Both the position numbers and the translations under genes were made by a program. The notes under the pieces are model-generated. The model did not search any database and was not told the DNA's origin. It worked only from the letters and a program-made list of their open reading frames with translations. DNA of 64,000 nucleotides from Nitrosomonas sp. GTDB taxonomy: Bacteria > Pseudomonadota > Gammaproteobacteria > Burkholderiales > Nitrosomonadaceae. The first letter of the stretch is position 1. Each line of letters starts with the position of its first letter. Below, piece after piece: positions 1 through 64,000 of this stretch. The DNA is taken from NCBI GenBank assembly GCA_024281995.1, contig JAMWZW010000001.1, forward strand, positions 434,001 through 498,000, written 5' to 3'.

Positions 1-2
1 AA

Positions 3-290
3 TTCAATGTTTCTATTCCGATTCCATTGATGACAGGTTTACGTGCGGGGTATGAATTGCAATATTTTGGCAAGCGCAAGACGCTTGATGGTTCGCACAC
101 GGATGATTATGTACTCTCCAATCTTAATTTTGTAACGGATGTTCGCTGGGTGAAAGGGTTGGAAGCGTCTTTGAGCTTCTATAATTTATTTAAAGAAAAT
201 TACCAGCATCCGGCTGCAGATATCAATTGGCAAAATAGTTTTGTTCAGCCAGGTCGGACCGTGCGTTTCAGACTGGATTACCGTTTTTGA
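3..290 (+). CDS. TonB-dependent receptor, C-terminal fragment (cut by window edge)
   Basis: Only the last 95 residues are present; the reading frame is open to the left edge, so the gene starts outside the window. The alternating hydrophobic/polar pattern, an ASLSFYNLFKENY segment and the terminal strand ending RFRLDYRF with a final aromatic residue are typical of the last barrel strands of TonB-dependent outer-membrane receptors. The ligand cannot be inferred without the plug domain. The YfiR-family gene follows after 12 bp and is probably co-transcribed; receptor-yfiR pairs occur in other proteobacteria. Family is fairly sure, substrate unknown. Confidence 0.75.
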   Translation, partial: FNVSIPIPLMTGLRAGYELQYFGKRKTLDGSHTDDYVLSNLNFVTDVRWVKGLEASLSFYNLFKENYQHPAADINWQNSFVQPGRTVRFRLDYRF

Positions 291-302
291 GCGTATCGTA
301 AT

Positions 303-869
303 ATGGTACGCGGGCTTGCTAATCTCCATTTTGGAAAACATGCAGTGGAAATGTTATCTTCGGTCTTGCTATGGTGCAGTTTATTGGCCCTGGTACATTC
401 ACCGCCAGTGCAAGCTGAGCAACCTTCCGAATACCGGTTAAAAGTGGCATTTTTGTACAATTTTGCTATGTATACCGAGTGGCCTAAACAATCTAGTCAG
501 TATCTGGATTATTGTATTTATGGTGATGACCCTTTCGGTGAACATATAAAACATTTGCACCAGAAGAAAGTTGATCAGCAGGAAATAGTGGTCAAGTATC
601 CGCAAAATTTAGATGCTTTGCCGACATGCCACGTTGTTTTTATTACTCGTTCTGTTATCAATAATCTTGACGATATTTTGAAACTACTGAATGGAAAACC
701 GATATTGACCATTGCAGATTCACCCGGCAGTTGCCAACAAGGTATTATGCTCAATATGGCGATTAGTGGAGGAAAAGTGATTTTTGAAGCCAATCTTTCT
801 GCTGCAAAGCAAAATGGTTTAAGACTAAGCGCTCAACTCCTCCGTTTTGCCAATGAAGTACTGCAGTAA
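303..869 (+). CDS. YfiR-family (DUF4154) periplasmic protein
   Basis: 188 residues. An N-terminal signal peptide (hydrophobic stretch about residues 17-38, ending PPVQAEQ) is followed by the DUF4154/YfiR fold: EYRLKVAFLYNFAMYTEWP near residue 43, a CIYGDDPFG strand, a CHVVFI strand and a closing QLLRFANEVL helix. In Pseudomonas YfiR is a periplasmic repressor of the membrane diguanylate cyclase YfiN; here no YfiN is adjacent, so the partner is unknown, although a GGDEF protein lies 0.7 kb downstream. The ATG at 303 is chosen because it supplies the positive charges of a signal peptide; the ATG at 351 is an alternative. Neither has a strong ribosome binding site. Confidence 0.75.
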   Translation: MVRGLANLHFGKHAVEMLSSVLLWCSLLALVHSPPVQAEQPSEYRLKVAFLYNFAMYTEWPKQSSQYLDYCIYGDDPFGEHIKHLHQKKVDQQEIVVKYPQNLDALPTCHVVFITRSVINNLDDILKLLNGKPILTIADSPGSCQQGIMLNMAISGGKVIFEANLSAAKQNGLRLSAQLLRFANEVLQ

Positions 870-1156
870 TGAAGGACTAATCAATGGGTACCTATGAATG
901 AATCTTGTAGCCTTAAGGAAAGCGAAATGATAGGTGTGTGGCGCGATAACCACACCATCCACTAGGAATTTGAATAACGTAATGTCTTATGAAATACTTT
1001 TATATTTTTAATCTGCCAGATAATTCTTACACGTAGTTTTTACTTAATTATGAATGAAAAATTTAGTGTAGCGGACGACTTTTGCTGATTCTCCTAGGAG
1101 CAATCGGTGAATAAAGATGAAAACGTGAGAGAGCTACAAGAAATTGAGGGAATGAT
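870..1156. other. Intergenic region with two short dyads
   Basis: No convincing gene. It contains a 6-bp stem GTGTGG/CCACAC around 932-950 and the palindrome CTCCTAGGAG at 1091-1100, flanked by GATT/AATC. Either could be a regulatory or terminator-like structure between the receptor/yfiR pair and the Hpt gene. No T-run follows either stem. Confidence 0.3.
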
Positions 1157-1510
1157 ATGCCTATATTGAATAATGCTCAACTTGATCAATTGCGAAATTT
1201 AGATATTTCCGGAGAACGTAAGTTGGTTCAAAAGTTTCTACATGTCTTTCTTGATTCTGCGGAAAAATATATGTGTCAACTTGAGCAAGCGTTAGACAAT
1301 AATGATGCAGAGGCTTTATATCGAGCTGCACATACATTCAAATCCAGTGCGGCAAATATTGGAGCTGAAGATTTATCGAAACTGTTAGACCAATTGGAAG
1401 AATTTGGAAAAGCCAAAGAATTAGTAAATGCGAAATCACTACAAGCAACAATACAACAATATTATCAACTAGTAATCAACGAAGTAAAAGAAAAGCTTGA
1501 GAAATCATGA
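1157..1510 (+). CDS. Hpt domain protein (histidine phosphotransfer)
   Basis: 117 residues, essentially one four-helix Hpt domain. The motif AAHTFKSSAANIGA around residues 57-70 carries the phospho-accepting His59, followed by LSKLLDQLEE. Stand-alone Hpt proteins relay phosphate between hybrid histidine kinases and response regulators in the cytoplasm. A GAGGGA sequence 5 bp before the ATG fixes the start. The next gene encodes a REC-containing protein 96 bp downstream, so phosphotransfer to that REC is a natural hypothesis; the donor kinase is not in the window. Confidence 0.85.
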   Translation: MPILNNAQLDQLRNLDISGERKLVQKFLHVFLDSAEKYMCQLEQALDNNDAEALYRAAHTFKSSAANIGAEDLSKLLDQLEEFGKAKELVNAKSLQATIQQYYQLVINEVKEKLEKS

Positions 1511-1606
1511 TGTTTGAAATTATTTGGATTTAATTGACAAGAAAAAAGTGCTTGCTGTTGAGATCTATAGATGATCATCGAAGTTACTTAGTCGAAAGGT
1601 TAGATA

Positions 1607-3541
1607 ATGAAAATCGCTGATGTTAACCAGTTAAAAATTAGTAACTTGTTGCCAAGCCCGAAAGGTGTTGCGCTAGCTTTGATGGAAGCTTGTCGGCGAG
1701 ATGATGTCACTATTGCAGAAATCACCCGGCTTGTTCAAACCGATCCAGCGCTTTCAGGTCGCTTGATACAAAGAGCCAACTCAGCCAATCAGGCGACGCG
1801 TACTATCACTTCTGTCACAGAAGCAATTTCGCGCGTGGGTTTGTCCACAGTGAAACAATTGGCAATGGGATTCTCGTTGATAGATCAGTATCAAAAGGGT
1901 TCTTGCAAGCAATTTGATTACCAAAGATTCTGGTTGCACTCGCTTCTCATGGCCATTGCGATGCAAGAGTTGGCAAAAGCCACACGAATATCGGCGCCTG
2001 ATGAGATGTTTGCATGCGGCTTAATGGCAAATATTGGCTCATTGGCACTGGCTACGATCTATCCGGATAAGTACAGTGATTTACTCGCTGAGCAATCATC
2101 TGATAAGCCCCTCATTAAATTGGAACAACACTATTTGAGGACCGACCATAGTGAATTAACTGCAGCAATGCTCATCAATTTTGGTGTACCTAATATTTTT
2201 GTCGAATCGATTTATTATCATGAAATGCCCGACCAATCTGGTTTCTCGGAAGGCTCTCGTCCTTACCAATTGGTTCATTTGCTTTATTTAGGGAGACAGG
2301 TAGCTGATTTTGGCCTCGCAGAGGAATTGGAACGAAATACACAAATTTCTGAGTTGATATTGCTGGGTGGGAAAATTGGTTTGGATACCGAATCCTTCGG
2401 TACCTTGATCGATCAAATTATGCAGCAGTGGCAGGCATGGGGAAAAATACTCAAGATGCCGCTCTCAGAACTGCCCCCACCCTTCGTTAAAATAATGAAT
2501 GCTGCTGCACCGCGTCAAGAATCAGAATCAAATAGTTCTAATTTGCTCCGTATTTTGTTGGTGGAAGATGATCCAGTGAGCCTCCTTTTTATTGAAAAGC
2601 TGTTGGCCGATACCCAAGGCCACACATTGTTCACTGCATCCGATGGACAGCAAGCGTTATCTTTAGCGATGGAAATATCCCCGCATATTGTGATCACTGA
2701 TTGGATGATGCCGGTAGTGAGTGGTCTGGAATTAACCAAATCGTTGCGTGCAACTGAATGGGGGCAGGGTATCTACATCATTATGTTGACAAGCGTTGAA
2801 GATGAAGAAGACGTCATCAAAGCTTTCGATGCCGGGGTCGATGATTACGTGACAAAACCAGTGAATATTCGCGCTTTCCGGGCCAGATTAAGAGCGGCAT
2901 GGCATTATCGTAAGCTGCAAGAATCATGGGAGCGTGATCGCGATCAGCTTAAACGTTTTGCTGCGGAATTGGCCGTTACCAATCGTAAATTGGAGCATTA
3001 TGCATCAACAGATGTGTTGACAGAATTACCTAATCGGCGTGCTGGCATGGAAGTATTGGCCGAGGTATGGAGTGTTGCGGTTCGGTCGAATCAATTGATG
3101 GCTGTGATGTTGATTGATATCGATTATTTCAAAAGTATCAATGATAACTATGGTCATGCAGTCGGCGATAAGGTGCTCAAACAAATAGCTGCAGCGATGA
3201 AAGATACTGCACGAAAAGGCGATACCTTTTGTCGAATGGGAGGTGAAGAATTTCTTATTATTTGTCACAATGTCAATATCGATGCAAAGTCAATGGTGCT
3301 TTTTGCGGAAAGAATCCGTCAGCATATCAACAAACAGCAAATTATAATCAATGAGACTGCAATTAATGTTTCTATCAGCATTGGTGTGGCTATCAAAGAA
3401 GCGGGTATGAAAGAAGATCATCAACTGATAGATGCTGCGGATAAGGCGCTGTATGCCGCTAAAAATGCAGGGAGAAACAGAGTTTTTCTTACCCTAGGCG
3501 GCAGGCATATTAGCTGCAGTCCCAGTAAGTCTGCAAGTTAA
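1607..3541 (+). CDS. HDOD-REC-GGDEF response regulator / diguanylate cyclase
   Basis: 644 residues in three parts. Residues about 15-210 form an HDOD domain (degenerate HD-like signalling module, start NLLPSPKGVALALMEACR). Residues about 308-425 form a receiver with acidic pocket VEDDP, phospho-Asp365 in ITDWMMP, and the later VTKP lysine. Residues about 465-635 form a GGDEF domain with intact GGEEF active site at 545-549, so c-di-GMP synthesis is expected to be controlled by phosphorylation. Conserved DxLTxLPNRR entry motif is present. The preceding Hpt gene is a plausible phosphodonor. HDOD fused to REC-GGDEF is uncommon but known; the output phenotype cannot be read from sequence. Confidence 0.88.
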   Translation: MKIADVNQLKISNLLPSPKGVALALMEACRRDDVTIAEITRLVQTDPALSGRLIQRANSANQATRTITSVTEAISRVGLSTVKQLAMGFSLIDQYQKGSCKQFDYQRFWLHSLLMAIAMQELAKATRISAPDEMFACGLMANIGSLALATIYPDKYSDLLAEQSSDKPLIKLEQHYLRTDHSELTAAMLINFGVPNIFVESIYYHEMPDQSGFSEGSRPYQLVHLLYLGRQVADFGLAEELERNTQISELILLGGKIGLDTESFGTLIDQIMQQWQAWGKILKMPLSELPPPFVKIMNAAAPRQESESNSSNLLRILLVEDDPVSLLFIEKLLADTQGHTLFTASDGQQALSLAMEISPHIVITDWMMPVVSGLELTKSLRATEWGQGIYIIMLTSVEDEEDVIKAFDAGVDDYVTKPVNIRAFRARLRAAWHYRKLQESWERDRDQLKRFAAELAVTNRKLEHYASTDVLTELPNRRAGMEVLAEVWSVAVRSNQLMAVMLIDIDYFKSINDNYGHAVGDKVLKQIAAAMKDTARKGDTFCRMGGEEFLIICHNVNIDAKSMVLFAERIRQHINKQQIIINETAINVSISIGVAIKEAGMKEDHQLIDAADKALYAAKNAGRNRVFLTLGGRHISCSPSKSAS

Positions 3542-3681
3542 TCAATTCAAAGAATCGTATAGAGTATAGAGTTTGTAATGCTGTGTTGAGTCGCGCGGCA
3601 GTTTAACCAGTAATTGCGTAGTGATAAGACAAAGCCCCACGATTAAAAATTTTCTGAGCTTTCGTGTCGCGCTCATGACTA

Positions 3682-4461
3682 TTAATAGTAGGTACCTAAT
3701 ATCACTTCTCGTTTCTGGAGATCATTTAGAATTTCCAGCCCACCCTGTATAACGATATCGGGATTAGGATGTTTAAGTTCACTGGCGATTTGTTGCAGGA
3801 TGACTCGCCCAGTTTTATCTGGGTTCGCAGTAATGTTATGTAATAGTTGCGCGGTTACTGAATTGATTTCTATAAAATGTATGTCAAATTTGCTATCCCG
3901 ATATACCACTAAATGGGTGTGAGAACCATTAGTATCGGTGGATTGGAAAGTTGGGCCTATTTTGTGAACGGGAAAATGATAATCCAATATCCAGGCGAGA
4001 GGAGAAATCACAGGCATGCCAGCTAAGAGATCACCATGGATATTTATGAGCAGCTCATCAATTTTATCATCCGCAATGGATAGCGCCAACTCTACCCATT
4101 CATAATGCGCAAGTTCCAATAGAAAGGGTGGATCATTAGTGTGCGGTTGGCGTTCATGCTCCAGAAATTTTAGAAACTCGCGCGGTATTTCCGTAAATAA
4201 TGGAGTGTGTGACAAATGATTAGCAAAATAATCCCGGATCATGTTATGCCAGTGGTCATCGGGAATGATTTGACGTAAAACCGGGTAGGTGCTGGCAATA
4301 AAGTCTTCCACGTTGTTATAGAGCAGCTCGCAATAAATTTTCATGCGCCGTTTCTCAATAGCTTCAGGGCAGGGATTTTTTTCCGGATTACGAATATGCG
4401 CCGTAAAAGCATATTGCAGCTGCACAAAATTAGGACGATCGGCCGTGTTGTATGTGGTCAC
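3682..4461 (-). CDS. hvfC: HvfC-type MNIO partner protein (DUF2063 family)
   Basis: 259 residues. The N-terminal part (about 12-105) matches the DUF2063 putative DNA-binding-like domain ([35 protein letters not shown]), followed by a C-terminal domain with helices near 100-145 and a mixed region to the end. In hvf operons this protein is the partner that brings the precursor peptide to the DUF692 oxidase. It overlaps the end of hvfB by 32 bp, implying translational coupling; the start is GTG (reverse complement CAC at 4459-4461). It is the last gene of the minus-strand operon. Confidence 0.85.
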
Positions 4462-5296
4462 TGGTTTGAGCTAACCCTTTTGATTGTAACGCATGAATGA
4501 TATCCATTTCTTGTAGCAGTTCCGTCAACGGGGGGAAGTTAAAATCACGTTCCAGCAAAGTCGGAATGACGCCAAAATATTGATAAGATTTTTCAAGTAA
4601 CTGCCACACCGGGTCTATGACATTGGCGCCATGTGTATCTACAATCAAGTCTTTCGCTTCTTGATAATGTCCCGCTATATGAATGTAACGAATACGTTCA
4701 GCGGGTAATTTCTGCAGAAATGCTTCGGCATCGTAGTGGTGATTGATACTGTTGACATAAACGTTATTGACATCTAGTAACAGATCGCAATCAGATTCTT
4801 GCAACACTGCATTAATGAAATCAATTTCTTCCATTTCCTTGCCGGGTGCCGCATAGTAGGAAACGTTTTCCATCGCAATGCGTTGTTCCAAGATATCCTG
4901 TACGCGCCGGATACGATTGGCTACATAATGTACCGCTTGTTGCGTGAAAGGAATGGGCAATAAGTCATATAGATGACCATCATCACTACAATAACTTAAA
5001 TGTTCACTGTAATAGCGGATATGGTGTTCTTTCAGAAAACGCTTTAGCCGTTGTAGAAAAGCTTCATCCAATGGGGCTGGTCCGCCAATGGAGAGAGACA
5101 AGCCATGGCAGATAAAGGGAAATTTTTCGGCTAATACACGAAATCTTTTACCATAGTAACCGCCAACGCCCATCCAATTTTCTGGAGCTATTTCCCAGAA
5201 ATTTATGGAATTGTTAGGTTGGTCTGGGAGTTCGCGCACAAATCCTTTCCGCAGACCAAGTCCCGCACCATGAACAGGATAGAACTTATTCTGCAT
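4430..5296 (-). CDS. hvfB: HvfB-type multinuclear non-heme iron oxidase (MNIO, DUF692)
   Basis: 288 residues, normal for the family. The TIM-barrel metal-binding residues are recognisable: His64 in [11 protein letters not shown], Glu98/His99 in YYSEHLSY, Glu143/Asn144 in AMENVSYY, Asp175/Asn177/Asn178 in [12 protein letters not shown], His206 and His210 in YIHIAGHY, Asp220/His222 in VDTHG, and Glu249 in [13 protein letters not shown] enzymes use two or three irons to oxidise Cys residues in RiPP precursors, in HvfB to 5-thiooxazole/oxazolone-type groups. It starts 18 bp after the precursor gene ends and overlaps hvfC, so the operon order is A-B-C. Confidence 0.92.
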
Positions 5297-5314
5297 GGTA
5301 GACTGTTATAGGAG

Positions 5315-5620
5315 TTATTTTTTAGTGCTTTCTTTGTCAGATTTATCTTCGCTACCTTTATCTTCCATATCCTTTTTCATTTTACCGCCACACTTACCTT
5401 CGCCACATTTGCCTTCTTTCTCCGATTTTTTTTCGTCAGATTTGCCTTCTTGAGCAGGTTTATTATCGCTCGCATCAGCCAGTTGCATGTAACCGCCCGA
5501 TAATTCGTTCATGGCAAAAGGGCTGGTGTTTGTGTCGGCCGACACTTGGCTGATTGTCAGACTGGTGGCAAATGCGGTAGCTACTGCGAGTGAAACAGGT
5601 TTAATTGAATTTTTAGACAT
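5315..5620 (-). CDS. hvfA: HvfA-type precursor of a copper-binding oxazolin RiPP
   Basis: About 101 residues from the ATG at 5620, which has a GGAGAA site 5 bp upstream; a longer frame reaching 5659 lacks one. Order: a Sec-like signal peptide (MSKNSIKPVSLAVATAFATS, then a cleavage region at VSA-D), a linker (MNELSGGYMQLADASD), and a Lys/Glu-rich tail containing EGKCGEGKCGG, two copies of the EGKCG core. In Haemophilus HvfA such EGKCG cysteines are converted by HvfBC and the product binds copper. Only two core cysteines are seen here, fewer than in many homologues. Followed directly by hvfB and hvfC; no HvfD (DoxX-like) gene is adjacent. Confidence 0.88.
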   Translation of the reverse strand: MSKNSIKPVSLAVATAFATSLTISQVSADTNTSPFAMNELSGGYMQLADASDNKPAQEGKSDEKKSEKEGKCGEGKCGGKMKKDMEDKGSEDKSDKESTKK

Positions 5621-5763
5621 TTTATTTTCTCCATGAAATTTGATGAATTGGCTATCCAAGATGATAACCTCAAACTCGAATGTAGTTTTACATTTTTGTC
5701 GCCCGTCATGATCTTCTTCATTTTTTAAGACTGAAAATTACCGGCTTGATTCGGAGTGTGTAC

Positions 5764-6405
5764 TTACTCGGGATTCTGTTTTGAGGATAACATCGATAAC
5801 ACGCGAATTCCTGTGCAGAATGTATTTATTTCTGAACGATCAAGCAATATACAGAGTTTGCCAGAACGTTGACAGTAATACTTTACAATCAAGAAGGCCT
5901 CGTGGTTCACACAATCAATCGGGCAAATGATCATATCCGTTTGTTCTAATAACTGGGGTAACTTTTTCAAAGAGTCATTTGGATTACCATGGAATGTCAA
6001 TAGATTGCCCCCTGAATTCTCAATCAATTGTTTATAAGCCGGATATAGCTTAGCGCGGCCGCCAACACATAGAACTGAGTATCCGGCTAAACAACAGTTG
6101 CTTACGGTATTATTTAAAATATGAATGTTACGCTTAATCAAAGGCGCCCAATTGATACCATGCGAATGAATGTTTGCTGACTGGAAAATGGAGGTTTTTC
6201 GATGGGAATATTCGAACTTCCATTCAGACTGAGCTGCTTTATTGCGAATTAATAAGTACTTATTGATACTCGTGACTAAATTTTCTAACTTGCGTAAACA
6301 GTTAGATAGCAGAACATCTAGATAGGCAGAATCAGCGGAAGAGAAATGAAAAATAATAGGGGATTGTGCAATATTAGCAAGTACTTGCCTTCTCATGAAT
6401 TTCAT
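5764..6405 (-). CDS. DUF2325 domain protein
   Basis: 213 residues from the ATG at 6405, chosen because AGGAG lies 8 bp upstream. The C-terminal half is DUF2325: VLCVGGRAKLYPAYKQLIE, GGNLLTFHG, LPQLLEQTDMIICPIDCVNHEAF and KYYCQRSGKLCILLDRS. The N-terminal half is mostly helical and unrecognised. DUF2325 proteins have no settled biochemical function; conserved Cys residues (ICPIDCVNHEA) suggest redox or metal sensitivity. It sits between the hvf operon and bacterioferritin, all on the minus strand, a setting that fits metal homeostasis, but this is only context. Confidence 0.75.
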   Translation of the reverse strand: MKFMRRQVLANIAQSPIIFHFSSADSAYLDVLLSNCLRKLENLVTSINKYLLIRNKAAQSEWKFEYSHRKTSIFQSANIHSHGINWAPLIKRNIHILNNTVSNCCLAGYSVLCVGGRAKLYPAYKQLIENSGGNLLTFHGNPNDSLKKLPQLLEQTDMIICPIDCVNHEAFLIVKYYCQRSGKLCILLDRSEINTFCTGIRVLSMLSSKQNPE

Positions 6406-6525
6406 AATAAATCTCCTGCAAATCATCAGCTAGTAAAAAAATGGCTGGCTGACCTGAAGGAGCAGGCTGGCTGGCTAAATGTGCCGCCGAAGAAGGAGGA
6501 GCAAACTCCAGCGGCAATGGAAAAA

Positions 6526-6990
6526 CTATACCTGGCTTTGTAGCCAGTTATGGATACCGATTTTTTGCATGACATCAAGCTGGGTTTCCAGCCAATCAAT
6601 ATGCTCTTCGGTATCCTCAAGAATACGTTCAAAAATTTCTCGTGATACAAAATCCTGGGCTGATTCGCAAGCTGCTATCGCGCGCAGTAAAGTATCTCGC
6701 GAAATATGTTCAAGTTTTAAATCACATGCAACGCATTCCTCAGCCGTTTCACCAATCATGAGCTTGCCGAGATCTTGCAAATTGGGAAGGCCTTCCAAAA
6801 ATAATATTCGCTCAATCAATGTGTCGGCATGTTTCATCTCTTCACAAGATTCTTCAAATTCGTGTTTGCCAAGGCCGTTGAATCCCCAATTTTTATACAT
6901 GCGTGCATGGAGAAAGTACTGGTTAATAGCGGTCAGTTCGTGTTGCAGCTGTTGATTTAGCAAACGGATAATTTCTACATTACCTTTCAT
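6526..6990 (-). CDS. bfr: Bacterioferritin
   Basis: 154 residues, full length. Strong match to Bfr from [26 protein letters not shown] to [14 protein letters not shown]. Ferroxidase ligands Glu18, Glu51, His54, Glu94 and His130 and the haem ligand Met52 (EEMKHAD) are visible. By ungapped alignment with E. coli Bfr, the bridging Glu127 is replaced by Thr (DTEEHIDW for DEEGHIDW), so one dinuclear-site ligand may be missing or supplied by Glu128. It oxidises and stores iron as a 24-mer in the cytoplasm. The ATG has GGAGAGC upstream. HemP lies directly upstream on the same strand. Confidence 0.95.
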
Positions 6991-7149
6991 TTTTGCTCTC
7001 CTAAGACAGATATCGATTGTTTGTATTGCATTCGAAGGTATCGTACGATTTCTTAAAGCACCCGAATGTTCTTGCTGATAATAGTTTTTCTTTAATATTG
7101 TTTGACGATAACTACTATTTGCAAATATACACGATATGTTCAGGGTCCA

Positions 7150-7338
7150 CTACTTATTGAGAATTAACTTACCATTCCGCGTGCGACGCAGAGAATATTG
7201 CTCTCCATTATGCAGTATAAAAATTACGTCAGTATTCTTAAACAAGCAACCACTGTCAATTGCTGCACTGAAGGTAGGTATATTGCTAGACTGCTGTAGA
7301 TTTCTTGGCTTTGTTTGTGTGAAAATTAAAGTATTCAT
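7150..7338 (-). CDS. hemP: HemP/HmuP-family hemin uptake protein
   Basis: 62 residues. The C-terminal half carries the HemP signature: CLFKNTDVIFILHNGEQYSL then RRTRNGKLILNK, ending at the usual position. The N-terminal half is variable as in the family. HemP/HmuP proteins are small cytoplasmic factors linked to expression of haem receptors. Immediately upstream on the same strand is a perfect Fur-type palindrome at 7360-7376, which supports a real iron-regulated gene. No haem receptor or ABC transporter follows; bacterioferritin is next, 160 bp downstream. Confidence 0.82.
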   Translation of the reverse strand: MNTLIFTQTKPRNLQQSSNIPTFSAAIDSGCLFKNTDVIFILHNGEQYSLRRTRNGKLILNK

Positions 7339-7359
7339 GATAATGAGTTAAGGGTGTAT

Positions 7360-7376
7360 ATGAGAATGATTCTCAT
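7360..7376 (-). promoter_or_regulatory. Fur box
   Basis: The 17-bp sequence ATGAGAATGATTCTCAT is a perfect 8-1-8 palindrome matching the Fur consensus (GAGAATnATTCTC core). It ends 22 bp upstream of the hemP start, where it would cover the promoter. The nearest plus-strand start is 299 bp away, so hemP is the evident target. A second, weaker piece (ATAATGAG at 7340-7347) lies between box and start. Confidence 0.85.
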
Positions 7377-7674
7377 TATATTTATTTTTCTAATGAGGTG
7401 CAAGACATTTTCACGCTTCTTACAACTTAAAAGTATATTATGGTAGTTAGTATTCTAACTGTATGATGTAATTGGATTACTTTTTTGAGAATTTTTTCTA
7501 ATCTATTTTTTGCGTAATTCGTTTGGAAAAAAATCAAGCGGTTGTACAGATAGGATCATAGGGAGTAAGGTGTTTGCAAGATAGATAGGCTGTCTTAAGC
7601 GGAATGAGTGGAGATGGGTGTAAAGGGCTTTTGATCAATCAAACGCGATAGATTTTTAAGTTTAAAAACAATCA
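7377..7674. other. Leader region of the J/PilZ-protein gene, with a short dyad
   Basis: AT-rich, no gene seen. AGTTAG-tatt-CTAACT at 7445-7460 is a perfect 6-bp inverted repeat that could be an operator or hairpin. AGGGAGTAAGG at about 7559 looks like a ribosome binding site but no reading frame follows it closely. Confidence 0.3.
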
Positions 7675-8694
7675 ATGATTGAACGGCGTAATTATTATCG
7701 AATTTTGCATGTTCAGCCGGACGCCTCAATGGCGGTAATTCGAGAGAACTATCGCGTATTGATGCAAAAACTTAAAATCTACCCCGAGCTGAGTAGCCAG
7801 AATTGGAACGAAAGCTTACTTGATATCGCTTATGATACGTTGCTGGATCCTCAGAAGCGGGCAGCTTATGATCATGAACTATTGCAGCGTTACCATATTC
7901 GAGTACTCAGCCAAGGAGCATTTGGTTTTCAAAATGACGTTGAATTCGATACACAAAAGTCTGAATCGGCTGCGGATCTGAATAAGCGAAATTATTATCG
8001 AATATTACAAGTCCAGCCTGATGCGCCAATGACGGCTATTAAAGCGAGCTATCTGATGTTAAAGAAAGACTTACTGCAAGACCCAACTTTACTGGACGAA
8101 GCTTATCGGATACTTTCCAATCCAAAAACTCGTCAGCAGTACGATGAGTTATTTGCAATGAGTAGTTTTTCTTTTTCTAGAGCAACCGGGAAAACTATTC
8201 CAACGAATACTGACAATACCGGATGCGCACATATCGACGATACATCTCAGGCAGAAGTACAATCTTATCAAGCATTAATTACTGATTATTGTTCTTTTTG
8301 CAAGACCCCTTACCTGCCACAAGCCACAATCTATCAAAATGAGAATTGTTTGGAGTGCGCGAGTCCACTGTTTGTTTTGCAGCATGAAAATCCTGAATCA
8401 TCACGTCGCTTGATGCGACGAACCAATGTTAAAGGTCAGTTCATATTTTATTTGTTTTGGCCTGGTAATTCTTACCCGGGCTTGTTTCAGGATTTATCAC
8501 CGACAGGAATACGGTTTTTAACTGAACAGTCCATTGAGGTGAATGACATTATTAAAATCGATGCTCCCAATTTGCAGGCAGTGGCTAAAGTGACGCATAC
8601 ACACAACGAAGGTAAAGAGACTTCCGTGGGGACTCGTTTTATTACAGTGAAGTTTGATCAACACCGTGGAAATTTTGTGGCAGAGCAAGCATGA
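7675..8694 (+). CDS. Tandem J-like domain, zinc-ribbon and PilZ protein
   Basis: 339 residues with an unusual order. Two J-domain-like repeats start at residues 4 and 104 (both with NYYRIL..VQPDA, then LLDPQKRAAYD and LSNPKTRQQYD). Neither has the HPD tripeptide needed to stimulate Hsp70, so a co-chaperone role is doubtful. CSFC (206-209) and CLEC (225-228) make a likely zinc ribbon. The C-terminal part is PilZ-like, with RRLMRR at 244-249 and DLSPTG at 273-278 matching RxxxR and D/NxSxxG of c-di-GMP binding. Likely a cytoplasmic c-di-GMP effector; its partner is unknown. The start lacks a clear ribosome binding site. Confidence 0.75.
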   Translation: MIERRNYYRILHVQPDASMAVIRENYRVLMQKLKIYPELSSQNWNESLLDIAYDTLLDPQKRAAYDHELLQRYHIRVLSQGAFGFQNDVEFDTQKSESAADLNKRNYYRILQVQPDAPMTAIKASYLMLKKDLLQDPTLLDEAYRILSNPKTRQQYDELFAMSSFSFSRATGKTIPTNTDNTGCAHIDDTSQAEVQSYQALITDYCSFCKTPYLPQATIYQNENCLECASPLFVLQHENPESSRRLMRRTNVKGQFIFYLFWPGNSYPGLFQDLSPTGIRFLTEQSIEVNDIIKIDAPNLQAVAKVTHTHNEGKETSVGTRFITVKFDQHRGNFVAEQA

Positions 8695-9095
8695 TGATGT
8701 TCTGATTGACGTATTGAATTTTCTTTGAAGAAGAAAACGCTTAATAGTTAAAACGGGCGATATTTTTGGCGGATGTCGTTAGCAGTGAATGTTTTAGGAT
8801 AGTTTATTCGGCATACTCAATTTAATCTTTGCAAGGGTAAATTCTTGAACTTGCAATTCCTCGTGGTCTTTTGCCGCGGGAATAAGCGCAGGGCGCGCGG
8901 AGCAAATTTATTTTCCGAAATTAAGATGCTTCAATGCTAGGTATTATTGAGAATACAACAACAATCACTTTTACGCAGGTAAAAATCTACGGAACCTTCC
9001 GCAAGCGTGAAAATAAATTAGAGTTTAACTGATTACCAGTAGTGATATTATTCCAGTTTTATGGCTACTTTCTGACGGTAAAAAAAGAATAGATT
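8695..9095. other. Intergenic region, 401 bp
   Basis: I see no gene and no convincing RNA. The stretch TTTGCCGCGGGAATAAGCGC and GGGCGCGCGG near 8870-8900 is locally GC-rich against AT-rich surroundings. The last 100 bp should hold the promoter of the ArsR-family gene, but no clear operator dyad was found there. Confidence 0.3.
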
Positions 9096-9422
9096 ATGAA
9101 AACAAATTCGATTTTACATGATATTACAGCGTTGCGTTTATCAGCCGCTGATGCTTGTTGTTTATTGAAAGTACTGGCAAATGAAGATCGCTTGCTTATT
9201 TTATGTGAGCTTAGCCAGGGGACTCGAAATGTGGGAGAGCTGGAAGAATTACTGGACATTCATCAACCCACACTATCTCAACAGTTAACAATATTACGCG
9301 AAGAAAAGCTAGTTGCAACGGAGCGTAAGGGCAAATATATCTATTACAGTTTAGCCAGCCAGGAAGCTGTTAAGATTATGGAAACGTTATTTAATCTCTA
9401 TTGTAAAGATCACGCCAGTTGA
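9096..9422 (+). CDS. ArsR-family regulator, BigR/SqrR-like persulfide sensor
   Basis: 108 residues, a single winged-helix domain: LKVLANEDRLLILCEL, then VGELEELLDIHQPTLSQQL (recognition region) and the wing GKYIYYSL. It has Cys37 and Cys103, 66 residues apart, the spacing of the two regulatory cysteines in BigR/SqrR-type sensors that form a tetrasulfide with reactive sulfur; the metal-binding ELCVCDL motif of ArsR/SmtB is absent. Likely a cytoplasmic repressor of sulfide-detoxification genes. The exported Blh-type protein 0.5 kb downstream is a typical target of this group. Confidence 0.78.
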   Translation: MKTNSILHDITALRLSAADACCLLKVLANEDRLLILCELSQGTRNVGELEELLDIHQPTLSQQLTILREEKLVATERKGKYIYYSLASQEAVKIMETLFNLYCKDHAS

Positions 9423-9884
9423 TTGCGGATAGTGTTGATCCATAGTAGCGCTGTATAAAAGAATGAGATCATTTGCAAAAATCCTTTTGTGAGTTTTTTT
9501 AATTCATTGTCTTTATTGATTAAATTTTTCTGGAAATAGGATTTTACAAAGGTCTCAGAATGTGTAATTTTATGGATTTCGAAGAAGACGAAACCTGCGC
9601 TGATCAAATACCGAAGTGGAAATCACACAATATTTACATATAACCGACATAACAAACTAACTGTTAGTTTAGGGTGGAATTAATGGGTGTGTTGTATTTC
9701 CTTTTTACGGCTTGCGCGGGGTAGATTCCCCGCGGGATAGATTCCAAAATTACTGCGTATCTTGGTTAACTATTCTACTCCCAGCCAACGCTGCAGCAGA
9801 GTTTCGCTGCAGCGGCTATAGATTTTTCCTTCGGGATAATTATCAGGTTATTGATGCTAAGCAAGTAGGGCTTGCTTTATAAAA
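9423..9884. other. Intergenic region, 462 bp, with hairpins
   Basis: No gene recognised. Hairpins: CGCGGGG-tagatt-CCCCGCG at 9715-9734, a repeated GCTGCAGC at about 9789 and 9806, and the convergent terminator-like stem at 9859-9877. The space separates two convergent genes. Confidence 0.35.
9859..9877. terminator. Possible bidirectional terminator hairpin
   Basis: AAGCAAG-taggg-CTTGCTT is a perfect 7-bp stem with 5-nt loop just after the stop of the minus-strand Blh-like gene. T-runs are short on both sides, so termination strength is uncertain. Confidence 0.4.
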
Positions 9885-10418
9885 TCAGCAGCTTTTGCAT
9901 AGACCCAATTGATTCATCGTAACTCTGACTTTCTCTTCCATCGGTGGGCGCATCCCTGCTTTACGGCCTGCTTCAAGCGCTACTTCCGGGTCAACGCCTT
10001 TCTTGATTTGATAACTGGCCCACATGGCACCCGCTCGATTACCTGAACCACAATGGATGAGTACCGGTTTTAGAGCCGTTTCGATAGCTTTTGTAAATGC
10101 AGCTAACTGTTCTTCGCTGATACCGGCAACCGTCATCGGTATATTGATATAATTCATACCATTGCGATCAACAAGTGCTTTCTCGTCAGCAGTTCCTTCA
10201 TTTGCGGTACGCAAATCAATGATTGTTTTAAAGCCATGTGAAGCCAGTGCTTGTACACCACCATCGCCAATGAGACCGGAAATTGCGATTTGCTCCGTAG
10301 CGCGGCTATAGTTTTGCACGGGAACAATCTGATGGCCAAACGGCACTCGACCTGAGGCATGTACGATAACTGGAAATAAAACGGATATGAACGTCATCAG
10401 AATGAGAAGGTGTTTCAT
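9885..10418 (-). CDS. Exported Blh-type (DUF442) phosphatase/sulfurtransferase-like protein
   Basis: 177 residues from the ATG at 10418, which has GGAG 5 bp upstream; this start also gives a clean signal peptide (MKHLLILMTFISVLFPVIVHA). The rest is the DUF442/TIGR01244-type dual-specificity-phosphatase-like fold: ISGLIGDGGVQALASHGFKT, IIDLRTANEG and the active loop HCGSGNRAG (Cys plus Arg, CX4R spacing as in Blh proteins). Such proteins are linked to sulfide or persulfide handling with ETHE1/SQR in BigR regulons. Here the protein would act in the periplasm. The C-terminus ends LCKSC, a possible extra redox pair. Confidence 0.75.
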   Translation of the reverse strand: MKHLLILMTFISVLFPVIVHASGRVPFGHQIVPVQNYSRATEQIAISGLIGDGGVQALASHGFKTIIDLRTANEGTADEKALVDRNGMNYINIPMTVAGISEEQLAAFTKAIETALKPVLIHCGSGNRAGAMWASYQIKKGVDPEVALEAGRKAGMRPPMEEKVRVTMNQLGLCKSC

Positions 10419-10470
10419 ATAAACTCCATTTGCTTTGTTGAATGATAAAATGATATTCATTGTAGCTGTA

Positions 10471-10497
10471 CTGAATAATTAAATATAGATTATTCAG
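10471..10497. promoter_or_regulatory. AT-rich inverted repeat, candidate ArsR-family operator
   Basis: CTGAATAAT, 9-nt spacer TAAATATAG, ATTATTCAG: perfect 9-bp arms. It lies 53 bp upstream of the Blh-like start and 60 bp upstream of the P-type ATPase start, in the divergent promoter region. AT-rich dyads of this size are usual for BigR/ArsR-type repressors; the assignment to the regulator at 9096 is inference. Confidence 0.5.
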
Positions 10498-10556
10498 ATT
10501 CATTTCAGCTTATTGCATCACTAAGCGCTGATCAATGCCTCATCAAAAGGAATGTT

Positions 10557-13295
10557 ATGCCTGATCAACAGACTGCGCCATTCGATTCAATTCCTACATG
10601 GCATAATTATCCATCGCAGCAGATACTGGAAATGCTTAAAACAGGAGATGACGGATTATCGCAAGCCGAAGCGGCAAGTCGGCTTGAACGCTACGGCGCT
10701 AATCAATTGCAACCTCCAAAACCGCAAAGTATGGTTATTCGGTTTTTATTGCAATTTCATAATGTGTTGATTTATATTTTACTGGTTGCATCGGTGATGA
10801 CAGCGTTTTTGGGACACTGGATCGACAGCGCTGTAATCTTTGGTGTGGTAATCATTAATGCAATCATTGGGTTTGTTCAAGAAGGTAAAGCTGAAAAAGC
10901 GCTCAACGCTATTCGTCGCATGTTGTCACTTAACGCGATTGTTCTACGTGAAGGGCAACGGCTACAGATTCCAGCTGAGCAATTGGTGCCGGGCGATATC
11001 GTGTTGCTGCAATCCGGTGACAAGGTGCCTGCTGATTTGCGTTTGCTCCATTGCAAAAACCTGCGTATCGAAGAAGCAGCTTTAACGGGTGAATCTGAAC
11101 CTGTCGAAAAATTTATTGACACGGTCGATCCTGTGACGGCTATTGGTGATCGGTTTTGTATGGCATATTCCGGTACGTTGGTGGTTTACGGTCAAGGCAT
11201 GGGTGTGGTAGTTGCAACTGGCGAACATACCGAGATTGGACGCATTAGCGAAATGATCGCACAAGTCGATAAGTTAACCTCGCCGTTATTACGACAGGTG
11301 GCAATTTTTGGTCGTTGGTTGACCTTGTTCATTGTGATACTCGCTGTAGCAATTTTTGTGTATGGATTGTTTCTTCGGGATTATCCCATCAGCGAGATTT
11401 TCATGGCAGCGGTAAGTATGGCCATTGCTGCTATTCCGGAAGGATTGCCTGCGATTATGACGATTACGCTGGCACTCGGTGTGCAGAGCATGGCGCGGCG
11501 TAATGCCATTGTACGCAGACTGCCAGCAGTGGAGTCATTAGGTGCAGTCACTGTTATTTGCACCGATAAGACGGGAACATTGACGCGAAATGAAATGACC
11601 GTTCAAAGCGTGATGACTGCGGATAATCAATTGCATGTCAGTGGTGTCGGTTATGCGCCAAAAGGCGGTTTTAGCAAGGATGGAAAAGAGCTTCAGATTG
11701 CCGATTGCTCTGATATGCTGGATCTATTCCGGGCAGGTTTATTATGCAATGATGCGGGTTTGCATCAATTTGAAGGGGAATGGATCATCAACGGTGATCC
11801 CACCGAGGTAGCACTCATTACCTTGGCCATGAAAGCAGGATTGGACCCTGCTTGTGAGCATGAATCACTGCCGCGTACCGACGTTATTCCCTTTGAGTCG
11901 CAACATTGTTTTATGGCAACGCTGCATCACAATCATGCGGGACATGATCTGATTATTGTGAAAGGCGCACCGGAAGAGGTTCTGGCGATGTGCAGTCATC
12001 AGCGTGGCCAAGGCGAAGATCATTTGATTCAGCCTGAGTTCTGGCACGGAATAATTCAGAAATTTAGCGCGACAGGGCAACGTATCCTGGCTATGGCAAA
12101 CCGCACAATGCAAGCAAAACAGCAAAAGCTGGAGTTTGCAGATGTTGAGACAGGTTTTACGTTGCTTGGGTTGGTCGGAATTATTGATCCGCCACGTGAA
12201 GAAGCGATAACCGCAGTGCAGCAATGCCATGCTGCCGGCATACGTGTGAAAATGATTACGGGTGACCATCGCGCAACGGCTTGCGCAATTGGAGTGCAAT
12301 TAGGTATTGGCGATGGCCAGCGGGTTGTTACCGGCGTTGAATTGGATGAAATGGATGACGAAAAGTTGCGCAAGGTTGTCACAGATGTGGATATTTTTGC
12401 GCGTGCCAATCCAGAGCATAAGTTGCGCCTGGTTTCTGCGTTACAGGACAATGGTGAGATTGTTGCCATGACGGGTGATGGTGTAAATGACGCACCGGCT
12501 TTAAAGCGCGCCGATATTGGCGTAGCCATGGGACAGAAAGGCACAGAGGTGGCTAAAGAAGCTGCGGAAATGGTATTGATGGATGACAATTTTGCCTCCA
12601 TTACCAACGCAGTGGAAGAAGGCCGTACGGTTTACGACAATATTCGTAAAACAATCGTTTTCATTATTCCAACCAGTAGCGGTGGTGCAGGTATCTTAAT
12701 ACTCGCGATTATCTTAGGAATGGCATTACCGATTACACCTGTACAAATTTTATGGATCAATATGGTAACCACCGTGACACTGGCGATTGCACTGTCGTTT
12801 GAGCGCCCTGAGATGAGTGTCATGTCACGTCCTCCTCATGATCCCAATACCCCATTATTGTCTGGTTTTTTGGCGTGGCGTATCATCTTGGTTGCGTTAT
12901 TGATGATCGGCGGCGGTTTTGCTTTGTATTTCTGGGAAATCACGCATGGCTCGAGCGTCGAATTAAGCCGCACGGCACTTGTCAATCTTTTAGTGATGGG
13001 ACAAATTGTCTATTTGTTTAATTGCCGTTACCTGCTGTCTTCTGTGTTATCGAGAGAAGGGTTATTGGGTAATCGTAACATCTTGATCGCAGCTGCCATA
13101 TTGGTGTTGCTGCAACTTTCATTTACCTATTGGCCGGTGATGCAACAACTGTTCGGCACGGTGGGATTAAATGCAGCGACATGGGGGCGGATTGCTGCAT
13201 TCAGTGTATGCTTATTTTTTCTTATCGAATTGGAAAAATATTGGTTGCGGCACAAAGGCATACAGGAATCATTCTTGATGAATCGGCCTTCTTAA
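10557..13295 (+). CDS. P-type cation-transporting ATPase, P2 (Ca2+/Na+-ATPase-like) group
   Basis: 912 residues. N-terminal cation ATPase domain (about 15-85), actuator loop with LTGES (176-180), IPEGLPA in TM4 (293-299), phosphorylation motif VICTDKTGTLT with Asp337, hinge MTGDGVNDAPALKRADIG and about ten TM segments. TM6 reads WINMVTTVTLAIALSFE rather than the VTDGLPA of true SERCA pumps, so the ion (Ca2+, Na+ or another) is not fixed by sequence. It pumps cations across the inner membrane using ATP. AAGGA lies 7 bp before the ATG. The aminopeptidase gene follows after 61 bp, possibly co-transcribed. Confidence 0.92.
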   Translation: MPDQQTAPFDSIPTWHNYPSQQILEMLKTGDDGLSQAEAASRLERYGANQLQPPKPQSMVIRFLLQFHNVLIYILLVASVMTAFLGHWIDSAVIFGVVIINAIIGFVQEGKAEKALNAIRRMLSLNAIVLREGQRLQIPAEQLVPGDIVLLQSGDKVPADLRLLHCKNLRIEEAALTGESEPVEKFIDTVDPVTAIGDRFCMAYSGTLVVYGQGMGVVVATGEHTEIGRISEMIAQVDKLTSPLLRQVAIFGRWLTLFIVILAVAIFVYGLFLRDYPISEIFMAAVSMAIAAIPEGLPAIMTITLALGVQSMARRNAIVRRLPAVESLGAVTVICTDKTGTLTRNEMTVQSVMTADNQLHVSGVGYAPKGGFSKDGKELQIADCSDMLDLFRAGLLCNDAGLHQFEGEWIINGDPTEVALITLAMKAGLDPACEHESLPRTDVIPFESQHCFMATLHHNHAGHDLIIVKGAPEEVLAMCSHQRGQGEDHLIQPEFWHGIIQKFSATGQRILAMANRTMQAKQQKLEFADVETGFTLLGLVGIIDPPREEAITAVQQCHAAGIRVKMITGDHRATACAIGVQLGIGDGQRVVTGVELDEMDDEKLRKVVTDVDIFARANPEHKLRLVSALQDNGEIVAMTGDGVNDAPALKRADIGVAMGQKGTEVAKEAAEMVLMDDNFASITNAVEEGRTVYDNIRKTIVFIIPTSSGGAGILILAIILGMALPITPVQILWINMVTTVTLAIALSFERPEMSVMSRPPHDPNTPLLSGFLAWRIILVALLMIGGGFALYFWEITHGSSVELSRTALVNLLVMGQIVYLFNCRYLLSSVLSREGLLGNRNILIAAAILVLLQLSFTYWPVMQQLFGTVGLNAATWGRIAAFSVCLFFLIELEKYWLRHKGIQESFLMNRPS

Positions 13296-13356
13296 ATCTA
13301 TCAAAGCGCACCACACCATCCTTTTGCAATAGGCCGCTGAAAATATTAGAGGAATT

Positions 13357-14661
13357 ATGACATCACAGCAGTATGCTCAGCATTTATTGGATTTTATCGA
13401 TAACAGCCCGAGCCCTTGGCATGCAGTCGCTTCAATTGAAACAGCGATTCAAGCATTTCAGTTTGTCAGGCTCGACGAAACGGGTCAATGGCAACTTCGA
13501 GCGGGAGGGAGATATTATGTTGTTCGTGACGATTCTTCAATAGTTATGTTTGTGTTGGGGCACAAAACGCCCGCTGAGTCGGGTTTCAAAATTGTCGGTG
13601 CGCATACCGATTCACCCGGATTACGGATTAGACCGAATGCAGCCCTATCAGGTAATCATATGGTTCGGCTCGGCGTTGAAATTTACGGTGGACCGATACT
13701 CGCGACTTTTACCGATCGTGATCTGAGTTTGGCGGGACGGGTCAGTTTTATTGACGATCAAGGATGCTTGTCATACCGGCTGATCCGTTTTAACCGGCCA
13801 TTGTTGCGTTTGCCGAATCTGGCCATACACATGAACCGGGGCGTCAATGAAGATGGCTTGAAGCTGCATAAGCATAACGAATTGCCATTGCTGCTGGGTC
13901 AATTGGCCGGTGAGCAATTGCCGCAATCCTATTTTTTGAAGCTTTTGGAACAAGAAAGCGGTATCGGGGCAGAGCAGATTTTATCCTGGGATCTGGCGGT
14001 TTACGATACGCAGAAAGGTGCATTCTGGGGAGCAAACCAAGAGTTTTACGCCAATAGCCAAATTGATAATTTGGCTTCCTGTCATGCAGCATTGCAAGCT
14101 TTGTTGGACGATACCATATTGGTTAATGCCGACAGCACGCTGGTATGCGCGTTTTTTGATCACGAGGAAATCGGCAGTGAGAGCCATATTGGCGCTGCCG
14201 GAAGCTTCCTGACGGACGTATTGCAGCGAATCAGCCTGATAACATCATCGCAGCGCGAAGATGCCGCACGCGCGCTAGCGCATAGTTTCTTAATCAGTGC
14301 CGATATGGCCCATGCCTATCATCCCAATTTCCCTTCGGCGTACGATGCCGATCATAAAGTTTTCGTCAATCAAGGCCCGGTGATCAAATCCAATGCGAAC
14401 CGGCGCTATAGCTCCGACAGTATTTCCATCGCACATTTTATTCGCTGGTGCAAAGAAGCGGATGTTCCTTTTCAGCGTTATTCACATCGCAGTGACTTAC
14501 CCTGCGGCAGTACCATCGGACCCATTGCTTCGGCCAAGCTTGGTATACGCAGCGTTGACGTTGGTTGCCCGATGTGGGCCATGCATAGCATTAGAGAGAG
14601 TGCCGGTGTAAAGGATCATGAATCAATGATTAAAGTGCTGAGAAGATTTTTTGGCAATTGA
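13357..14661 (+). CDS. apeB: M18-family aspartyl/broad-specificity aminopeptidase
   Basis: 434 residues, normal length. Two-zinc M18 peptidase: GAHTDSPGLRIRP (metal His/Asp), an inserted dodecamer-forming domain in the middle (VEIYGGPILATFTDRDLSLAGR), FFDHEEIGS with catalytic Glu, SADMAHAYHPNFP and DLPCGSTIGPIAS near the end. It removes N-terminal residues from peptides in the cytoplasm. AGAGGAATT upstream supports the start. Its 3' end overlaps an opposing glycosyltransferase remnant by 39 bp. Confidence 0.95.
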   Translation: MTSQQYAQHLLDFIDNSPSPWHAVASIETAIQAFQFVRLDETGQWQLRAGGRYYVVRDDSSIVMFVLGHKTPAESGFKIVGAHTDSPGLRIRPNAALSGNHMVRLGVEIYGGPILATFTDRDLSLAGRVSFIDDQGCLSYRLIRFNRPLLRLPNLAIHMNRGVNEDGLKLHKHNELPLLLGQLAGEQLPQSYFLKLLEQESGIGAEQILSWDLAVYDTQKGAFWGANQEFYANSQIDNLASCHAALQALLDDTILVNADSTLVCAFFDHEEIGSESHIGAAGSFLTDVLQRISLITSSQREDAARALAHSFLISADMAHAYHPNFPSAYDADHKVFVNQGPVIKSNANRRYSSDSISIAHFIRWCKEADVPFQRYSHRSDLPCGSTIGPIASAKLGIRSVDVGCPMWAMHSIRESAGVKDHESMIKVLRRFFGN

Positions 14662-14987
14662 GCGTGTGCAATAATTCATTGAAATTTCGGCGATCATGCC
14701 GGGATTGAGCAGGCTATCGGCATCGACAAACAGCAGCCAGTCGCCTGTGGCGGCGGTGGCACCTGTATCGCGGGCGCGGCCAATTTGATTGATGGACTCG
14801 AATACCACTTTAGCGCCTGCCTGTTTAGCCAGTTCTGCGGTCAGATCGGTTGAATTATTGTCAACTACTATGATTTCATGCGTCAAACCAGGCTTCTGTT
14901 GGCGGTCAAAGATTCTGTGATGGAATTGAGGCAATGTAGAATCAGGTGTTCTTCATTGAAGGCAGGTATAACGATTGAGAGGTGCAT
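14623..14987 (-). pseudogene. Family 2 glycosyltransferase remnant (frameshifted and truncated)
   Basis: The N-terminus MHLSIVIPAFNEEHLILH starts at 14987. The frame then breaks near 14895-14905, and the other frame continues LTHEIIVVDNNSTDLTAELA, GRARDTGATAATGDWLLFVD and DADSLLNPGMIAE, the GT-A fold with its DxD motif. One base change joins the two parts. After about 110 residues homology stops at the 3' end of the apeB gene, while family members are about 230 or more residues, so the C-terminal half is lost. Two independent defects make this a pseudogene. Confidence 0.75.
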
Positions 14988-15306
14988 AAGTGAGCAATAC
15001 CGATTTTTGATGAAAAAGATTATTATCGCGTAAAACGGAATAATTGCGGAAATTGGTATCATTTCTAACACACAGTGATTTTTACTCGGCTGTATGACTC
15101 GCAGCTTTTTTCTACGGGTTGGATTATAAATCATCCTTGTTTTTTGAATGTCGGAACGGGTAATTGATCGGGGAGGTTAGCCTTTAAGTACTGCAACAAC
15201 GGTTAGAGATCTGCTAAACTGCTTTGCCGAGCATGCTTTGGCAGGAGTATCTTGCACTGCCCTTATATACCTTCAGACCAGAAAATATCTTAATCGAGAA
15301 ATCGTT
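14988..15306. other. Intergenic region, 319 bp
   Basis: No gene or RNA recognised. It separates the glycosyltransferase remnant from the methyltransferase gene. In-frame upstream codons of the methyltransferase begin at a TTG at 15238 but show no family similarity. Confidence 0.3.
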
Positions 15307-15873
15307 ATGCCATTTAGCTATAGTAGTCAACTCAGCACCATTATCGGCTTTGCCGAACAACAGAACCCGCAAGCCATTCTTGATGTCGGGGTTGGAATGG
15401 GTCAGTATGGCTTTTTGTTGCGTATTAATCTAGAAAACGTCAATCTTTTTGAAATACAAGGCGCAACGGCATGGCAGCGTAATAAGGATCAATGGAAAGT
15501 GATTATTGACGGCATTGAAGGTTATGCAGGTTATATAACGCCGGTACATGACTATGCGTACACCCATTTGATGATTGGTAATGCGTTAGAGATTTTGCCC
15601 ACAATAGAGAGTAATTTTTACGAATTGGTACTTGCTATCGATATTCTTGAGCATTTTGATAAAACCGATGGGAAAGCTTTTCTTAGAGAATGCCGGAGAG
15701 TATGTCGTGGTTCGGTGCTTGTCAGCACTCCCAAAGAATTTATAGAACAAGAAGTAACTGCTAATCCGCTAGAAAATCACCGATCGCATTGGACTGAAGA
15801 GGATCTTAAAATTTGTGGTTTCGAAAATTTTCTGCCTAATTCATTGAGTTTGATTGCTATTGCAAAAAAATAA
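15307..15873 (+). CDS. Class I SAM-dependent methyltransferase
   Basis: 188 residues from the ATG at 15307 (MPFSYSSQLSTIIGFAEQQN). Motif I ILDVGVGMGQYGFLL binds SAM, an LVLAIDILEHF segment is motif IV, and LVSTPKEF follows. Such small stand-alone methyltransferases often modify sugars or lipids. Substrate unknown. It sits between a glycosyltransferase remnant and an ABC-ATPase remnant, so it may be a survivor of a former polysaccharide or lipid gene set. An upstream extension to TTG 15238 is possible but less likely. Confidence 0.72.
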   Translation: MPFSYSSQLSTIIGFAEQQNPQAILDVGVGMGQYGFLLRINLENVNLFEIQGATAWQRNKDQWKVIIDGIEGYAGYITPVHDYAYTHLMIGNALEILPTIESNFYELVLAIDILEHFDKTDGKAFLRECRRVCRGSVLVSTPKEFIEQEVTANPLENHRSHWTEEDLKICGFENFLPNSLSLIAIAKK

Positions 15874-15995
15874 CCTACTAGAACTGTAAATATTACATTC
15901 ACTTACTTTTCTCCACTTTAGCCAAAGAAATGTTGCGATTACAAAGCTTTGAGAGCGTTTCCCCAGGGGTTGCTCATAAGTGAGAATGGTGTCGT

Positions 15996-16029
15996 GTTAT
16001 TGATTTAATTTGTACATTTAATCAATAAC
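15996..16029. repeat. Inverted repeat with 10-bp arms
   Basis: GTTATTGATT, 14-nt spacer, AATCAATAAC; arms are perfectly complementary. It lies just before the ABC-ATPase remnant. It could be a hairpin or the scar of a lost element; no transposase is nearby. Confidence 0.5.
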
Positions 16030-16032
16030 TTG

Positions 16033-16170
16033 CGCTCTGAACGAGAAGTTAATGTTTCCAGTGGCGAGCAACAACGTGTAACCATTGCTTGCACTTTTAC
16101 CATGGAAGGAAAATTATTATTCATCGATAAGCTTCCTGGAAACTTACTGAGGATAATAATAAAAAATTAG
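16033..16170 (+). pseudogene. LolD/ABC-transporter ATPase remnant
   Basis: The frame reads RSEREVNVSSGEQQRVTIAC followed by TFTMEGKLLFIDKLPGN. This matches the signature and Walker B region LSGGEQQRVAIAR...PKLLLADEPTGN of LolD-type ATPases, with substitutions at key positions (LSGGE to VSSGE, ADEP to IDKLP) and a stop soon after. There is no Walker A part upstream. A short decayed fragment. The rest of the 536-bp gap (15874-16409) holds the inverted repeat at 15996-16029 and no other gene I can support. Confidence 0.7.
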
Positions 16171-16409
16171 GTTTAAGTTCATATAGTCAAATGGTATTGC
16201 CGGAAGATGCCAGACCAAAGTGTGATATGCCGGATTGGGGCGGTTGTAAGGAAAATACTGAAGGTTGAGTATAGTGCGTGGTTATACTGGGGCATCCGTA
16301 TTCTGAAATGTAAAATAACCAATTTATCGTATAATTCTCATTGGCTTAATTCACTTGCTTTAACTTCAATGCTCTTCTTTTACTTCTCAAACTCTAAATA
16401 TTATCCAAA

Positions 16410-18671
16410 ATGTCAGTAAATGATGAGAAGAATATCCCTTCCGATCAGAATTTGTTTCATCAAATTATTACTCCAGCCAGTTATTTTGACCTGACTAATG
16501 AAGAACAGGGAAGAATTCTTCAGTTTCAACAGGAAGTTCTCGAACTAGTGGTATTGGGAAATAACTATAAAGAGATTTGTGAGAAAGTTTGCCTATTGAT
16601 CGAGCGGCTTTTAGAAGATGCCGTTGCGACAGTTATGTTATTGGATAAAGAAAAACAATGCATGAATGTATTTGCTGCACCGAGTGTTCCGGAAGAATGT
16701 ATCGCTCAACTCAATGGGTTGCGTCCGGGGCCGGATACTGGATCTTGCGGCAATGCGGTTTTTCGTCAAGAAGCGGTTTTTATCGAAAGTACGCTTGATG
16801 ACCCGCGCTGGCATAGTATCCGGCAATTGGCTGTTGATTTTAATATCTTATCCTGCTGGTCGATGCCGGTGCGAAGCAAAGGGGGGGAGTGCATCGGGTC
16901 GTTTGCATTATCCAGTTTTGTGCATCGTTTACCCAATACCTATCACCGTAAGCTATTGGAGATTGGATCGTTCATTATCGGAATTGCGCTTGAACAGCAA
17001 AAAATGAATGAACAGTTGAATCTCTCCAGTAAGGTTTTTGAAAATAGCACCGAGGCTATTCTGATTACTGATGCAAACAAAGTGATCATTGCCATCAATA
17101 AGGCGTTGAATATATTGACGGGCTATACGGAAAAGGACGTAATGGGGAAGTCCGTATCGATCGTGATGTCAAAGAGACACAGCGCCAGGTTTTTTCAGAA
17201 AATTTGGACGAGTGTTAAGCAATTTAATCATTGGCAGGGTGAAATTTGGAACAAAGATAAGCACAAACGGGAATATCCGGCGTGGTTTAGTATTACAGCG
17301 GTGCGTAGTCAAGATGATTCGATAAGTTATTATTTGATTAATTTTTCTGATATCACCGACAAAAAAAGATCAGATGAGATTATATGGCGTCAGGCTAATT
17401 ATGATTCTTTGACCGGCTTACCCAATCGCAACATGTTTTACGATCGACTAAATCAAAATATTAAGAGTTCGGCGCGGCTGGGGACACAATTGGCTGTCTT
17501 ATTTATTGATCTAGATCGCTTTAAAGAAGTGAATGATTCATTTGGACACAGCGTTGGCGACGCGTTGCTCGTGGAAGCGGCAAATCGGCTTAACAGCTGT
17601 GTTCGAGAAACAGACACTGTAGCTCGCTTAGGTGGTGATGAATTTACCATTATTTTGAGTGGTATCCATGATCAACGATCGACTGAAATTATTATTCAAA
17701 CGATTTTGCTAGAGTTGGTTAAACCGTTTCACTTAGGTGCAAAGCTGGCCTATGTTTCTGCGAGTATCGGTGTTACTTATTTTCCTGATGACGCGAATAG
17801 TGTGGATTTGTTGATGAAGAATGCTGATCAGGCAATGTATGCGGCTAAGAATAATGGGCGTAATTGTTGGAGTAATTTTACGTCGAATATGCGAGTAGCG
17901 ACAAAAATTCGTTCTAAGACTGCTTATGAATTGCGATCAGCATTGAGAGATCACCAGCTATTTTTACTGTATCAACCAATTGTGGAGCTGGTAAGCGGTA
18001 GCGTTTATAAAGCCGAAGCGTTGATTCGTTGGCAACATCCGGAACGAGGAACGATTTTTCCAGACGAATTTATTAGCATTGCAGAAGAGAGCAATCTGAT
18101 CACAGATATTGGTGACTGGGTATTCAAGCAAGCTATCGATCAAGTTATGGCGTGGCAAGAAAATTTCAATATCGGCTTTCAAATCAGCATCAATAAATCG
18201 CCTAAACAATTCATCAGCAAAATGAGTGATTGGGTGAATTATTTGCATGGACATGGCGTCAGCGGACAAAGCATTGTCGTTGAGATTACCGAGAATTTGC
18301 TGCTCGATGCTCATGAATTGGTTGTAAAGCAATTGTTAAATTTCCGCGATGCGGGTGTACAGGTGGCGATAGACGATTTTGGTACGGGCTATTCGTCACT
18401 ATCCTATTTAAAAAAATTCGATATCGACTATCTCAAGATTGATCAATCGTTTGTTGCTAACTTGGATAGTGAATCCAATGATAGGATATTGTGCGAAGCT
18501 ATTATTACCATGGCGCACCGATTGGGTATGAAAGTTATTGCGGAAGGGGTGGAAACTGCTTCGCAAAAGGAACTATTAATGTCGATGGGTTGTGATTATG
18601 GTCAAGGCTATTTTTTCAGCAAGCCACTGTCGGCAGAACGGTTTGAAGCTTTCATTCAATGTCGGGATTAA
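16410..18671 (+). CDS. GAF-PAS-GGDEF-EAL c-di-GMP signalling protein
   Basis: 753 residues. GAF about 45-195 (GLRPGPDTGSCGNAVF), PAS about 205-325 (VFENSTEAILITDANKVIIAIN), GGDEF about 330-500 with intact GGDEF at 408-412, and EAL about 515-750 with EAL at 536-538, DDFGTGYSSLSYLK, IAEGVET and GQGYFFSKPL. Both catalytic sets look intact, so the protein could make or break c-di-GMP (to pGpG) depending on signals; bifunctional proteins often favour one. No membrane segment, so cytoplasmic. Monocistronic, with a terminator-like stem after it. Confidence 0.92.
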   Translation: MSVNDEKNIPSDQNLFHQIITPASYFDLTNEEQGRILQFQQEVLELVVLGNNYKEICEKVCLLIERLLEDAVATVMLLDKEKQCMNVFAAPSVPEECIAQLNGLRPGPDTGSCGNAVFRQEAVFIESTLDDPRWHSIRQLAVDFNILSCWSMPVRSKGGECIGSFALSSFVHRLPNTYHRKLLEIGSFIIGIALEQQKMNEQLNLSSKVFENSTEAILITDANKVIIAINKALNILTGYTEKDVMGKSVSIVMSKRHSARFFQKIWTSVKQFNHWQGEIWNKDKHKREYPAWFSITAVRSQDDSISYYLINFSDITDKKRSDEIIWRQANYDSLTGLPNRNMFYDRLNQNIKSSARLGTQLAVLFIDLDRFKEVNDSFGHSVGDALLVEAANRLNSCVRETDTVARLGGDEFTIILSGIHDQRSTEIIIQTILLELVKPFHLGAKLAYVSASIGVTYFPDDANSVDLLMKNADQAMYAAKNNGRNCWSNFTSNMRVATKIRSKTAYELRSALRDHQLFLLYQPIVELVSGSVYKAEALIRWQHPERGTIFPDEFISIAEESNLITDIGDWVFKQAIDQVMAWQENFNIGFQISINKSPKQFISKMSDWVNYLHGHGVSGQSIVVEITENLLLDAHELVVKQLLNFRDAGVQVAIDDFGTGYSSLSYLKKFDIDYLKIDQSFVANLDSESNDRILCEAIITMAHRLGMKVIAEGVETASQKELLMSMGCDYGQGYFFSKPLSAERFEAFIQCRD

Positions 18672-18717
18672 ATAAGCGCTTGATTTATCATTGGCCGATA
18701 AGTTTTGAATTTGTTAG

Positions 18718-18746
18718 AAAAGGGATTTTAAAATCTTTTCCCTTTT
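18718..18746 (+). terminator. Rho-independent terminator
   Basis: AAAAGGG ... CCCTTTT stem with internal AT-rich pairing, followed by TATATTTT, 46 bp after the stop of the GGDEF-EAL gene. Confidence 0.6.
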
Positions 18747-18828
18747 ATATTTTCTCAGAAGTAAGTATTCTATTAGCCGAGCAGTAAAAGTAAAAGAATA
18801 TTACAGTTAAAAAATGGAGGTTTTTTAG

Positions 18829-19878
18829 ATGAAGATATTGTTATTTTTTGCCCTAATGTTAAGTTCGTATGCTTTTGCGCAAAGTGGGCATGATCATCAG
18901 AATAAAACACAAAGCAGTGGTGATCACCATAGCGAAATGCATGATGGCGATCATCATGGCGGAGGAATGCATGGTGGTCATCACAAATTAGATAAAGCGA
19001 CATTAAAACACTTTTTCGAACCATTACCGGACTCTATTATCGACGAAACAAAAAATGCAGCATTAATTAAGCTTGGTAAGAAACTGTATTTGGATCCAAT
19101 CCTCTCAGTGAACGATAAAATTTCCTGCAATTCCTGCCACCGTCTGGATAATTTTGGTGTAGATAGCCAAGCAACATCACCCGGACATGAAGGCAAACGT
19201 GGCGGTAGGAATTCTCCAACCACGTTTAATGCGGCTTTACACATCGCCCAATTTTGGGATGGACGTGCAAAAGATGTCGAAGAACAGGCATTGGGGCCAA
19301 TTTTGAATCCCATTGAGATGGGCATGAAAGCTGACACTGACGTTATCGACAAACTGAAAAAAGTGGACGAATATAAAGCAATGTTCGCTGAAGCATTTAA
19401 AGGTGAAAAAGATCCTATTATGTACACTAATGTAGGTAAAGCTATTGGAGCCTTTGAACGTACGCTTCTAACGCCTTCCCGTTTTGATGATTATCTCAAA
19501 GGTGATGAGAAAGCGTTGAACGATGCTGAAAAAAGAGGTTTGCAAAAATTCGTCAACATGGGATGTGCCAATTGTCATAACGGTGTAGCGATAGGCGGTA
19601 ATTCCTACAAAAAAATCGGTTTAGTTGAGCCGTATGAAACCAAAGATATGGGACGCTTTGCGGTAACAGGACTCGAAACTGACAAAAAAGTATTCAAAGT
19701 TCCAAGTCTTAGAAATATTGCTAAAACAGCACCCTATTTTCACGACGGTTCTGTTGCAACCCTAGACGAAGCCATTCGCGAAATGGCAGAACATCAACTG
19801 GGTCGTGAAGTTGGGCCAGGATTTGTTGATGATGTCAAAGCATTTCTGGGATCTTTAACCGGAAAACTTAAAGAGTAG
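18829..19878 (+). CDS. Diheme cytochrome c peroxidase (MauG/CcpA family), His-rich N-terminus
   Basis: 349 residues. Signal peptide (residues 1-17, ending YAFAQ), then an unusual 35-residue linker rich in His/Asp/Gly (HDH, DHH, DGDHHGGGMHGGHH), then the peroxidase: high-spin haem motif CNSCH (100-104), second haem motif CANCH (246-250), NPIEMGM and PYFHDGS. These periplasmic enzymes reduce H2O2 with electrons from small cytochromes. TGGAGG upstream supports the start. A UUCG-loop hairpin follows the stop. The His-rich stretch suggests metal binding. Confidence 0.92.
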   Translation: MKILLFFALMLSSYAFAQSGHDHQNKTQSSGDHHSEMHDGDHHGGGMHGGHHKLDKATLKHFFEPLPDSIIDETKNAALIKLGKKLYLDPILSVNDKISCNSCHRLDNFGVDSQATSPGHEGKRGGRNSPTTFNAALHIAQFWDGRAKDVEEQALGPILNPIEMGMKADTDVIDKLKKVDEYKAMFAEAFKGEKDPIMYTNVGKAIGAFERTLLTPSRFDDYLKGDEKALNDAEKRGLQKFVNMGCANCHNGVAIGGNSYKKIGLVEPYETKDMGRFAVTGLETDKKVFKVPSLRNIAKTAPYFHDGSVATLDEAIREMAEHQLGREVGPGFVDDVKAFLGSLTGKLKE

Positions 19879-19895
19879 ATAAACTTACTTTTTAA

Positions 19896-19923
19896 TAACG
19901 CTACTACTTCGGTAGTAGCGTTA
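19896..19923 (+). terminator. 12-bp stem with UUCG tetraloop after the peroxidase gene
   Basis: TAACGCTACTAC-TTCG-GTAGTAGCGTTA is a perfect 12-bp stem closed by the extra-stable C(UUCG)G loop, 18 bp after the stop. No T-run follows on the plus strand, so it may act as an RNA-protecting 3' hairpin as much as a terminator. Confidence 0.65.
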
Positions 19924-19990
19924 GCCGTAAGCAATATTTTGATTTGCTGATTCCCGATACCAGAAAACTTGTTAAAGCAAGGGAATGACG

Positions 19991-20422
19991 ATGAAACTTG
20001 TAACGATAGTGATGATTGGATTGATGGTATTGGGAGTTTCTGCGTGTTCTAGCATGAAGCCAATTTTATATCCCAATCCACATTTTCAGTCGGTCGGAAA
20101 AGAAGTGGCAGACCAAGATATCGAAGCTTGCAAGCAGATGGCAGAATCCTCTGGTGCTAACGAAAGTGGTGGAAAAGCAGGTAATGTTGCGACCAGTACG
20201 GCAATGGGTGCTGGGGTCGGTGCAGCCAGTGGCGCAGTTGGCGGAGCAATTTACGGCGCGGCGGGACAGGGATCCATTATTGGAGCGGCCAGTGGGGCGG
20301 TAGCGGGGTTGCTGAGAGGAATTTTGTTCTCAGCAAGACCTTCGCAGCCTAATCAGGCCTATGCAAATTTTGTAGCCCGCTGCTTACAAGATAAAGGTTA
20401 CGAAGTTACTGGTTGGCAGTAA
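19991..20422 (+). CDS. Glycine-zipper outer-membrane lipoprotein
   Basis: 143 residues from the ATG at 19991, which is better spaced from AAGGGA than the ATG at 19985. Lipobox VSAC gives a lipidated Cys at about residue 19, so the protein is anchored in the envelope. The middle has a glycine-zipper segment (GAGVGAASGAVGGAIYGAAG, then GAASGAVAGLLRG), which forms packed membrane helices, and the end has YANFVARCLQDKGYEVTGWQ, a common tail of such small lipoproteins. Specific role unknown. Confidence 0.78.
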   Translation: MKLVTIVMIGLMVLGVSACSSMKPILYPNPHFQSVGKEVADQDIEACKQMAESSGANESGGKAGNVATSTAMGAGVGAASGAVGGAIYGAAGQGSIIGAASGAVAGLLRGILFSARPSQPNQAYANFVARCLQDKGYEVTGWQ

Positions 20423-20524
20423 ATATTTATGTTGCGGTTTTGAAATGCTTTAAAATTGGCAAAATGTGCCAGGCTTGAAGGTCGTTGGTTTGTTTTTGCA
20501 GTTATTACTTGAACTTGCTGTATG

Positions 20525-22288
20525 CTAATCCTCCTCTAAAGTGATTATTGTCCACTGATTCTGGTTACAAGCTTCTACTGCATGACGCTGAAGATCCCTA
20601 AGAATTTGATGGTATTCACTCGCTGCTTTTCCTTCAAATTGCGCAAGAATGTGATATTCCAGAAGAGAATAACTCGATTTTGCTAAGTAAACTGAGAGAT
20701 TCTTCAAAAAAGAGCCGTATTCTGCATGTTTAATGTTCTTTTCAATTTCGGATTTAAGTTTCTGAGGAATATGTGTTGCACTTTCTTCTTGGTGTTTGTA
20801 GTGTATCCCGAAGTCGGATTGAACAATAAATCCTAGGGAATAATTGCGAGGATTAGCAATAAAGAAATCTTCAATTGTGTATGTAATAGGCATTGTTCCG
20901 TCAGGAAGTGAAAGAACAATACTTTCCAACGTAATATTTTTAACCATCCCGTAAATATCTCCGTAAAGCATTACATAATCTCCTTTTATACAAGGAAACC
21001 AAGGTTCATCAGTTGTCACAGGGCGAGAAACGTATTTGTTTAACTCAGCTAGCGTTAGCCTCAATTTGACGTCAGGTAGTACAGGGTTTATTAAATTAGA
21101 ATAGTATTGGATGTTTTCAATGAGGAGGGGCATGCTATTATAAACGATGCATTCTCCTTCCCTTGCAGATCCTGTATTGAGTAACAAGCGGAATTCGTCG
21201 ATATAGGTGGGAAGAGAATTCTTTAGTATCCATATTATGCTGATAAGAATAATAAATGTTATTGCAATTAATAATGGATCGTCTCTCATATCTAAAACAT
21301 AGAATAAGGCACTAATAGCGAGAACTATCATAAGCAAGTGATATAGCAGATTAATGAGCCTTTGATAATAACTACGTTTTCTCTGACCTCGAGAAATAAT
21401 CCAATTAAATATCCTAAGGAAAAATAACATTAAGGCATAAACGGATATAAATGCAAAAACCGCAAGTAATAAAGTTACACCTCTACCGGCTGCAAATTCT
21501 TCTAGTTGATTAATTAGTGATGTTTCTTCTTCCGTTTTTGATTGAATCATTTCTTGCCGCTGCAGTTGGGCAATTTGCAATAGGTGGGTGAATTCTTTTA
21601 AATGATTTTTCCATTTGGATAAAATCTCATCCATTTCACGCTCGGTCGAGGAATGTAGTCCTTCTCTATTAAATTGCGAAATATGTAAAATGGCTTTATT
21701 TATTTTTTCTATTTGTTCTTGGTAAAAATTTATCTTATGGTGTAATAAGTCAAGCTTCCTTTTATTTTCAGTTAAATGATGGAGCTCAGTAATAAAAGGC
21801 TGTACTATATCTAATAAATCTTGCTGCCAATCAAAGTCCTTTTTTATAGTCGCTTCATCCGTATCTAATTCAATGCCAGCAGTGATTATCATTTCAAATG
21901 AAATTTCTTGTTCAGAGATTGCATCACGAATTGTGTCAATTTCCGCTTGAATTTTTTCTTTATTTTTCTCAGTTTTTGCAATTTCTAGTAGATCTAATTT
22001 TTTATTAATTGCTTTTTGTTGTGAACTTATATTCTCTTGAATGTCGTTAAGTTTACTCGCAGCATCGTGAGATAAATTAATATCTGAGCGATATGCAAAC
22101 ATTTTGCTATGTGTACTTTCAGCAGAAATAAATAATAAAAATATAATGATATAAATAAAAAGACTTTTACGTGCTCCAGAAAAATTGAATAAATATAATA
22201 TTATGTTTTTATTAAATAATTGTTGAATCATTCTGAGTAAATGTTGAAAGCAGTTCACAATCAATTGGAATAGAAAAAACCTTCGCAA
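20525..22288 (-). CDS. MscS-like mechanosensitive channel family membrane protein
   Basis: 587 residues as drawn, with a TTG start at 22288 preceded by GGAG; an ATG at 22231 is an alternative. Order: one hydrophobic segment (about 42-58), a long coiled-coil periplasmic-type region (about 70-265), TM segments near 272-295, 312-332 and 336-356, then the MscS beta-domain-like part (KGDYVMLYGDIYGMVKNIT, DGTMPITYTIEDFF) and a cytoplasmic tail. This layout resembles large MscS homologues with an N-terminal sensor. The pore helix glycine/alanine pattern is not clear, so gating function is unproven. AT-rich codon usage compared with neighbours. Confidence 0.65.
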   Translation of the reverse strand: MRRFFLFQLIVNCFQHLLRMIQQLFNKNIILYLFNFSGARKSLFIYIIIFLLFISAESTHSKMFAYRSDINLSHDAASKLNDIQENISSQQKAINKKLDLLEIAKTEKNKEKIQAEIDTIRDAISEQEISFEMIITAGIELDTDEATIKKDFDWQQDLLDIVQPFITELHHLTENKRKLDLLHHKINFYQEQIEKINKAILHISQFNREGLHSSTEREMDEILSKWKNHLKEFTHLLQIAQLQRQEMIQSKTEEETSLINQLEEFAAGRGVTLLLAVFAFISVYALMLFFLRIFNWIISRGQRKRSYYQRLINLLYHLLMIVLAISALFYVLDMRDDPLLIAITFIILISIIWILKNSLPTYIDEFRLLLNTGSAREGECIVYNSMPLLIENIQYYSNLINPVLPDVKLRLTLAELNKYVSRPVTTDEPWFPCIKGDYVMLYGDIYGMVKNITLESIVLSLPDGTMPITYTIEDFFIANPRNYSLGFIVQSDFGIHYKHQEESATHIPQKLKSEIEKNIKHAEYGSFLKNLSVYLAKSSYSLLEYHILAQFEGKAASEYHQILRDLQRHAVEACNQNQWTIITLEED

Positions 22289-22503
22289 AACGCTCCAGAT
22301 TTCGATAAGGCACTGTAAATTACAATCAATCTAGGTATCTGGTTTAGGAAATTTCTGTTGTGGGTACAATGTGTGACATTAAACTCTGGAATACTCATGG
22401 TAGCCTTTTCAATAGATTGATTTGAAATGTAATAATAGCATTCTATATAGTTAACTCAGTTTCTTACTGTACAAAGGTTTATTTGTCTAAACCGAATGCG
22501 CGC

Positions 22504-24489
22504 TCAAAGCATCCAGCATGAACACCCTAGCGCACCCCAGAAACCGCGCTGGTCACCGGCATCCACAGCGTCCTGATACGCGCGTCCATGGGCATGGCCG
22601 TGCACCGCGCAACTGTTTCCGCAACCGCAAGCCGTTTGAGCAAAAGGGTGTAACGCCGTTGCACCTGCTGCAGGTTTGAAATAGCCGCCGAAATGATTCA
22701 CCGGTGACCAATCCGGCATGGCTGGCGGTAGATCCGGAGAAAACCCTCTGAATTCATCGTCGCCATAAACAATACGGCCGCCAACCATTGTGAGTACAGA
22801 GACAAGCTGCCGGATTTCGTTTTCTGGAACACTGAAATAATCCGCGGACAGCACAGCGAGGTCGGCATATTGGCCAGTTTTAATTTGGCCCTTGATACCT
22901 TGTTCGTTGGAGAACCAGGTATTGGCCTGTGTATAAAGCCGCAATGCGGTTTCACGGTCGACAAGATTGGCTGCCGGATACAACGAAAGACCACCTAAAG
23001 TTTTGCCGGTAATAAGCCAATACAGCGCATTCCAAGGATCGTAACTGGCTACGCGGGTGGCGTCAGTGCCTGCGCCAACGTTCACACCCAATTCCAACAT
23101 ACGTTTATAAGGCGGTGTATGCTCTGCAGCTTGGCGGCCGTAGCGTTGCACGAAAAACTCACCCTGGTAGGCCATGCGGTGCTGGATAGCGATACCGCCA
23201 CCCAGTTTGGCGATGCGCTCGAGATTGACGTCGGTCACGGTTTCGGCGTGATCAAAGAACCAATGAATGCCATCGAATGGAATGTCACGGTTCACTTTTT
23301 CAAAAACATCCAGTGCACGCGAGATGGTTTCATTGTAAGTGGCATGCAAGCGCAAAGGCCAGCGATTGCTGACGAGAATGCGCACCACGGCTTCCAGATC
23401 ATTTTCCATGTTTGGTGCCATATCCGGGCGTGGCATACGAAAATCCTCAAAATCCGCTGCGGAAAACACCAGCATTTCACCCGCACCGTTGTGGCGATAA
23501 TAACCATCGCCGTCGCCAGGCTTCAGCATGTTGGTCCATTTGGTGAAATCCGCAATTTCTTCTCCGGGTTTCTGTGTAAATAAATTGTATGCAATTCGTA
23601 ACGTCAGCTCACCAGCTTTGTGCAAATCTTCGATGATTTTGTAATCGTCGGGATAATTCTGATAGCCGCCACCGGCATCAATTACGCTGGTCACGCCCAG
23701 GCGATTCATTTCCCGCATAAAGTGGCGCGTCGAGTTGATCTGGTAGTCATACGGCAGCTTTGGACCTCTGGCGAGTGCTGAATATAAAATCAATGCATTG
23801 GGTTCCGCCAATAGTAGACCCGTCGGTTCTCCGTTTGCATTTTTGGCAATCAATCCGCCAGGCGGGTTGGGCGTATCCCGGTTGTAACCACAGGCAAGCA
23901 GTGCCGCGCGATTAAGCAGAGCGCGGTCGTAAAGATGTAAAATAAAAACCGGGGTATCCGGCGCCACAACATTGATTTCATCAAGTGTTGGCAAGCGTTT
24001 CTCGGCAAACTGCATTTCTGTGAAACCGCCTACAACCCGTACCCACTGCGGTGCGGGCGTTCGCGCCACCTGCTCCTGCAGACGGCGCATGGCATCGGCC
24101 AACGAAGGAATGCCGTCCCAGCGCAATTCCAGGTTGTAATTAAGTCCGCCGCGAATAAGGTGTAGATGCGAATCAATCAAACCGGGAATCACACGGCGGC
24201 GGTTGAGGTCGATCACTTTTGTCTGGTCATTGGCAAAGCGCATCACTTCGTTGTCCATTCCTACCGCGATGAAATAGCCATCCGAAATAGCAGCAGCCGT
24301 GGCTTGCGGATTCTGCCGATCGAGTGTAGTGAATTGGCCGTTGCGCAATATCAGTTGCGCTTTAAGATTATCCATTGAAAGCCCTCCTGAAGGTTGAGCT
24401 GCAAGCGTGCCAGTTTTCGAAAGCAAAAAAGATGCGCCCGCTGCCTGCAAAATACGGCGCCGGCGCAAATTTATCTCACGCTCACTCAT
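22504..24489 (-). CDS. Exported amidohydrolase (amidohydrolase_3/YtcJ-like) with Cys/His-rich tail
   Basis: 661 residues. N-terminal LRRRRILQAAGASFLL is a Tat-like signal. Domain: GLIDSHLHLIRGG with metal His108/His110, mid-barrel RLHATYNE and WFFDHAETVTD, GAGTDATRVASYDPWNALYW with catalytic Asp, and the closing beta-sandwich (GQYADLAVLSADYF). Natural substrate unknown (amide or ester). The last 45 residues are unusual: ACGCGNSCAVHGHAHGRAY and a final GCSCWML, a likely metal-binding tail. GGGAGG precedes the start. Downstream member of a minus-strand group with YcaC-like, SnoaL-like and pirin genes. Confidence 0.82.
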   Translation of the reverse strand: MSEREINLRRRRILQAAGASFLLSKTGTLAAQPSGGLSMDNLKAQLILRNGQFTTLDRQNPQATAAAISDGYFIAVGMDNEVMRFANDQTKVIDLNRRRVIPGLIDSHLHLIRGGLNYNLELRWDGIPSLADAMRRLQEQVARTPAPQWVRVVGGFTEMQFAEKRLPTLDEINVVAPDTPVFILHLYDRALLNRAALLACGYNRDTPNPPGGLIAKNANGEPTGLLLAEPNALILYSALARGPKLPYDYQINSTRHFMREMNRLGVTSVIDAGGGYQNYPDDYKIIEDLHKAGELTLRIAYNLFTQKPGEEIADFTKWTNMLKPGDGDGYYRHNGAGEMLVFSAADFEDFRMPRPDMAPNMENDLEAVVRILVSNRWPLRLHATYNETISRALDVFEKVNRDIPFDGIHWFFDHAETVTDVNLERIAKLGGGIAIQHRMAYQGEFFVQRYGRQAAEHTPPYKRMLELGVNVGAGTDATRVASYDPWNALYWLITGKTLGGLSLYPAANLVDRETALRLYTQANTWFSNEQGIKGQIKTGQYADLAVLSADYFSVPENEIRQLVSVLTMVGGRIVYGDDEFRGFSPDLPPAMPDWSPVNHFGGYFKPAAGATALHPFAQTACGCGNSCAVHGHAHGRAYQDAVDAGDQRGFWGALGCSCWML

Positions 24490-24512
24490 GAAAACCGGCC
24501 TCCCGCTGTAAA

Positions 24513-24528
24513 CTTGCTTGCTTGCTTG
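24513..24528. repeat. (CTTG)4 tetranucleotide repeat
   Basis: Four CTTG units followed by CTTA, between the amidohydrolase start and the YcaC-like stop. It lies outside both reading frames, so slippage would change spacing to the amidohydrolase start only. Confidence 0.6.
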
Positions 24529-24529
24529 C

Positions 24530-25159
24530 TTACTTCTTAGTGATGGTGAAGTAACTCGTCATCAGGTTGCGATAGTTGGGCAGATAGTTGGAAAATAAAG
24601 CGCCTAAGCCTTCGATATCATTGCGCCAATCGCGGTGCAATTCACATGCCACGCCGAACCAACTCATCAACTGCACACCGGCTGCCTGCATGCGCATCCA
24701 AGCCGCGTCGCGTGTTACTTCGTTGAAAGTGCCGGACGCATCGGTAACTACGAATACTTCATAACCTTCCTCGATCGCAGATAGTGCCGGAAATGCGACA
24801 CAGACTTCGGTAACTACGCCGGCAATGATTAACTGTTTGCGGCCGGTTTTTTTGACCGCATTAACGAAATCCTCGTTGTCCCAAGCATTAATGTTGCCAG
24901 GGCGCGCAACATAAGGCGCGGTTGGGTGCATTTCCTTAATTTCCGGCACCAGCGGACCATTGGGGCCATCTTCGAAACTGGTTGTTAAAATAGTTGGCAA
25001 CTTGAAATACTTGCCACACTCTGTTAGAGCCAACACATTGTTTTTAAACTCATTCGGCGAAAAATCCTGTACCAGAGAAATCAATCCCGCTTGATGGTCT
25101 ACCAGTAATAAAACCGCATCATCTTTTGAAAGCCGGTTATATTTAAAAGTTTTGTTCAT
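24530..25159 (-). CDS. Isochorismatase-family cysteine hydrolase (YcaC-like)
   Basis: 209 residues. VLLLVDHQAGLI carries the catalytic Asp21, RPGNINAWDNEDFV is the usual YcaC segment, and AGVVTEVCVAFPAL has nucleophile Cys120. YcaC-type proteins form octamers or larger rings and their physiological substrate is unsettled. Often found with pirin and HxlR-type regulators, as here. Ribosome site GGAGAAA upstream. Cytoplasmic. Confidence 0.85.
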   Translation of the reverse strand: MNKTFKYNRLSKDDAVLLLVDHQAGLISLVQDFSPNEFKNNVLALTECGKYFKLPTILTTSFEDGPNGPLVPEIKEMHPTAPYVARPGNINAWDNEDFVNAVKKTGRKQLIIAGVVTEVCVAFPALSAIEEGYEVFVVTDASGTFNEVTRDAAWMRMQAAGVQLMSWFGVACELHRDWRNDIEGLGALFSNYLPNYRNLMTSYFTITKK

Positions 25160-25197
25160 TATTTTTCTCCTTATGCTACTGATTGTAAATTGATCAC

Positions 25198-25548
25198 TCA
25201 GTACAACGCATAAAAGCGGTCACTGACGATCTTGCCATTCTTCCAGTGCTGCACCGCTACTTGATCGAATTTCTTGTGACCGAAATCTTTATGTTTGTAT
25301 TCGTAATGCCACTCGGTCATCGTTACGTCTACTCCAACGGCGGTCGATACAATTTCCGATTTGAGCCATGCCTCAACGCCTTCGAATAGCTCGGATTCGC
25401 GCTCTTTGGCTTGTTGCAAGCCCGTTGCTACCACATCGTTTTTTTCGATAACGATGCAATCGGGATGGTAATACTTATCCATCGATTCCAAAATCTCGCC
25501 TCTCAGAATCATCTGATTAAAATCGTTGAGTTTTTCTTCTAAAGTCAT
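25198..25548 (-). CDS. SnoaL-like / NTF2-fold polyketide-cyclase-like protein
   Basis: 116 residues from the ATG at 25548 (an AGG lies upstream; a GTG at 25557 is possible). Pattern of the NTF2 fold: LEEKLNDFNQMILRGEILESMDKYYHPDCIVIE, then TEWHYEYKHKDFGHKKFDQVAVQHWKNGKIVSDRFYALY. Such small proteins bind hydrophobic ligands or act as cyclases/isomerases; no specific substrate can be named. Between YcaC-like and pirin genes with short gaps, probably one operon. Confidence 0.75.
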   Translation of the reverse strand: MTLEEKLNDFNQMILRGEILESMDKYYHPDCIVIEKNDVVATGLQQAKERESELFEGVEAWLKSEIVSTAVGVDVTMTEWHYEYKHKDFGHKKFDQVAVQHWKNGKIVSDRFYALY

Positions 25549-25601
25549 TTTGAGCACCTATATAAAATTATGATTAGTTCAGTGCATGTAATTAGCCGAG
25601 C

Positions 25602-26495
25602 TCATGCTATTTTTCCCATTTTTCCGCTCTGGTAATCTGCCATGGCTTGGCGGATTTCCTCCGCGGTATTCATGACAAACGGACCGCTACCGACGATAGA
25701 TTCATCGATCGGCTCACCACACAGCAACAATGCTGTCGTATCGGGCGCGCTATTGATGCGGATATGGCCACCTGCTTGAGCAAACAAGCCAACCTCTGCT
25801 GCGTTAATGGTTTCGGTTTCATTGTTGACACGCACCGATCCATTGAGCACGGCGAGCAATGTGTTATAGCCATCCGGCACGGCAAGATCGATCGGATGCT
25901 CAGCGGTTAAGCGCAAGTCCCATACATTAATGGGTGTGAAGGTACGCGCTGGCCCGGTAATGCCACCGAATTCGCCCGCAATGACGCGTACCTTTCCTTG
26001 ATTATCCGGGAGATCGACGGCGGGGATTTGGCTATCCAGAATGCTTTGGTAGTGCGGTGGTGACATCTTGTCTTTGGCGGGCAGGTTTACCCACAATTGC
26101 ACCATCTCCAACACACCGCCGTGTCGTGCGAAATCGTGGCTATGAAATTCTTCATGAACTAGACCGGAAGCCGCTGTCATCCATTGCACATCGCCCGGTC
26201 CGATTTTTCCGCCACCACCGGAACTATCGCGATGTTCCACTTCGCCGCTATACACAATGGTGACGGTTTCAAAGCCGCGATGCGGATGTTCACCAACGCC
26301 ACGGCGTTGTTCCGTTGGGGAAAATTCCATTGGACCCGCATAATCAAACAGCAAAAAGGGGCTGATCATTGCTCCCAGTGCCGAATAAGAAAACACTGTG
26401 CGCACAGGAAAACCATCGCCAACCCAATGTTGATGAGCCTCGCGTTGAATACGAAGCAACTTTTTAGCGGATGCTTTCGGTTGAATTGTCTGCAT
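25602..26495 (-). CDS. Pirin family protein (bicupin)
   Basis: 297 residues. N-terminal cupin with metal ligands His70, His72 (GEHPHRGFETVT), His114 and Glu116 (GLVHEEFH), plus VQWMTAASG; C-terminal cupin with weaker motifs (LLLCGEPIDESIVGSGPFVMNT). Many bacterial pirins show quercetinase-like or stress-related activity. A GGAGGG site fixes the start. First gene of the minus-strand group, divergent from the HxlR regulator with 109 bp between starts. Confidence 0.9.
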   Translation of the reverse strand: MQTIQPKASAKKLLRIQREAHQHWVGDGFPVRTVFSYSALGAMISPFLLFDYAGPMEFSPTEQRRGVGEHPHRGFETVTIVYSGEVEHRDSSGGGGKIGPGDVQWMTAASGLVHEEFHSHDFARHGGVLEMVQLWVNLPAKDKMSPPHYQSILDSQIPAVDLPDNQGKVRVIAGEFGGITGPARTFTPINVWDLRLTAEHPIDLAVPDGYNTLLAVLNGSVRVNNETETINAAEVGLFAQAGGHIRINSAPDTTALLLCGEPIDESIVGSGPFVMNTAEEIRQAMADYQSGKMGKIA

Positions 26496-26604
26496 GATTG
26501 ATTACCCTCCAGCGGGATTTCATTTTTACGTGATAGAGTAATACGATAAGAATTAATTACAAGTACGCACAACAAAGATACCGTCAAAAACAGGAAAACT
26601 CAAA

Positions 26605-26925
26605 ATGCCAAGTAAAGAAGTTTGTTGCCCGGTAGAAGTTACACTAAAAGTAATTGGAGGTCGCTGGAAGGTTTTGATTATCCATCAACTATTAAGCGGT
26701 ACGATGCGATTTAACGAACTACAGCGGAATTTGATCGGTATTACTCATCGCACCTTAAGCCGGCAGTTACGCGAGATGGAAATGCATCAATTAATTGTCA
26801 GAAATGATTTCAACGAAATTCCTCCACGCGTCGAATATTCGTTATCGCCGTTAGGCTATTCACTTAAGATTATTCTGTTTGCAATGGATGAATGGGGAAG
26901 AAAATATAATAAAACTGTTACCTAA
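26605..26925 (+). CDS. HxlR-family transcriptional regulator
   Basis: 106 residues: N-terminal CCPVEVTLKVIGGRWKVLIIH (Cys7/Cys8, Cys8 at the position used for redox or electrophile sensing in HxlR/HypR-type proteins), winged helix MRFNELQRNLIGITHRTLSRQLREME and the wing PPRVEYSLSPLG. Divergent from the pirin-SnoaL-YcaC-amidohydrolase group and most likely its regulator, responding to reactive aldehydes or quinones by analogy with the family. Confidence 0.87.
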   Translation: MPSKEVCCPVEVTLKVIGGRWKVLIIHQLLSGTMRFNELQRNLIGITHRTLSRQLREMEMHQLIVRNDFNEIPPRVEYSLSPLGYSLKIILFAMDEWGRKYNKTVT

Positions 26926-26949
26926 CTATGGGAAGCATCCCAAAAAAGA

Positions 26950-28536
26950 TCAAAATTTGTATGTAATCCAGGTGGTAAAGTAATCTACTTCTTTGGCTGT
27001 GTATTCACTTCTCAGAAAATCACTTGGAAAAAAATGTACATAACTTGCCAGGAATGTAATATGCGAGATAGGTTCCCAAATCAACGTAAGCGCAGGCGAA
27101 CTGCCTGAGTAATGTTTTTGATTACCGGTAGAAGTAGGGAGAAAAATAGGTACGGTGCCAATCGAATAAATTGCATCGTTAACGTTTTGCCGCCAGAAAA
27201 ACCCCCAATCGAAAGAAGCTCTTAATTTTTTAGTGAGCGACAAATTAAGCGTTGGATGGATATGGACAAAATTGGATGGTCCGCCCAAATCAGCAAGATT
27301 AAAATAAGCCCCTGTAGGAAATAACGGATTGTACGTGCCCAGTGTTGGTGACTTACTATCGCCACTGGTAATATCTGCCCGCATTCCAACCTGAGGACTT
27401 AAAGGAAGTTTTGAGAAAATGTAGTGGGTATCAGAAGCAACTGCCCAAGCTCTAATATCATTTGATCCAAACTGCCCGAATTGACCGATGAATTCGAAAT
27501 TGTATTTCCAAGACAAAGGATTCCCCCAAATTCTTGCTCCAACCATATGTCTGATTTCGTGCCCTGAAGCTTGTGCAAATACGGCACGCTGATTTTCAAA
27601 ACCTAAATAATATAAATCGACATGTCCATCCGGCAATAACGACCAGGGGCTTGCTGCATAAATACCCCATAGCGTTTTATCTGGATTTGGATCGTCATTA
27701 AGCACTCCTGTCAGGTTTCTGACCGGCTTGCCCAGAAAGCCATCAATCGACCAGTTTCTATAGCTAAACAATATCTTGATTGCATCAAATGATCGGCGAT
27801 TATTAGGTGCTTCGCGGGCCGCAATCAGTCGTCCCGAGCCATATTCCATTTCTTGCCGGCCAAGACGTAAAATTACCGAACCTATGCCGCCGGGTTTAGC
27901 TGTCACATCTATAAATCCCTGATGCAGATCAAAAATATTCTCGTCTATATCGGACCTGGGGCCGGCTTTTCGCCAATCTTCCAGAGTGCTCATAAATTGG
28001 CCGAACAAGCGGACATTTGCGCCTAAATGCAAATCACCGTGCAGCATATAACGCTGAAGCCAGGCATTATTATTGCCGTGTTTGTCGGCAAGGGCTTTGC
28101 CGTATTCTTCGTTATGAAAAAACTCGTAGCGTTGCCGCATTTCCCCACCAATACTGAGATACCAATCTTCCCGGTTGCCTAACCGAATGTATTTTACTGG
28201 GCGCCAAAAATCCCTATCGTGATTGGAATGCATCATATAACGGTAATCCTCCTGATACCGCAACGGCTTATAATCGGCACGAGGGGGTTCAGTCTTTTTT
28301 GTGGATACGTCATTCCATGTATCGACTTTGCAGCAGGAATAAAATCTTATGCCTTGATTGGCGGATGATTTTCCTTCAATCATAAAAGATGTTTCCGGTT
28401 GGATAACTTTTACATCTTCCGCATTCACTGAGTTTATAACTATAGATTTATTAATAAAAAACCATTCACAGGTAGTCGCTATTAGTACATATAAAATGAA
28501 GTAGCGAAGATTCAAACCCTCCCTCTTTTTAATCAT
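26950..28536 (-). CDS. Alginate-export-family (AlgE-like) outer-membrane porin
   Basis: 528 residues. Signal-anchor-like N-terminus (LRYFILYVLIATTCEWFFIN), a linker, then the AlgE-type barrel: RDFWRPVKYIRLGNREDWYLSIGGEMRQRYE, LRLGRQEMEYGSGRLIAAREAPNNRRSFD, DLYYLGFEN, SGHEIRHMVGARIWG and a final strand TTWITYKF with aromatic end. Despite the name, most family members outside Pseudomonas are not tied to alginate; substrate unknown. A weak start region (no clear ribosome site). The MFS gene upstream on the same strand ends 50 bp away and may be co-transcribed. Confidence 0.82.
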   Translation of the reverse strand: MIKKREGLNLRYFILYVLIATTCEWFFINKSIVINSVNAEDVKVIQPETSFMIEGKSSANQGIRFYSCCKVDTWNDVSTKKTEPPRADYKPLRYQEDYRYMMHSNHDRDFWRPVKYIRLGNREDWYLSIGGEMRQRYEFFHNEEYGKALADKHGNNNAWLQRYMLHGDLHLGANVRLFGQFMSTLEDWRKAGPRSDIDENIFDLHQGFIDVTAKPGGIGSVILRLGRQEMEYGSGRLIAAREAPNNRRSFDAIKILFSYRNWSIDGFLGKPVRNLTGVLNDDPNPDKTLWGIYAASPWSLLPDGHVDLYYLGFENQRAVFAQASGHEIRHMVGARIWGNPLSWKYNFEFIGQFGQFGSNDIRAWAVASDTHYIFSKLPLSPQVGMRADITSGDSKSPTLGTYNPLFPTGAYFNLADLGGPSNFVHIHPTLNLSLTKKLRASFDWGFFWRQNVNDAIYSIGTVPIFLPTSTGNQKHYSGSSPALTLIWEPISHITFLASYVHFFPSDFLRSEYTAKEVDYFTTWITYKF

Positions 28537-28585
28537 TTCATTTGAGCATGCAGGAGTGACTCAGTTATTCAATTTATTGTTATTC

Positions 28586-30184
28586 TCATGATGGATAGTT
28601 AGGTGCAACATAGTGTGTGACAACAGGCTCGCTTTCGGAGACAAGTAAGGTGCGGATTTCGGCCTGTAAGCTGCGATCCGCGTTCGTTACTCGCTCGTGT
28701 TGACGCAAGTGCTCGAGCCAAGATTCAACGCAGAAAAATTCAATAAAATGATTGGGAAACCCGGCGTGTTCAAACATACCCCATGAATAAGCGCCGCTTT
28801 GGCGGCGGCGCCTGCTTAATTCACGAGTTGCCTGTAGAAAATCATTTACCCGATCGCTTTGAACTTCGTATTGAACTGTCACAAAAACCGGACCGCGATC
28901 ATGAGTCACACCATCATGTATCATAGGCGCCGGCCAATGCATTGACGGGGTAAGATTAATTTTATCGATACCGCCTATACGCCAACGCCAAGTAAACGCA
29001 ATGGCTACTATTGCGCCAACGGCTGCGATGATCAATGATTCTGAAATACTTGTCATTTCAGCAATCTTACCCCACAACACGCTACCGAGCGCCATTGAAC
29101 CCATGAAAACCGCCATGAAGACGGCAAGCCCGCGTGACCGTACCCAATTTGGAAGTGCCATTTGTGCTGCTGTCTGGAGCGAGGATAAGATTGCAATCCA
29201 TGCGATACCACTTATGGCCATTGCAAAACACAAGAGAATCAATTGATCTAATGTTGCCAATGCAAATATAGTGCCTGCATACACGATTGTTGCTAGCGCC
29301 ACCAACCTATCGCGTGAAATTTTTTCACGAAGCTTGGGTAATACAAAAGCACCGGCAATAGCACCAGCGCCGATGCAGGCTACCAAGATACCAAATGTTT
29401 GTGGTCCGCTATCAGGCAGGTTTTTGGCTAACAATGGTAATAAAGCCCAAGAAGCACTTGCAAAGAGAAAAAAACCGAATCCTCGCATAACTGCAGCCTG
29501 GAGGTCAGGTGTGTGGCGCGCAAAACGAAAACCGGAGCGCAAAGCAGAAAAGAATCGTTCTCTGGGCAATTCGCTGATTGGTGCCTCGCGCTGCCACTTA
29601 ATCAAGGCAATGATAACAAGACTATACGAGAGTGCGTTTAAAACAAATACTGCGCCACTTCCAGAAAACGATACAATTACACCTGCTAATGCCGGACCAA
29701 GCGCACGTGCCATATTGATACCAAGGCCATTCAATGCAATGGCAGATTGCAATTCGGCTCGAGGCACAAGTTCCGGTGTTATTGCTGCCCATGCCGGCAT
29801 CATCATCGCCGATCCAAGTCCCATTGCAAAAGTCAAAATGAGCAAACTCCATACTGAAGTAAAACCTATTAGCGTCATAAATCCTAAGAGTCCAGCGACT
29901 ATAGCCATCCATATCTGAACTGCAATGAGATAGCGGCGCCGGTCAACGATATCAGCAAGAGCGCCTGCCGGCATGGCTAATAGAAAAATAGGTAAAGTTG
30001 TGGCTGTCTGAATCAATGCTACCATTACAGGTGTCGGTGATAGCGACGCCATTAGCCAACTAGCACCTATATCATGCATCCACGTTCCAATATTTGAAAT
30101 AAGTGTCGCTATCCACAGTGCACGGAAAATAGGTATTTGGAACGGTGACCAAGCCGTGGTTGCCTTATTAATAGAATCATTCAA
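28586..30184 (-). CDS. MFS exporter (MFS_3 type) with C-terminal soluble domain
   Basis: 532 residues. Residues about 15-405 have twelve hydrophobic segments with the MFS_3/EntS-like pattern (WIATLISNIGTWMHDIGASWLM, PAGALADIVDRRRYL). From about 430 a soluble ferredoxin-like region (VTVQYEVQSDRVNDFLQATR, WLEHLRQHERVT) resembles the antibiotic-biosynthesis-monooxygenase fold common at the end of this family. Likely exports small molecules across the inner membrane; substrate unknown. GGAAG precedes the ATG. Confidence 0.85.
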   Translation of the reverse strand: MNDSINKATTAWSPFQIPIFRALWIATLISNIGTWMHDIGASWLMASLSPTPVMVALIQTATTLPIFLLAMPAGALADIVDRRRYLIAVQIWMAIVAGLLGFMTLIGFTSVWSLLILTFAMGLGSAMMMPAWAAITPELVPRAELQSAIALNGLGINMARALGPALAGVIVSFSGSGAVFVLNALSYSLVIIALIKWQREAPISELPRERFFSALRSGFRFARHTPDLQAAVMRGFGFFLFASASWALLPLLAKNLPDSGPQTFGILVACIGAGAIAGAFVLPKLREKISRDRLVALATIVYAGTIFALATLDQLILLCFAMAISGIAWIAILSSLQTAAQMALPNWVRSRGLAVFMAVFMGSMALGSVLWGKIAEMTSISESLIIAAVGAIVAIAFTWRWRIGGIDKINLTPSMHWPAPMIHDGVTHDRGPVFVTVQYEVQSDRVNDFLQATRELSRRRRQSGAYSWGMFEHAGFPNHFIEFFCVESWLEHLRQHERVTNADRSLQAEIRTLLVSESEPVVTHYVAPNYPS

Positions 30185-30265
30185 TGTTCTTCCATCTCCA
30201 TTTATAAAATAAAGAACCCTGTCGCAAGCAGCTGGGTATTAATTTCCCTCTTTATCTGCTGATTT

Positions 30266-30433
30266 TCAGTCAGCATACACCACAAGGGACGGGTAATTAA
30301 ACCCGCAGGAATTAATATTAGTAATGGGGGCCATGAAGATTGCAGGACCGTAACTGCCACGGTGAAAGCGAGGCGTAATAAGGCTCATCAGCCCGAACGG
30401 ATCGAACCGCTGATCCAATTGTTCAAGCCTGGT
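30266..30433 (-). pseudogene. Unidentified gene remnant
   Basis: On the minus strand a readable piece (TRLEQLDQRFDPFGLMSLIT, PRFHRGSYGPAIFMAP, ending NYPSLVVYAD and a stop) has protein-like composition but an in-frame stop just before it and no start. I do not recognise the family. The rest of the 539-bp gap (30185-30723) shows nothing else convincing. Confidence 0.3.
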
Positions 30434-30723
30434 TTAGAGAAATTTGATCGGAAGTGAGACGACAAGGTGCTGCTTAATGCTGCCGCAAAGCCAACGTTCG
30501 TTGGTCTTGACCGTAACTATCCACTCTTTTTGAAGGAAAACGGATAATCGTTGAAAAACGTGCGATTCTTGCGGGAGTGTTTATGAGTTGGCGGCAGTGC
30601 GCGTTCGATTGCTGATTACACTATTCATGTTATTTTTAACTTCGCACAATCAATGCTTATGATTAACATCCTTCAAAGACAAACAGAACTATTGGTTTTG
30701 GGAGCACTAGCTAAGCATTTGAT

Positions 30724-32544
30724 TTAATTCGAACCAGTTAATTGCCGCAAGTAGTTGCGCCAACCACCAAAATGGCTGACATCCTCTGCATGGAGGATGG
30801 CATAGTGCTCACACAGAAAGCCTTTTACCGTTTCACCGTTTGCCAGCGTAATAGTCCCTATCCCCAATGGAGCCGGAATTTTGGCGGTAAAACTGCCGAA
30901 TTCGCGTTCTGGTAATTCCCAAACTTCCACTTCGATTGCGACGCCTGGTTCGTTTGGGGTGGCACGGATCAAACCGGGCTTTTGCGGCGATTCTCCTGGC
31001 AATGCGTAGAGCCTGTAATCCGCTGACGTGGCCGTGCGAGCTATTAACCGGCCTTGGCGGCTGGTTAATTGTTCATTCAACGGCAAACCGGACAAATGCG
31101 CTCCACACACGGCTATTCGTACCTGACTAGAGCGGGATGCCGCGGGGAAATGGATATTGTGCGGAAACGCAATGCCTGCTGCACCGAGTGGATGTGAATA
31201 GGCTTGTTGCAGCCGGTGCGCAAGATGCAGCAGCGATTCATCCTGATGTGCGGGTGCCGCCAGCGTGATACCAAAAGGCAATCCATCCTGCTGAAAACCC
31301 GCTGGAACCGCAACTGCTGCGTAGTCGAGCAAATTCATGAAATTGGTGTAATACCCTAAGTTGGTGTTCAGACGGATCGGATCCTGCTGTATGGCTTGAA
31401 TGGTATAAATGGTACCGGCGGTCGGTGTCAGCAGGCAATCGATATTCGCCCAGATCCGGTCTGCCTGTTGTTTGAGCTGGCGTAACTGATAGATACCCTC
31501 GAACGCATCTGCTGCCGAACGCTGTTTCGCGGTTGCGATAATTTCACGTACCGGTGCGATGATTTGATCGTTATGCAAGTCATAAAATGACCGGATTGCC
31601 GCATAGCGTTCAGCTATCCACGGACCTTCGTAAAGCAGGCGGGCAGTCTCAACAAACGGCGCAAAGTCTATTTCGACGGCTTCTCCACCCGCTGCTTGCA
31701 TTCGAGCAATGCATTCATAGAATAACCGCTCACTCTCGTGATTATCGAAAAATTTCAGTTGTTGCCGGCGCGGAACGCCAAAACGAAAATGCGGCGCCGC
31801 GCCAAAGTTGAAACCAACTGCTTCTCTTTCCCTGGAATAGCTATCTTGTGCATCATGGGCGGCAGCAATAGTTAAAATATGCGCCGCATCCGCTGCGGTA
31901 TAAGTGAATACGGATAGGGTATCGAGGGAACGGCAGGCTGGCACCACGCCGTGGGCCGAGAACCACCCTTTGGTGGGTTTATAGCCGACCAGGTTATTAA
32001 AAGCAGCCGGCACTCTACCGGAACCTGCAGTATCGGTACCCAGGCTGAAACATACTTGCCCCTTGGCGGCTGCGACTGCCGAACCCGAACTGGAACCGCC
32101 GGAAATATATCCGGGGTTGAAGGCGTTGCGGCACACGCCATAAGGCGACCGCGTGCCATTCAATCCGGTAGCGAATTGATCGAGATTGGTTTTACCGATG
32201 GGAATGGCACCGGCATCAATGAGTCTTTGCACAACCGTGGCGCTAACAGAAGGTATGTAAGCAAAAGCCGGACAAGCTGCCGTAGTCGGTAATGTTGCCA
32301 AATCGATATTATCTTTGATGGCGAAAGGCACGCCATACAGCGGCAACGATGCCATCTCTTGCGCCTCGATATTGCGGGCATAGTTTCGCAACGTTTCCAA
32401 TGGAAGCGTGGAGATCCAGATATGATCCGGGTCATTCTGAATTTCGGCATGAATGGCTTCGACTACTTGAGTTGGTGACCATTCACCGCTTGCGTAGCGT
32501 TGCTGCAACGATGAAATATCGGGTAGCGGAAGAATTTTACGCAT
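30724..32544 (-). CDS. atzF: Allophanate hydrolase (AtzF-type)
   Basis: 606 residues from the ATG at 32544, one base after the carboxylase stop; a longer frame to 32592 would overlap that gene. N-terminal amidase-signature domain with Lys77 (GVPFAIKDNI), the Ser-rich loop GGSSSGSAV (149-157) and nucleophile Ser175 in GTDTAGSGRVPAA; C-terminal small domain from about 470 (VRIAVCGAHLSGLPLN, YALPGESPQKPGLIR) that decarboxylates N-carboxycarbamate. Converts allophanate to ammonia and CO2 in the cytoplasm. Last gene of the riboswitch-controlled operon. Confidence 0.93.
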   Translation of the reverse strand: MRKILPLPDISSLQQRYASGEWSPTQVVEAIHAEIQNDPDHIWISTLPLETLRNYARNIEAQEMASLPLYGVPFAIKDNIDLATLPTTAACPAFAYIPSVSATVVQRLIDAGAIPIGKTNLDQFATGLNGTRSPYGVCRNAFNPGYISGGSSSGSAVAAAKGQVCFSLGTDTAGSGRVPAAFNNLVGYKPTKGWFSAHGVVPACRSLDTLSVFTYTAADAAHILTIAAAHDAQDSYSREREAVGFNFGAAPHFRFGVPRRQQLKFFDNHESERLFYECIARMQAAGGEAVEIDFAPFVETARLLYEGPWIAERYAAIRSFYDLHNDQIIAPVREIIATAKQRSAADAFEGIYQLRQLKQQADRIWANIDCLLTPTAGTIYTIQAIQQDPIRLNTNLGYYTNFMNLLDYAAVAVPAGFQQDGLPFGITLAAPAHQDESLLHLAHRLQQAYSHPLGAAGIAFPHNIHFPAASRSSQVRIAVCGAHLSGLPLNEQLTSRQGRLIARTATSADYRLYALPGESPQKPGLIRATPNEPGVAIEVEVWELPEREFGSFTAKIPAPLGIGTITLANGETVKGFLCEHYAILHAEDVSHFGGWRNYLRQLTGSN

Positions 32545-32545
32545 A

Positions 32546-35500
32546 TCACTGATTTTCCTGAATGATGAAAAGCGCTTGCCCGGCCGACACATACCCGCCT
32601 TGTTTGCAGAATAACTGTTGCACCGTACCGGTAACCGGCGAATCCACCGGAAATTCCATTTTCATCGATTCAATCATGATCACCGGCTTACCAGCTTCCA
32701 CGGATTCACCTTCATTCAACAGTATTTTCCATACCGTGCCCGTAACCTGCGAACTGACAGCTTGGGAGCCTTGCGGTAAATCCAGTTCGCTTTGGCTATC
32801 CGCTTCATCAAGCACATCTTCACTGATATATTGCGATTGACCGTGGGCCTCCCAGCGCCGGCGTTCAGCTTCGAATGCAGCCTGTTGCCGGGTTTTAAAT
32901 GCGTTAATGCTCGAAGCATGTTGCTGCAGGAAAATTTGGTATTGCTTCAAATTCAGAACTGTTTCTTCAGTACGCAACTTGAAGTGCCCGCTAATGAAAT
33001 CCTGGCGCAGCCTGAGCAATTCGCTTTCGCTAACCGGGTAAAAGCGGATCTGATCGAAGAAACGCAATAACCAGGGCTTGCCATCCTTGAAATCGGTTGT
33101 TTGGCGGTACCGATTCCACATTTGCACCGTGCGGCCCACAAACTGATAACCGCCCGGACCTTCCATGCCATACACGCATAAATAGGCGCCACCTATACCG
33201 ACGGCATTTTCAGGCGTCCAGGTACGTGCCGGGTTGTATTTGGTAGTGACCAAGCGATGACGGGGATCCAATGGTGTTGCAACCGGAGCGCCCAGATAAA
33301 CATCGCCCAGCCCCATGACCAGATAACTGGCCGAAAATACACTATGCTGCACGTCCTCAATCGATTCCAGTCCGTTGATGCGGCGGATAAATTCGATATT
33401 GCTCGGACACCAGGGCGCATCGCTGCGCACCGATTGCATATATTTCTCGATCGCCAGTCGCGTAGCAGCATCATCCCAAGAAAGTGGCAAATGAATAATG
33501 CGGGAAGGTACCTCCATGTCGTCGATCGCGGGTAACTGTTTTTCGCCTGCGATCAACATTTCCAGCAATTTTTCGCGCGCCAGTTGGCGCGAATCGAAAT
33601 GAATCTGCAGCGAGCGGACGCCGGGTGTCAGATCCAAAATACCGCTAAGCGCCTGCTTGTCGATGCATTGTTGCAGCCATGACATCAAAGCGTGAGCGCG
33701 GAAACGTAAATTCAGGTCGAGGATGGGCGGACCGTACTCGACCAATAGGTATTTATCGCCGGATTGCCGGTAAGTCACTTGTACGAATGATGCGCTCTCC
33801 GGAATTCGATGCAGAACGGCCGTGCCAGGTTTTCCGGAACGGGAAATTACCGTCGCGCCGGTATCCGCATTAAGCTGCCGGATCAATTGATTTTGCTGTT
33901 GTTCCAGCACCAATGCTTGTTCTAGCGATATCGGGTAAAAGCGAACGCTATCACCGGGTCTGAGTTGTCCGATTTTCCATAATTCTGCCTGCGCAACTGT
34001 GGCCGGACACACGAATCCGCCCAGGCTGGGGCCGTCAGGGCCGAGGATGATTGGCATATCCCCGGTAAAATCAACCGCCCCAATGGCATAAGCATTGTCG
34101 TGAATATTGGACGGATGCAAGCCGGCCTCGCCGCCATCGCTGCGTGCCCATTGCGGCTTGGGCCCGATCAGACGCACGCCGGTGCGGCTGGAATTGTGAT
34201 GCACCTTCCACTCAGCAGTAAAGAATTGTTCGATATCGGCTGCGGTAAAGAAATCCGGCGCGCCATGCGGCCCGTACAAGACGGCAATTTCCCACTGATT
34301 GGTATAACGCGGAATCCGCTGCTGCGGTACTTGCTGCGAATCCGGCTGGGAAGTTGGCAACGGCCGAACATGCAACACATCGCCTGTACGCAGCACACGG
34401 CCTGCATGACCGCCAAACTGTCCGAGCGTGAAGGTGGATTTGCTGTCGAGATAATCGGGCACTTGAAAGCCGCCGTGCACGGCCAAGTAAACCCGGCTGC
34501 CGGCTTGCTGGACTTTGCCGAATTGTAACAATGTGCCAGCCCGGACAAAGTGAGACTGCCATTGCAGTAGCGGTTCGCTGTCCAAAGACACATCAATCGG
34601 CGCGCCACAGATCGCAATAACGCTATCGCAATTGAAGCGCAGCGTCGGACCTGCTAGCGTGATTTCCAATCCGGCGCTATTGTCAGGATTGTTGACTAAA
34701 CGGTTGGCGAGCCGAAAAGCCAGGCTATCCATTGGCCCGGAAGGCGGCACGCCCACATTCCAGTAACCGATCCGCCCAGGATAGTCCTGTATCGTGGTCT
34801 GCACACCGGCAGTCAGGACGTCTAAGCTGTGCGGCTGATAATGAAACCCATTGAGAAATTGCGTGTTTTGCTGTCCGCTACGAAACACTGTGCTGTGCAG
34901 GATTTGCTTGAGATAGTCCAGATTGGTTTCAATGCCATGCAGCGATGTGTCGTCCAATGCGGTCAACAACTTAGCGATAGCGGTTTGCCGATCCGGCGCA
35001 TGCACAATAATTTTGGCCAGCATCGGATCGTAAAACGCGGATACCTCAATACCGCGTTCGACCCAAGTTTCAATCCTTGCGGCATCGGAAAATTCGGCCG
35101 CCGTGAGAATTCCGCTGGAAGGCTGGAAATCTTTGGCAGGATTTTCAGCGTACACCCGCACCTGAATGGAAGCGCCGCTGGGTTTGATCGTAAAAGAATC
35201 GAGAGATGGGAGATCGCCCGCAGCTTGCCGCACCATCCATTCCACCAGATCGATGCCGGTGACTTCCTCTGTTACACCGTGCTCAACTTGCAAGCGGGTA
35301 TTAACCTCAAGAAAATAAAACTGACCGGTAGCGTCGTCAAAAATGTATTCCACCGTGCCCGCAGATTGGTAATTGACGGCTTTGCCTAAGCGCACCGCTG
35401 TGTCCAGCAACGCCTGGCGCAAATGAGGAGCGAGATTGGGAGCAGGCGTTTCCTCGATGACTTTCTGATTGCGCCGCTGCATGGAACAATCACGCTCGCC

Positions 35501-36169
35501 TAGTGCGACGACTTGGCCATTGCCATCACCGAAAATCTGCACTTCAATATGGCGCGCACGATCGACATATTTTTCCAGGAACAACCCGGCATCCTTGAAA
35601 TTGTTTTGTGCCAGTGTTTTGACGGATTCGTAAGCATTCATCAAATCATCCTGGTTCCAGCACAGCCGCATGCCAATTCCGCCCCCGCCCGCTGTGCTTT
35701 TCAGCATTACCGGATAGCCAATGTGCTTGGCTTGATGACAAGCCGCCTCAACATTCTCCAGCAAACCGCTTCCCGGCAAAAGCGGCACTTTATTTTCCAG
35801 CGCCAAAGCGCGTGCCGTGTGCTTTAAGCCAAAGGCGCGCATTTGCTGCGGAGCAGGACCGATGAAACAGATGCCATGAAGAGCGCATTGCTCGGCAAAA
35901 TCGGCTTTCTCACTGAGAAAACCATAACCGGGATGAATAGCCTGCGCACCGCTTTGCCGGGCAACCTCCAGGATTTTATCGGTACGCAAATAACTCTCTG
36001 CAGCAAGCCCGCTGCCAATACAATAGGCTTCATCGGCTTCGGTGACATGCCGCGATAACACATCGGCCTCGGTATAGACCGCTACACTTTTGACATGCAT
36101 GTGGCGCAGGGTGCGGATAATCCGGCACGCGATAGCGCCGCGATTGGCAATCAGGACTTTGTCGAACAT
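32546..36169 (-). CDS. Biotin-dependent urea/guanidine carboxylase
   Basis: 1207 residues. Biotin carboxylase domain (1-450: [38 protein letters not shown]), carboxyltransferase made of AHS2 (about 460-755, [20 protein letters not shown]) and AHS1 (about 795-1000), and a C-terminal biotinyl domain with IESMKMEFP, biotin Lys1170. Annotated generally as urea carboxylase, but with an upstream guanidine-I riboswitch and two DUF1989 partners the preferred substrate is probably guanidine, giving carboxyguanidine; urea carboxylation to allophanate remains possible. ATP and bicarbonate dependent, cytoplasmic. Needs biotin ligase from elsewhere. Confidence 0.92.
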   Translation of the reverse strand: [1207 protein letters not shown]

Positions 36170-36231
36170 GGCATTACCCCCTTGTTGGATAAATGGTCAA
36201 CCGGATGTTATGGCTCAGCGCGTTGCCATAA

Positions 36232-36894
36232 CTAGGCATCCCAGACCAGCAAACGGATCGGCGTCGGGTTATACGCGTTACATGGGTTGTTGAGTTGCGG
36301 GCAGTTGGAAATCAATACGAATACATCCATTTCCGCGCGCATTTCGACATACTTCCCTGGCGCTGAGATACCATCGACAAACTCCAATCCGCCCTCTTCA
36401 GTCACAGGAACATTCATAAAAAAATTGATGTTACTGGGAATATCGCGCTTGCTCATGCCTAATTGTTCACAAGCGGTGTCATGCGCCAGGGCGTGCAAAA
36501 AATTGTCGCGACAACTGTGCATCGGATATTTTTCCAGCGCATAACGAACCGTGTTACTTTCCGCCGCACAGGCCCCGCCCAATGTGTCATGACGCCCACA
36601 GGTATCCGCTACGATTGTGAGCATGGTGTTGCCAAAATTGGAGCACAGCTTGCTGCCGGTAGTCAAATACAGCTTATTTTGAGCACGAATAGTATCCGTT
36701 GCGCTATAGCGTTCCAATGCATGGTTGGCATTGAAAAACAATGTATCAACGGCTTGATTACCTTCCAGGTCGACGATACGGAAAAATTGCCCCTGTTTGA
36801 CAATCTTGGTCCAAGGCTCACCGGCGGCGCAAATTTCATTCACGATTGCCTGGTTGGGATCAAGCTGGCTTGTTTGGAGATTAAACGTATTCAT
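36232..36894 (-). CDS. Carboxyguanidine deiminase subunit (urea carboxylase-associated protein 2, DUF1989)
   Basis: 220 residues, DUF1989 family. Features: [60 protein letters not shown], and [20 protein letters not shown] with conserved Cys/His in the core, plus a C-terminal [20 protein letters not shown]. Together with the next gene it forms the heteromeric enzyme (CgdAB in characterised systems) that removes the imino group of carboxyguanidine to give allophanate and ammonia. The ATG overlaps the stop of the upstream subunit (4 bp), so the two are translationally coupled. Confidence 0.85.
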
Positions 36895-37616
36895 AGCGTA
36901 CCCTCACAATAGAAATGTTTGGCATTTTGTAATGCGCGAATATTCTCGGCGATATGCAGGCATTCGTTAGCGGCTTCAGCGGGTGTATCGAACAGTTCTA
37001 AAGTGACTGCACCGGGCTGATAAGACTGACTCGGATCTAAAGGATGAGGAGCCGCAGACAGTACCAGCAACGTATCCATCACGAAACTCAAGTCGATATA
37101 ATCGCCGGCTTTGCTGTGATCAGGATGAAATGTCAATTCTCCAGCGCTATTGGCGGTTACTTTGCTGAAAAAATTGATATTCGAAACGATATCGCGCATC
37201 CCCAATCCCCACTTGCCCAGTTCTATCAACATGCCATCCAAGCCGCTGCGAAACATTTGATTACGATGTTCCTGATAGCGTGCAGTGCCGTATTTCTGCT
37301 GAATTATGTGACTGTCACTCAAGCCGCAAACAGTATCGTTCCAGCCGGCTGTATCTGCCGTGATGCAACAGAAAATTCGCCCCATATCCGAATGGCAAGC
37401 GTGTCCTTTGGTCAGGCGGAAAGTATGTTGAGATTTTAAAGTATCCGCCATATTGTAACGCTCGAGCTTTTCTTCCTGATTAAAAAGCAGTACAGCGGCA
37501 TTGGCTCCCCCATCGGCATCAATTAGACGTAGTGTAGTGCCACGCCGGATAATACCGGACCAATGGCATCCTCCCGGGATGGATTGTTTCCAGATTAATG
37601 TATGTTGCTGATTCAT
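36891..37616 (-). CDS. Carboxyguanidine deiminase subunit (urea carboxylase-associated protein 1, DUF1989)
   Basis: 241 residues, the longer DUF1989 paralogue: [59 protein letters not shown] and [20 protein letters not shown], aligned throughout with its neighbour. Both have the Cys/His metal-type residues of the family. It follows the permease after 12 bp. Which of the pair is CgdA or CgdB I cannot fix from sequence alone, so no symbol is given. Confidence 0.85.
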
Positions 37617-37628
37617 GATGAATTCCTT

Positions 37629-39074
37629 TTATGAAAGTTTCTTACCGCCGAACCATTTCTTGTAAAGAATATACAAGGTTGTGATAGTTAGAATGCTGCC
37701 CAATACCAGCGGGGTTGCCCATAATTGCCACCAAGGCGCATCAGCCGAGATGGCATAAGGGCGCGGCCAGGCAATATTGATGACTTCAAACAATGACCAC
37801 ATGAACGCTAAGATATTGATGATCAATCCCCATTTACCCAGCTTTAATTCTCCGAGTTGAGGATCCCATCGGCCAGTGAGCCGGGCAACTAATGCAAACC
37901 CGGTCGTGAAGGTGAACATGGCATATAAACCGCCGGTACCGAAAGCGATAATTGTAGCCACGGCATCGTCATTAAGTCCGAAGATCAATCCGCAACCTGC
38001 CAACAAAACGGTAAAAATCACTGCATTGCGTGGCGTTTTGCTAACTGTCACCCGGCTCAGTATTGCTGGCATATTGCCCTCCCGTGCCATCGAATATACG
38101 ATACGGGATGTGTATTTCACCATTGATGCGCCGCAGGCCAGAAAAGCAGTCATTACGATTGCTAAAAAGGGTTTCTCAAACCATTCTCCAATGCTACTGG
38201 CGATCAAAGGCGTGACCGGATCGGATGTATGACTGGAGTGCCTTAACGTGTCATGTTCAAAAGCCAGAATCAATGCTGCTGAGTTGAATAAAACTACCGT
38301 GCCGACAAGCAGTAGCGACATAAAAATTGCCCGAGGTACCATGCGCTTGGGTTGATGGGTTTCTTCAGCGGTGGTGGAGCAGGCATCAAAGCCGATAAAA
38401 GCCCAGCCTGAAATGGCCAATGCCGCCAGAAAAGCAGCCATTTCACTGGGTGCGGTGCCCGTACCCATATGCTGGAATAATTCCATGAACGGATGCTGGC
38501 GGAAGAAAAAGAATAGGAGCAATGCAACGCCGAAAGATCCGACGACTTCAGCGTAGACCCCCAATTTGATTATCAGATTGAAAATGCTGACGGGCGCCAG
38601 GTTGAGCAGTGTGCAGAGCAGAAGGAATAAAGCGGCCCATAGCACCATTACTTCACCGCCATTATCCGACACCCCACAGAAGGTTGCCAGCCAAAAACCG
38701 CCGGTATAGGCGGTGGTGGTGACCATGGCAATGGTGGAACAAATATAAATCACACCCGCATAGTTTCCGGCGATGGCGCCGCCGAGCTGCCGAGCCCATT
38801 TATAGGCACCGCCCGCAATCGGAAACTGCGAAGACAATTCTGCATAAACCGTAGCCACCAACAGTTGCATGAGCAAGCAGACCGCCAATGCGGCAAACCA
38901 ACCGCCACCGGCAACTACCGTTTGTACACCGATGATGGCATAGAGCCCGGCGACCGGTGAGACGACCGCAAAACCCAGCGTAAAACTGTGCCATACGCTC
39001 ATGCTGCGATTGAGCATATCACCAGTTCCATGGGTATCTTGCGAGGAAGCTGTTTGTTTTGTTGAACCTGACAT
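37629..39074 (-). CDS. APC-superfamily permease, probable guanidine/urea importer
   Basis: 481 residues with about twelve TM segments: SFTLGFAVVSPVAGLYAIIG in TM1, VYAELSSQFPIAGGAYKWAR, and GWAFIGFDACSTTAEETHQP in the TM6 region, all typical of APC amino-acid/amine permeases. First gene of the five-gene operon and directly behind the guanidine-I riboswitch, so guanidine uptake is the best guess. GGAGA lies 6 bp before the ATG. Inner membrane. Confidence 0.87.
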   Translation of the reverse strand: MSGSTKQTASSQDTHGTGDMLNRSMSVWHSFTLGFAVVSPVAGLYAIIGVQTVVAGGGWFAALAVCLLMQLLVATVYAELSSQFPIAGGAYKWARQLGGAIAGNYAGVIYICSTIAMVTTTAYTGGFWLATFCGVSDNGGEVMVLWAALFLLLCTLLNLAPVSIFNLIIKLGVYAEVVGSFGVALLLFFFFRQHPFMELFQHMGTGTAPSEMAAFLAALAISGWAFIGFDACSTTAEETHQPKRMVPRAIFMSLLLVGTVVLFNSAALILAFEHDTLRHSSHTSDPVTPLIASSIGEWFEKPFLAIVMTAFLACGASMVKYTSRIVYSMAREGNMPAILSRVTVSKTPRNAVIFTVLLAGCGLIFGLNDDAVATIIAFGTGGLYAMFTFTTGFALVARLTGRWDPQLGELKLGKWGLIINILAFMWSLFEVINIAWPRPYAISADAPWWQLWATPLVLGSILTITTLYILYKKWFGGKKLS

Positions 39075-39109
39075 AACAAGTCTCCATACAAAAAAGGATT
39101 TACCGAGAT

Positions 39110-39133
39110 TGTAATGTACCTCAGTACATTACA
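39110..39133 (-). terminator. Hairpin in the riboswitch expression region
   Basis: TGTAATGTAC-CTCA-GTACATTACA, a perfect 10-bp stem, lies between the aptamer and the permease start. Read on the minus strand it is followed by a U-run only some 18 nt later, so it may be an attenuator or a translation-control helix. Confidence 0.5.
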
Positions 39134-39137
39134 CCTT

Positions 39138-39240
39138 AACCTCCCGGGCTTTTTTCCCTCCGTGGAGCCTCGTTATCACGAGACCGGAAACTCTTGGACC
39201 TGACGCCGTTTTGCTTTAGACCGGAACCCTAGTTTCCCAT
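39138..39240 (-). promoter_or_regulatory. Guanidine-I riboswitch (ykkC class)
   Basis: Read on the minus strand the leader contains the conserved ykkC blocks in order: ACTAGGGTTCCGG (39221-39233), GGTCCAAGAG (39191-39200), CCACGGAGGGA (39154-39164) and AAAAAGCCCGGGAGG (39139-39153). These form the guanidinium-binding core. It precedes the permease start by about 65 nt, with a strong hairpin between. Class I guanidine riboswitches switch genes on when guanidine is present and commonly control carboxylase and transporter genes, exactly the cargo here. Confidence 0.93.
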
Positions 39241-39599
39241 TGATTAACTACTATTTACTACTTCCTTAGCTGCTATTCCAGCAATCGTTCAATTGGCATA
39301 CGTAGAAAGCCAATAACGAATGGGATTCTAATTGTGTAGTTTGGAAAAAGCAATGGTTTAGGAGATTACTCTATTGCATGATGTTTTGATAAGTAAATAG
39401 CAAAACATAATCTCAAAGTCGCTACAAAACTTAACTCATATCAGCGCTAATTTTGATCTTTGGGTCAGATTCAGATTTACCTATACATCGTTTCCACTTA
39501 TACGATTGTAGAGTATTATAAAAGAGTAACTCTGATGGAAAGGAAAAAGAGGTGCTATTATTTCTTGTAGTGCCAAATCTTTATGAGGAGAGTGTAATT
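39241..39599. other. Divergent promoter region, 359 bp
   Basis: Contains the unmapped promoter of the guanidine operon (minus) and of the secreted orphan (plus). AT-rich, no gene. TTTTGATCTTTGGGTCAGATT near 39452 and TATTATAAAAGAG near 39515 stand out only as AT-rich signals; I cannot assign a -10/-35 pair with confidence. Confidence 0.3.
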
Positions 39600-39989
39600 A
39601 TGAGAATTAGGGCGAATACTATCTATTTTTTAGGTTTAAGTTTTTTTCTATTTTTTTCTCAAATCGCTGCTGCCGCTTGGCCAGCTAGTGTTGTTGGAAC
39701 CTGGGCTGTTAGAGCTAACCAAACACCTGGTTTTATGCATATTACTTTTCAAGCTACAACGGGCGCATGTCGCTTGATAAGAGGAGATATATTAGGAGCT
39801 CCAATGCAAGGTTATTATTGTCCAGGCACTGGTAGAATCCAATTCTTACGCAAGGATGCGGCTAATAATGATACTTTCCAAGTATATAGTGCAAACCTGA
39901 CCTCAGCAGGATCAGTTAATTATATGGGTGGATCATTTGGTTCTTTTGATACAGGTTATGGGGAATACAGTTTCTTTGCTCAAAAGTAA
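39600..39989 (+). CDS. Secreted orphan protein
   Basis: 129 residues from the ATG at 39600, which has GAGGAGAG upstream; the frame is open further up but without a site. A signal peptide (MRIRANTIYFLGLSFFLFFS, cleavage near IAAAAW) is followed by about 100 residues of beta-rich sequence: VVGTWAVRANQTPGFMHITF, a Cys pair (GACRLIRGD, GYYCPGTGR) probably disulfide bonded, and an ending GGSFGSFDTGYGEYSF. I do not recognise a family. Likely periplasmic or extracellular. The pattern resembles small lipocalin-like barrels, but this is a guess. Confidence 0.7.
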   Translation: MRIRANTIYFLGLSFFLFFSQIAAAAWPASVVGTWAVRANQTPGFMHITFQATTGACRLIRGDILGAPMQGYYCPGTGRIQFLRKDAANNDTFQVYSANLTSAGSVNYMGGSFGSFDTGYGEYSFFAQK

Positions 39990-40122
39990 AAAATAATCAG
40001 CTTAAATGTTAATTGAGGAAAGGAGTCAGGTATAGATCGATTTCTTTCCTTTGTATATATAACAACATAATCTTTCATTAAGCTCAGATATTTTAATCAT
40101 AAAAAATCTGATTAACCGGTCA

Positions 40123-41634
40123 TTATTTTGACAGCAAATGTTCTCCAACTCGCAGAGCTTGCGCCATTACTGTCAGTGCCGTGTTTACAGCGCCTGCAGA
40201 AGGTAGGAAAGAACCATCGACCACATAAAGATTGTCAATGTCGTGGGTGCGGCACCATTGATCAAGCACGCTATTTTGCGGATCTCTTCCAAAACGACAA
40301 GTCCCAACGGGATGCCATAGCAGGGGTTGTTTCCTGGAAAGCACAATAGGAAATCCCGCATTTTTAAAGAGATTAATTGCAATTTTTCTTAACTCATAAA
40401 AACTTTCTAAGTTATTCGGTGTAAATGAAGTTTTAAGATTGCCATTTTCCTCCAAAAATATGCGGTTTTCATAGCTCGGAAGAACTTCATTCATAAAAAA
40501 TACAAGTAGGCTGCGTGAAGCAAGCATACGCATTAATGGTTGCACGAGCCGATTAAAACCCATCCATACTGGAATTTGACCGGCTGCTTGTATTACTCCC
40601 AAAGCGGCAGGAAAAGTCGCAGAGCCATGATAGAATTCATTCAAAGCAAAGGTTTTCTGATGCAGTTTTGGAATTTTGGTCAAACCGTTCAAACAAAATA
40701 GCAATTGTGCGTTATGACCGCAAAGATATCGTCCAACGAGTCCGGAAGAATTCGCAAGACCATTGGGATGACTGGAGCATTTAGATTTGAAAAGTAACTG
40801 CGGCGAACCTTTAACTCCTCCCGAAACAACGAAGGAATGGCCTGTGACTTTGAACACCTGAGATCGTTGGCGGATATCGGCTTCGATTATTTTTGTTCCA
40901 GATGAATTTGTTGTGAGGCGTAAGCATTCGGCTTCTGACACCAAATCGAGATTTCCGGTTTGTAAAGCAGGTAATATGGCTGCTACCTCGGTATCCATTT
41001 TTCCGTGAACCTTGCAAGCATAGCCATCACAAGTTGAGCAAAAAATACATGTTCGATTGGGTCCTACATCGATTCCTCTAGGAATTGAACTCACTTTGTG
41101 CCCGTTTTGTTTTAATTTATCAACGATAGTTTGGATAAATGGTTCGTGAGAAATGGGATTATAGGGATAGGGCATGGAATGGAAAGGCTCGGTAGGATCT
41201 TCATCTAATGACCCATGAACTCTGTATAACTGTTCAGCCTTACAATAATACGGTTCTAATTCATCATAACTTATGGGCCATAGCGGCGATGCTCCATTAC
41301 TATGCGAAGTGGACACAAAATCTTGAGCTCTCAGTCTATAAAGAGCAGCTCCATAGAGTTTCGTAGCTCCGCCTACATAAAAATGGTTGATCGGATTTTT
41401 TCTCGTTCTGTATTTATTGCCTAAAGCCCCCTTTTCTGTCCAATTGTCATCTTCTTTCGGTATTGATATCCCACGCTCGACAAGTAAAACACGCATTCCT
41501 TTAGTGGCCAGAGCATACGCCAGTGTGCCGCCACCGGCACCGGATCCTATAATAACAACATCGTATTTGATTCTTGAGTATGCGTCTAAATTCTGACCTG
41601 AGATATCTAATTTGTTTTTGAGGATCAAATTCAT
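40123..41634 (-). CDS. GMC-family FAD oxidoreductase
   Basis: 503 residues. FAD-binding VVIIGSGAGGGTLAYALATK and VLLVERG, the GMC loop GGATKLYGAALYRLR, and the C-terminal active region WHPVGTCRFGRDP ... LYVVDGSFLPSAGAVNTALT with the catalytic His. The CIFCSTCDGYACKVHG segment (Cys196, 199, 202, 207) resembles the cysteine cluster seen in some membrane-linked sugar dehydrogenases of this family and may bind iron-sulfur. Substrate unknown, probably a sugar alcohol, sugar or sterol-like alcohol. No signal peptide. Confidence 0.87.
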   Translation of the reverse strand: MNLILKNKLDISGQNLDAYSRIKYDVVIIGSGAGGGTLAYALATKGMRVLLVERGISIPKEDDNWTEKGALGNKYRTRKNPINHFYVGGATKLYGAALYRLRAQDFVSTSHSNGASPLWPISYDELEPYYCKAEQLYRVHGSLDEDPTEPFHSMPYPYNPISHEPFIQTIVDKLKQNGHKVSSIPRGIDVGPNRTCIFCSTCDGYACKVHGKMDTEVAAILPALQTGNLDLVSEAECLRLTTNSSGTKIIEADIRQRSQVFKVTGHSFVVSGGVKGSPQLLFKSKCSSHPNGLANSSGLVGRYLCGHNAQLLFCLNGLTKIPKLHQKTFALNEFYHGSATFPAALGVIQAAGQIPVWMGFNRLVQPLMRMLASRSLLVFFMNEVLPSYENRIFLEENGNLKTSFTPNNLESFYELRKIAINLFKNAGFPIVLSRKQPLLWHPVGTCRFGRDPQNSVLDQWCRTHDIDNLYVVDGSFLPSAGAVNTALTVMAQALRVGEHLLSK

Positions 41635-41826
41635 GCTCCTGATTTTCTATCATTATTAAAGGAAATAATAAGTACGTGAGATTTATCTATTAGTAACCAT
41701 TAGAAATTGAAAAAACCAAAATAGCGCGATTTTTCGCATTGTGGAGGTGGGTTCTGTTTTTCAATTTGCGTATTTCTATAAAACAATCAACCGAAGTTAA
41801 TTGTTATGTCACGATCACTAACTGCC

Positions 41827-41844
41827 AGTCTGTGGAAACAGACT
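41827..41844. terminator. 7-bp hairpin with GGAA loop
   Basis: AGTCTGT-GGAA-ACAGACT, 20 bp after the minus-strand lipoprotein stop. No T-run in the minus direction, so a weak terminator or RNA 3' hairpin. The rest of 41635-41864 holds nothing I can name. Confidence 0.4.
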
Positions 41845-41864
41845 AAGAAGAATCGTTGGAAACA

Positions 41865-42401
41865 TTAAAAACACTTGTCAATTGTTTCAACTTTGTATAA
41901 ACGTTGGGATAGTGGCGCTCTAGGGTCAGGTGTATAAGAAACCGGTGGATAATCACTCAACAGATTTTTGCTGCTGCGGATTTCAATTTTGGATTTTACG
42001 TACTCTTCATTACCGTTATCTTTAATGGTCATTATCCAGAGTCCATTACCCTCAGTAATCGGTTGGTTAGTGTTTCCTATGAATTTAGGATCATGAATTT
42101 CGGTAATGTAGTAAGTCTTTGCGGCTTCATCGTGCATTTGTGGATAGCCGTGCACTTCCACAGCTTCATGGTAAATAAAAAAAGTATTGATATCACGCCA
42201 TGTGTGACGATGCCATTTCGGTGTATGAAAACCATCTTCAGTATTCAGGCATTTGGCAATTTCAAGATAATTTTTGTCACTGCTGCGGCTGTAGATAATT
42301 TCTTGGTTAAGTAATGTTTCTCGAGTTGGCGAAGTCATGCAAGCAGGAAGTGTGATGGCAATGATTAAAGTTACAGCTGACTGTATTAGCGCAAGGTTCA
42401 T
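41865..42401 (-). CDS. Putative lipoprotein of unknown function
   Basis: 178 residues. The N-terminus MNLALIQSAVTLIIAITLPACM has a lipobox ending at Cys21, so it is probably anchored to a membrane. The rest (SDKNYLEIAKCLNTEDGFHT, HEAVEVHGYPQMHD, GNGLWIMTIKDNGN, SQRLYKVETIDKCF) has no domain I recognise. A Cys near each end of the mature domain could form a disulfide. No close operon partner. Confidence 0.65.
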   Translation of the reverse strand: MNLALIQSAVTLIIAITLPACMTSPTRETLLNQEIIYSRSSDKNYLEIAKCLNTEDGFHTPKWHRHTWRDINTFFIYHEAVEVHGYPQMHDEAAKTYYITEIHDPKFIGNTNQPITEGNGLWIMTIKDNGNEEYVKSKIEIRSSKNLLSDYPPVSYTPDPRAPLSQRLYKVETIDKCF

Positions 42402-42767
42402 GAGAAGGCAGTATTCTGTCAGATATGTTTTATTTTAGCCGCTGAATATTTAAATGTGGGTGAACAATCCTAAGGGTTAATAGTATCAGAACCGGAGTTT
42501 AAAATGGCTTATTTGGTTTAGTTATAGCGGTTATTGAAATGCATTGTCGATCTTGTCTAAATATTTTTTAAGTACAGTATCAACTGCATATCCACTCTTA
42601 TATAAACAATTTTATACAAAAAAAGCAAGTGGTTATCAAAGTTTCTTGATCTATCTATAAGCATATTTTATTGAGCCCCGGTCAGTTTATAGTAAACTCT
42701 CAATTCACTTGTTAGAATCAACACTTTTTAAAATAGATCAAATTATATTATTAATTTAGGATTGTTC
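42402..42767. other. Promoter/leader region of the aminotransferase, 366 bp
   Basis: No gene. Strongly AT-rich towards the 3' end. GGTCAGTTTATAGTAAACT near 42680-42700 contains an imperfect AGTTTATAGTAAACT dyad that might be an operator for the aminotransferase gene. A TTG at 42762 is in frame but the ATG at 42768 is preferred. Confidence 0.3.
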
Positions 42768-43985
42768 ATGAATACCGAAGATTTTCGCCCCGAAAAAGAA
42801 GCCAAAGTTTTTTATCCTCCACAGCGTGTTTTGATGGGGCCCGGGCCATCCGATACGCATCCGCGTGTGCTAAATGCAATGGCGCGCCCGACATTGGGTC
42901 ATCTTGATCCTGTTTTTACTGAAATGATGGAAGAAATAAAAGGCTTGATGCGCTATGCATTTCAAACCAAAAATCGCATGACTTTTCCAGTTTCCGGTCC
43001 TGGATCAGTGGGTATGGAGATGTGTTTTGTCAATATGATTGTTCCTGGCGACAAGGTGATTGTGTGCCGCAACGGTGTGTTTGGTGGTCGCATGATAGAA
43101 AATGTAGAACGTCATGGAGGTATTGCGGTAGTTGTGGATGATAAATGGGGTGAACCGGTAGATCCCCAGAAAGTTGAAGATGCGCTAAAGAAAAATCCTG
43201 ATGCGAAAATTGTTGCATTTGTTCATGCTGAAACCTCAACCGGTGCACAATCCGATGCCAAAACTTTGTGTGATATAGCACGTAAGTATAATTGCTTGAC
43301 GATTGTTGATACGGTTACTTCGTTAGGAGGTACACCAATCAAAGTGGATGAATGGGGCATCGATGCGATTTATTCTGGTAGCCAGAAATGCTTATCGTGT
43401 CCACCCGGATTATCGCCTGTCAGTTTCTCCGAACGTGTGACCGAGCTGGTTAAAAATCGTAAAGAGAAAGTGCATAGCTGGTTTATGGATATCAGTTTGC
43501 TGTTGAATTATTGGGGGTCGTCAACACGAACTTATCATCACACTGCTCCAACTAATGCGCTGTATGCATTGCATGAATCTTTGCTGATGCTGGCTGAAGA
43601 AGGTCTGGAACATTCCTGGGCCCGTCATCGTTACAACTATGAAGCATTAAAAGCTGGATTTGCGACACTAGGCATGGACTATGTGGTGAAAGAAGAATAT
43701 CGTTTGCCGCAGTTGAATTCTGTTTTTGTCCCCGCTGGCGTCGATGAAAAAGAAGTGCGCCGCCGTTTGCTGGATGAATATAATCTTGAAATTGGTGCAG
43801 GTTTAGGTGATTTCGCAGGTAAAGTCTGGCGTTTTGGACTAATGGGTACATCTTGCTGTGTAGGAAATGTGATTTTTTGTTTGAATGCACTTGAAACGGT
43901 ATTATCTGACATGGGTATGAAGGTTGAACGTGGTGCTGCTGCTGCTGCGGCACACCAGAGTTATGCTGCTAAGCCCATGTTTTGA
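42768..43985 (+). CDS. Class V aminotransferase, serine/alanine-glyoxylate type
   Basis: 405 residues from the ATG at 42768. RVLMGPGPSDTHPRVLNAM opens the AGXT-like fold, IVDTVTSLGG holds the PLP-binding Asp, and YSGSQKCLSCPPGLSP carries the Schiff-base Lys207. STRTYHHTAPTNALYALHE is the family signature. It transfers the amino group of serine or alanine to glyoxylate, making glycine. In an autotroph using Rubisco this fits recycling of glycolate-derived glyoxylate. C-terminal Ala-rich tail (GAAAAAAHQSYAAKP) is odd. Single-gene unit. Confidence 0.9.
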   Translation: MNTEDFRPEKEAKVFYPPQRVLMGPGPSDTHPRVLNAMARPTLGHLDPVFTEMMEEIKGLMRYAFQTKNRMTFPVSGPGSVGMEMCFVNMIVPGDKVIVCRNGVFGGRMIENVERHGGIAVVVDDKWGEPVDPQKVEDALKKNPDAKIVAFVHAETSTGAQSDAKTLCDIARKYNCLTIVDTVTSLGGTPIKVDEWGIDAIYSGSQKCLSCPPGLSPVSFSERVTELVKNRKEKVHSWFMDISLLLNYWGSSTRTYHHTAPTNALYALHESLLMLAEEGLEHSWARHRYNYEALKAGFATLGMDYVVKEEYRLPQLNSVFVPAGVDEKEVRRRLLDEYNLEIGAGLGDFAGKVWRFGLMGTSCCVGNVIFCLNALETVLSDMGMKVERGAAAAAAHQSYAAKPMF

Positions 43986-44096
43986 GGTTATATCAGAGCC
44001 AGTAGCTGTTTAATCACTTTGTGCCACTTTTTTGTCAATGCTGATAAGAAAGTGGCGTATGTTTCTTCTTGACCTACCGTGGATGATCAGGTCATT

Positions 44097-45092
44097 ATGG
44101 TTTTGGATTTTCCTATATTAATGGTAGCAGCGCCATCGTTATCATTTGTCATCGCTTTTTTTTCAATTCTATGGTTGATAAAGCGCAATCCTAATTGGGC
44201 GCTGGATCATCCCAATTCACGCTCTCTTCACACAATACCTATTCCTCGTATTGGTGGCTTAGGTTTGTTGTTGGGCGTCATAGTTGTATGGCTATTGTTC
44301 TCCGTAGCAGCATTACCGATTTCGGTCTGGATAGGTATCAGTTTGTTGATTGCAGTTTCACTTGCTGATGATATTTGGCATATACCTGTCAGCTATCGAT
44401 TATTGATACAAAGTGTCGCCGCAATCGGGTTTTCGATCGCCCAGTTGCTTGATAGTCATGGTTGGGCGATTACATTATGCGCCATAGTTTTGATTATTTG
44501 GATGTCCAATCTGTATAACTTTATGGATGGTTCGGACGGTCTTGCAGGAGGCATGGCGGCTATTGGTTTCGGGTATTACGGATTATTTGCATATTTGACG
44601 GATCATTATGATTTTGCGATCGTCAATTTCACAATAGCAAGCGCGGCAATGGCTTTTCTGGTACATAATTTTTATCCGGCGCGTATTTTTCTCGGAGATG
44701 CCGGCTCAATCTCATTGGGATTCCTGGCTGCAGTACTCGGAATACTTGGGGAGTTGAGCGACATATGGTCTGTGTGGGTGCCTGTGCTGATATTTTCACC
44801 TTTTATTGCAGATTCAACAGTGACACTCATTAAACGTCTGCTTCGTGGTGAAAAAGTTTGGCAAGCACATCGTGAGCATTATTATCAGCGTATTATCCAA
44901 CGAGGTTTTGGGCATCGAAACATGGCCTTATTTGCTTATGTATTGATGCTGGTAGCGGGTGGAAGTGCAATATGGGTAGGTTTGCAAGATTTGACCATAC
45001 AATATTGGGCAGTTGTCATTTGGGCGAGTATTTATTTGATATTAATGTTTATTTCTGACTGGAATCAGAAATATTATCCCGATCAAGGATAA
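44097..45092 (+). CDS. WecA/MraY-like glycosyl-1-phosphate transferase
   Basis: 332 residues from the ATG at 44097 (AGG 5 bp upstream; a GTG at 44079 is in frame). About ten TM segments with the catalytic cytoplasmic loops: HTIPIPRIGG, SLADDIWHIPVSYRL (Asp pair), NLYNFMDGSDGLAGG and FLGDAGSISLGFL, followed by AHREHYYQRIIQRGFGH. It transfers sugar-1-phosphate to undecaprenyl phosphate, starting a surface polysaccharide or O-antigen. Directly coupled to the CapD-like gene 2 bp downstream. Confidence 0.9.
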   Translation: MVLDFPILMVAAPSLSFVIAFFSILWLIKRNPNWALDHPNSRSLHTIPIPRIGGLGLLLGVIVVWLLFSVAALPISVWIGISLLIAVSLADDIWHIPVSYRLLIQSVAAIGFSIAQLLDSHGWAITLCAIVLIIWMSNLYNFMDGSDGLAGGMAAIGFGYYGLFAYLTDHYDFAIVNFTIASAAMAFLVHNFYPARIFLGDAGSISLGFLAAVLGILGELSDIWSVWVPVLIFSPFIADSTVTLIKRLLRGEKVWQAHREHYYQRIIQRGFGHRNMALFAYVLMLVAGGSAIWVGLQDLTIQYWAVVIWASIYLILMFISDWNQKYYPDQG

Positions 45093-45094
45093 AC

Positions 45095-46951
45095 ATGTTT
45101 GTAAGCAGACTTGGAATTCGTACTTTTATCGCCTTTACTCATGATTTTTTTGCAGTTGCTATTGCATGGTGGCTTGCTTATTTATTTCGCTTTAATTTTG
45201 AAATTCCTTCTGCGGCGCAGGAGTTACTGTCAATAATTTTACCCTGGATAGTACTTATCCAAACCAGCTTCTTTTTATGGTTTGGGCTTTATAGAGGCGT
45301 GTGGCGCTATGCCAGTTTACCCGATTTAAAAAGAATTTTTGTGGCTGTGCTAATCGGGACAATCACTGTGTTGCTAGCATTGTGGTCCCTGAGTTTCCTG
45401 GCCAATATTCCGGGTTCGGTTATTTTGTTGGCTCCCTTGTTATTATTGTTAATAATGGGTGGTAGTCGGCTGGTTTATCGCGCCTGGAAGGAGCGTCGTC
45501 TGTATAGCCTGGAGAGCTATGAGGCGAAACTGGTATTAATTATCGGTGCGGGCAGGACTGCGGTTAATTTGGTTAAGGATTTAGCTAGAAGTCGCGATTG
45601 GCATGTGGTTGGGATGCTAGATGATGATCGCAGAAAACTGGGCACTCGCTTACAAGGTGTGCGTGTGCTGGGTGTGATCAATGAATTGCCGCATTGGGTG
45701 CAAAAACTCAATGTCGGACACGTTATTATCGCTATACCATCTGTTCCTCATCGTATCCACAGGCAAACTCTGGAAATGTGTTCGGAAATGGGCATTAAAG
45801 CCATGACGGTACCGTCTTACTCAGACTTGATTAGCGGCAAAACTACGGTATCAAAGATTCGTGAAATAGAGTTAGATGATTTGCTCGGTAGAGCACCTGT
45901 TGTTCTCGATAATGATGGCCTTCATAGTTTGCTGACAGGAAAAATTATTCTCGTGACTGGAGCTGGCGGTTCAATTGGCTCGGAATTATGTCGGCAGCTC
46001 ATTACTTTCAATCCTGAACGCATTGTTTTTTTGGAACTCAATGAGCTTGCATTGTATAACATCCAAGAAGAGCTCGCATTGCGTCATCCTGAGATTAGCA
46101 TGTCTTTTGTTATTGGCGATATCAAGGATCATGCGCGAATGACACAGATATTTACGCAATTTCACCCATCTGTCGTTTTCCATGCAGCGGCGTACAAGCA
46201 TGTGCCGCTCATGGAGCATGAAAATGCATGCCAAGCTTTACTCAATAATGTTTTAGGCACTTATGTCTTAGCACAGGTTGCGATAAATTTTCAGGTGAAA
46301 AAATTTGTTTTAGTGTCAACAGATAAGGCAGTTAATCCAGTGAGTGTTATGGGTGCGAGCAAACGTTTAGCAGAAATGGTGTGCCAAGCTTTACAACAAA
46401 CGCATCCGACCTGTTTTGTGATGGTGCGTTTTGGAAATGTGCTGGGAAGCACAGGTAGCGTTATTCCAAAATTTCGCGAACAAATTGCAAAAGGTGGGCC
46501 CATTACAATTACACACCCTGAGATCACGCGGTATTTCATGTCAATTCCTGAAGCAGCACAGCTGGTTTTACAGGCCGGATTGATGGGAGGTACTAAAGGC
46601 GGTGGCGAAATATTCGTACTGGATATGGGTGACGCGGTCAGAATTGTTGATCTGGCCAATGATTTGATACATTTGTCCGGCCTAAGTGAAGGGGATATTC
46701 GTATTGTTTTTAGTGGATTGCGCCCTGGAGAAAAATTGCATGAAGAATTGTTATCAGCCACTGAAAATACTCTCCCTACACCACATGAAAAATTACGCAT
46801 TGCACAAGCTCGTGAAGTAGATGAGCACTGGTTATTCGAATTAATGATGTGGTTGGATAAAGTTACGGTTCTGGATGATCAAGAGGTTCGTGTTCAGCTT
46901 AAGAAATGGGTGCCCGAATATTCCAATGGTGATCATAAGGAATCAGAATAA
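45095..46951 (+). CDS. CapD/WbpM-type nucleotide-sugar 4,6-dehydratase
   Basis: 618 residues. Four N-terminal TM segments (about 10-130), a CoA-binding-like domain with VLIIGAGRTAVNLVKDL (about 145-260) and an SDR domain from about 285: LVTGAGGSIGSELCRQL, GDIKDHARM, and VSTDKAVNPVSVMGASKR, where Met replaces the usual Tyr before xxxK, as is normal in WbpM/FlaA1 enzymes. Converts UDP-GlcNAc to the 4-keto-6-deoxy sugar for polysaccharide synthesis. GAAGGATAA overlap region gives ribosome site AGGA; inner membrane. Confidence 0.92.
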   Translation: MFVSRLGIRTFIAFTHDFFAVAIAWWLAYLFRFNFEIPSAAQELLSIILPWIVLIQTSFFLWFGLYRGVWRYASLPDLKRIFVAVLIGTITVLLALWSLSFLANIPGSVILLAPLLLLLIMGGSRLVYRAWKERRLYSLESYEAKLVLIIGAGRTAVNLVKDLARSRDWHVVGMLDDDRRKLGTRLQGVRVLGVINELPHWVQKLNVGHVIIAIPSVPHRIHRQTLEMCSEMGIKAMTVPSYSDLISGKTTVSKIREIELDDLLGRAPVVLDNDGLHSLLTGKIILVTGAGGSIGSELCRQLITFNPERIVFLELNELALYNIQEELALRHPEISMSFVIGDIKDHARMTQIFTQFHPSVVFHAAAYKHVPLMEHENACQALLNNVLGTYVLAQVAINFQVKKFVLVSTDKAVNPVSVMGASKRLAEMVCQALQQTHPTCFVMVRFGNVLGSTGSVIPKFREQIAKGGPITITHPEITRYFMSIPEAAQLVLQAGLMGGTKGGGEIFVLDMGDAVRIVDLANDLIHLSGLSEGDIRIVFSGLRPGEKLHEELLSATENTLPTPHEKLRIAQAREVDEHWLFELMMWLDKVTVLDDQEVRVQLKKWVPEYSNGDHKESE

Positions 46952-46959
46952 AAATTTGA

Positions 46960-48711
46960 TCAATCTTGGGGCAGTGAGTAAGTGTTGTGTACAGGGTGTT
47001 GTGCAAGATGTTGAATATTTTTTAAATTATTTGTGATACATCCATTTTCTAGCCTAATGATACGATCAATTTTCATTAGTTGTGGAATATGTTGTGCAAA
47101 AATGAGCGTGGTGCGGTTTTTTATCAAATCTTCTAGAATGGGGAATAGGCTGCTTGAATCGGGGTCGTCTGTTATCTCATCCAGTATCAATATCGGTGGT
47201 TTTCTAAGTAATGCGCGTGCAATGGATATTTGTTGACACTGTTTTTTTGTGATGATTACATTTTTTTCGTCAATTTTTGTTTGTAATCCTTCCGGCATTT
47301 CTCGAATAAATTCAGCTGCGTGGGAAGTTTGTGCCGCTGTCGTTATTCTTGCTTCATTGGCACATCGCATTGCACCATAGGCAATATTGCCAGCAACGTT
47401 TTCATCCAATAACACACTATCTTTTGTAATAATTGCGATATTAGCATGCAAGTTATTTAACGCAATGTCGGTTAGTGCGTGATCATCCAATAAAATTCTT
47501 CCACGGATTGGGTGCTGTAAGCGAAGTAACAAGTCGATCAGTGCATTCTTCTCGGCCGCAATATATCCTGTGAATACAATTGCTTCACCAGGTTTAATGA
47601 TGAAATCAATATGATCTAATACAGGTTTTGTGAGTGAGTGAGCACAAAAACGAACGTTTTCAAATACTATTTTTCCACAAACATATTCAATGTATTGCGT
47701 GCCTGTGTCTTGTTCCGAAGCTTGATTAAGAAATGAGAGCACCGTTTGTACGCTGGCCAGTTCATGTTGCATCTGTTGAGGGAGATGTGTGATGCGCTGA
47801 ATCGGCTGAATCAGCAGTAATACTGCGGTAATCAGCGCGCCCACTGTATCCACACCAACTGCGTTATTCAACGTTTGTTGTGCAATAAAATAAAATGCTG
47901 CAACTAGAATTATTGCAGTAGCTGCTTCACCCAGTGGAATAATTGTGGCTTTAATTAATGATTGTTTTCTTTCAGTGTGATAAATGCCTTCAGCAATTTT
48001 ACTCAAGCGCAGATTTTCCAGGTTTTGTCCGCCGTTTACTCTAATTTCCCTATAATTTCTTAGGGTTTGTAGTAAATGCGTAGCCAATTTAGCCGTTGCA
48101 GGCCAATTTTTTTGGTCTGATTTATTGGTGTGATCTTGTGTCATTTGATTAATCATGATGACCAAAGGTGATAGGAACAACAGCAGAAAAGTGAATTCTT
48201 GATTGAGATATAAGATGCTAGTCATCAAGCCGATGATGATCAAACCTTCCTGAGCGAAAGTGGTGATTATTTTAATCAAGTTTTGAGAGGCTTGGTTTGT
48301 TTGTGCGATCAATTTATCGATATCGTATTTAGTGAGCTGAGAATAATAGTTCACTGGTAGCGATAGTAGTTTATCAAAAATTTTCTTACGTAAATCATCC
48401 CCCAACAGACTACTTATTTTATTAAGTAAATGAATACTGGCATAGCTTGCTATGCCGCGTACGATGAATAGCATGACGATAGCCAACGAGGTAATCTGGA
48501 TGTGCGATACATCCTTTTGTAGAAAGGTACTCTCAAGAAAAAACTTTACAAGTATTGGTAAAGAAGCGACAGCAATTGCTACCACTAACATGGAAACAAA
48601 CGCTAGCATCAATGATTTCCTATGCAGTGCGAACTTTTTAAAAAGGTGAAGATAGGGTTGTAAATACGTCATGATAGTTAATTTTACATGAACATTCTGC
48701 TGTTCTTGCAT
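46960..48711 (-). CDS. MsbA-like ABC transporter protein with degenerate ATPase motifs
   Basis: 583 residues, a half-transporter: six-TM domain (about 30-310) then a nucleotide-binding domain (340-560) that aligns with E. coli MsbA throughout. The catalytic motifs are lost: Walker A reads GYIAAEKNA (382-390; Gly and Ser/Thr gone around Lys388), the Q-loop Gln is Lys430 (ITKDSVLL), the signature LSGGQ is ITKKQ (487-491) and the switch His aligns with Gln540 (FAQHIP). Only Walker B (ILILDE, 507-512) is kept. ATP hydrolysis is therefore unlikely. The frame is open, so it is not simple decay. It lies opposite the polysaccharide genes. The start is unsure (ATG 48711 or 48672). Confidence 0.85.
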   Translation of the reverse strand: MQEQQNVHVKLTIMTYLQPYLHLFKKFALHRKSLMLAFVSMLVVAIAVASLPILVKFFLESTFLQKDVSHIQITSLAIVMLFIVRGIASYASIHLLNKISSLLGDDLRKKIFDKLLSLPVNYYSQLTKYDIDKLIAQTNQASQNLIKIITTFAQEGLIIIGLMTSILYLNQEFTFLLLFLSPLVIMINQMTQDHTNKSDQKNWPATAKLATHLLQTLRNYREIRVNGGQNLENLRLSKIAEGIYHTERKQSLIKATIIPLGEAATAIILVAAFYFIAQQTLNNAVGVDTVGALITAVLLLIQPIQRITHLPQQMQHELASVQTVLSFLNQASEQDTGTQYIEYVCGKIVFENVRFCAHSLTKPVLDHIDFIIKPGEAIVFTGYIAAEKNALIDLLLRLQHPIRGRILLDDHALTDIALNNLHANIAIITKDSVLLDENVAGNIAYGAMRCANEARITTAAQTSHAAEFIREMPEGLQTKIDEKNVIITKKQCQQISIARALLRKPPILILDEITDDPDSSSLFPILEDLIKNRTTLIFAQHIPQLMKIDRIIRLENGCITNNLKNIQHLAQHPVHNTYSLPQD

Positions 48712-48739
48712 CGTACAATTATCTGGAAGGTAAAGCGGA

Positions 48740-48745
48740 TATAAT
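48740..48745 (+). promoter_or_regulatory. Possible -10 element for rfbA
   Basis: A perfect TATAAT lies 80 bp upstream of the rfbA ATG in the divergent region. No good -35 at the right distance, so support is weak. Confidence 0.3.
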
Positions 48746-48824
48746 ACAATCCCGAATCTTTGTAATGAATTGAACGGGTAGAAGTGATTTATTCGCGCAC
48801 CTGTAAATATCCGGAATCTTATTT

Positions 48825-49757
48825 ATGTCAACATCAGATATTTCATATATACCAACAAATTATAAAAAACTTAAGATTCCAAAACGGAAAGGTATCGTAC
48901 TTGCAGGCGGTTCGGGCACACGGCTTTATCCGGTCACGCAGGCAGTATCCAAACAATTACTGCCAGTATTTGATAAGCCCATGATTTATTATCCGTTGAG
49001 CACGTTAATGCTGGCGGGGATTCAAGATATTCTGATTATTTCGACACCGCGTGACGTTGGAAATTATCGCGAGTTGTTACGTGATGGCAGCCAATGGGGA
49101 CTCGCCATATCTTACGCTGAGCAGCCATCACCGGATGGCCTTGCGCAAGCATTTATCATTGGCGAATCGTTTATCGGCAACAATTGTTCGGCACTGGTTT
49201 TAGGAGACAATATTTTTTATGGCCACGATTTTCATCATTTACTGACGAATGCGATGCAACGTGAACAAGGGGCCAGTGTATTTGCCTATCATGTTCACGA
49301 TCCGGAACGCTACGGTGTGGTTGAATTTGATTCTCATGGCAACGTGATTAATTTGGAGGAAAAACCCAAGAAACCGAAGTCGCATTATGCAGTGACAGGT
49401 TTATATTTTTATGATCAGCAAGTCGTCGATTTTGCTAAAAATCTTAAACCCTCGATACGCAATGAATTGGAAATAACGGATCTTAACCGCATGTATCTAG
49501 ACCGTTCAGCACTCAGTGTTGAGATTATGGGGCGTGGTTATGCATGGCTTGATACAGGCACGCATGAATCGTTGCTGGATGCCAGTCAATTTGTTGCTAC
49601 CATCGAGCATCGGCAAGGATTGAAGATTGCCTGCCCGGAAGAAATTGCCTTCAAGCAAGGTTGGATCGATGAAGCGCAATTGAAGAAGCTTGCGATACCC
49701 CTGGCAAAGAATGGCTATGGCCAATACTTGTTGCAAGTGTTAAAACGGGAATTTTGA
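48825..49757 (+). CDS. rfbA: Glucose-1-phosphate thymidylyltransferase
   Basis: 310 residues. After a 22-residue non-homologous N-terminus, [20 protein letters not shown] is the nucleotide-binding loop, followed by [29 protein letters not shown] and [19 protein letters not shown]. Makes dTDP-glucose, the first step of dTDP-L-rhamnose. Its own extra N-terminus is longer than usual; the real start might be a little downstream, but no better ATG with a ribosome site exists. Followed by rfbC; rfbB and rfbD are not in the window. Confidence 0.94.
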
Positions 49758-49783
49758 TTGCGATTTCAATTATTGGATTTATT

Positions 49784-50332
49784 ATGAAATTTACCTCTCT
49801 CGCAATTTCAGAAGTGGTGTTACTGGAACCGCATGTTTTTAAGGATGATCGCGGTTACTTTTTTGAAAGTTTTAATCTACGGGAATTTGAATCAGCAGTG
49901 GGAAAGAAGATAAGCTTTGTACAAAGCAATCATTCATTCTCAGTCCGCTATGTATTGCGTGGCTTGCACTATCAAATCAAGCAAGCGCAAGGGAAATTAG
50001 TCCGTGTAGTAACAGGTGAGGTTTTTGATGTTGCCGTGGATCTGCGCCGTTCTTCAGCAACCTTTGGGCAATGGGTTGGCGTGATTCTCAGTGCGGAAAA
50101 TAAAAAGCAGTTATGGATTCCACCCGGCTTTGCGCATGGATTTGTCGTACTTTCCGAGTCTGCCGATTTTTTATATAACACAACCGATTACTGGGCACCC
50201 GAATATGAACGTTGTGTTGTGTGGAATGATGTTAATTTGGCGATAGATTGGCCGCTTTCAGGCAATCAACCAGTGCTTTCTGAAAAGGATGCTCGTGGCG
50301 CACTATTTAGTCTTGCGGAAGTTTATGATTAA
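49784..50332 (+). CDS. rfbC: dTDP-4-dehydrorhamnose 3,5-epimerase
   Basis: 182 residues from the ATG at 49784 (a frame from 49754 overlaps rfbA and lacks a site). Typical cupin epimerase: VFKDDRGYFFESFN, NHSFSVRYVLRGLHYQ with catalytic His, GEVFDVAVDLRRSSATFGQW, and IPPGFAHGFVVLSE with the second His. Third step of dTDP-rhamnose synthesis. 26 bp after rfbA; radA follows 9 bp later, so an operon with radA is likely. Confidence 0.94.
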   Translation: MKFTSLAISEVVLLEPHVFKDDRGYFFESFNLREFESAVGKKISFVQSNHSFSVRYVLRGLHYQIKQAQGKLVRVVTGEVFDVAVDLRRSSATFGQWVGVILSAENKKQLWIPPGFAHGFVVLSESADFLYNTTDYWAPEYERCVVWNDVNLAIDWPLSGNQPVLSEKDARGALFSLAEVYD

Positions 50333-50341
50333 CCGACTTTA

Positions 50342-51691
50342 ATGGCCAAACAGAAATCTATTTATTCATGTACTGAGTGTGGGGGGCAAACCTTGAAATG
50401 GCAAGGACAATGTCCACATTGTCAGGCATGGAATGCTCTGGTGGAAACTATTGCAGAGAAATCGGTAGTGCGTTTTAGTCCTGTATCAGAGACAGGTCAA
50501 GTACAGAATTTAAGCGCCATTGAGGCTCATGAAGAACCACGCTATCCTACCGGTGTGGAAGAGCTTGACCGGGTTCTAGGTGGCGGTATGGTACATGGCG
50601 GTGTGGTTCTGCTGGGGGGGGATCCTGGTATCGGAAAATCAACTTTGCTATTGCAAGCCCTTTCATACATGTCCGAGCATCGTTCAGTATTGTATGTAAG
50701 CGGTGAAGAGTCGGCGCAGCAAGTAGCGTTACGCGCTAAACGTTTGATGCTCGATGTCAAGGCTGTGGATTTGCTGGCGGAAATTCAGTTAGAAAAAATC
50801 CATACCGTACTTTCTGAGCGTAAACCAACAGTTGCTGTTATTGATTCAATTCAGACAGTGTATTCGGAAGCTTTGCAGTCTGCGCCTGGCTCTGTCGCTC
50901 AAGTGCGCGAGTGTGCCGCACAATTAACGCGTTTGGCTAAGTCGAGTGGTATTTGCATTATTCTGGTTGGCCATGTCACCAAAGAAGGTGCGTTAGCTGG
51001 TCCGCGTGTGCTGGAGCATATGGTGGATACGGTATTGTATTTCGAAGGCGATATGCATTCGAGTTTTCGTATGATTCGCGCATTCAAGAATCGCTTTGGT
51101 GCAGTGAATGAACTGGGTGTTTTCGCGATGGGTGAAAAAGGCTTGCGTGAAGTGAAAAACCCATCGGCGCTGTTTCTTTCGCATCACGATGCGCAAGTTC
51201 CCGGGTCGTGTATCATGGTCACGCAGGAGGGTACTCGTCCACTGTTAGTAGAAATACAAGCTTTGGTTGACGAAGCACGTACACCCAATCCTCGACGATT
51301 GTGTGTCGGACTGGAGCAAAACAGATTGGCGATGTTATTGGCAGTGCTGCATCGCCATGCGGGTATTCCTTGTTATGATCAAGATGTTTTTGTTAATGCC
51401 GTGGGAGGAGTGAAAATCACCGAACCAGGTGCAGATCTTGCGGTTATGCTGGCTGTGGTTTCTTCTTTAAAGAATAAGCCATTGGCGGAAAAAACGATTG
51501 TGATCGGCGAGATAGGTCTGGCGGGAGAAATACGTCCCGTGCAACGCGGACAGGAACGGCTTAAGGAGGCCGCTAAGCTTGGTTTTAAACAGGCGATCAT
51601 TCCATTGGCCAATAAACCTAAGCAAACAATTCCCGGCATTAATATCATCGCGGTGGGGCGGATTGGAGAAGCGGTTGCGCAGATGTATTAG
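50342..51691 (+). CDS. radA: DNA repair protein RadA
   Basis: 449 residues. Zinc finger CTEC (10-13) and CPHC (24-27), Walker A GGDPGIGKSTLLLQA, the RadA KNRFG motif (AFKNRFGAVNELGVF) and a C-terminal Lon-like domain (VNAVGGVKITEPGADLAVML, GEIGLAGEIRPV). It promotes branch migration in recombination and repair. Start ATG immediately after rfbC. Full length. Confidence 0.96.
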   Translation: MAKQKSIYSCTECGGQTLKWQGQCPHCQAWNALVETIAEKSVVRFSPVSETGQVQNLSAIEAHEEPRYPTGVEELDRVLGGGMVHGGVVLLGGDPGIGKSTLLLQALSYMSEHRSVLYVSGEESAQQVALRAKRLMLDVKAVDLLAEIQLEKIHTVLSERKPTVAVIDSIQTVYSEALQSAPGSVAQVRECAAQLTRLAKSSGICIILVGHVTKEGALAGPRVLEHMVDTVLYFEGDMHSSFRMIRAFKNRFGAVNELGVFAMGEKGLREVKNPSALFLSHHDAQVPGSCIMVTQEGTRPLLVEIQALVDEARTPNPRRLCVGLEQNRLAMLLAVLHRHAGIPCYDQDVFVNAVGGVKITEPGADLAVMLAVVSSLKNKPLAEKTIVIGEIGLAGEIRPVQRGQERLKEAAKLGFKQAIIPLANKPKQTIPGINIIAVGRIGEAVAQMY

Positions 51692-51724
51692 GAATTTTAG
51701 TACCCTACCGCTGGCTTGCTGAAC

Positions 51725-52501
51725 ATGCAGTGGCAGCTTTTGATATTGTGCGGATTATCAATTGGGGTTGTAATAGCTGCTTTGTTACTACCTCCCATTT
51801 CTCAACCCGCTGCTTATCATAACTTTGCCGACCAACGAAATTTCTTTGGTGTTCCTAATTTCAGTAATGTTGTTTCTAATTTGGCTTTTCTGCTAAGCGG
51901 TGGTATGGGGTTGGTATATCTTTTTCATGTTTGTCAAACGCCTGCACAGAAAGCATTTCATAACAGAGTGGAGTGCTTGCCTTATGGCGTTTTATTTTTA
52001 AGCGTCATGGTAGCAGCATTGGGTTCGATGGCATATCACTGGATACCGGATAATGCCACTTTGTTGTGGGATCGGCTACCGATCGCGGTGGCAATAACAG
52101 CCTTACTTGCTGCTACACTCGGTGAGCGCGTCAATCCGATGGTGGGATTATGGTCACTACCCATTCTCACTGGATTGGGAATTTCGAGTGTATTGTATTG
52201 GTATTTGACCGAACAGCAAGGTGCGGGAAACCTGAATTTTTATATCGTGGTACAGTTCTATTCGATCGTGCTTATCGTCTTGCTGAGTTTGTCCAATCCA
52301 TCACGTTATACCCATGCAAAACATATCTATCAAGTAATCGCTCTATATGCTGTGGCCAAATTGGCAGAATTGTCGGATATGCAAATTTATAATCTGACAA
52401 ATCAATTTATTAGTGGTCATACTTTAAAACACCTAGTCGCAGCACTTGCTGTTTATTGGATTGTGCGGATGTTGCAGAAACGCGTTTTTTTATCAGAATA
52501 A
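51725..52501 (+). CDS. Ceramidase/CREST-family integral membrane hydrolase
   Basis: 258 residues from the ATG at 51725 (the frame from TTG 51716 has no site). Seven hydrophobic segments. CREST pattern: FADQRNFFGVPNFSNVVSN, AYHWIPDNATLLWDRLPI (Ser/His/Asp zinc-type motif) and GHTLKHLVAALAVYWIV near the end. The family uses a zinc site in the membrane to cleave amide or lipid bonds. Substrate unknown in bacteria. Probably in the radA transcription unit (33 bp gap). Confidence 0.75.
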   Translation: MQWQLLILCGLSIGVVIAALLLPPISQPAAYHNFADQRNFFGVPNFSNVVSNLAFLLSGGMGLVYLFHVCQTPAQKAFHNRVECLPYGVLFLSVMVAALGSMAYHWIPDNATLLWDRLPIAVAITALLAATLGERVNPMVGLWSLPILTGLGISSVLYWYLTEQQGAGNLNFYIVVQFYSIVLIVLLSLSNPSRYTHAKHIYQVIALYAVAKLAELSDMQIYNLTNQFISGHTLKHLVAALAVYWIVRMLQKRVFLSE

Positions 52502-52618
52502 TGATAGTTTGTTCGTTTTTGTAAGAAGAGACTGTGGAGATGCCTATTCTCAATCTGGAAAATGATTGTGAGAAAGCCTATACTCAATACAGTATATGTA
52601 ATTAACACAGGTGTGTGA

Positions 52619-53539
52619 ATGATCAAGCGAGTACTTATACCATTGGATGGTTCTGAACTGGCGGAACGGGTTATTCCTCATCTTTTGCGTTTTATTGTGC
52701 CGCAGCGAACTGAATTTTTACTCATGACAGCGTTGTCGCCATCTATTCTTCCTTTTCATGAAAATGTAGCCAGCGAACGAGTGCATACGGTATCGCAGCA
52801 GCTTAATCAGCTTGGTTTTAAAGTAGAAAGCAAGCTTTTATCAGGTAAACCTGCTGATAGCATCTTGCGTTTAGCTGAACTAGCCTATGTCGATTTGATT
52901 GCCATGTCTACGCACGGTAGAACGGGTTTAGGATTGGCTCTATTGGGTAGTGTGGCGGATGAGGTACTGCATAATGCACACCCATCGATATTTCTGGTAC
53001 CTGCTCGCGTGGTATTGCGATCTGATGCTTTACTGCGCACCATTCTTCTACCGCTTGACGGTACACCTGTGGCCGAAGCAGCCCTACCAGTTGCACAGCA
53101 GTTTGCGCAAGAAACTGGTGCAATTATTCACCTGCTTCGTGTTGTCGAGCTACACGATACGAAACATGTATCGACCATAGATTCAACATTCGCCTCTACT
53201 TGTGATGATTGTGCAGAACAGCCTGTCATGCGGCAGGCAGCCTGTTATTTGGAACGGATACATTCACGGTTGCAACTCGCAGGCATTGCGTCTCGTTATC
53301 AGGTTGTGGTTGGAGATGATCCGGCGGATACCATTGTTCGTATCGCTTGTGCGGATAATGTTGATGTGATTGTCATGAGTACTCACGGCCGGTCAGGTGT
53401 GGAGCGCATGGTTTACGGCAGCGTTGTCAGTCAAGTTATCAGTAATACTTTATGCCCATTATTGTTGGTACGTGGGAAAGTGCGAGCCGAAGCTTATGAA
53501 TATAATGGTAATGCGGTGCCTGCAAATTTTCTGGGTTAG
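52619..53539 (+). CDS. Tandem universal stress protein (UspA-type)
   Basis: 306 residues with two USP domains, about 1-130 and 138-290. Each opens with RVLIPLDGSELAERV / TILLPLDGTPVAEAAL and ends with the ATP-binding G-x2-G-x9-G-S pattern: MSTHGRTGLGLALLGSVADE and MSTHGRSGVERMVYGSVVSQ. ATP binding is therefore expected in both halves. Cytoplasmic stress protein of unknown partner. Confidence 0.92.
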   Translation: MIKRVLIPLDGSELAERVIPHLLRFIVPQRTEFLLMTALSPSILPFHENVASERVHTVSQQLNQLGFKVESKLLSGKPADSILRLAELAYVDLIAMSTHGRTGLGLALLGSVADEVLHNAHPSIFLVPARVVLRSDALLRTILLPLDGTPVAEAALPVAQQFAQETGAIIHLLRVVELHDTKHVSTIDSTFASTCDDCAEQPVMRQAACYLERIHSRLQLAGIASRYQVVVGDDPADTIVRIACADNVDVIVMSTHGRSGVERMVYGSVVSQVISNTLCPLLLVRGKVRAEAYEYNGNAVPANFLG

Positions 53540-53642
53540 CAGGATAAAAGGAAATTGCTGTATGTGAATCTATGATCATTTTATTATTATCCAATGAATG
53601 ATTCCGAGGGTAATGAAAATTGTTCATAAAAAGGAAGAGGGT

Positions 53643-54350
53643 ATGACAATGAATAGACAGCTATTTTTATCGATGCTGATTGGTTTGTTTGGAACTTTTC
53701 CTGTACAGGCAATAGATACTGACCGAGCGCGCGAATTGCGTGAGAAAATGGTCACTGAGCAAATTGTTGCACGAGGTGTACGGGATAGAAATGTGTTGCA
53801 TGCCATGCGTGTCGTGCCTCGCCACTTATTTGTACCGCTAGGGGAAGAACGTTTTGCTTATGAAGACCACGCTGTACCGATTGGTTATGGTCAGACAATA
53901 TCGCAGCCATATATTGTCGCCTATATGACTGAAGTAGCTCGAGTACAATCGGATTTTCGCGTACTTGAAGTAGGCGCGGGTAGTGGCTATCAAGCCGCTG
54001 TGCTGGCGCAGCTCGCCAAGGATGTCTATACCGTAGAAATTGTTGCGGAGCTCGCGCAACAGACACAGGTGCGCTTACGCCATGCTGGTTATAATAATAT
54101 CACCATCAAGCACGCCGACGGGTATTACGGTTGGGGTGAGCATGCTCCATTCGATGTGATTGTGGTCACCGCTGCTGCATCTCATATTCCGCCACCACTG
54201 ATCGAGCAGCTTAAGGATGGTGGTCGGATGATTATTCCCGTCGGTAGTCCTTATATGATGCAGATGCTTGTTCTCGTCACTAAAGAGGGCGATCAAGTGC
54301 GTACACAAAATCTTTTGCCCGTACGTTTTGTCCCGTTAACGAGGGGATAA
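53643..54350 (+). CDS. pcm: Protein-L-isoaspartate O-methyltransferase with a signal peptide
   Basis: 235 residues from the ATG at 53643, which has GGAAGAGG upstream. Residues 1-21 (MNRQLFLSMLIGLFGTFPVQA core) look like a Sec signal, so the enzyme should be exported, unlike the usual cytosolic Pcm. Then the family body: MVTEQIVARGVRDRNVLHAM, QTISQPYIVAYMTE, motif I VLEVGAGSGYQAAVLAQ, and IVVTAAASHIPPPLIEQL. It methylates isoaspartyl residues in damaged proteins. Confidence 0.88.
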   Translation: MTMNRQLFLSMLIGLFGTFPVQAIDTDRARELREKMVTEQIVARGVRDRNVLHAMRVVPRHLFVPLGEERFAYEDHAVPIGYGQTISQPYIVAYMTEVARVQSDFRVLEVGAGSGYQAAVLAQLAKDVYTVEIVAELAQQTQVRLRHAGYNNITIKHADGYYGWGEHAPFDVIVVTAAASHIPPPLIEQLKDGGRMIIPVGSPYMMQMLVLVTKEGDQVRTQNLLPVRFVPLTRG

Positions 54351-54375
54351 AAGCATACCGTGCAGCTTACTTGGT

Positions 54376-56700
54376 ATGCGATTACTTGCCGTTGATATTG
54401 CATTATTTTTAAGCTCATTGGCATTGATCGCGCTGCAGATCGTATTAATGCAAGCGCTGGCACAGGCGCAAGGCCATCATTTCGCCTATGCTGTGATTTC
54501 TCTTGCTATGTTAGGATTTGGTAGTAGTGGTGCGGTTCTCGCGCTTGCACGGGACAAGTTATTGCCTCGTGCTGACAAAGTGTCGCAATTATGCCTTATG
54601 TTTGCTGCGGCAAGCTGTCTTTTGGCTCTGCCTTTGGCGTTGCAAGCGGCGGCGTTAACCGATCTTTCCTTATTATTTATCGATGCTCGTAGCTGGTGGC
54701 CATTGATAGCGAGTGCCACACTTGTTTTTCTGCCCTTTTTTAGTGGAGCGCTATTTCTTGGGCTTATCTTTATGCGCGATACTGAATCAATCGGGCAACG
54801 GTATGCGGTCAATTTGCTGGGATCGGCAGTGGGAGCGGGGGTGGCGCTTTTGTTGTTATTTTATTTCACGCCAATACAAGCTATTGCCATTTGTGCGGCA
54901 GCTTTTGCATTGGCCGCGTGGTTGTTGTGGCACTCATGGCTAAGTGTGATTTTGTTGCTGGGTGTGCTCGTAAGCGTGATGTTTATTACTGATATTAAGC
55001 CATCTTCATACAAAGCGATCAGTTATGCATTGCAATTACCCCAAGCGCAGGTTGTCAGCGATATTCCCCATCCGGTGGGCCGAATCCAAATCGTGCAATC
55101 TCCGGCACTGCGTTATGGACAGGGCCTCAGCTTACAGTTTCGTGGCACTTTGCCAGCGGCACCACATATTTATCGTAATGGAGATGCTTATGGAGTGCTA
55201 CTGCCGGATGCAACAGTGCTAAATGAAAGCGTGCAGGCTTTACCGCTTGAACTGGCAATACCGTCACGTGCACTTGTCTTGCATGCTGGAGGAGCGGCGG
55301 TGGCACATTTGTTATCCCATAATGCTGTTCAGGTAGACGTGGTTGAACCTCATCCTGTGGTGGCACGGTGGTTACGTGCGCAATACCGTGATGACCGACT
55401 TACCGTTATCGTGCGCGAAGGCCGTGCTTACCTGAGTGCACCCCTCGAGCATTACGACCTGATTGTGTTACCACCGCAAGGTTCTTTTGGTGGAGGGGTT
55501 GGTTTGCAGGCACTGCAGGAAGATTATCTGCTGACGCGTGAATCTTTCCGTGTTTTATGGGATGTGTTGCACGAAGATGGATTATTATCCTTTAGTGTGT
55601 ATCTCGACCAGCCGCCGCGTCAAAGTTTAAAACTTTTGGCGTTGGTTGTAGATACTCTGCACGCGGTGGGAGTATCTGATTTGTCGGGTCATATTGCCGC
55701 CATCAGAAGCTGGGATATGTTATCTGTTGTTGTTTCAAAACGACCGATGAATGATGTGGCGCGGGAAAAGCTGGCTGCGTTTTCGCAAACCAAAGGGTTT
55801 GACCGTCTATGGGCTCCGGGAGAAGGTGTAGTATTGACAGACCACTTTCATGTCATGGAAGACGATCTGCTTACAACGGGATTTACTGCATTGCTTACTG
55901 CGAATGACACATCAGTCTTTTATGACGACTATTTGTTCGATGTGCGTGCCCCTTATGATACCAAGCCTTATTTTCATCAATTTCTCCGTTGGGATCGCCT
56001 TCAAGAAGTGAAGCAATATTTTGCAAGCAGTACGCTAGCTTTTATTGAAATGGGGTCGGTGCTGGTAGTGTTGACAGGAATTGCATTGACTGGAGCCGCT
56101 ATTATTTTGATTCTGGCGCCACTGGCTTGGTTGAATTGGCCACCGGGCCGGCGTTTGGCAATTTTGTGCTATTTTGCGTCGATCGGGTTAGGGTTTATGT
56201 TTCTGGAGATTCTGTGGATTCAGCATTTCACCCTGTTTTGGGGGCATTCACTCTATAGTGCTGCTGGTGTTGTTGCCGCGCTGCTATGTGGCATGGGTGC
56301 TGGCAGTATTTTAAGTATACGACTTAGGACATCTCATAAAACGGTCACTCTTATTTTGGGTAGCATCGTGATCATGATTATATTGTCCTTGTTCTTGGCA
56401 CCTATTTTTTTTACTGCAGGATTAGTTTGGCCAGAATCACTAAAATGGATTAGCGGATTGATGCTTTTGACTTTCCCTGCTTTTTTTCTAGGCATGCCCT
56501 TTCCACTCGCTTTGCGAGTACTGAATCAAGCTTATCCACAACAAGTGCCATGGGCTTGGGGTATTAATGGTTGTTTTTCGGTTATCGCCGCTCCACTCGC
56601 TGTTTTTTTAGTCATGCAAGGTGGCTTTCATATGGTTGGTTGGGCTGCAATCCTTGCTTACGCTTTGGCTATACTTGCCTTCCAGAGTATAGGACGCTGA
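54376..56700 (+). CDS. Membrane spermidine-synthase-like protein
   Basis: 774 residues. TM-rich N-terminal part (about 5-205), a soluble SpeE-like methyltransferase-fold core (about 220-490: VLHAGGAAVAHLLSH, VVEPHPVVARWLRAQ, REGRAYLSAPLEHYDLIVLP) and a TM-rich C-terminal part (about 555-770). Similar proteins are annotated as fused MFS/spermidine synthase, but the core lacks a clear substrate-binding GGG(D/E)G loop (it reads LHAGGAAV), so aminopropyl transfer is doubtful. Starts 25 bp after pcm. Confidence 0.75.
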   Translation: MRLLAVDIALFLSSLALIALQIVLMQALAQAQGHHFAYAVISLAMLGFGSSGAVLALARDKLLPRADKVSQLCLMFAAASCLLALPLALQAAALTDLSLLFIDARSWWPLIASATLVFLPFFSGALFLGLIFMRDTESIGQRYAVNLLGSAVGAGVALLLLFYFTPIQAIAICAAAFALAAWLLWHSWLSVILLLGVLVSVMFITDIKPSSYKAISYALQLPQAQVVSDIPHPVGRIQIVQSPALRYGQGLSLQFRGTLPAAPHIYRNGDAYGVLLPDATVLNESVQALPLELAIPSRALVLHAGGAAVAHLLSHNAVQVDVVEPHPVVARWLRAQYRDDRLTVIVREGRAYLSAPLEHYDLIVLPPQGSFGGGVGLQALQEDYLLTRESFRVLWDVLHEDGLLSFSVYLDQPPRQSLKLLALVVDTLHAVGVSDLSGHIAAIRSWDMLSVVVSKRPMNDVAREKLAAFSQTKGFDRLWAPGEGVVLTDHFHVMEDDLLTTGFTALLTANDTSVFYDDYLFDVRAPYDTKPYFHQFLRWDRLQEVKQYFASSTLAFIEMGSVLVVLTGIALTGAAIILILAPLAWLNWPPGRRLAILCYFASIGLGFMFLEILWIQHFTLFWGHSLYSAAGVVAALLCGMGAGSILSIRLRTSHKTVTLILGSIVIMIILSLFLAPIFFTAGLVWPESLKWISGLMLLTFPAFFLGMPFPLALRVLNQAYPQQVPWAWGINGCFSVIAAPLAVFLVMQGGFHMVGWAAILAYALAILAFQSIGR

Positions 56701-56740
56701 TTCTGTGCGGGGGGTGTAAAAATGTGAATTACACGATCGA

Positions 56741-56780
56741 GACGGCAAGAAGCCTTCTGATGAGGTTTCCGGCCGTCTTT
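56741..56780. terminator. Terminator between convergent genes
   Basis: GACGGC ... GCCGTC stem with inner AAGAAGCCTTCT pairing, followed by TTTATAAC on the plus strand. It lies between the stop of the membrane protein gene and the rhlE stop. Confidence 0.65.
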
Positions 56781-56793
56781 ATAACTATTTCAG

Positions 56794-58164
56794 TTACTTT
56801 GCTCTTGCAAAGTGTTGACCCGCACTAGAATTGTTGCGGTTTCTAAAGGAATTACTACGGTTGTCGTGGCTAAACGAACGGCCATGTTGTTCATTCCTGT
56901 TTCCATTTAATTCACTGCCTGCACCGAAATTTGAACGAGTACCGTAACCTGCAAAAGGTGATCTTTTGCGTTTTTGCGTTACGTTTGGTGCGCTTTTAGT
57001 ACCGTAACTATGCAACCGCGGCTTGATTCGAGGTTCAAGGCCAGGGATAACATGTGAAGCAATACGTTGACCGGTGTAGCGTTCAATTTTGGATAGGTGC
57101 ATATTATCTTTCGCCGAGGCAAACGAAACTGCTACACCTGCTGCGCCCGCGCGGCCTGTACGGCCAATGCGATGCACGTAATCTTCAGCGAACTTAGGTA
57201 GATCAAAATTGATTACATGCGTAATATCGGCTACATCAATACCTCTGGCAGCGACATCAGTTGCTACTAACACACGTAAACCACCATTACGCAAGCGAGT
57301 TAGTGTACGATTACGTTCACGTTGGTTCATGTCACCGTGTAATGCGGCAGCAGCAAAGCCTTGGGCGTATAAGTTGTCCGCTAGAGTATCTGCATCGCGT
57401 TTAGTAGCAGTAAAAACTATTGCTTGTTTCAATTTTTCATCACGCAAGACATGGTCTAGTAAGCGATTCTTATGTGACATATCATCAGCGTAATGTAAAC
57501 GTTGCTCGATATTATCAAGTTTGGTTTTATGCGATGCAACTTGAATACGTTTTGGGGTTTTCAATAATTTTGCAGCAACTTTGTCGATAGCATTGTCTAG
57601 TGTGGCAGAAAACAATAGGGTTTGCCGAGTAATCGGCGTAGCAGCCGCAATAGTTTCAACATCTTCAACAAAACCCATATCTAACATGCGATCAGCCTCA
57701 TCCAATACAAGCATTTGCAAGCGTCTAAAATCGATACGTCCGCGTTGGATGTGATCAATAAGTCGTCCGGGCGTGGCTACCAAGATATCAACCGGCTGTG
57801 ACAATAATTTATTTTGTAATGGGTAAGGCATGCCGCCCAAAATACTTACCACCTTGGTGCGTGGCAGGTACTTGCCATATTTTTTGGCTGCGTCAGATAC
57901 TTGTAGAGCCAGTTCACGGGTGGGTGTGAGCACTAGAATGCGCGGCCCTCGGCTACGCAATTGTGACGGGGTAGACAGTAGATGCAATGCAGGCAGCATG
58001 AATGCTGCAGTTTTCCCGGTACCAGTTTGGGCACATGCCATTACATCTTGGCCGGCAATAAGTTCTGGAATGGCTTGTTGCTGAATGGGTGTCGGGGTGG
58101 TATATCCCGCATCATGAATAGCTTTAAGTATGAAAGGGTGTAAATCTAAATCTTCAAAAGACAC
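56794..58164 (-). CDS. rhlE: DEAD-box RNA helicase RhlE
   Basis: 456 residues. Q motif and LHPFILKAIHDAGYTTPTPIQ, Walker A AQTGTGKTAAFMLP, PTRELALQ, DEAD (VLDEADRMLDMGF), SAT (LLFSATLD), HRIGRTGRAG. The 75-residue tail is basic, rich in Asn/Arg/Ser, typical of RhlE. ATP-dependent RNA unwinding in RNA degradation and ribosome assembly. Confidence 0.94.
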   Translation of the reverse strand: MSFEDLDLHPFILKAIHDAGYTTPTPIQQQAIPELIAGQDVMACAQTGTGKTAAFMLPALHLLSTPSQLRSRGPRILVLTPTRELALQVSDAAKKYGKYLPRTKVVSILGGMPYPLQNKLLSQPVDILVATPGRLIDHIQRGRIDFRRLQMLVLDEADRMLDMGFVEDVETIAAATPITRQTLLFSATLDNAIDKVAAKLLKTPKRIQVASHKTKLDNIEQRLHYADDMSHKNRLLDHVLRDEKLKQAIVFTATKRDADTLADNLYAQGFAAAALHGDMNQRERNRTLTRLRNGGLRVLVATDVAARGIDVADITHVINFDLPKFAEDYVHRIGRTGRAGAAGVAVSFASAKDNMHLSKIERYTGQRIASHVIPGLEPRIKPRLHSYGTKSAPNVTQKRKRSPFAGYGTRSNFGAGSELNGNRNEQHGRSFSHDNRSNSFRNRNNSSAGQHFARAK

Positions 58165-58181
58165 GTTATTTTCCTAAAAAA

Positions 58182-58337
58182 ATGACAATGAGACACACCA
58201 CCAATATCCACATGCTATTAATAATGATGGTTGAGTATTACCTTGTCAGCGCAAATAAAAAAGCATCGCTGCTAACCAAGGTTGTTACTCATTTTTCGGA
58301 AGAGCTTGAAAAATTGAAGAGAGGTCAGGAACGATGA
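58182..58337 (+). CDS. Small open frame upstream of tyrS, divergent from rhlE (weak)
   Basis: A 51-codon frame (MTMRHTTNIHMLLIMMVEYY, then LVSANKKASLLTKVVTHFSE, ending KRGQER) lies in the 275-bp gap between rhlE and tyrS. It overlaps by ATGA with a second 30-codon frame to about 58427. No ribosome binding site and no family recognised, so it may not be translated. Nothing else is seen in this gap. Confidence 0.2.
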   Translation: MTMRHTTNIHMLLIMMVEYYLVSANKKASLLTKVVTHFSEELEKLKRGQER

Positions 58338-58439
58338 AACCATACAAAACTGATAATCATCAAATACGATCGATCAATTTTGGCAGCGCAGTATACTTGA
58401 TTCTTCCAGAGCCTGCAAATTATTAGCGAGATATTGAGA

Positions 58440-59642
58440 TTATTGGATGATTGCTCTAGCAAATTTTCGTTTACCAACCTGTATAACAATGGATTGTCCG
58501 CGTTTAATTTTAGTAATTTTATCTTCTACTTTTTCGCCATCCAATTTGACTGCATTCTGATCGATCATGCGTAGTGCTTCACTGGTACTGGAGGTTAAGC
58601 CAGTCAATTTTAGCAATTGTACTAATGGGATTTCATCTTCTTGTATTTTAATTATTTTTTCGGCAATTTCATCCGGTAGTGAGCCGTATCTAAAACGCGT
58701 TTCAAAGTCGGCTAATGCTAGTTCTGCGTCGTGTCTGCTATGAAAGCGTGTGACAATTTCTTGTGCAAACTTTACTTTAATGTCTCGTGGATTGCTGCCT
58801 GCTTCAACTTCTTTACGCCATGCCGCGATGGTATTAACTGATTCAAAAGACAGCAACTCCAAGTAACGCCACATCAATTGATCGGATATGGACATTAACT
58901 TACCAAAAATTTCTTTTGGATTTTCAGTAATGCCAACATAATTGTTTAAAGATTTAGACATTTTGTTGACACCATCAAGCCCCTCTAATAAAGGCATTGT
59001 AAGGATGCACTGTTGGGATTGTCCAAAATGCTTTTGTAATTCACGTCCAACTAAGAGGTTAAATTTTTGATCGGTGCCTCCTAACTCGAGATCTGCTTTC
59101 AATGCTACGGAATCATATCCTTGAATTAAAGGATAGAGGAATTCATGAATGGCGATTGCCTGATTGTTGCGGTAACGTTTATCAAAATCATCGCGTTCCA
59201 GCATTCGTGCAACAGTATGCGTGGCAGCGAGCTTGATGAGATCTGCAGCAGTAAGTTTGTCCATCCAGGATGAATTAAACACAACTTCAGTGTGTTCAGG
59301 CTTTAGGATTTTAAAAACTTGCGTGGTATACGATTGAGCATTTTCAGCAACTTGTTCGCGGGTTAATGGTGGGCGAGTGGTGTTCTTCCCGCTGGGGTCG
59401 CCGATCATGCCTGTGTAATCGCCGATCAGGAACAAGATGTGGTGTCCCATATCTTGCAACTGGCGTAATTTATTCAACAAAACCGTGTGACCTAAATGCA
59501 AATCGGGCGCGGTTGGGTCAAAACCTGCTTTGATTCGTAAAGGCCGCCCTGATTTCAGTTTACTTTCCAGTTCTGCTTCAATTAATAATTCGTGGCTTCC
59601 GCGCTTGATAATTTCCAGTTGAATTTGTGTTGATGTATTCAC
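58440..59642 (-). CDS. tyrS: Tyrosyl-tRNA synthetase
   Basis: 400 residues. HIGH-type motif HLGHTVLL with [19 protein letters not shown], and a C-terminal S4 domain ([20 protein letters not shown]). Class I synthetase charging tRNA-Tyr. Divergent from the M23 peptidase gene with a 144-bp AT-rich promoter region that contains the dyad TGTAC-ctta-GTACA at 59706-59719. Confidence 0.96.
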
Positions 59643-59786
59643 AATATTTAAGTAATTGATTATTTTGTATTTTATTTTTTAAAAATATTTTATTATATTT
59701 TCAATTGTACCTTAGTACATGTTTTGGCAGTTTTCATGTTAGACTCGCGCCTGTCGCAGATAATTATGACGGGAGGTACTTCATAT

Positions 59787-61121
59787 ATGCTATATCCATC
59801 ACTTAGCAGTAAGCAAAGGATTCTAGCTCAAAAATCATCAAAATTAACAAAAAAAACAATTCGCTGGTTGGTCGCCTTATCCAGTATTCCTCTATTCGGT
59901 ATAGTCACTGCATTCGGCATTGCACCAAATACTCCAACATTTGAAGAAGTTCTGGTAGAAGAGATAGTTCTTGATGTGTCGTTACCAGATGTTCTCTCTG
60001 AAACTCAAACTAATCAAACTTTCTGGCATCAAGAAAATATTCGCCGCGGTGATACGATTGCAACAATTTTAACTCGCCTTGATGTTAATAATCAGGATTC
60101 GACAGATTTTTTGCAAGCTGCTCGTGATAGCAGAGCAATGCGTCAACTAAAACCGGGGAAAACCATTTATGCACAAACAAATGCTGATGGTGAGCTGTTA
60201 ACGTTACGCTACTTCTATGGCAATGAAGAGCTGTTCTTGATGGAAAAAACCGACGATGAATTTAAAATGACTGAACAGCCGATTGAGCTGGATAGTCAGA
60301 TTCATATGAAAGCAGGCGAAATTACCAGCTCTCTGTTTGCCGCTACCGACAGTGCGGGTATACCTAACAATATCGCTATACAGCTTACAGAGATTTTCGC
60401 TTCCGAAATTGATTTTTATCGTGATTTGCGTCGAGGCGATCGTTTTACTGTCGTTTATGAAACTTTTTCGGACGATAGCAATCGCCGTGCGAGAACGGGG
60501 CGTGTTTTAGCTGTTGAGTTTGTCAATAAAGGAAAATCTCATCAAGCTGTTTACTTCAAATCATCAAATGACGCGGAAGGTTATTATACGCCTGATGGGG
60601 AAAGCTTAAGAAAAGATTTTTTATTGTCGCCGTTGACTTTTTCTCGGATTAGTTCAGGTTTTAGCAATGCACGTTATCATCCTATCTTAAAAGAATGGCG
60701 AGCTCATCGAGGAATAGATTATGCCGCACCTACTGGTACACCTGTAAAAGCTACAGCAAATGGTATCGTTGCATTTTCTGGATCACAAAGAGGCTATGGA
60801 AATTTGGTTGTGCTCAAACATAATGGCAAGTTTGAGACGGCATATGGTCATTTATCGCGTTTTGCCAGTGGACTGGCTAAGGGTAAGCGAGTTAAGCAAG
60901 GAGATGTGATCGGTTATGTAGGTTCAACAGGTATGGCAACTGGGCCACATTTGCACTATGAACTGCGCGTAGATGGCTTACAGCGCGATCCAACGAAAGT
61001 TGCTTTACCCTCTGCACCACCCATCACCAAAAGAGACCTAAATACGTTTAATAAAGAAGCACAATCACTGGTGGCACGTTTGAACATCATGCGTAATATC
61101 CATTATGCAGCGTTGGAGTGA
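59787..61121 (+). CDS. M23-family peptidoglycan metalloendopeptidase
   Basis: 444 residues from the ATG at 59787, chosen for GGGAGGT 10 bp upstream; in-frame starts further up lack a site. One TM segment near residues 28-45, an OapA/LysM-type region (RRGDTIATILTRL), then the peptidase M23 domain: HRGIDYAAPTGTPVKA (zinc His and Asp) and GPHLHYELRVDG (HxH). Cleaves peptide cross-links in the periplasm. The partner anmK follows, fitting cell-wall turnover and recycling. Confidence 0.92.
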   Translation: MLYPSLSSKQRILAQKSSKLTKKTIRWLVALSSIPLFGIVTAFGIAPNTPTFEEVLVEEIVLDVSLPDVLSETQTNQTFWHQENIRRGDTIATILTRLDVNNQDSTDFLQAARDSRAMRQLKPGKTIYAQTNADGELLTLRYFYGNEELFLMEKTDDEFKMTEQPIELDSQIHMKAGEITSSLFAATDSAGIPNNIAIQLTEIFASEIDFYRDLRRGDRFTVVYETFSDDSNRRARTGRVLAVEFVNKGKSHQAVYFKSSNDAEGYYTPDGESLRKDFLLSPLTFSRISSGFSNARYHPILKEWRAHRGIDYAAPTGTPVKATANGIVAFSGSQRGYGNLVVLKHNGKFETAYGHLSRFASGLAKGKRVKQGDVIGYVGSTGMATGPHLHYELRVDGLQRDPTKVALPSAPPITKRDLNTFNKEAQSLVARLNIMRNIHYAALE

Positions 61122-61208
61122 TTGAGATAACCTGATTAAATTTAAAATTTATTTTGTTTTAATGATTTTTTTCTAATTTCATCAAGATGGGTAATTTTAG
61201 CTTGAAAG

Positions 61209-62321
61209 GTGAGTGAATCGTCGAAACCGAGTTACTATATCGGCATCATGTCAGGTACGAGCTTGGATGGTGTCGATGCGGTTTTAGTGAATTTTAATGC
61301 ACCCAATCCTAGTTTGATTCAAACGCTGTTTCGCTTCTACGACAATGAATTGCGCGGGCAATTGCTGTCATTGCAGCAACCGGGCTTCAATGAATTACAT
61401 CGTACCGCGATGCTCGATAAACAGTTATCTTGTCTTTACGCTGAGGTTGTCATTGATTTGCTGGCAAATGCGGGTATTGGAGCTAAACAAATTATCGCTA
61501 TCGGATGTCATGGGCAAACAGTCAGACATTGTCCTGAAGTAGAGAAATGCTATACAGTTCAGCTGGTTAACGCGGCACTTCTGGCAGAGTTGACTCACAT
61601 CACAGTGGTATCAGATTTTAGAAGCCGCGATATGGCTGCAGGCGGTCAAGGTGCACCATTAGTGCCAGCTTTCCATCATGCCCTATTCAAAAGTGCACTC
61701 TGCCACCGTGTAATTGTTAACATTGGTGGTATAGCTAATATTACCAGTCTCGACCCTAATAACACAATCATTGGTTTTGATTGTGGTCCGGGAAATATTT
61801 TGTTAGACGCCTGGTGTTTACATCACACTGGAGAAATTTATGATAACAATGGGCAGTGGGCGGCAACAGGCAAAGTTATTTCTTCCTTATTGAAAAATTT
61901 GTTAAATGATCTTTTTTTTTCGCGTCAGCCACCGAAGAGTACTGGGAGAGAATTATTTAATTTTCAATGGCTTGAAAAAAAACTATTGGGGAATGAGTTG
62001 CCGCAAGATGTGCAAGCGACCTTATTACAATTAACCGTCTTAACAATTGCCAAAGCAATAGCTGAGTATTGCGCAACAGCTACAGAAATTTATATATGCG
62101 GTGGCGGCGCTCATAATGTTTTGTTAATCAGTCAATTAGCAGATGCTATGCCGGACAAAAAAGTCGCTCTTATAGATAAACTGGGTGTTGCGGCTGACTG
62201 GGTGGAAGCTTTTGCATTTGCTTGGTTGGCTCAGCAAGCAATATTGCGTAAAACAGGAAGTTTGTCTGCGGTTACTGGTGCCAAGGGCGATAGAATATTA
62301 GGGGCCATTTATCCTGCTTGA
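61209..62321 (+). CDS. anmK: Anhydro-N-acetylmuramic acid kinase
   Basis: 370 residues with a GTG start at 61209. GIMSGTSLDGVDAVLV, IAIGCHGQTVRH, DFRSRDMAAGGQGAPLVPAFH and NIGGIANIT are AnmK motifs. Phosphorylates and hydrolyses anhydro-MurNAc in cell-wall recycling. Follows the M23 endopeptidase gene (87 bp gap). Confidence 0.94.
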   Translation: MSESSKPSYYIGIMSGTSLDGVDAVLVNFNAPNPSLIQTLFRFYDNELRGQLLSLQQPGFNELHRTAMLDKQLSCLYAEVVIDLLANAGIGAKQIIAIGCHGQTVRHCPEVEKCYTVQLVNAALLAELTHITVVSDFRSRDMAAGGQGAPLVPAFHHALFKSALCHRVIVNIGGIANITSLDPNNTIIGFDCGPGNILLDAWCLHHTGEIYDNNGQWAATGKVISSLLKNLLNDLFFSRQPPKSTGRELFNFQWLEKKLLGNELPQDVQATLLQLTVLTIAKAIAEYCATATEIYICGGGAHNVLLISQLADAMPDKKVALIDKLGVAADWVEAFAFAWLAQQAILRKTGSLSAVTGAKGDRILGAIYPA

Positions 62322-62354
62322 ATAAATACCCGAAGGTTGAAAATATCACATTTA

Positions 62355-62699
62355 TCATAATGAAAATGATGATCCACAACCACAGGTACTGGCAGCTCCA
62401 GGGTTTTTTATGACAAATTGAGCACCTTGTAGGTTTTCTTGATAATCGATTTCGGCACCAATTAAATATTGAAAACTCATGGGGTCAACGAGCAATTTAA
62501 CGCCGTTTTTTTCCATAACGGTATCATCTTCATTAATCGATTCATCAAATGTAAATCCATACTGAAAACCTGAGCATCCGCCGCCACTAACGAAAACTCT
62601 AAGATTGAGATCGTTATTGCCTTCTTCTTTTATCAATTGCCTGACTTTGGCAGCAGCGTTATCAGTAAATAAGAGAGGAGCATTATTTTCAATATTCAT
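62355..62699 (-). CDS. erpA: Iron-sulfur cluster insertion protein ErpA
   Basis: 114 residues. A-type carrier: [37 protein letters not shown] and the terminal [11 protein letters not shown], giving the three conserved Cys. Delivers 2Fe-2S/4Fe-4S clusters to target enzymes. Convergent with anmK. Confidence 0.94.
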
Positions 62700-62759
62700 G
62701 GGAGTCGGAACTGTCTTAATAAATTATTAATAATGAAAAATTAAAGTTTTTGTAACGAG

Positions 62760-63224
62760 TTAGCTATAACTTTTATTTTCTGTAGCCATTTGTTGATTAT
62801 CAGGTGTTGATGGAATTAATGTTATCACTTTCTCGGATGTGAGATTATTTTCAGAATTTAGTTTATTTTGATGGATCATTTTTCCCTCTACGGAAGCTCC
62901 TAGGTGGATTTCAAGCGAACCATAGTGAATATCACCATAAACCTGAGCTTTTGCTTGTAGTTCTAAATAACCTTGAGCATAAATTGGACCGGTAACTGTA
63001 CCATTAATAATAATATTGGTGACTTTTATTTGACCTGTGATACTTCCTTCATTACTCAGTACTAAAGTACTTTGTTCTGCATTGCAAGCGATTACATTGC
63101 CAATAATATGTCCATCAACTCGTAATCCTCCCTTGAAACTGACATCGCCATTAATAGTCGTGTCGACACCAATCAGAGTATCAATGTGATTATTAAATTG
63201 AATTTTATTTTTTTTACCAAACAT
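62760..63224 (-). CDS. Bactofilin
   Basis: 154 residues. The DUF583 beta-helix core spans about 14-118: DTLIGVDTTINGDVSFKGGL, RVDGHIIGNVIACN, GSITGQIKVTNIIINGTVTG and AKAQVYGDIHYGSLEIHLGA. Short Ser/Asn-rich tail. Bactofilins polymerise into filaments that organise cell shape or wall enzymes; the preceding gene, an inner-membrane protein, ends 11 bp upstream and is likely co-transcribed. AGGAGAAAC site upstream. Confidence 0.92.
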   Translation of the reverse strand: MFGKKNKIQFNNHIDTLIGVDTTINGDVSFKGGLRVDGHIIGNVIACNAEQSTLVLSNEGSITGQIKVTNIIINGTVTGPIYAQGYLELQAKAQVYGDIHYGSLEIHLGASVEGKMIHQNKLNSENNLTSEKVITLIPSTPDNQQMATENKSYS

Positions 63225-63235
63225 ATGTTTCTCCT

Positions 63236-63970
63236 CTATGGCGTTGGTTGCACAGCCTGGGTTAGTATTGTTTTCTTATCATTAATGTCATGAATCTGTA
63301 CTTGAATGCTCTCGACAACAGTATCCGGAGGTACTTGGAAGCTCTCTTCCAGTCTATGAAGAAATTTAAAGTTAATAGGAAAATCTTGTTTCGAGTGTTT
63401 ATTGAGGAGTGGTATGGTTTTCCTTTGATCATTTTGGAGCAATTTAACTTGGAATCTCAAGGTTCCTTTAAAATCACTAGGCCTTTCTCCACCTTGTATC
63501 AATGTTAAAGCATACCGATAATTACCTGGAATTGTTGTTTCTTTTAAACTAAATTGATGAATAGAAATACCATTTTTTGAATTTCCAGACATCAAGTGCT
63601 GGAAAAATATCATTTTTTCCTTTAATTGATTGTTTTCATTGGTTAGTAATTTTATCTGTTGAGCAAGATTTTCGTTAGCCGTATCGCTGATTTGCAGTTG
63701 GTGAATCAAATCACCCATTTGAGTGCATAATTTTTGTTTTTTGGTTTGCCTACACGTTTCCGCATCATTCAAGAAAGCCGTTTTTTCTTCAGTTAAATCA
63801 GAACGAGTACCTACAGACTGCTTACCAGTTTCGTACATTGCCCACGAAAGCGTGAGTAAAAATAGACAGCACACAATTGCCATTATTAAACGATATGGCC
63901 AGGATAAATAAGGACGTATAACAACACGAGACGAAAGAATTTTTGGTTTTTTCTGAAAAAAATTGTTCAA
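63236..63970 (-). CDS. DUF6776-like inner-membrane protein
   Basis: 244 residues. One TM helix (about 27-46, LIMAIVCCLFLLTLSWAMYE), a coiled coil (about 85-125, LIHQLQISDTANENLAQQIK) and a C-terminal beta-rich domain (GTLRFQVKLLQNDQRKTIPLL). Matches the betaproteobacterial family usually found beside bactofilin genes. Topology suggests cytoplasmic N-terminus and a periplasmic domain. Likely works with the bactofilin in envelope organisation, by context only. Confidence 0.75.
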   Translation of the reverse strand: MNNFFQKKPKILSSRVVIRPYLSWPYRLIMAIVCCLFLLTLSWAMYETGKQSVGTRSDLTEEKTAFLNDAETCRQTKKQKLCTQMGDLIHQLQISDTANENLAQQIKLLTNENNQLKEKMIFFQHLMSGNSKNGISIHQFSLKETTIPGNYRYALTLIQGGERPSDFKGTLRFQVKLLQNDQRKTIPLLNKHSKQDFPINFKFLHRLEESFQVPPDTVVESIQVQIHDINDKKTILTQAVQPTP

Positions 63971-64000
63971 CTAAATACTCTACACAAATCAGCGACCATT

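Follow-up and report, generated by a model that had tools for sequence, protein, structure and literature searches.

Guanidine degradation in betaproteobacterial ammonia-oxidising bacteria (AOB) is described in PMC11410670: of the 145 genomes of this group covered there, 135 carry guanidine genes, and the paper assigns to the group the carboxylase route only. Nitrosospira multiformis and Nitrosomonas communis, as presented there, share with the locus studied here a guanidine-I riboswitch, an APC permease, a carboxylase with aspartate at both signature positions (D/D), two deiminase subunits, an allophanate hydrolase (AH) and the absence of a guanidinase. The guanidine proposal is already published for AOB in that paper, and the operon arrangement is known from the group. 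No essential difference from the pathway as set out there was found, and the window (the whole 64,000-nucleotide stretch of Nitrosomonas sp. DNA that was analysed) represents one more Nitrosomonas genome.

The guanidine operons of enterobacteria and Pseudomonas contain the same enzymes under riboswitch control, but use an ABC importer where the window has an APC permease; in enterobacteria the carboxylase and AH stand behind a guanidine-II riboswitch, whereas the window has guanidine-I (PMC12186494, PMC11410670, available parts). In guanidine-II and guanidine-III riboswitches guanidine exposes the Shine-Dalgarno sequence, as is proposed below for the window, although their aptamers differ from the RF00442 aptamer found here (PMC12186494, same part). 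The comammox bacterium Nitrospira inopinata is also a nitrifier with a guanidine-I riboswitch and an APC permease, but it relies on an ATP-free Ni guanidinase and urease, according to the accessible text of PMC11410670, whereas the window genome has no PF00491 match. The fungal urea amidolyase of K. lactis (5I8I/3VA7) shares the carboxylase domains and, in the full-length chain, AH; it differs in having asparagine at position 1330, where the window enzyme has aspartate, and in joining carboxylase and hydrolase in a single chain.

The original prediction had recognised four conserved ykkC blocks upstream of the operon and proposed a covariance-model search of this region. The search (cmscan) revealed RF00442, Guanidine-I, with 83.8 bits against a gathering score of 63 and an E-value of 1.8e-13 calculated over the entire window, and the predicted positions were accurate to within a few bases. 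Besides RF00442, no Rfam family gave E ≤ 1 in positions 39040-39300, and a genome search for RF00442 found this copy alone. Judging by the Rfam scores and the guanidine genes downstream, the aptamer probably belongs to guanidine-I and not to the ppGpp, PRPP or NDP-type ykkC variants. The features of the locus are listed in Table 1.

Table 1. Predicted features of the guanidine operon and its leader, in window coordinates
Feature	Position	Strand	Evidence
Guanidine-I (ykkC subtype 1) riboswitch aptamer	39139..39243	-	RF00442, model 1-107, full length
Second large hairpin of the aptamer, 3' strand, AUAACGAGGCUCCA, proposed to act as anti-RBS strand	39163..39176	-	
Alternative stem, CCGGGA (39142-39147) : UCUCGG (39103-39108), enclosing hairpin 39111-39132	39103..39147	-	
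Shine-Dalgarno plus initial two nucleotides of the permease start codon, UGGAGACUUGUUAU, proposed anti-RBS target	39073..39086	-	
APC-superfamily permease, presumed guanidine importer	37629..39074	-	PF13520
UAAP1-type DUF1989 protein, putative carboxyguanidine deiminase subunit (CgdB-like)	36891..37616	-	TIGR03425
UAAP2-type DUF1989 protein, putative partner subunit (CgdA-like)	36232..36894	-	TIGR03424
Guanidine carboxylase (by sequence criteria), 1207 aa	32546..36169	-	TIGR02712, Pfam domains, D700 + D956
Allophanate hydrolase	30724..32592, likely start 32544	-	TIGR02713, PRK08186, PF21986

Five genes lie 3' of the riboswitch, all on the minus strand, encoding the APC permease, two DUF1989 proteins, a biotin carboxylase and AH. 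The intergenic junctions, by coordinates, are 12 nt, a 4-nt overlap and 62 nt, and families and coordinates agree with the same-strand operon with short or overlapping junctions, and with the complete set of guanidine pathway genes, that had been predicted. The UAAP1-type protein scored 321.4 bits with TIGR03425 (cut-off 205.95) and the UAAP2-type protein 345.2 bits with TIGR03424 (cut-off 284.7); the two proteins are of differing type and each lies above its own cut-off, as expected of a putative CgdAB deiminase, whose subunits PMC11410670 further defines by their position in the CgdA and CgdB clades of a PF09347 tree. UAAP1 is taken here to correspond to CgdB, and UAAP2 to CgdA. AH matched TIGR02713 (814 bits, cut-off 511.05) and PRK08186 (862 bits) and bears the C-terminal AH_C domain, PF21986. 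The AH reading frame as called has 47 nt in common with that of the carboxylase, but the family matches begin only at residue 25 (PRK08186) or 57 (TIGR02713), so the likelier start appears to be Met17 at 32544, 1 nt past the carboxylase stop. The permease reached 164 bits with TIGR03428, 'permease, urea carboxylase system', where 740 are required; import of guanidine by this protein is presumed, after PMC11410670.

The carboxylase gave 1961.8 bits with TIGR02712 (cut-off 1303.85) and is built as one BC-CT-BCCP chain with the Pfam domains Biotin_carb_N/C, CT_A_B, CT_C_D and Biotin_lipoyl and the biotin site ESMKME (K1170). It is 95% identical to the carboxylase of a Nitrosomonas MAG. The guanidine carboxylase criterion given in the accessible portion of PMC11410670 is aspartate at K. 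lactis positions 1330 and 1584; the window enzyme carries both published signature residues, as D700 and D956, where the K. lactis urea amidolyase has asparagine at 1330. Aspartate stands at each of these columns, wherever it was readable, in 59 of 59 related loci (L005-L063), L058 and L060 being readable at 700 only, and L064 and L065-L084 having no readable column. With the class set by this residue signature, the gene annotated as urea carboxylase very probably encodes a guanidine carboxylase, as the original prediction held.

That the operon is a urea amidolyase operon, whose carboxylase acts on urea and whose riboswitch and DUF1989 genes are incidental, is suggested by the NCBIfam names ('urea carboxylase', 'urea amidolyase associated'). 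We reject this identity on the D/D signature and the riboswitch and regard it as very improbable; moreover, the two deiminase-family genes would be superfluous for a urea route and the same genome encodes a separate urease. Nitrosomonas sp. Is79 has a 'urea carboxylase' and AH without urease, and yielded no nitrite from urea according to its authors' unpublished note (PMC3764937, relevant part), which fits guanidine better than urea as the substrate.

The host was predicted to be a nitrifier, and its genome bears this out. Reading frames for amoC, amoA and amoB occur in this order at one locus (L002), with PF02461 over the cut-off; amoC and amoB were assigned by visual inspection and gene order. 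AmoA scored 542-585 bits against three AMO structures and at most 289.4 bits against methane monooxygenases. The HAO-type family PF13447 was also matched over the cut-off, split into three adjoining pieces. Urease genes are present. The ureohydrolase/guanidinase family PF00491 had no match in the genome, while 9 of 14 control genomes matched it, and this is in line with the carboxylase-only route of betaproteobacterial AOB in the text available from PMC11410670.

It is highly probable that the operon gives this ammonia-oxidising Nitrosomonas guanidine-inducible import of guanidine and its degradation to ammonia. Seen directly are the match to the riboswitch model, the order and families of the genes, the two signature residues of the carboxylase and the genes of a nitrifier; the ligand, the enzyme activities and the pathway are taken from the literature on other strains. 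Guanidinium bound by the aptamer would turn on expression of the operon, guanidine would be taken up by the permease, and the biotin carboxylase would convert it, at the cost of one ATP, to carboxyguanidine. The DUF1989 pair would then deiminate carboxyguanidine to allophanate and ammonia, and AH would release two more ammonia from allophanate. The three ammonia per guanidine could enter assimilation or ammonia oxidation, beside free ammonium.

The complete route to three ammonia, together with amoCAB, would also agree with guanidine being the sole source of energy and nitrogen for the strain, as in comammox Nitrospira. This appears quite improbable given the ATP cost of the carboxylase route and the behaviour of five AOB strains with carboxylase-route genes (four with and one without urease), none of which used guanidine alone; three of the five converted part of the guanidine, solely with ammonium present (PMC11410670, available part). 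The original prediction, where it made guanidine an energy substrate, gains no support from these strains, and we infer that its energy use is supplementary. A guanidine-type carboxylase in nitrifiers bears on models of the nitrogen compounds that feed nitrification.

Several observations concern the way the riboswitch acts. The Shine-Dalgarno sequence of the permease gene, GGAG (39082-39085), and the first two bases of its start codon are complementary to the 3' strand of the aptamer's second large hairpin, with a duplex energy of -14.6 kcal/mol. The leader motif gave 74 hits, of which 72, including the window itself (L001), were kept; L138 and the minus strand of L128 had no start by the pattern from which start codons were chosen, translation evidence not being the basis of the choice. 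The L138 hit resembles a chance match inside a coding sequence. Of these 72 leaders, 70 form a duplex of CCGGGAG with the downstream sequence at or below -6 kcal/mol, a count that would skip leaders without exact CCGGGAG. In the 69 leaders of the anchored pairing test, from which L047-L049 were left out (5, 4 and 6 of 8 in the free test), the aptamer hairpin strand shows complementarity to both ribosome-binding site and start codon, with co-varying pairs. The cross-locus permutations treat related loci as independent, with kinship uncorrected; permutation with unique rows pointed the same way (6.73 of 8 against 6.25, with none of 10,000 permutations as high).

It is therefore probable, from these complementarities, that the window switch acts mainly by hiding and freeing the ribosome-binding site of the permease gene. 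More tentatively, guanidine-I may have been rebuilt throughout Nitrosomonadaceae as a translational switch, a generalisation that we hold at somewhat less than an even chance: without guanidine the 3' strand of the hairpin would pair with the Shine-Dalgarno sequence and start codon, and guanidine would lock the hairpin and free both. ViennaRNA folds of the window leader showed no clear release of the Shine-Dalgarno sequence when the consensus aptamer was forced (mean unpaired 0.41 forced versus 0.44 free, or 0.28 versus 0.20, by folded length), so it is the comparison among leaders that carries the translational claim. A plain transcription terminator switch, the usual description of the class, seems less likely than not here. 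According to the review PMC12186494, guanidine-I generally works as a transcriptional ON switch, and a U6 run (39090-39095) that could serve a terminator does follow the alternative stem, but it begins 7 bases beyond that stem. Moreover, runs of at least five T between aptamer and Shine-Dalgarno are absent in 54 of the 72 leaders (some of those in the other 18 lie, by eye, within hairpin loops), and the leaders share a conserved, co-varying complementarity to the ribosome-binding site. In 33 of the 72 leaders the start under control is that of a short leader reading frame and not of the first guanidine gene, which suggests that guanidine-dependent leader translation may shield a long untranslated stretch from Rho. 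Through the ribosome-binding-site complementarity, the mode of action of guanidine-I in these bacteria is now testable.

Among 125 genomes of the family, the window genome included, the riboswitch was found in 101 and TIGR02712 over the cut-off in 106. AH over the cut-off was missing in 46 of the 92 carboxylase-bearing genomes with completeness of at least 90%, and both AH and urease in 20 of them, where presence means TIGR02713 over the cut-off, so that G012, whose AH is split in two, and G123, with a fragment of AH at the end of a contig, scored as lacking, and where completeness, not contamination, was the filter. The genome sets were taken from listed rows, and their sizes (106, 51 and 75) match the tallies. 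AH thus appears dispensable to such operons. Genome G052, where AH is the first of five gene families 3' of a guanidine-I riboswitch (L116), ties AH to guanidine independently.

Since full nitrogen recovery seems optional among relatives, and guanidine at 1 mM is said to inhibit N. europaea (cited in the available text of PMC11410670), the purpose of the operon might be to keep guanidine low, with ammonia as a by-product. We regard such a detoxification role as unlikely: the first gene of the operon is a permease predicted to import guanidine, the window encodes the whole route to ammonia, the sole SMR-family gene of the genome, which may encode an exporter, is not part of the operon, and no guanidine-I riboswitch besides that of the window was found (guanidine-I was searched genome-wide, guanidine-II to -IV within the window). 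The fate of allophanate in the many AOB with the carboxylase and no recognisable AH is now a testable question.

Some relatives possess a riboswitch-linked carboxyltransferase without the biotin-carboxylase domain (BC-less), in at least 13 genomes; G108 and G124, whose matches are incomplete and lie at the ends of contigs, are unclassable, and L059 and L061, with a cut BC part, were not counted as BC-less in the tree. At completeness of at least 90%, and with genomes treated as independent and kinship uncorrected, AH was missing in genus g3 in 6/6 genomes with this protein and 0/16 without it, and in genus g1 in 6/6 and 32/62 (Fisher p 0.03). Simple mutual exclusion with AH is clear in g3 and weaker in g1, where those 32 of 62 genomes have neither. 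It is a long shot that in some species the BC-less carboxyltransferase-biotin carrier replaces AH and passes the carboxyl group of allophanate to guanidine; such transfer, if true, would make guanidine deimination nearly ATP-free. Among 23 loci picked for absent AH, no gene common to all that could replace it was found. In two AH-less loci, L130 and L131, an isochorismatase-family gene adjoins the full-length carboxylase, and three (L042, L044 and L057) contain what we take, by eye, to be a methyltransferase-like reading frame.

The genome of Nitrosomonas sp. (2.88 Mb, 97.57% complete), in which the window occupies G000:C1:434001-498000, contains a single RF00442 match, the guanidine-I riboswitch of the window, and no second Rfam family was found in that region at E ≤ 1. 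It is followed on the same strand by genes of an APC permease, two DUF1989 proteins of the deiminase type, a TIGR02712 carboxylase and a TIGR02713 allophanate hydrolase (AH). The first and second genes lie 12 nt apart, the second and third overlap by 4 nt, and gaps of 62 nt and, with the likelier AH start, 1 nt follow; the products of the last four genes exceed the curated NCBIfam cut-offs. The riboswitch match, the gene order and these cut-offs confirm the riboswitch-controlled five-gene guanidine operon of the original prediction, which is real, complete and of an already described kind, here in a further Nitrosomonas.

Coordinates of the riboswitch, its predicted pairing and the loci with a carboxyltransferase-biotin carrier gene without biotin-carboxylase domain (BC-less; L, fetched loci; G, surveyed genomes)
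Feature	Position or loci	Strand	Details
Guanidine-I riboswitch RF00442	39139-39243	(-)	83.8 bits, full-length model
Predicted anti-RBS pairing of the window	39163-39176 with 39073-39086		-14.6 kcal/mol
BC-less gene loci	L127-L132, L134 (G014, G016, G033, G099, G102, G112, G049), L033, L034		

According to the consulted part of PMC11410670, Asp at K. lactis position 1584 is required, and Asp at position 1330 divides guanidine carboxylases from urea carboxylases. D700 and D956 of the window carboxylase, aligned to N1330 and D1584 of the K. lactis urea amidolyase (5I8I), match this criterion, by which the enzyme is classed from its sequence as a guanidine carboxylase. Among related loci, 59 (L005-L063) were readable, and every column read in them holds D (position 700 alone in L058 and L060); L064 and the distant L065-L084 were unreadable. 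The enzyme has the ESMKME biotin site (K1170) and is 95% identical to the carboxylase of an uncultured Nitrosomonas sp. (RBC022). Guanidine specificity also fits the portion of PMC3764937 consulted, where Nitrosomonas sp. Is79, which has both the carboxylase and AH but lacks urease, formed no nitrite from urea.

In the same part of PMC11410670, guanidine genes, of the carboxylase route only, are reported for 135 of 145 genomes of betaproteobacterial ammonia-oxidising bacteria (AOB), with an APC permease nearby in most ammonia oxidisers having them. Guanidine alone was used by none of five AOB strains, three of which converted part of it with ammonium present. The pathway had therefore been recognised correctly but was already published, and the proposal of guanidine as an energy substrate is weakened by the strain tests. 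The consulted parts of other papers describe floodplain nitrifier MAGs without guanidine genes (PMC12625717), three AOB proteomes with little or no urea carboxylase detected during growth without urea (PMC5960693) and genes of a phage-infected N. strain, whose identity with the riboswitch-controlled genes we infer (PMC13356812); further related literature, likewise seen in part, includes PMC12186494, PMC4714114, PMC11135946, PMC12342949, PMC9561414 and PMC7266159.

At L002 the genome has intact amoC, amoA and amoB genes in that order, of which amoC and amoB were identified by visual inspection and from their position. Against three structures of ammonia monooxygenase the AmoA scores 542-585 bits, against methane monooxygenases no more than 289.4. 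One urease alpha gene and one SMR-family gene, the latter outside the window, were found; PF00491 (ureohydrolase/guanidinase) had no match in the genome. The only PF13447 (HAO type) matches are three adjoining pieces at G000:C1:712223-712990, which look like one gene split over frames. In a second amoCAB copy (L003/L004, G000:C21:56648-57357) the amoA and amoB frames are broken, by decay or assembly error. A MauG/MbnH-like di-heme enzyme gene at 18829-19878 of the window scores under curated cut-offs.

Two things make the operon interesting: its switch is likely translational, and allophanate does not meet the same fate throughout the family. Of 74 distinct motif hits in fetched loci, 72 yielded a leader with Shine-Dalgarno and start codon. 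The 3' strand of the aptamer hairpin is typically ATAACGARGCTCC, and the start region, GGAGACTTCGTTATG, is its near complement. The best 8-base match within a leader averages 7.13/8, against 6.63 (sd 0.06) with leaders swapped and 4.83 with letters shuffled, none of 5000 swaps being as high (kinship ignored). Anchored at the start codon in 69 leaders, the match is 7.09/8 against 6.68 (sd 0.045) for swaps, with 0 of 10,000 as high (kinship again ignored), and falls to 2.4-3.8 when slid by 1-3 bases (slides +2 and +3 comprise 5 leaders only). Both strands vary: among 45 unique leaders pair 3 is A-T in 20 and G-C in 11, pair 8 G-C in 21 and A-T in 10, and pair 5 C-G in 35 and T-A in 2. Runs of at least five T between aptamer and Shine-Dalgarno occur in only 18 of 72 leaders, the window's included, some lying in hairpin loops by eye. 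The riboswitch may thus act on translation here. Several observations count against this: ViennaRNA with the aptamer forced did not clearly free the Shine-Dalgarno, only 4-6 of 8 bases pair in the leaders of Gallionella, Sideroxydans and a gammaproteobacterial MAG (L047-L049), and 3-4 of 8 in four permease-side leaders of the BC-less group (L099, L100, L134, L034). The guanidine-I riboswitch is usually transcriptional according to the consulted part of the review PMC12186494, and that of PMC11410670 terms it a transcriptional suppressor; no translational guanidine-I switch in ammonia oxidisers was described in the papers listed, mostly titles and abstract starts. The start behind the riboswitch is that of the permease in 35 of 72 leaders, the window among them; in another 33 a separate ORF of 14-90 codons begins there, 57-306 bases ahead of the first guanidine gene (e.g., L012 2838, L122 1673, L131 3633), and four are otherwise arranged.

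Among 125 surveyed genomes of the family, including the window's, the riboswitch was found in 101, TIGR02712 over cut-off in 106, DUF1989 in 101, AH over cut-off in 51 and urease in 75. Of 92 carboxylase-bearing genomes of completeness ≥90%, 46 are missing AH over cut-off, among them 20 that also lack urease.

A second gene, ~760-810 codons long, is present in at least 13 genomes, 7 from genus g1 and 6 from g3; its match to TIGR02712 is confined to the carboxyltransferase and biotin-carrier region. Nine such BC-less sequences form a single clade (SH-aLRT 100, quick tree); all keep both Asp residues, and the seven that reach the biotin site keep it. In all seven fetched loci where the whole set was looked for (L127-L132, L134), the riboswitch, permease and DUF1989 pair precede the BC-less gene. 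AH over cut-off is missing in all 13 genomes listed with this gene; at completeness ≥90% it is missing in 6/6 g3 genomes with it versus 0/16 without, and in 6/6 versus 32/62 in g1. The product is possibly a guanidine-allophanate transcarboxylase or, alternatively, an extra carboxyltransferase possibly served by the full-length enzyme. Nothing on such a gene was found at the level of titles and abstract starts.

DUF1989 had no match in four g4 genomes (G116, G117, G118, G120) and matched in G119 of the same genus. In six loci (L027, L030, L043, L045, L137, L138) the permease adjoins the carboxylase without DUF1989 genes beside them. The carboxylases of two MAGs labelled Nitrospira sp. (L026, L029) cluster with Nitrosomonadaceae in the tree, which points to transfer or misbinning. 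At L116 (G052:C1:1990097-1990202), ~100 kb from the carboxylase of that genome, AH is, after a leader ORF of 69 codons, the first of the five operon gene families to follow a guanidine-I riboswitch.
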